6,503 bases of DNA from Clostridia bacterium (GTDB lineage: Bacteria > Bacillota_A > Clostridia > Christensenellales > Aristaeellaceae): assembly GCA_009783365.1 (NCBI GenBank), contig WRHG01000103.1, positions 1 through 6,503 of the forward strand, written 5' to 3'. The position numbers and the translations under genes are program-made. Position 1 is the stretch's first letter. Every line of letters begins with the position of its first letter. This document shows, in pieces, positions 1-6,503 of this stretch. The notes below the pieces were generated by a model that made no database searches, was not told the origin of the DNA, and saw only the letters and a program-made list of their open reading frames with translations.

Positions 1-206
1 TATCAATAATCGAAACTGCATGGAAATTCATCCTGGATGGAGGTTCCGTTTCTCAAGAGCCATCAAGATCGACAGTATCGGCGGGGGGCAGCCCTCCCAC
101 ACCCAAGACCCGCTGCAAGCGACGACGCGATCTCACGAAACGGCGGAAAGAGGCAGTGATGTGTATTGATATACGGGCAAGCAAGATCCCGGTTTGCCTA
201 AAGCAT
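1..206. other. Region after the operon, no supported gene or clear terminator
   Basis: No reading frame here has both a start with a ribosome binding site and recognisable content. A plus-strand frame is open from the window edge to a stop near 170 and could be the end of a gene lying to the left. Its translation is rich in Ser, Arg and Gly and matches nothing I know. Just past the mtnA stop, a weak 5-base stem (GGCAA 176-180 with TTGCC 194-198) is not followed by a T run on the minus strand. It is therefore not a convincing intrinsic terminator, and transcription may run on or stop by another means. Confidence 0.4.
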
Positions 207-1304
207 TCACATCTTATGCAACTCACTATCGGCAAACTTCTTTTGAAAGATCGTCTTCAAACTTTGGGTATACGGCTGCCGCGCGATGCCATATTCCGTT
301 ATGATTGCCGTAATCAGCTCGTTGTCGGCAAAATCAAAGGCGGGGTTATACACCTTCACACCTTCAGGCGCCATTGGCTGCTTGTACCACATCTCCGTCA
401 CCTCATGGGCCGGGCGCTCCTCAATGGGGATGTCCTTACCCCGCTGAACTTTCATGTCGATGGTGGAGGTGGGCGCGCATACATAAAACGGAACACCATA
501 ATACCTTGCCAGGATGGCTACGCCTGAAGTCCCTATTTTGTTACAGCTGTCGCCATTGGCTGCCACCCTGTCACAACCTACAAAGATGGCTTGCACCCAG
601 CCGTTCTTCATAACCTGGGAGGCCATGTTATCGCAGATGACGGTGGTGTCCACGCCGTTGGACGCCAATTCAAACGCGCTTAACCGAATGCCTTGCAACA
701 GCGGCCGCGTTTCATCCGTAAACACCTTAAAAGTATAGCCCCGCTCCCTTCCCAGGTGAATGGGGGCAAGGGCTGTTCCATATCTGGCCGCAGCCAATTG
801 TCCCGCGTTGCAGTGTGTTAAAATTCCGTCCCCGTCCTTCACCAGTGACAAACCGTATTCACCGATCATTTTACAGACCCAAATGTCCTCTTCTTTGATG
901 CCCGCGGCTTCGTTATAAAGCCGTTTTTTAATCTCATCCACGCTTTGGCCCGAACTCCGCAGCACCACGTTTTCCATGCGGTCCAGGGCCCAAAACAGAT
1001 TCACTGCCGTAGGGCGCGCCGAGGCAAGATATTCCTTCGCCTTTCTGAACTGTCCGCAAAAAACATCGTACTGGTCGGTCTGAATGGCTTTGGCCGCAAG
1101 GTATATGCCGATGGCCGCCGCTACGCCGATAGCGGGCGCTCCTCGCACTTTCAGCAGGTAAATAGCTTCCCAAATATCCCTTTGGCTGGTCAGGCTGAGT
1201 ATCTCCGCCTGTCCCGGCAGCTTGGTTTGGTCCAGAATCAGCAACGCGCTTCCGGCGTCGTCCAGCGCTACGGTTTCGTAACTCATAATACTTTTGCTGC
1301 TCAT
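207..1304 (-). CDS. mtnA: S-methyl-5-thioribose-1-phosphate isomerase
   Basis: This 365-residue enzyme of the MtnA / eIF2B-like family converts 5-methylthioribose 1-phosphate, or 5-deoxyribose 1-phosphate, to the matching ribulose 1-phosphate. Diagnostic motifs are KVRGAPAIG (52-60), THCNAG with catalytic Cys165 (163-168), DETRP (197-201), the CDNMAS segment (224-229), and GCDRVAANGD with catalytic Asp245 (243-252) followed by NKIGT (255-259). A PFYVCAPTST strand (272-281) and an NPAFD block (320-324) complete the core. The length is close to usual (about 350), with a short charged C-terminal tail. AAAGGAG (1314-1320), 9 bases before ATG 1304, supports the start. It is the last gene of the operon that I can see. 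In methionine salvage MtnB would follow, but here the aldolase at the head of the operon takes its product. Confidence 0.95.
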   Translation of the reverse strand: MSSKSIMSYETVALDDAGSALLILDQTKLPGQAEILSLTSQRDIWEAIYLLKVRGAPAIGVAAAIGIYLAAKAIQTDQYDVFCGQFRKAKEYLASARPTAVNLFWALDRMENVVLRSSGQSVDEIKKRLYNEAAGIKEEDIWVCKMIGEYGLSLVKDGDGILTHCNAGQLAAARYGTALAPIHLGRERGYTFKVFTDETRPLLQGIRLSAFELASNGVDTTVICDNMASQVMKNGWVQAIFVGCDRVAANGDSCNKIGTSGVAILARYYGVPFYVCAPTSTIDMKVQRGKDIPIEERPAHEVTEMWYKQPMAPEGVKVYNPAFDFADNELITAIITEYGIARQPYTQSLKTIFQKKFADSELHKM

Positions 1305-1325
1305 GGCGGGCCGCTCCTTTCACGA

Positions 1326-2543
1326 TCACTGGGACAATTGGGCTGCCTCTGCGGCGCGGTGGACCGCCGCCACAAAGTCCGCTCCCTTGCTAAATCTGTC
1401 GGCGTGCATGATGAAGTCCTTGGCGCACAGAATATTCACGCGTTCAGCATATATCCGCTTGGCCTCATCCGCTATGGTGGTCACATCCTTCACCTGCGCC
1501 ATGCCCACCGTTCGGCGGATCAGTTCCGTGCCGGCATAGGAGGCGGTATCCACCAAAACGGAAGAAAGGTAAAGCTCCTTAAAGCCCTTCACCTTGGCCA
1601 TTGGCTCGGTTGCCCACCGGTCAAACGCCTTAAGAAACTTTTCGCAGAACAGATCCGCCGTTTCCTCAATGGTTTTGAGCACCCAAGCGCAAAAATCAGC
1701 CGCGCCGTAAGCCGTTCCGTGGTCCCATGCGAAAATCAAGTTGGCGATCACATTTCCCACATCATAACCGATCGGTCCATAGAAAGCGAATTCCGGATCA
1801 AACACGCGGGTGCTTTTTTCCTTCACGAAGATAGAACCCGTATGCAAATCGCCATGAATCAGTGCTTGCGCATTATTCATGAAGTCAAATTTCAATTTTG
1901 CGACTCGCAGATGCAGGTCCCGGTCTTCATACAGCTCCTTTTTCACAAACTCCGCATTCGGCGGAAACACAAGATTGCGCCGCTGCAAATCGATATAGGG
2001 TTCCGTGAGCACCAAATCTTCGGTAATTTCACAGAGTTCCGGGTTGATAAAGCTCTTCACCAAAGCCTTCTTGGCTTTATGCTCCATCGCCACGTCCGTG
2101 GTTGCAAGAAGCGTATTCACCATATAAGTGGTGACGTCATCCGCAAAAAGCGGAAAAATCTTATGCTTCATCAGCGCGTAACGCATCAGTTCATAGTCGG
2201 ACAAGTCCTCCATCACACAAGCGCACATCACGGTATCGTATCCATAAATGATGGGTACCAGTCCGGGCGCATACTGTCCCTGTAACAGTAGAATTTCACT
2301 CTCAATGCGATTCCGGTCGGTGGAAACCTTCATATCGGCCGAGATACGCAGTTCAACTCCAGCCTGTTTGACAATCACGGCTTTGCCGGTTCTTTCATCC
2401 GCCACGCGGAACACATAATTGAGGTTGCCGTCGCCAATCTCCTTGGATGTCAACACAGCATCCTCCGGCACGTATCCCTTCACCTTCACATATTCCTGAA
2501 CATCCGAAGTTTTCATCAGAAAATAGGTATCAAAACGACACAT
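1326..2543 (-). CDS. mtnK: S-methyl-5-thioribose kinase
   Basis: This 405-residue enzyme uses ATP to phosphorylate C1 of 5-methylthioribose, and in related systems 5-deoxyribose, in the cytosol. It has the eukaryotic-kinase-like fold of MtnK. Visible are the nucleotide loop EIGDGNLNYVF (35-45), Lys59 in the VKQ strand, the hinge MEDL (111-114), an NPELCEIT block (167-174), the catalytic loop HGDLHTGS (230-237, Asp232), the metal-binding DPE (249-251) with FAFYGPIGYDVG after it, and ELIRRTVG (340-347), whose arginines line the sugar site. The length is normal for the family. ATG 2543 is chosen because AGGAGG (2555-2560) precedes it by 11 bases. The next ATG, at 2516, has no ribosome binding site. 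The gene is followed after 21 bases by mtnA, the next enzyme in the pathway. Confidence 0.95.
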   Translation of the reverse strand: MCRFDTYFLMKTSDVQEYVKVKGYVPEDAVLTSKEIGDGNLNYVFRVADERTGKAVIVKQAGVELRISADMKVSTDRNRIESEILLLQGQYAPGLVPIIYGYDTVMCACVMEDLSDYELMRYALMKHKIFPLFADDVTTYMVNTLLATTDVAMEHKAKKALVKSFINPELCEITEDLVLTEPYIDLQRRNLVFPPNAEFVKKELYEDRDLHLRVAKLKFDFMNNAQALIHGDLHTGSIFVKEKSTRVFDPEFAFYGPIGYDVGNVIANLIFAWDHGTAYGAADFCAWVLKTIEETADLFCEKFLKAFDRWATEPMAKVKGFKELYLSSVLVDTASYAGTELIRRTVGMAQVKDVTTIADEAKRIYAERVNILCAKDFIMHADRFSKGADFVAAVHRAAEAAQLSQ

Positions 2544-2577
2544 AGTTAAGCCTTCCTCCTTAATTACAACTCATTGG

Positions 2578-3294
2578 CTATCGAAATTCAATGCTCCGGT
2601 CATCCATCGGATCAATTTGCTGCAACGCCCGCAGTTCCTCGCGGGTAGGCGGTTGGGTGGTAACCAGGGATAGGTACCGGATCGGGAATGATGTATTGCG
2701 TGAAACCTCCTCTAAGCTGGATGAGGGGTGAATGCTTCGCAATATTAACTCTCCCTGATACATGGTGAAGATACAAAGCGGCGTCACAATCTCGCTGACA
2801 TTGCCGCGCGCGGTCACGAAATCCAACGTTTCCGTAAACGTGCGCCTGTCATGCTTGGTGCGCCAGATTACGGCGCGTTTCGCAGTCGATATCAGCACGG
2901 CGCTCCCGGCGCCTCCAGGCAGGCGCACCTTGGGCTTGTGATAATCGCCGATCACTGAGGCGTTTACGCCGCCGCGATGGTCAAATTGTACGCCGCTAAA
3001 AAACGCCACATCCAGTCCGCCGCGCATGCTGAGATCAAATACTTCCGCCAGGGGGTATGCAGCCTCCGCTGTTTGCCACAGCGACTCCCCCGCGCTGGTA
3101 AAGCTCTGCGGTCTTGGCTGATACGGGTCTACACCGCCGGGGATGTTCAGGTGCACGGCATTTGGAGCGTGCATGGCCTTCGCCAGCAGGATTGAGATCA
3201 TCGGCATGTGAGAGCTCACTCCATGAAAAACCGTTTCTCCATCTCGAATAAGGCGCGCCATGCTGACCGTCATGACATCACCGGGTCTGAGCAT
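2578..3294 (-). CDS. CoA-transferase-like subunit B (family I beta type), catalytic Glu apparently missing
   Basis: This 238-residue partner of the preceding subunit has a beta-subunit layout. It includes a HAPN segment (42-45), a RGGLDVAFFSGVQFD block (91-105), a V-N-x-SVIG-Y block (110-118), a PKVRLPGGAGSA oxyanion-type glycine loop (121-132) and a DFVTARGN block (158-165). In family I transferases the catalytic glutamate that forms the CoA thioester lies a few residues after HAPN, usually in a Tyr-Glu-x-Gly context. Here that position reads Asn-Ile-Pro-Gly (50-53), with Ile51 where Glu is expected. The protein may therefore be a CoA-dependent hydrolase or C-C lyase like IpdAB rather than a transferase, or may use another acid (inference from memory of the family, not an alignment). 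It lies 34 bases before mtnK. Confidence 0.82.
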   Translation of the reverse strand: MLRPGDVMTVSMARLIRDGETVFHGVSSHMPMISILLAKAMHAPNAVHLNIPGGVDPYQPRPQSFTSAGESLWQTAEAAYPLAEVFDLSMRGGLDVAFFSGVQFDHRGGVNASVIGDYHKPKVRLPGGAGSAVLISTAKRAVIWRTKHDRRTFTETLDFVTARGNVSEIVTPLCIFTMYQGELILRSIHPSSSLEEVSRNTSFPIRYLSLVTTQPPTREELRALQQIDPMDDRSIEFR

Positions 3295-3295
3295 A

Positions 3296-4090
3296 TCACC
3301 GCCTCCTTTGCAGCCAGGCATCCAACTCGTCAACTGTGCTTAGGGCCTTAAAGGACCGAAGCGCGTCGTCCCCAACACCGTAGGCGTGATAACAACTGCC
3401 AGGCCACGCGCCACGCGGCGCATGTACTACGGCGCTCACCAGGAAATGCGGAATATCCGCTTTTGTTTCACTGGCAACGAAGTAACGATCACCTACAATG
3501 CGCTCCGCCGTAATGATCACCGTTTCCGAGGCACGGGACAGGAGCAAGTCGTCGTACTTGGGTCCCTCAATGAGTGCATTGCCGCGTTCATCGGCGATGT
3601 GCGCATGAATGATGCTTACCTGCGGCCGGATCGCCTTGACGGCATGAAGCCTTTCGCCGGTAAACGGATCGTCTACGACAGCGAATGCGTCGTTAACGGT
3701 GGTCAAATCGGTCTCCGTCAGTCCACGCACGGGGATAAAGGGGATCCCATAGCTCGCCGCGCGCAGGGCGGCTATCACTGTGTAGCAGGAATGCTCGTTC
3801 ATCCGAACATTTCCCGCCTGAACGGCTTTGCGAAAGTGCTGGCAAAGAGAATACTCGGTTTCATAGCTGATGAAAGCGGCGTCTGTGCTTGTAACGCATC
3901 CAGCGAAGCAAAGCAGGTCCACGTCCATGCCGCCGGCGGTCTTTACCAGCCTGAGGTCCCGCTTTTTCTGGCGGGCCAATTCCATTACGGCAGTCATCGG
4001 CGCGCGGTTCAGGGTATTGCCGCCAATCCCCAGCAGCGTTCCATCCGAGACGGCTTGCACCGCTCGGGAGAGGTCTTCCAACTTCTTCAT
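3296..4090 (-). CDS. CoA-transferase-like subunit A (family I, glutaconate CoA-transferase alpha type)
   Basis: This 264-residue protein has the features of family I CoA-transferase alpha subunits. They are a glycine-rich GIGGN near the N-terminus (21-25), a conserved Glu99 in NEHS just before the helix leading to PFIPVRG (117-123), an IHAHIADERGNA segment (161-172), and an APRGAWP-SCYHAYG stretch near the C-terminus (224-238). Family members move CoA between acids, but the related steroid-ring enzyme IpdAB uses the same fold as a hydrolase. The gene starts 51 bases after the flavoprotein stop, with only a weak GAGG sequence in front. The next gene's ribosome binding site lies within its last codons, so the two subunits are translationally coupled and probably form one complex. 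The substrate cannot be told from sequence. The family assignment is firm. Confidence 0.85.
   Translation of the reverse strand: MKKLEDLSRAVQAVSDGTLLGIGGNTLNRAPMTAVMELARQKKRDLRLVKTAGGMDVDLLCFAGCVTSTDAAFISYETEYSLCQHFRKAVQAGNVRMNEHSCYTVIAALRAASYGIPFIPVRGLTETDLTTVNDAFAVVDDPFTGERLHAVKAIRPQVSIIHAHIADERGNALIEGPKYDDLLLSRASETVIITAERIVGDRYFVASETKADIPHFLVSAVVHAPRGAWPGSCYHAYGVGDDALRSFKALSTVDELDAWLQRRR
3302..3307 (-). promoter_or_regulatory. AGGAGG ribosome binding site of CoA-transferase-like subunit B, inside subunit A
   Basis: A perfect AGGAGG on the minus strand sits 7 bases before ATG 3294 and within the final codons of subunit A, whose TGA (3296-3298) is one base from that ATG. This decides the start of subunit B against a TTG at 3333 in the same frame. 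It also implies translational coupling and near-equal production of the two subunits. Confidence 0.85.
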
Positions 4091-4141
4091 CGCCTCGCCT
4101 CATTTCCGCGCAAATAGCGTTTCCGCTTCGCCGTATAGGCT

Positions 4142-5473
4142 TTACTTGGCGGCATTCGCCGCGATGTGTACGGGGTCCCACACTGTGGCAAAGGGCGGTG
4201 CATATGCCAAATCTACCGTGCCAAGCTGCGCGGTTGTCATCCCGTCGTGAATCGCCGTCGCGAAGGTGTTCCCGCGGAGTACGGCGCCTTTTACCCCGGC
4301 GATATTCGCGCCCAACAACCGTAACGTACGCTTCTCATACAGCAGTTTGATGGTCAGTTTTGTAGGGTCCGGGTAGTAGGGCGGATGGTCCATTGCGGTC
4401 ACCAGTTTTGTATCATAAGCAACACCCATGCGGCGGGCGTCCGCCTCGCTGAGTCCTGTGCGCATCATCTCCAAACCGCAAACCTTGATAGCCGTGGTGC
4501 CCAGCGTTCCTTCAAACGTCTCAAAGCCGCCCGCCATATTGGCGCCGGCAATACGGCCGCATTTATTGGCAACAGTTCCCAGCGGCAGAAAGCAATCCTC
4601 CCGCGCAACACGATGCCAGCACACGGCGCAGTCTCCCGCCGCAAAAATATCCGATATGCTGGTGCGCTGCCGGCGGTCCACCGACAGCGCTCCATTGCGC
4701 GACATCTGCAGGCCTGTGTCCCTCAGAAATTCCGTAGCCGGTACAATGCCCACCGCCACCAGCACAATATCCGCAGAACTTTCATCGCGGCTGGTTCGGA
4801 CCAGACGGTGGTCCCCCTCATCGGTGATGGCGGTCAACCGCCCTCCCAACTTCACAGTGATGCCCTGGCGCTCCATCTCCTGCGCCGCCAGCTCGGAAAA
4901 CTCGGGTTCAAATGAAGTCAGCAACCTCTCGGCGGCCTCCAGCACCGTTACGCGTTTTCCTAGATTTCGCATCACATCGGCCATTTCCACGCCAATACAT
5001 CCTCCGCCGACAATCGCCACATGGTCTACGCCCGGCAGATGAACCACTTTTTGAAGCAAAATCCCTTCTTCCATGGTTTTCACATGGAAAACGGAAGGTA
5101 TATCCGATCCTTTTACTTTGGGTACCGCGCTCTGGCCGCCCACGCCGATCATCAGCCTGTCATAATCATCCCAAAAAACATCTCCGTTTTCATGGTTTTT
5201 AATCTGAATTCGCTTGGCTGCCACATCCACCCGTAGCGCTTCATGGCGCAGGCGGGTACGTATCCCCGCCCGGTCATACTGCTCCTGCGTACGGGCAATC
5301 AGCTTGCCCGGATCGGCGGTAAATCCGCCGATCAAATAGGGCAGCCCGCAAGCGCCATAAGACAAATAATTCCCTTTTTCATAAACGGTCACCTCGGCGT
5401 CCGGCCGCATGCGCTTCAATTTAGATGCAGCGCTCATGCCGGCGGCCATGCCCCCCAGTACGATTGCTTTCAT
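4142..5473 (-). CDS. FAD-dependent pyridine nucleotide-disulfide oxidoreductase (CoA-disulfide reductase / NADH oxidase / persulfide reductase family)
   Basis: This 443-residue flavoprotein has an N-terminal FAD-binding Rossmann motif (GGMAAG, 7-12, then a conserved helix to Arg21). The single redox cysteine Cys42 sits in a YGACGLPY motif where CoA-disulfide reductases and NADH oxidases carry theirs. An NAD(P)H-binding GGGCIG lies at 156-161, the second FAD motif AAGDCA at 278-283, and a C-terminal dimerisation domain ends in a DLAYAPPF segment (421-428) typical of the CoA-disulfide/persulfide reductase branch. There is no C-terminal rhodanese domain. Expected reactions are NAD(P)H-driven reduction of CoA disulfide, a persulfide, or O2. 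The frame extends upstream to a TTG at 5521 inside the aldolase gene, but ATG 5473 begins the first beta strand and follows AGAGG, so it was chosen. It lies 25 bases after the aldolase stop. Its partner or substrate in this operon is unknown. Confidence 0.85.
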   Translation of the reverse strand: MKAIVLGGMAAGMSAASKLKRMRPDAEVTVYEKGNYLSYGACGLPYLIGGFTADPGKLIARTQEQYDRAGIRTRLRHEALRVDVAAKRIQIKNHENGDVFWDDYDRLMIGVGGQSAVPKVKGSDIPSVFHVKTMEEGILLQKVVHLPGVDHVAIVGGGCIGVEMADVMRNLGKRVTVLEAAERLLTSFEPEFSELAAQEMERQGITVKLGGRLTAITDEGDHRLVRTSRDESSADIVLVAVGIVPATEFLRDTGLQMSRNGALSVDRRQRTSISDIFAAGDCAVCWHRVAREDCFLPLGTVANKCGRIAGANMAGGFETFEGTLGTTAIKVCGLEMMRTGLSEADARRMGVAYDTKLVTAMDHPPYYPDPTKLTIKLLYEKRTLRLLGANIAGVKGAVLRGNTFATAIHDGMTTAQLGTVDLAYAPPFATVWDPVHIAANAAK

Positions 5474-5498
5474 GAGCCTCTTGCCACACCTCTGATCC

Positions 5499-6350
5499 TT
5501 ATTGATTCTTGATTCTATCAATCACTTGCTGCGTAATCCTCCGCACATCCATCTCGCTCTGCGCACGATCGCCCGTGCAGCCGCATTCTTCTTCCAAAAG
5601 CGGCGAAACAGCCGCCTGCGAATGGCCTACCACCACATCCTCCGTATTTGTGGGTCGTGGGGCGCAAGTTGGAACACCCCCCGATGTAATACCCATCTTC
5701 GTGCGGATCCCCACCAATTCATTCACCTGCTCGCAGCTTAAAACATTTGCCCTTCCAATAATATTGCCAGTATACATGATCACCAGCGCATAGTGCTCCG
5801 TCGCTTCCAGCCGGTACCATGCTTCCATCAGCGAGCTTCCCCAGGCGACAGCGCCATGGTTTGCCAGAAGCAGCGCATTGTAATCACGCGCATAGGGAGC
5901 GATTGAATCAGGAATTCCCTGGGTTCCGGGCGTTTCATAATGTATACACGGCACAGTCCCCAAATTCACCAGCGCCTCTGGGTAAATCGCCCTATCCAGA
6001 CCAATCCCCGCAATGGCGAAAGAGGTGCTGATAGGCGGATGCGCATGGCATACGCCCATAGCTTCCGGGTTTTCCTGGTAAATACGCAGATGCATTTTAA
6101 CCTCGCTGGACGGGCCGCTTTCCCCCTGTGAAAGAACCGTTCCGTCCATGCGCATCTTTACCAGCATCTCCTCGGACATAAATCCTTTGGAAACGCCTGT
6201 TGGGGTTGTCCAAACGATGTCGTTGTCCACCTTGCAGCTGATGTTTCCATCGTTGGCGGCTACAAAATTTTTGATGTACATTCGTTTACCGACTTCGATA
6301 ATCAGCTTTTTCGCCTCATGGTCGGTCGGGTACTTGCGGATCGTTTGCAT
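5499..6350 (-). CDS. Class II (zinc) sugar-phosphate aldolase, probable 5-deoxyribulose/5-methylthioribulose 1-phosphate aldolase
   Basis: This 283-residue protein belongs to the class II aldolase/adducin family (L-fuculose-phosphate aldolase type). Visible in order are a phosphate-binding GNIS (35-38), TPTG (49-52), Ser81-Ser82, the catalytic acid Glu83 aligned with FucA Glu73, the zinc ligands His102 and His104 (HAHP), and a third zinc ligand His165 (ANHG). These residues match aldolases better than the related MtnB dehydratase. In the operon it would cleave the ribulose 1-phosphate made by MtnK and MtnA to dihydroxyacetone phosphate plus acetaldehyde or methylthioacetaldehyde (inferred from context). 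It is about 65 residues longer than FucA. The extra C-terminus holds a Pro/Gly-rich linker, a Cys-Gly-Cys (256-258) and a predicted amphipathic helix (about 267-281). It is cytosolic, with no signal peptide. Class is certain; exact substrate is not. Confidence 0.88.
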   Translation of the reverse strand: MQTIRKYPTDHEAKKLIIEVGKRMYIKNFVAANDGNISCKVDNDIVWTTPTGVSKGFMSEEMLVKMRMDGTVLSQGESGPSSEVKMHLRIYQENPEAMGVCHAHPPISTSFAIAGIGLDRAIYPEALVNLGTVPCIHYETPGTQGIPDSIAPYARDYNALLLANHGAVAWGSSLMEAWYRLEATEHYALVIMYTGNIIGRANVLSCEQVNELVGIRTKMGITSGGVPTCAPRPTNTEDVVVGHSQAAVSPLLEEECGCTGDRAQSEMDVRRITQQVIDRIKNQ

Positions 6351-6355
6351 ACATA

Positions 6356-6361
6356 CCACCT
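6356..6361 (-). promoter_or_regulatory. Ribosome binding site AGGTGG that fixes the aldolase start
   Basis: On the minus strand, AGGTGG lies 5 bases before the ATG at 6350. Two upstream in-frame ATGs (6368 and 6365) are preceded only by an A- and T-rich run with no purine-rich Shine-Dalgarno sequence. In addition, the first of these would place the AGGTGG motif inside the coding region. The start at 6350 is therefore preferred. Confidence 0.65.
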
Positions 6362-6373
6362 GCATCATTTTGT

Positions 6374-6385
6374 TTTGTAAACAAA
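6374..6385. repeat. 12-base palindrome TTTGT-AA-ACAAA
   Basis: The five-base half-sites TTTGT and ACAAA are exact reverse complements around a two-base centre. The palindrome lies in the untranslated leader, between the predicted transcription start and the ribosome binding site of the aldolase gene. Its size and place are those of a transcription-factor half-site pair, but the surrounding DNA is AT-rich, so chance is not excluded. It overlaps the left arm of the larger inverted repeat. Confidence 0.4.
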
Positions 6386-6420
6386 TGTTCTGTTTATATA
6401 AATAACAAACCGATGTTTAC
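6377..6420. promoter_or_regulatory. Inverted repeat in leader, candidate operator pair
   Basis: The 7-base arms GTAAACA (6377-6383) and TGTTTAC (6414-6420) are perfect inverted copies separated by 30 AT-rich bases. The right arm lies at the predicted transcription start and the left arm 27 bases before the aldolase start. The left arm is inside a tighter 12-base palindrome, TTTGT-AA-ACAAA (6374-6385). The right arm is part of a looser dyad, AACA-6-TGTT (6404-6417). The position just downstream of the -10 box suits two repressor sites. A stem in the mRNA is the alternative, though 7 AT-rich pairs with a 30-base loop would be weak. No regulator gene is in the window, so the binding protein is unknown. 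Confidence 0.5.
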
Positions 6421-6427
6421 TTCTGTA

Positions 6428-6456
6428 ATTATAGTGCCAAGCCCTGTCATTGTCAA
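6428..6456 (-). promoter_or_regulatory. Consensus sigma-A/sigma-70 promoter of the operon
   Basis: Read on the minus strand, a perfect -35 hexamer TTGACA (6451-6456) is followed by a 17-base spacer and a perfect -10 hexamer TATAAT (6428-6433). The predicted start of transcription is near 6421, giving a leader of about 70 bases before the aldolase start at 6350. It is the only strong promoter I found, and it lies upstream of the first gene, so it probably drives all six genes. A full-consensus promoter would be strong if unregulated. The inverted repeats that begin at about +1 therefore suggest control by a repressor (inference). Confidence 0.9.
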
Positions 6457-6467
6457 TGTGGAATCCC

Positions 6468-6490
6468 GCAAAAAACATCCGAATTTTTGC
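6468..6490. repeat. AT-rich inverted repeat upstream of the -35 box
   Basis: The arms GCAAAAA (6468-6474) and TTTTTGC (6484-6490) are perfect 7-base inverted copies around 9 bases. They lie about 47 to 69 bases upstream of the predicted transcription start. A and T tracts at this place could act as an UP-like element or bind an activator. On the minus strand the element could also be the remains of a weak terminator for a gene outside the window. The evidence is only position and symmetry. Confidence 0.25.
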
Positions 6491-6503
6491 TTGCATTTAT
6501 GAA

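Follow-up and report, generated by a model that had tools for sequence, protein, structure and literature searches.

A six-gene Clostridia operon as the probable enzyme core of a microcompartment locus for a DHAP shunt acting on a 5-deoxypentose

We analysed a stretch of 6,503 nucleotides from a Clostridia bacterium (hereafter the window), and consider it likely that it holds the enzyme core of a microcompartment (metabolosome) locus running the DHAP shunt on a 5-deoxypentose. The kinase MtnK would phosphorylate 5-deoxyribose (or 5-methylthioribose) at C1, MtnA would isomerise the 1-phosphate to the ketose 1-phosphate, and a class II aldolase, brought into the shell by a C-terminal peptide, would split this into DHAP and acetaldehyde (or methylthioacetaldehyde). 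Inside the shell, a CoA-acylating-type aldehyde dehydrogenase and PduL, as found in relatives, would carry the aldehyde to acyl-CoA and acyl-phosphate, and an alcohol may also be formed by the Fe-alcohol dehydrogenase or the PduS-like RnfC-family protein of the relatives' loci. A flavoprotein and a CoA-transferase-like alpha/beta pair, encoded between the aldolase and the kinase, would make up a constant accessory module that accompanies the pathway in its shelled form.

Gene content and layout of the window

All six ORFs are intact and lie on the minus strand. Taking the best-supported starts, the intergenic gaps are 25, 51, 1, 34 and 21 bases, bearing out a preliminary description of this DNA that had given gaps of "1 to 51" bases on one strand; the starts of the aldolase (ATG 6350), flavoprotein (ATG 5473) and beta subunit (ATG 3294) were picked by eye from ribosome-binding sites. 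A sigma-70 promoter, TTGACA-17-TATAAT, precedes the aldolase gene (6428..6456, minus strand) and matches the consensus at 12 of 12 positions. The window contains four further promoter-like sites, each scoring 9 of 12, so that the single strong promoter of the preliminary description is indeed the only 12/12 site (6456-6428), although the total of five sites is not above the shuffle expectation of 5.4. Comparable hexamers were seen by eye 5' of the aldolase in the 17 relatives inspected. An imperfect inverted repeat with 23-nt arms, 74% complementary, occupies the interval between the promoter and the aldolase start (6363..6415) and is a possible operator; GTTTA/TAAAC-rich repeats were noted by eye at a similar place in several relatives. 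An Rfam search of the window returned zero matches.

The trio that marks the DHAP shunt, namely an MtnK-type kinase, an MtnA-type isomerase and a class II aldolase, is clustered in the window, as the preliminary description had reported. MtnK (5-methylthioribose / 5-deoxyribose kinase; 1326..2543, minus strand) matches TIGR01767 with 401 bits against a cut-off of 275, and MtnA (5-methylthioribose-1-phosphate / 5-deoxyribose-1-phosphate isomerase; 207..1304, minus strand) matches TIGR00512 with 397 bits against a cut-off of 279. The aldolase (5499..6350, minus strand; 283 aa from ATG 6350, with the ORF open to ATG 6368) belongs to Pfam Aldolase_II, and its metal- and base-type residues Glu89, His108, His110 and His171 (289-aa numbering) are invariant in 42 of 42 sequences. 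Its top NCBIfam match, 3-oxo-tetronate 4-phosphate decarboxylase, falls far below the cut-off (116 against 250) but counts, if anything, against our reading. On that reading the enzyme would cleave 5-deoxy- or 5-methylthio-ribulose 1-phosphate.

The classical route of methionine salvage, with an MtnB-like dehydratase, was considered and rejected (TIGR03328, 77 bits, below the cut-off of 137). No MtnW, MtnX, MtnC or MtnD was recognised in the window, nor by eye among the recurrent neighbours in relatives.

Conservation of the gene set in relatives

The closest relatives, P0002 and P0003, are 88% identical and come from longer contigs. We gathered 50 related loci by means of the alpha gene, a choice that cannot show alpha to be rare outside such loci. 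Gene presence was scored by tblastn with reference proteins at a minimum of 40 bits, which is not a full annotation, and genes were counted as neighbours where no other reference gene lay in between. The flavoprotein, alpha and beta genes adjoin in all 47 loci that hold all three. Of the loci with a length of 18 kb or more, 34/34 contain the aldolase, an aldehyde dehydrogenase and PduL, and 33/34 contain MtnK or MtnA. Shell genes accompany all 34, inside the fetched stretch in 32 cases and just past its edge in two (L004 and L032), where the contig carries BMC-domain genes some 11 kb away from alpha. Neighbouring genes common to at least four of the 50 loci form 31 clusters, many of them named by eye and checked through representatives by Pfam, which confirmed BMC, EutN_CcmL, PTAC, Aldedh, Fe-ADH, Dak and PduS-like proteins. 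Two aldehyde dehydrogenases of relatives were tested, and both pass PRK15398. Many relatives also carry a DeoR-family regulator.

These results support the DHAP-shunt gene set and the three added genes being one functional unit. The genes recur together in many genomes; occurrence in one genome only, which the preliminary description had named as fatal to its proposal, is thereby excluded. Its six-gene set is real, although incomplete, since the relatives' locus adds the phosphotransacylase, aldehyde dehydrogenase and shell genes. Its suggestion that the C2 aldehyde is processed further as a CoA thioester gains ground by inference, given that both an aldehyde dehydrogenase and PduL are encoded in each of the 34 long relatives. 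In agreement with it, our literature search, which covered the text of papers, turned up no description of the six-gene set.

We additionally sampled genomes by their aldolase. Among 91 genomes with an aldolase match, 26 were searched for alpha: all 18 with E <= 2e-106 (close aldolases), together with eight from the remaining 73. Where an aldehyde dehydrogenase adjoins the aldolase, the alpha gene turned up in 12 of 13 genomes, and in the single exception the contig ends at the flavoprotein. It was found in none of the five genomes with a close aldolase and no adjoining aldehyde dehydrogenase, nor in any of the eight searched with more distant aldolases. MtnA adjoins 17/18 close aldolases, as opposed to 0/12 of the more distant aldolases fetched. 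The aldolase-selected and alpha-selected sets are not independent, as several genomes supply loci to both. Of the five genomes without an adjoining aldehyde dehydrogenase, one (G731) lacks a neighbouring MtnA too.

A class sample of 391 genomes yielded eight alpha matches, with a close homologue in only one genome, that of L016, which was already known. The other seven, three of which were opened, are remote members of the CoA-transferase family (best E 3e-48, 30-38% identical).

The accessory module

The alpha subunit (3296..4090, minus strand) carries invariant Glu99 and Cys102 and is AibA/IpdA-like, its best structural matches being the AibA/AibB decarboxylase and the IpdAB hydrolase. The beta subunit (2578..3294, minus strand; 238 aa from ATG 3294, with the ORF open to TTG 3333) belongs, with alpha, to Pfam CoA_trans. 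The position of GctB Glu54 and AibB Cys56 was anchored by AibB mutants and a GctB-like homologue, and is occupied by Ile in 49/49 beta subunits, so that neither the Glu of a type I CoA transferase nor the Cys of the AibAB decarboxylase is present. Likewise, Glu105 of the IpdAB hydrolase, placed by comparing the E105A entry 6coj with 6co6, is missing from alpha, and the invariant Cys102 aligns there by sequence. The pair thus shares with AibA/AibB and IpdAB a two-subunit CoA-transferase fold (glutaconate CoA-transferase family) that has lost the catalytic Glu, and differs from them in having Ile for AibB Cys56 or IpdB Gly57 and Cys102 for IpdA Glu105. Judged by fold and residues, it would belong to the AibAB/IpdAB type of enzyme and have an acyl-CoA as its substrate.

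The third member of the module is an FAD/NAD(P)H CoA-disulfide-reductase-like flavoprotein (4142..5473, minus strand; 443 aa from ATG 5473). Both features looked for in a CoA-disulfide reductase, the NCBIfam score and the active-site Cys, are present: it scores 497 bits with PRK09564, above the cut-off of 458, upholding the earlier assignment to CoA-disulfide/persulfide-reductase-like proteins, and Cys42 is kept in 48 of 50 aligned sequences, the other two having gaps. With TIGR03385 it reaches 392 bits, below the cut-off of 579. Tyr366, Tyr367 and Tyr424 are kept in 50/50 sequences. The single active-site Cys in SYGACGLPY and the C-terminal tyrosines are held in common with CoA-disulfide reductases of known structure (5l1n, and 3cgb, which we take to be from Bacillus anthracis), whereas the genetic context differs. 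NADH oxidase was rejected as first-choice identity (NOXase_Strep, 254 bits against a cut-off of 600), and the flavoprotein has Ala at what is presumably the site of His10 in NADH peroxidase/oxidase. It would reduce CoA disulfide, a persulfide or a mixed disulfide.

The module might alternatively act as a new reductive demethylthiolase, turning methylthioacetyl-CoA that derives from 5-methylthioribose into acetyl-CoA and methyl-CoA disulfide, and the latter into methanethiol and CoA. The pair, with Cys102 and an AibAB-like enolate site, would transfer the methylthioacetyl-CoA sulfur to a thiol, and the flavoprotein would reduce the methyl-CoA mixed disulfide, inside or beside the microcompartment. 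Three observations are consistent with such a role: an acyl-CoA-type protein is encoded next to a CoA-disulfide-reductase-like one in all 47 loci, Cys102 is invariant at the IpdA Glu105 position, and alpha occurs, in the aldolase-selected sample, only alongside an aldehyde dehydrogenase that could make methylthioacetyl-CoA. If true, this would give the DHAP shunt an O2-independent branch for sulfur salvage in which no nitrogenase-like enzyme is required. However, inspection of the recurrent neighbours by eye revealed no methionine-synthesis gene, and 5-deoxyribose is the simpler substrate; we regard this role as unlikely.

A true CoA transferase, which would hand the CoA of the acyl-CoA product back to a different acid, appears unlikely. 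The fold named in the preliminary description stands; the simple transferase reaction is rejected because the catalytic Glu is replaced by Ile throughout, and the pair is probably not a CoA transferase. Its structural relatives also speak against transfer: AibAB carries the title of decarboxylase, and for IpdAB, in which Glu54 is missing, no transferase activity was seen according to the accessible text of PMC5380842.

A shell-targeting-type tail on the aldolase

In the AlphaFold model of the window aldolase, residues 247-270 have pLDDT below 50 and are followed by a helix at 270-287 with block means of 77-83. This predicted terminal helix behind a disordered linker (5508..5561, minus strand), the arrangement sought on the signature enzyme of a metabolosome, is a probable BMC encapsulation peptide. 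The tail occurs on the aldolases of BMC-linked relatives and is missing from five aldolases without an adjoining aldehyde dehydrogenase (L083-L087). Taken alone, the hydrophobic moment of the window helix is not significant, as a fraction of 0.07 of shuffles reach its value; the corresponding fractions are 0.04-0.05 for two aldehyde dehydrogenase N-termini and 0.68-0.69 for two PduL N-termini. In the relatives the best 18-mer was taken, a choice biased toward high values. Family models cover the flavoprotein, MtnK and MtnA at almost full length, and the AibA/IpdA fold does so for alpha. These four proteins thus show no targeting tail, and with none on the flavoprotein or alpha the accessory module may act outside the shell. 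Both the tail and the microcompartment setting of the relatives had been overlooked in the preliminary description.

On our reading the window's own genome would carry shell genes as well. In a rival reading, this organism has a cytosolic DHAP shunt only and has lost the shell genes of its relatives. The window ends 206 bases past mtnA; no PduL start lies within these 206 bases, as opposed to its presence after mtnA in L001-L003, and the 6.5-kb window, which is all of the contig analysed, has no shell, aldehyde dehydrogenase or PduL gene. Nevertheless, the aldolase retains the targeting-type tail that the five aldolases mentioned above do not have, and the window retains the module found along with the shelled pathway, which makes a purely cytosolic pathway improbable.

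Relation to known systems and the likely substrate

The kinase, isomerase and class II aldolase are common to the DHAP shunts of E. coli ATCC 25922 (mtnK-mtnA-ald2) and Bacillus thuringiensis (drdK-drdI-drdA). The DeoR-family regulator of many relatives parallels what the accessible text of PMC12632272 implies for E. coli MtnR. In contrast to these systems, the window adds an aldolase with a shell-targeting-type tail and a three-gene accessory module, and the relatives' loci add shell, aldehyde dehydrogenase and PduL genes. Relatives of the Lacrimispora/Hungatella type fit the PVM-like loci of Firmicutes, including Hungatella, described in the accessible parts of PMC4207490, PMC8217296 and PMC8156839, and are probably identical with this published type. 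The window-like layout differs in having LacI, BMC-T and a PduS-like protein. Those parts of the three sources mention neither the kinase and isomerase (MtnK and MtnA) nor the flavoprotein and the alpha/beta pair.

A class II aldolase and a DeoR regulator are also common to the GRM5 fucose/rhamnose microcompartment, as portrayed in the accessible text of PMC4207490. The distant aldolases, putatively labelled GRM5-like here, carry a tail in five of the six inspected. They are 42-50% identical, with MtnA adjoining in 0/12 and the alpha gene in 0/8 genomes. In one of the eight, G560, neither DeoR nor an aldehyde dehydrogenase lies beside the aldolase, and the label thus suits at most seven of them.

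The accessible text of PMC6079011 states that in Bacillus the trio turns 5-deoxyribose into DHAP and acetaldehyde. Relatives contain an ABC cassette and, in 10 of the 50 loci, a cluster from which the protein tested proved to be RbsD_FucU; such uptake genes fit a free sugar. Five of the 50 contain a cluster of PfkB-family sugar kinases. The best match of the relatives' mutarotase is L-fucose mutarotase (133 bits, under the cut-off of 141), and that of their Fe-alcohol dehydrogenase is lactaldehyde reductase (425 bits, under the cut-off of 523), matches that would also suit a 6-deoxyhexose. It is very unlikely, however, that the microcompartment acts on a 6-deoxyhexose, either fucose or rhamnose, with MtnK and MtnA incidental or acting on another sugar: although the survey in PMC8156839 expects, in its accessible text, a PVM-like substrate similar to the fucose/rhamnose-like one of PVM, MtnK or MtnA is present in all but one of the long loci, MtnA keeps to the close aldolases, and the 31 recurrent neighbour clusters of the 50 loci included no recognisable isomerase or kinase for fucose or rhamnose.

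Implications

If a 5-deoxypentose is the substrate, a group of microcompartments found in gut, rumen and other anaerobic Clostridia would gain a substrate different from the fucose/rhamnose-like sugars on which the likely published type was expected to act, and its source would be the by-products of radical-SAM enzymes and polyamine synthesis. The DHAP shunt would be placed in an organelle, which would explain how these fermenters handle a toxic aldehyde, and biochemical interest would turn to a strictly conserved module of three CoA- and sulfur-handling genes, whose active site is unusual.

The six-gene unit and its promoter

We identified six intact ORFs on the minus strand of the window, from 6368 to 207, encoding a class II aldolase, a CoA-disulfide-reductase-like flavoprotein, two CoA-transferase-like subunits (alpha and beta), MtnK and MtnA. 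The intergenic gaps are 25, 51, 1, 34 and 21 bases, using starts with ribosome-binding sites chosen by eye, and a sigma-70 promoter with a 12/12 consensus match lies at 6456-6428 on the minus strand, confirming the gene set, tight spacing and strong promoter of the preliminary description. The remaining four promoter-like sites in the window score 9 each, with 5.4 sites expected by chance. By eye, similar hexamers precede the aldolase in the 17 relatives inspected.

Conservation in relatives

An alpha-subunit search identified 660 homologues, of which 120 were listed; 27 of these, aligned with the window protein, yielded 50 loci in the species-genome collection, a set therefore selected for the alpha gene. 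These were mostly from Clostridia, the others including one Chloroflexi and one Spirochaetales MAG. By tblastn, the flavoprotein, alpha and beta genes (the accessory module) co-occurred in 47 of the 50 loci, in this order and without an intervening reference gene in 47/47. In all 34 loci of at least 18 kb, the aldolase and the complete accessory module were accompanied by an aldehyde dehydrogenase and a phosphotransacylase of the PduL type, with MtnK or MtnA in 33/34 and shell genes inside the stretch in 32/34 (tblastn). The sole long locus without MtnK/MtnA (L046) starts 300 bases ahead of its aldolase, and the two without internal shell genes (L004, L032) have BMC-domain genes approximately 11 kb from the alpha gene on the same contig. 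The set thus recurs beyond one genome, as the preliminary description had proposed to check.

Pfam identified BMC, EutN_CcmL, PTAC, Aldedh, Fe-ADH and Dak1/Dak2 proteins in one relative's locus (L016), and PTAC, Aldedh, RnfC/PduS-like, BMC-T, LacI and EutN_CcmL proteins in L001/L002. Two relatives' aldehyde dehydrogenases were tested, and passed subfamily model PRK15398, a model of the EutE/PduP type (653 and 659 bits, cut-off 403).

Two main layouts were found. Window-like loci run from a divergent ABC cassette (in some, between beta and mtnK) through aldolase, flavoprotein, alpha, beta, mtnK, mtnA, PduL and aldehyde dehydrogenase to shell genes, whereas the Lacrimispora/Hungatella type, variable in content and in some loci lacking members, comprises mtnK, mtnA, a divergent DeoR gene, aldolase, aldehyde dehydrogenase, shell genes, PduL and a pentamer gene, followed by flavoprotein, alpha, beta, Fe-ADH, DhaK and DhaL. 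The window itself stops 206 bases past mtnA; no PduL start occurs in these bases (1-206), PduL directly follows mtnA in L001-L003, and the cluster may be rearranged in the window after mtnA.

A PfkB-family kinase cluster recurs in 5/50 loci and an RbsD_FucU cluster, named from its tested member (an RbsD/FucU-family mutarotase, L014:16956-17381), in 10/50, the latter suggesting that the locus uses a free sugar. DhaK and DhaL (dihydroxyacetone kinase subunits; L016:12860-14530, L023:12768-14486) lie beside this DHAP-producing pathway, their clusters recurring in 21/50 and 19/50 loci. An SBP_bac_1 solute-binding-protein-like gene, by eye without a signal peptide, precedes the flavoprotein in Lacrimispora-type loci (L016:7496-8605, L027:7489-8622, others), and adjoins the aldolase in L083 and L087, both without aldehyde dehydrogenase there. 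In the record of Lacrimispora celerecrescens 152B, the PduL-type gene (L023:6548-7203) is split across two frames, with 9 stops in one-frame read-through, reflecting either sequencing error or a pseudogene.

Association with the shelled pathway

We searched 392 genomes of the order containing the L037 genome with an aldolase alignment, 91 matching at E <= 1e-50; this sample overlaps the alpha-selected one, some genomes yielding loci in both. Among 18 genomes at E <= 2e-106, MtnA adjoins the aldolase in 17 and aldehyde dehydrogenase in 13. The next 12 loci fetched, with aldolases 42-50% identical, have as neighbours MtnA in 0/12, DeoR in 9/12 and aldehyde dehydrogenase in 5/12, and were provisionally taken as GRM5-like from these neighbours.

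In counts uncorrected for relatedness, the alpha gene was present in 12/13 genomes where aldehyde dehydrogenase adjoins a close aldolase, in contrast to 0/5 close-aldolase genomes without it and 0/8 genomes searched from the distant group. The one miss, G579, has a contig terminating at the flavoprotein. Shell genes, PduL, the flavoprotein and the two subunits all went unmatched in the 12-18 kb around the aldolase in the five genomes, and all five aldolases lack the C-terminal tail. Thus, the accessory module goes with the shelled form of the pathway rather than with the DHAP shunt per se.

The aldolase tail

AlphaFold predicts residues 247-270 of the window aldolase to be disordered (pLDDT <50), with a separate helix at 270-287, and this tail would be the window's own direct sign of encapsulation. 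By eye, its motif ITQxVxxRI/L resembles the N-terminus of relatives' aldehyde dehydrogenases (ITEDILRSL in L002, ITDDIVREL in L012). The tail's hydrophobic moment was not significant, 0.07 of shuffles reaching it; because the fractions were 0.04-0.05 for aldehyde dehydrogenase N-termini and 0.68-0.69 for two PduL N-termini, this measure discriminates poorly, for or against encapsulation. A CGC motif (ECGCTG; window 5577-5585) in the linker ahead of the tail is a possible metal or thiol site; CGC or CSC occurs, by eye, in tails of 32/41 relatives.

Relation to published microcompartments

PMC8217296 retains a PVM-like type sharing the aldolase with PVM, and PMC8156839 expects its substrate to resemble that of PVM (fucose, rhamnose). 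The latter names Hungatella hathewayi for this type and L035 is from a Hungatella MAG, and therefore the Lacrimispora/Hungatella-type loci are probably the published PVM-like type.

Among the matches listed from openly licensed PMC papers (main text), none joined a microcompartment to methylthioribose, 5-deoxyribose, the DHAP shunt or drdA, with two exceptions: PMC7593272 mentions in passing an mtnK adjoining the Acetobacterium woodii pdu cluster, as unrelated to BMC function, and a review on alpha-glucan enzymes is among the matches. In the same corpus, one review matched both CoA-disulfide reductase and microcompartment, and no paper was found combining methylthioribose kinase, CoA transferase and class II aldolase.

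The window is best read as the core of a DHAP-shunt metabolosome that carries a conserved CoA/thiol module as an accessory. The DHAP-shunt pathway and the microcompartment were each already known separately; what is new is their union, the likely reassignment of substrate for the PVM-like BMC type, and the unusual alpha/beta pair.
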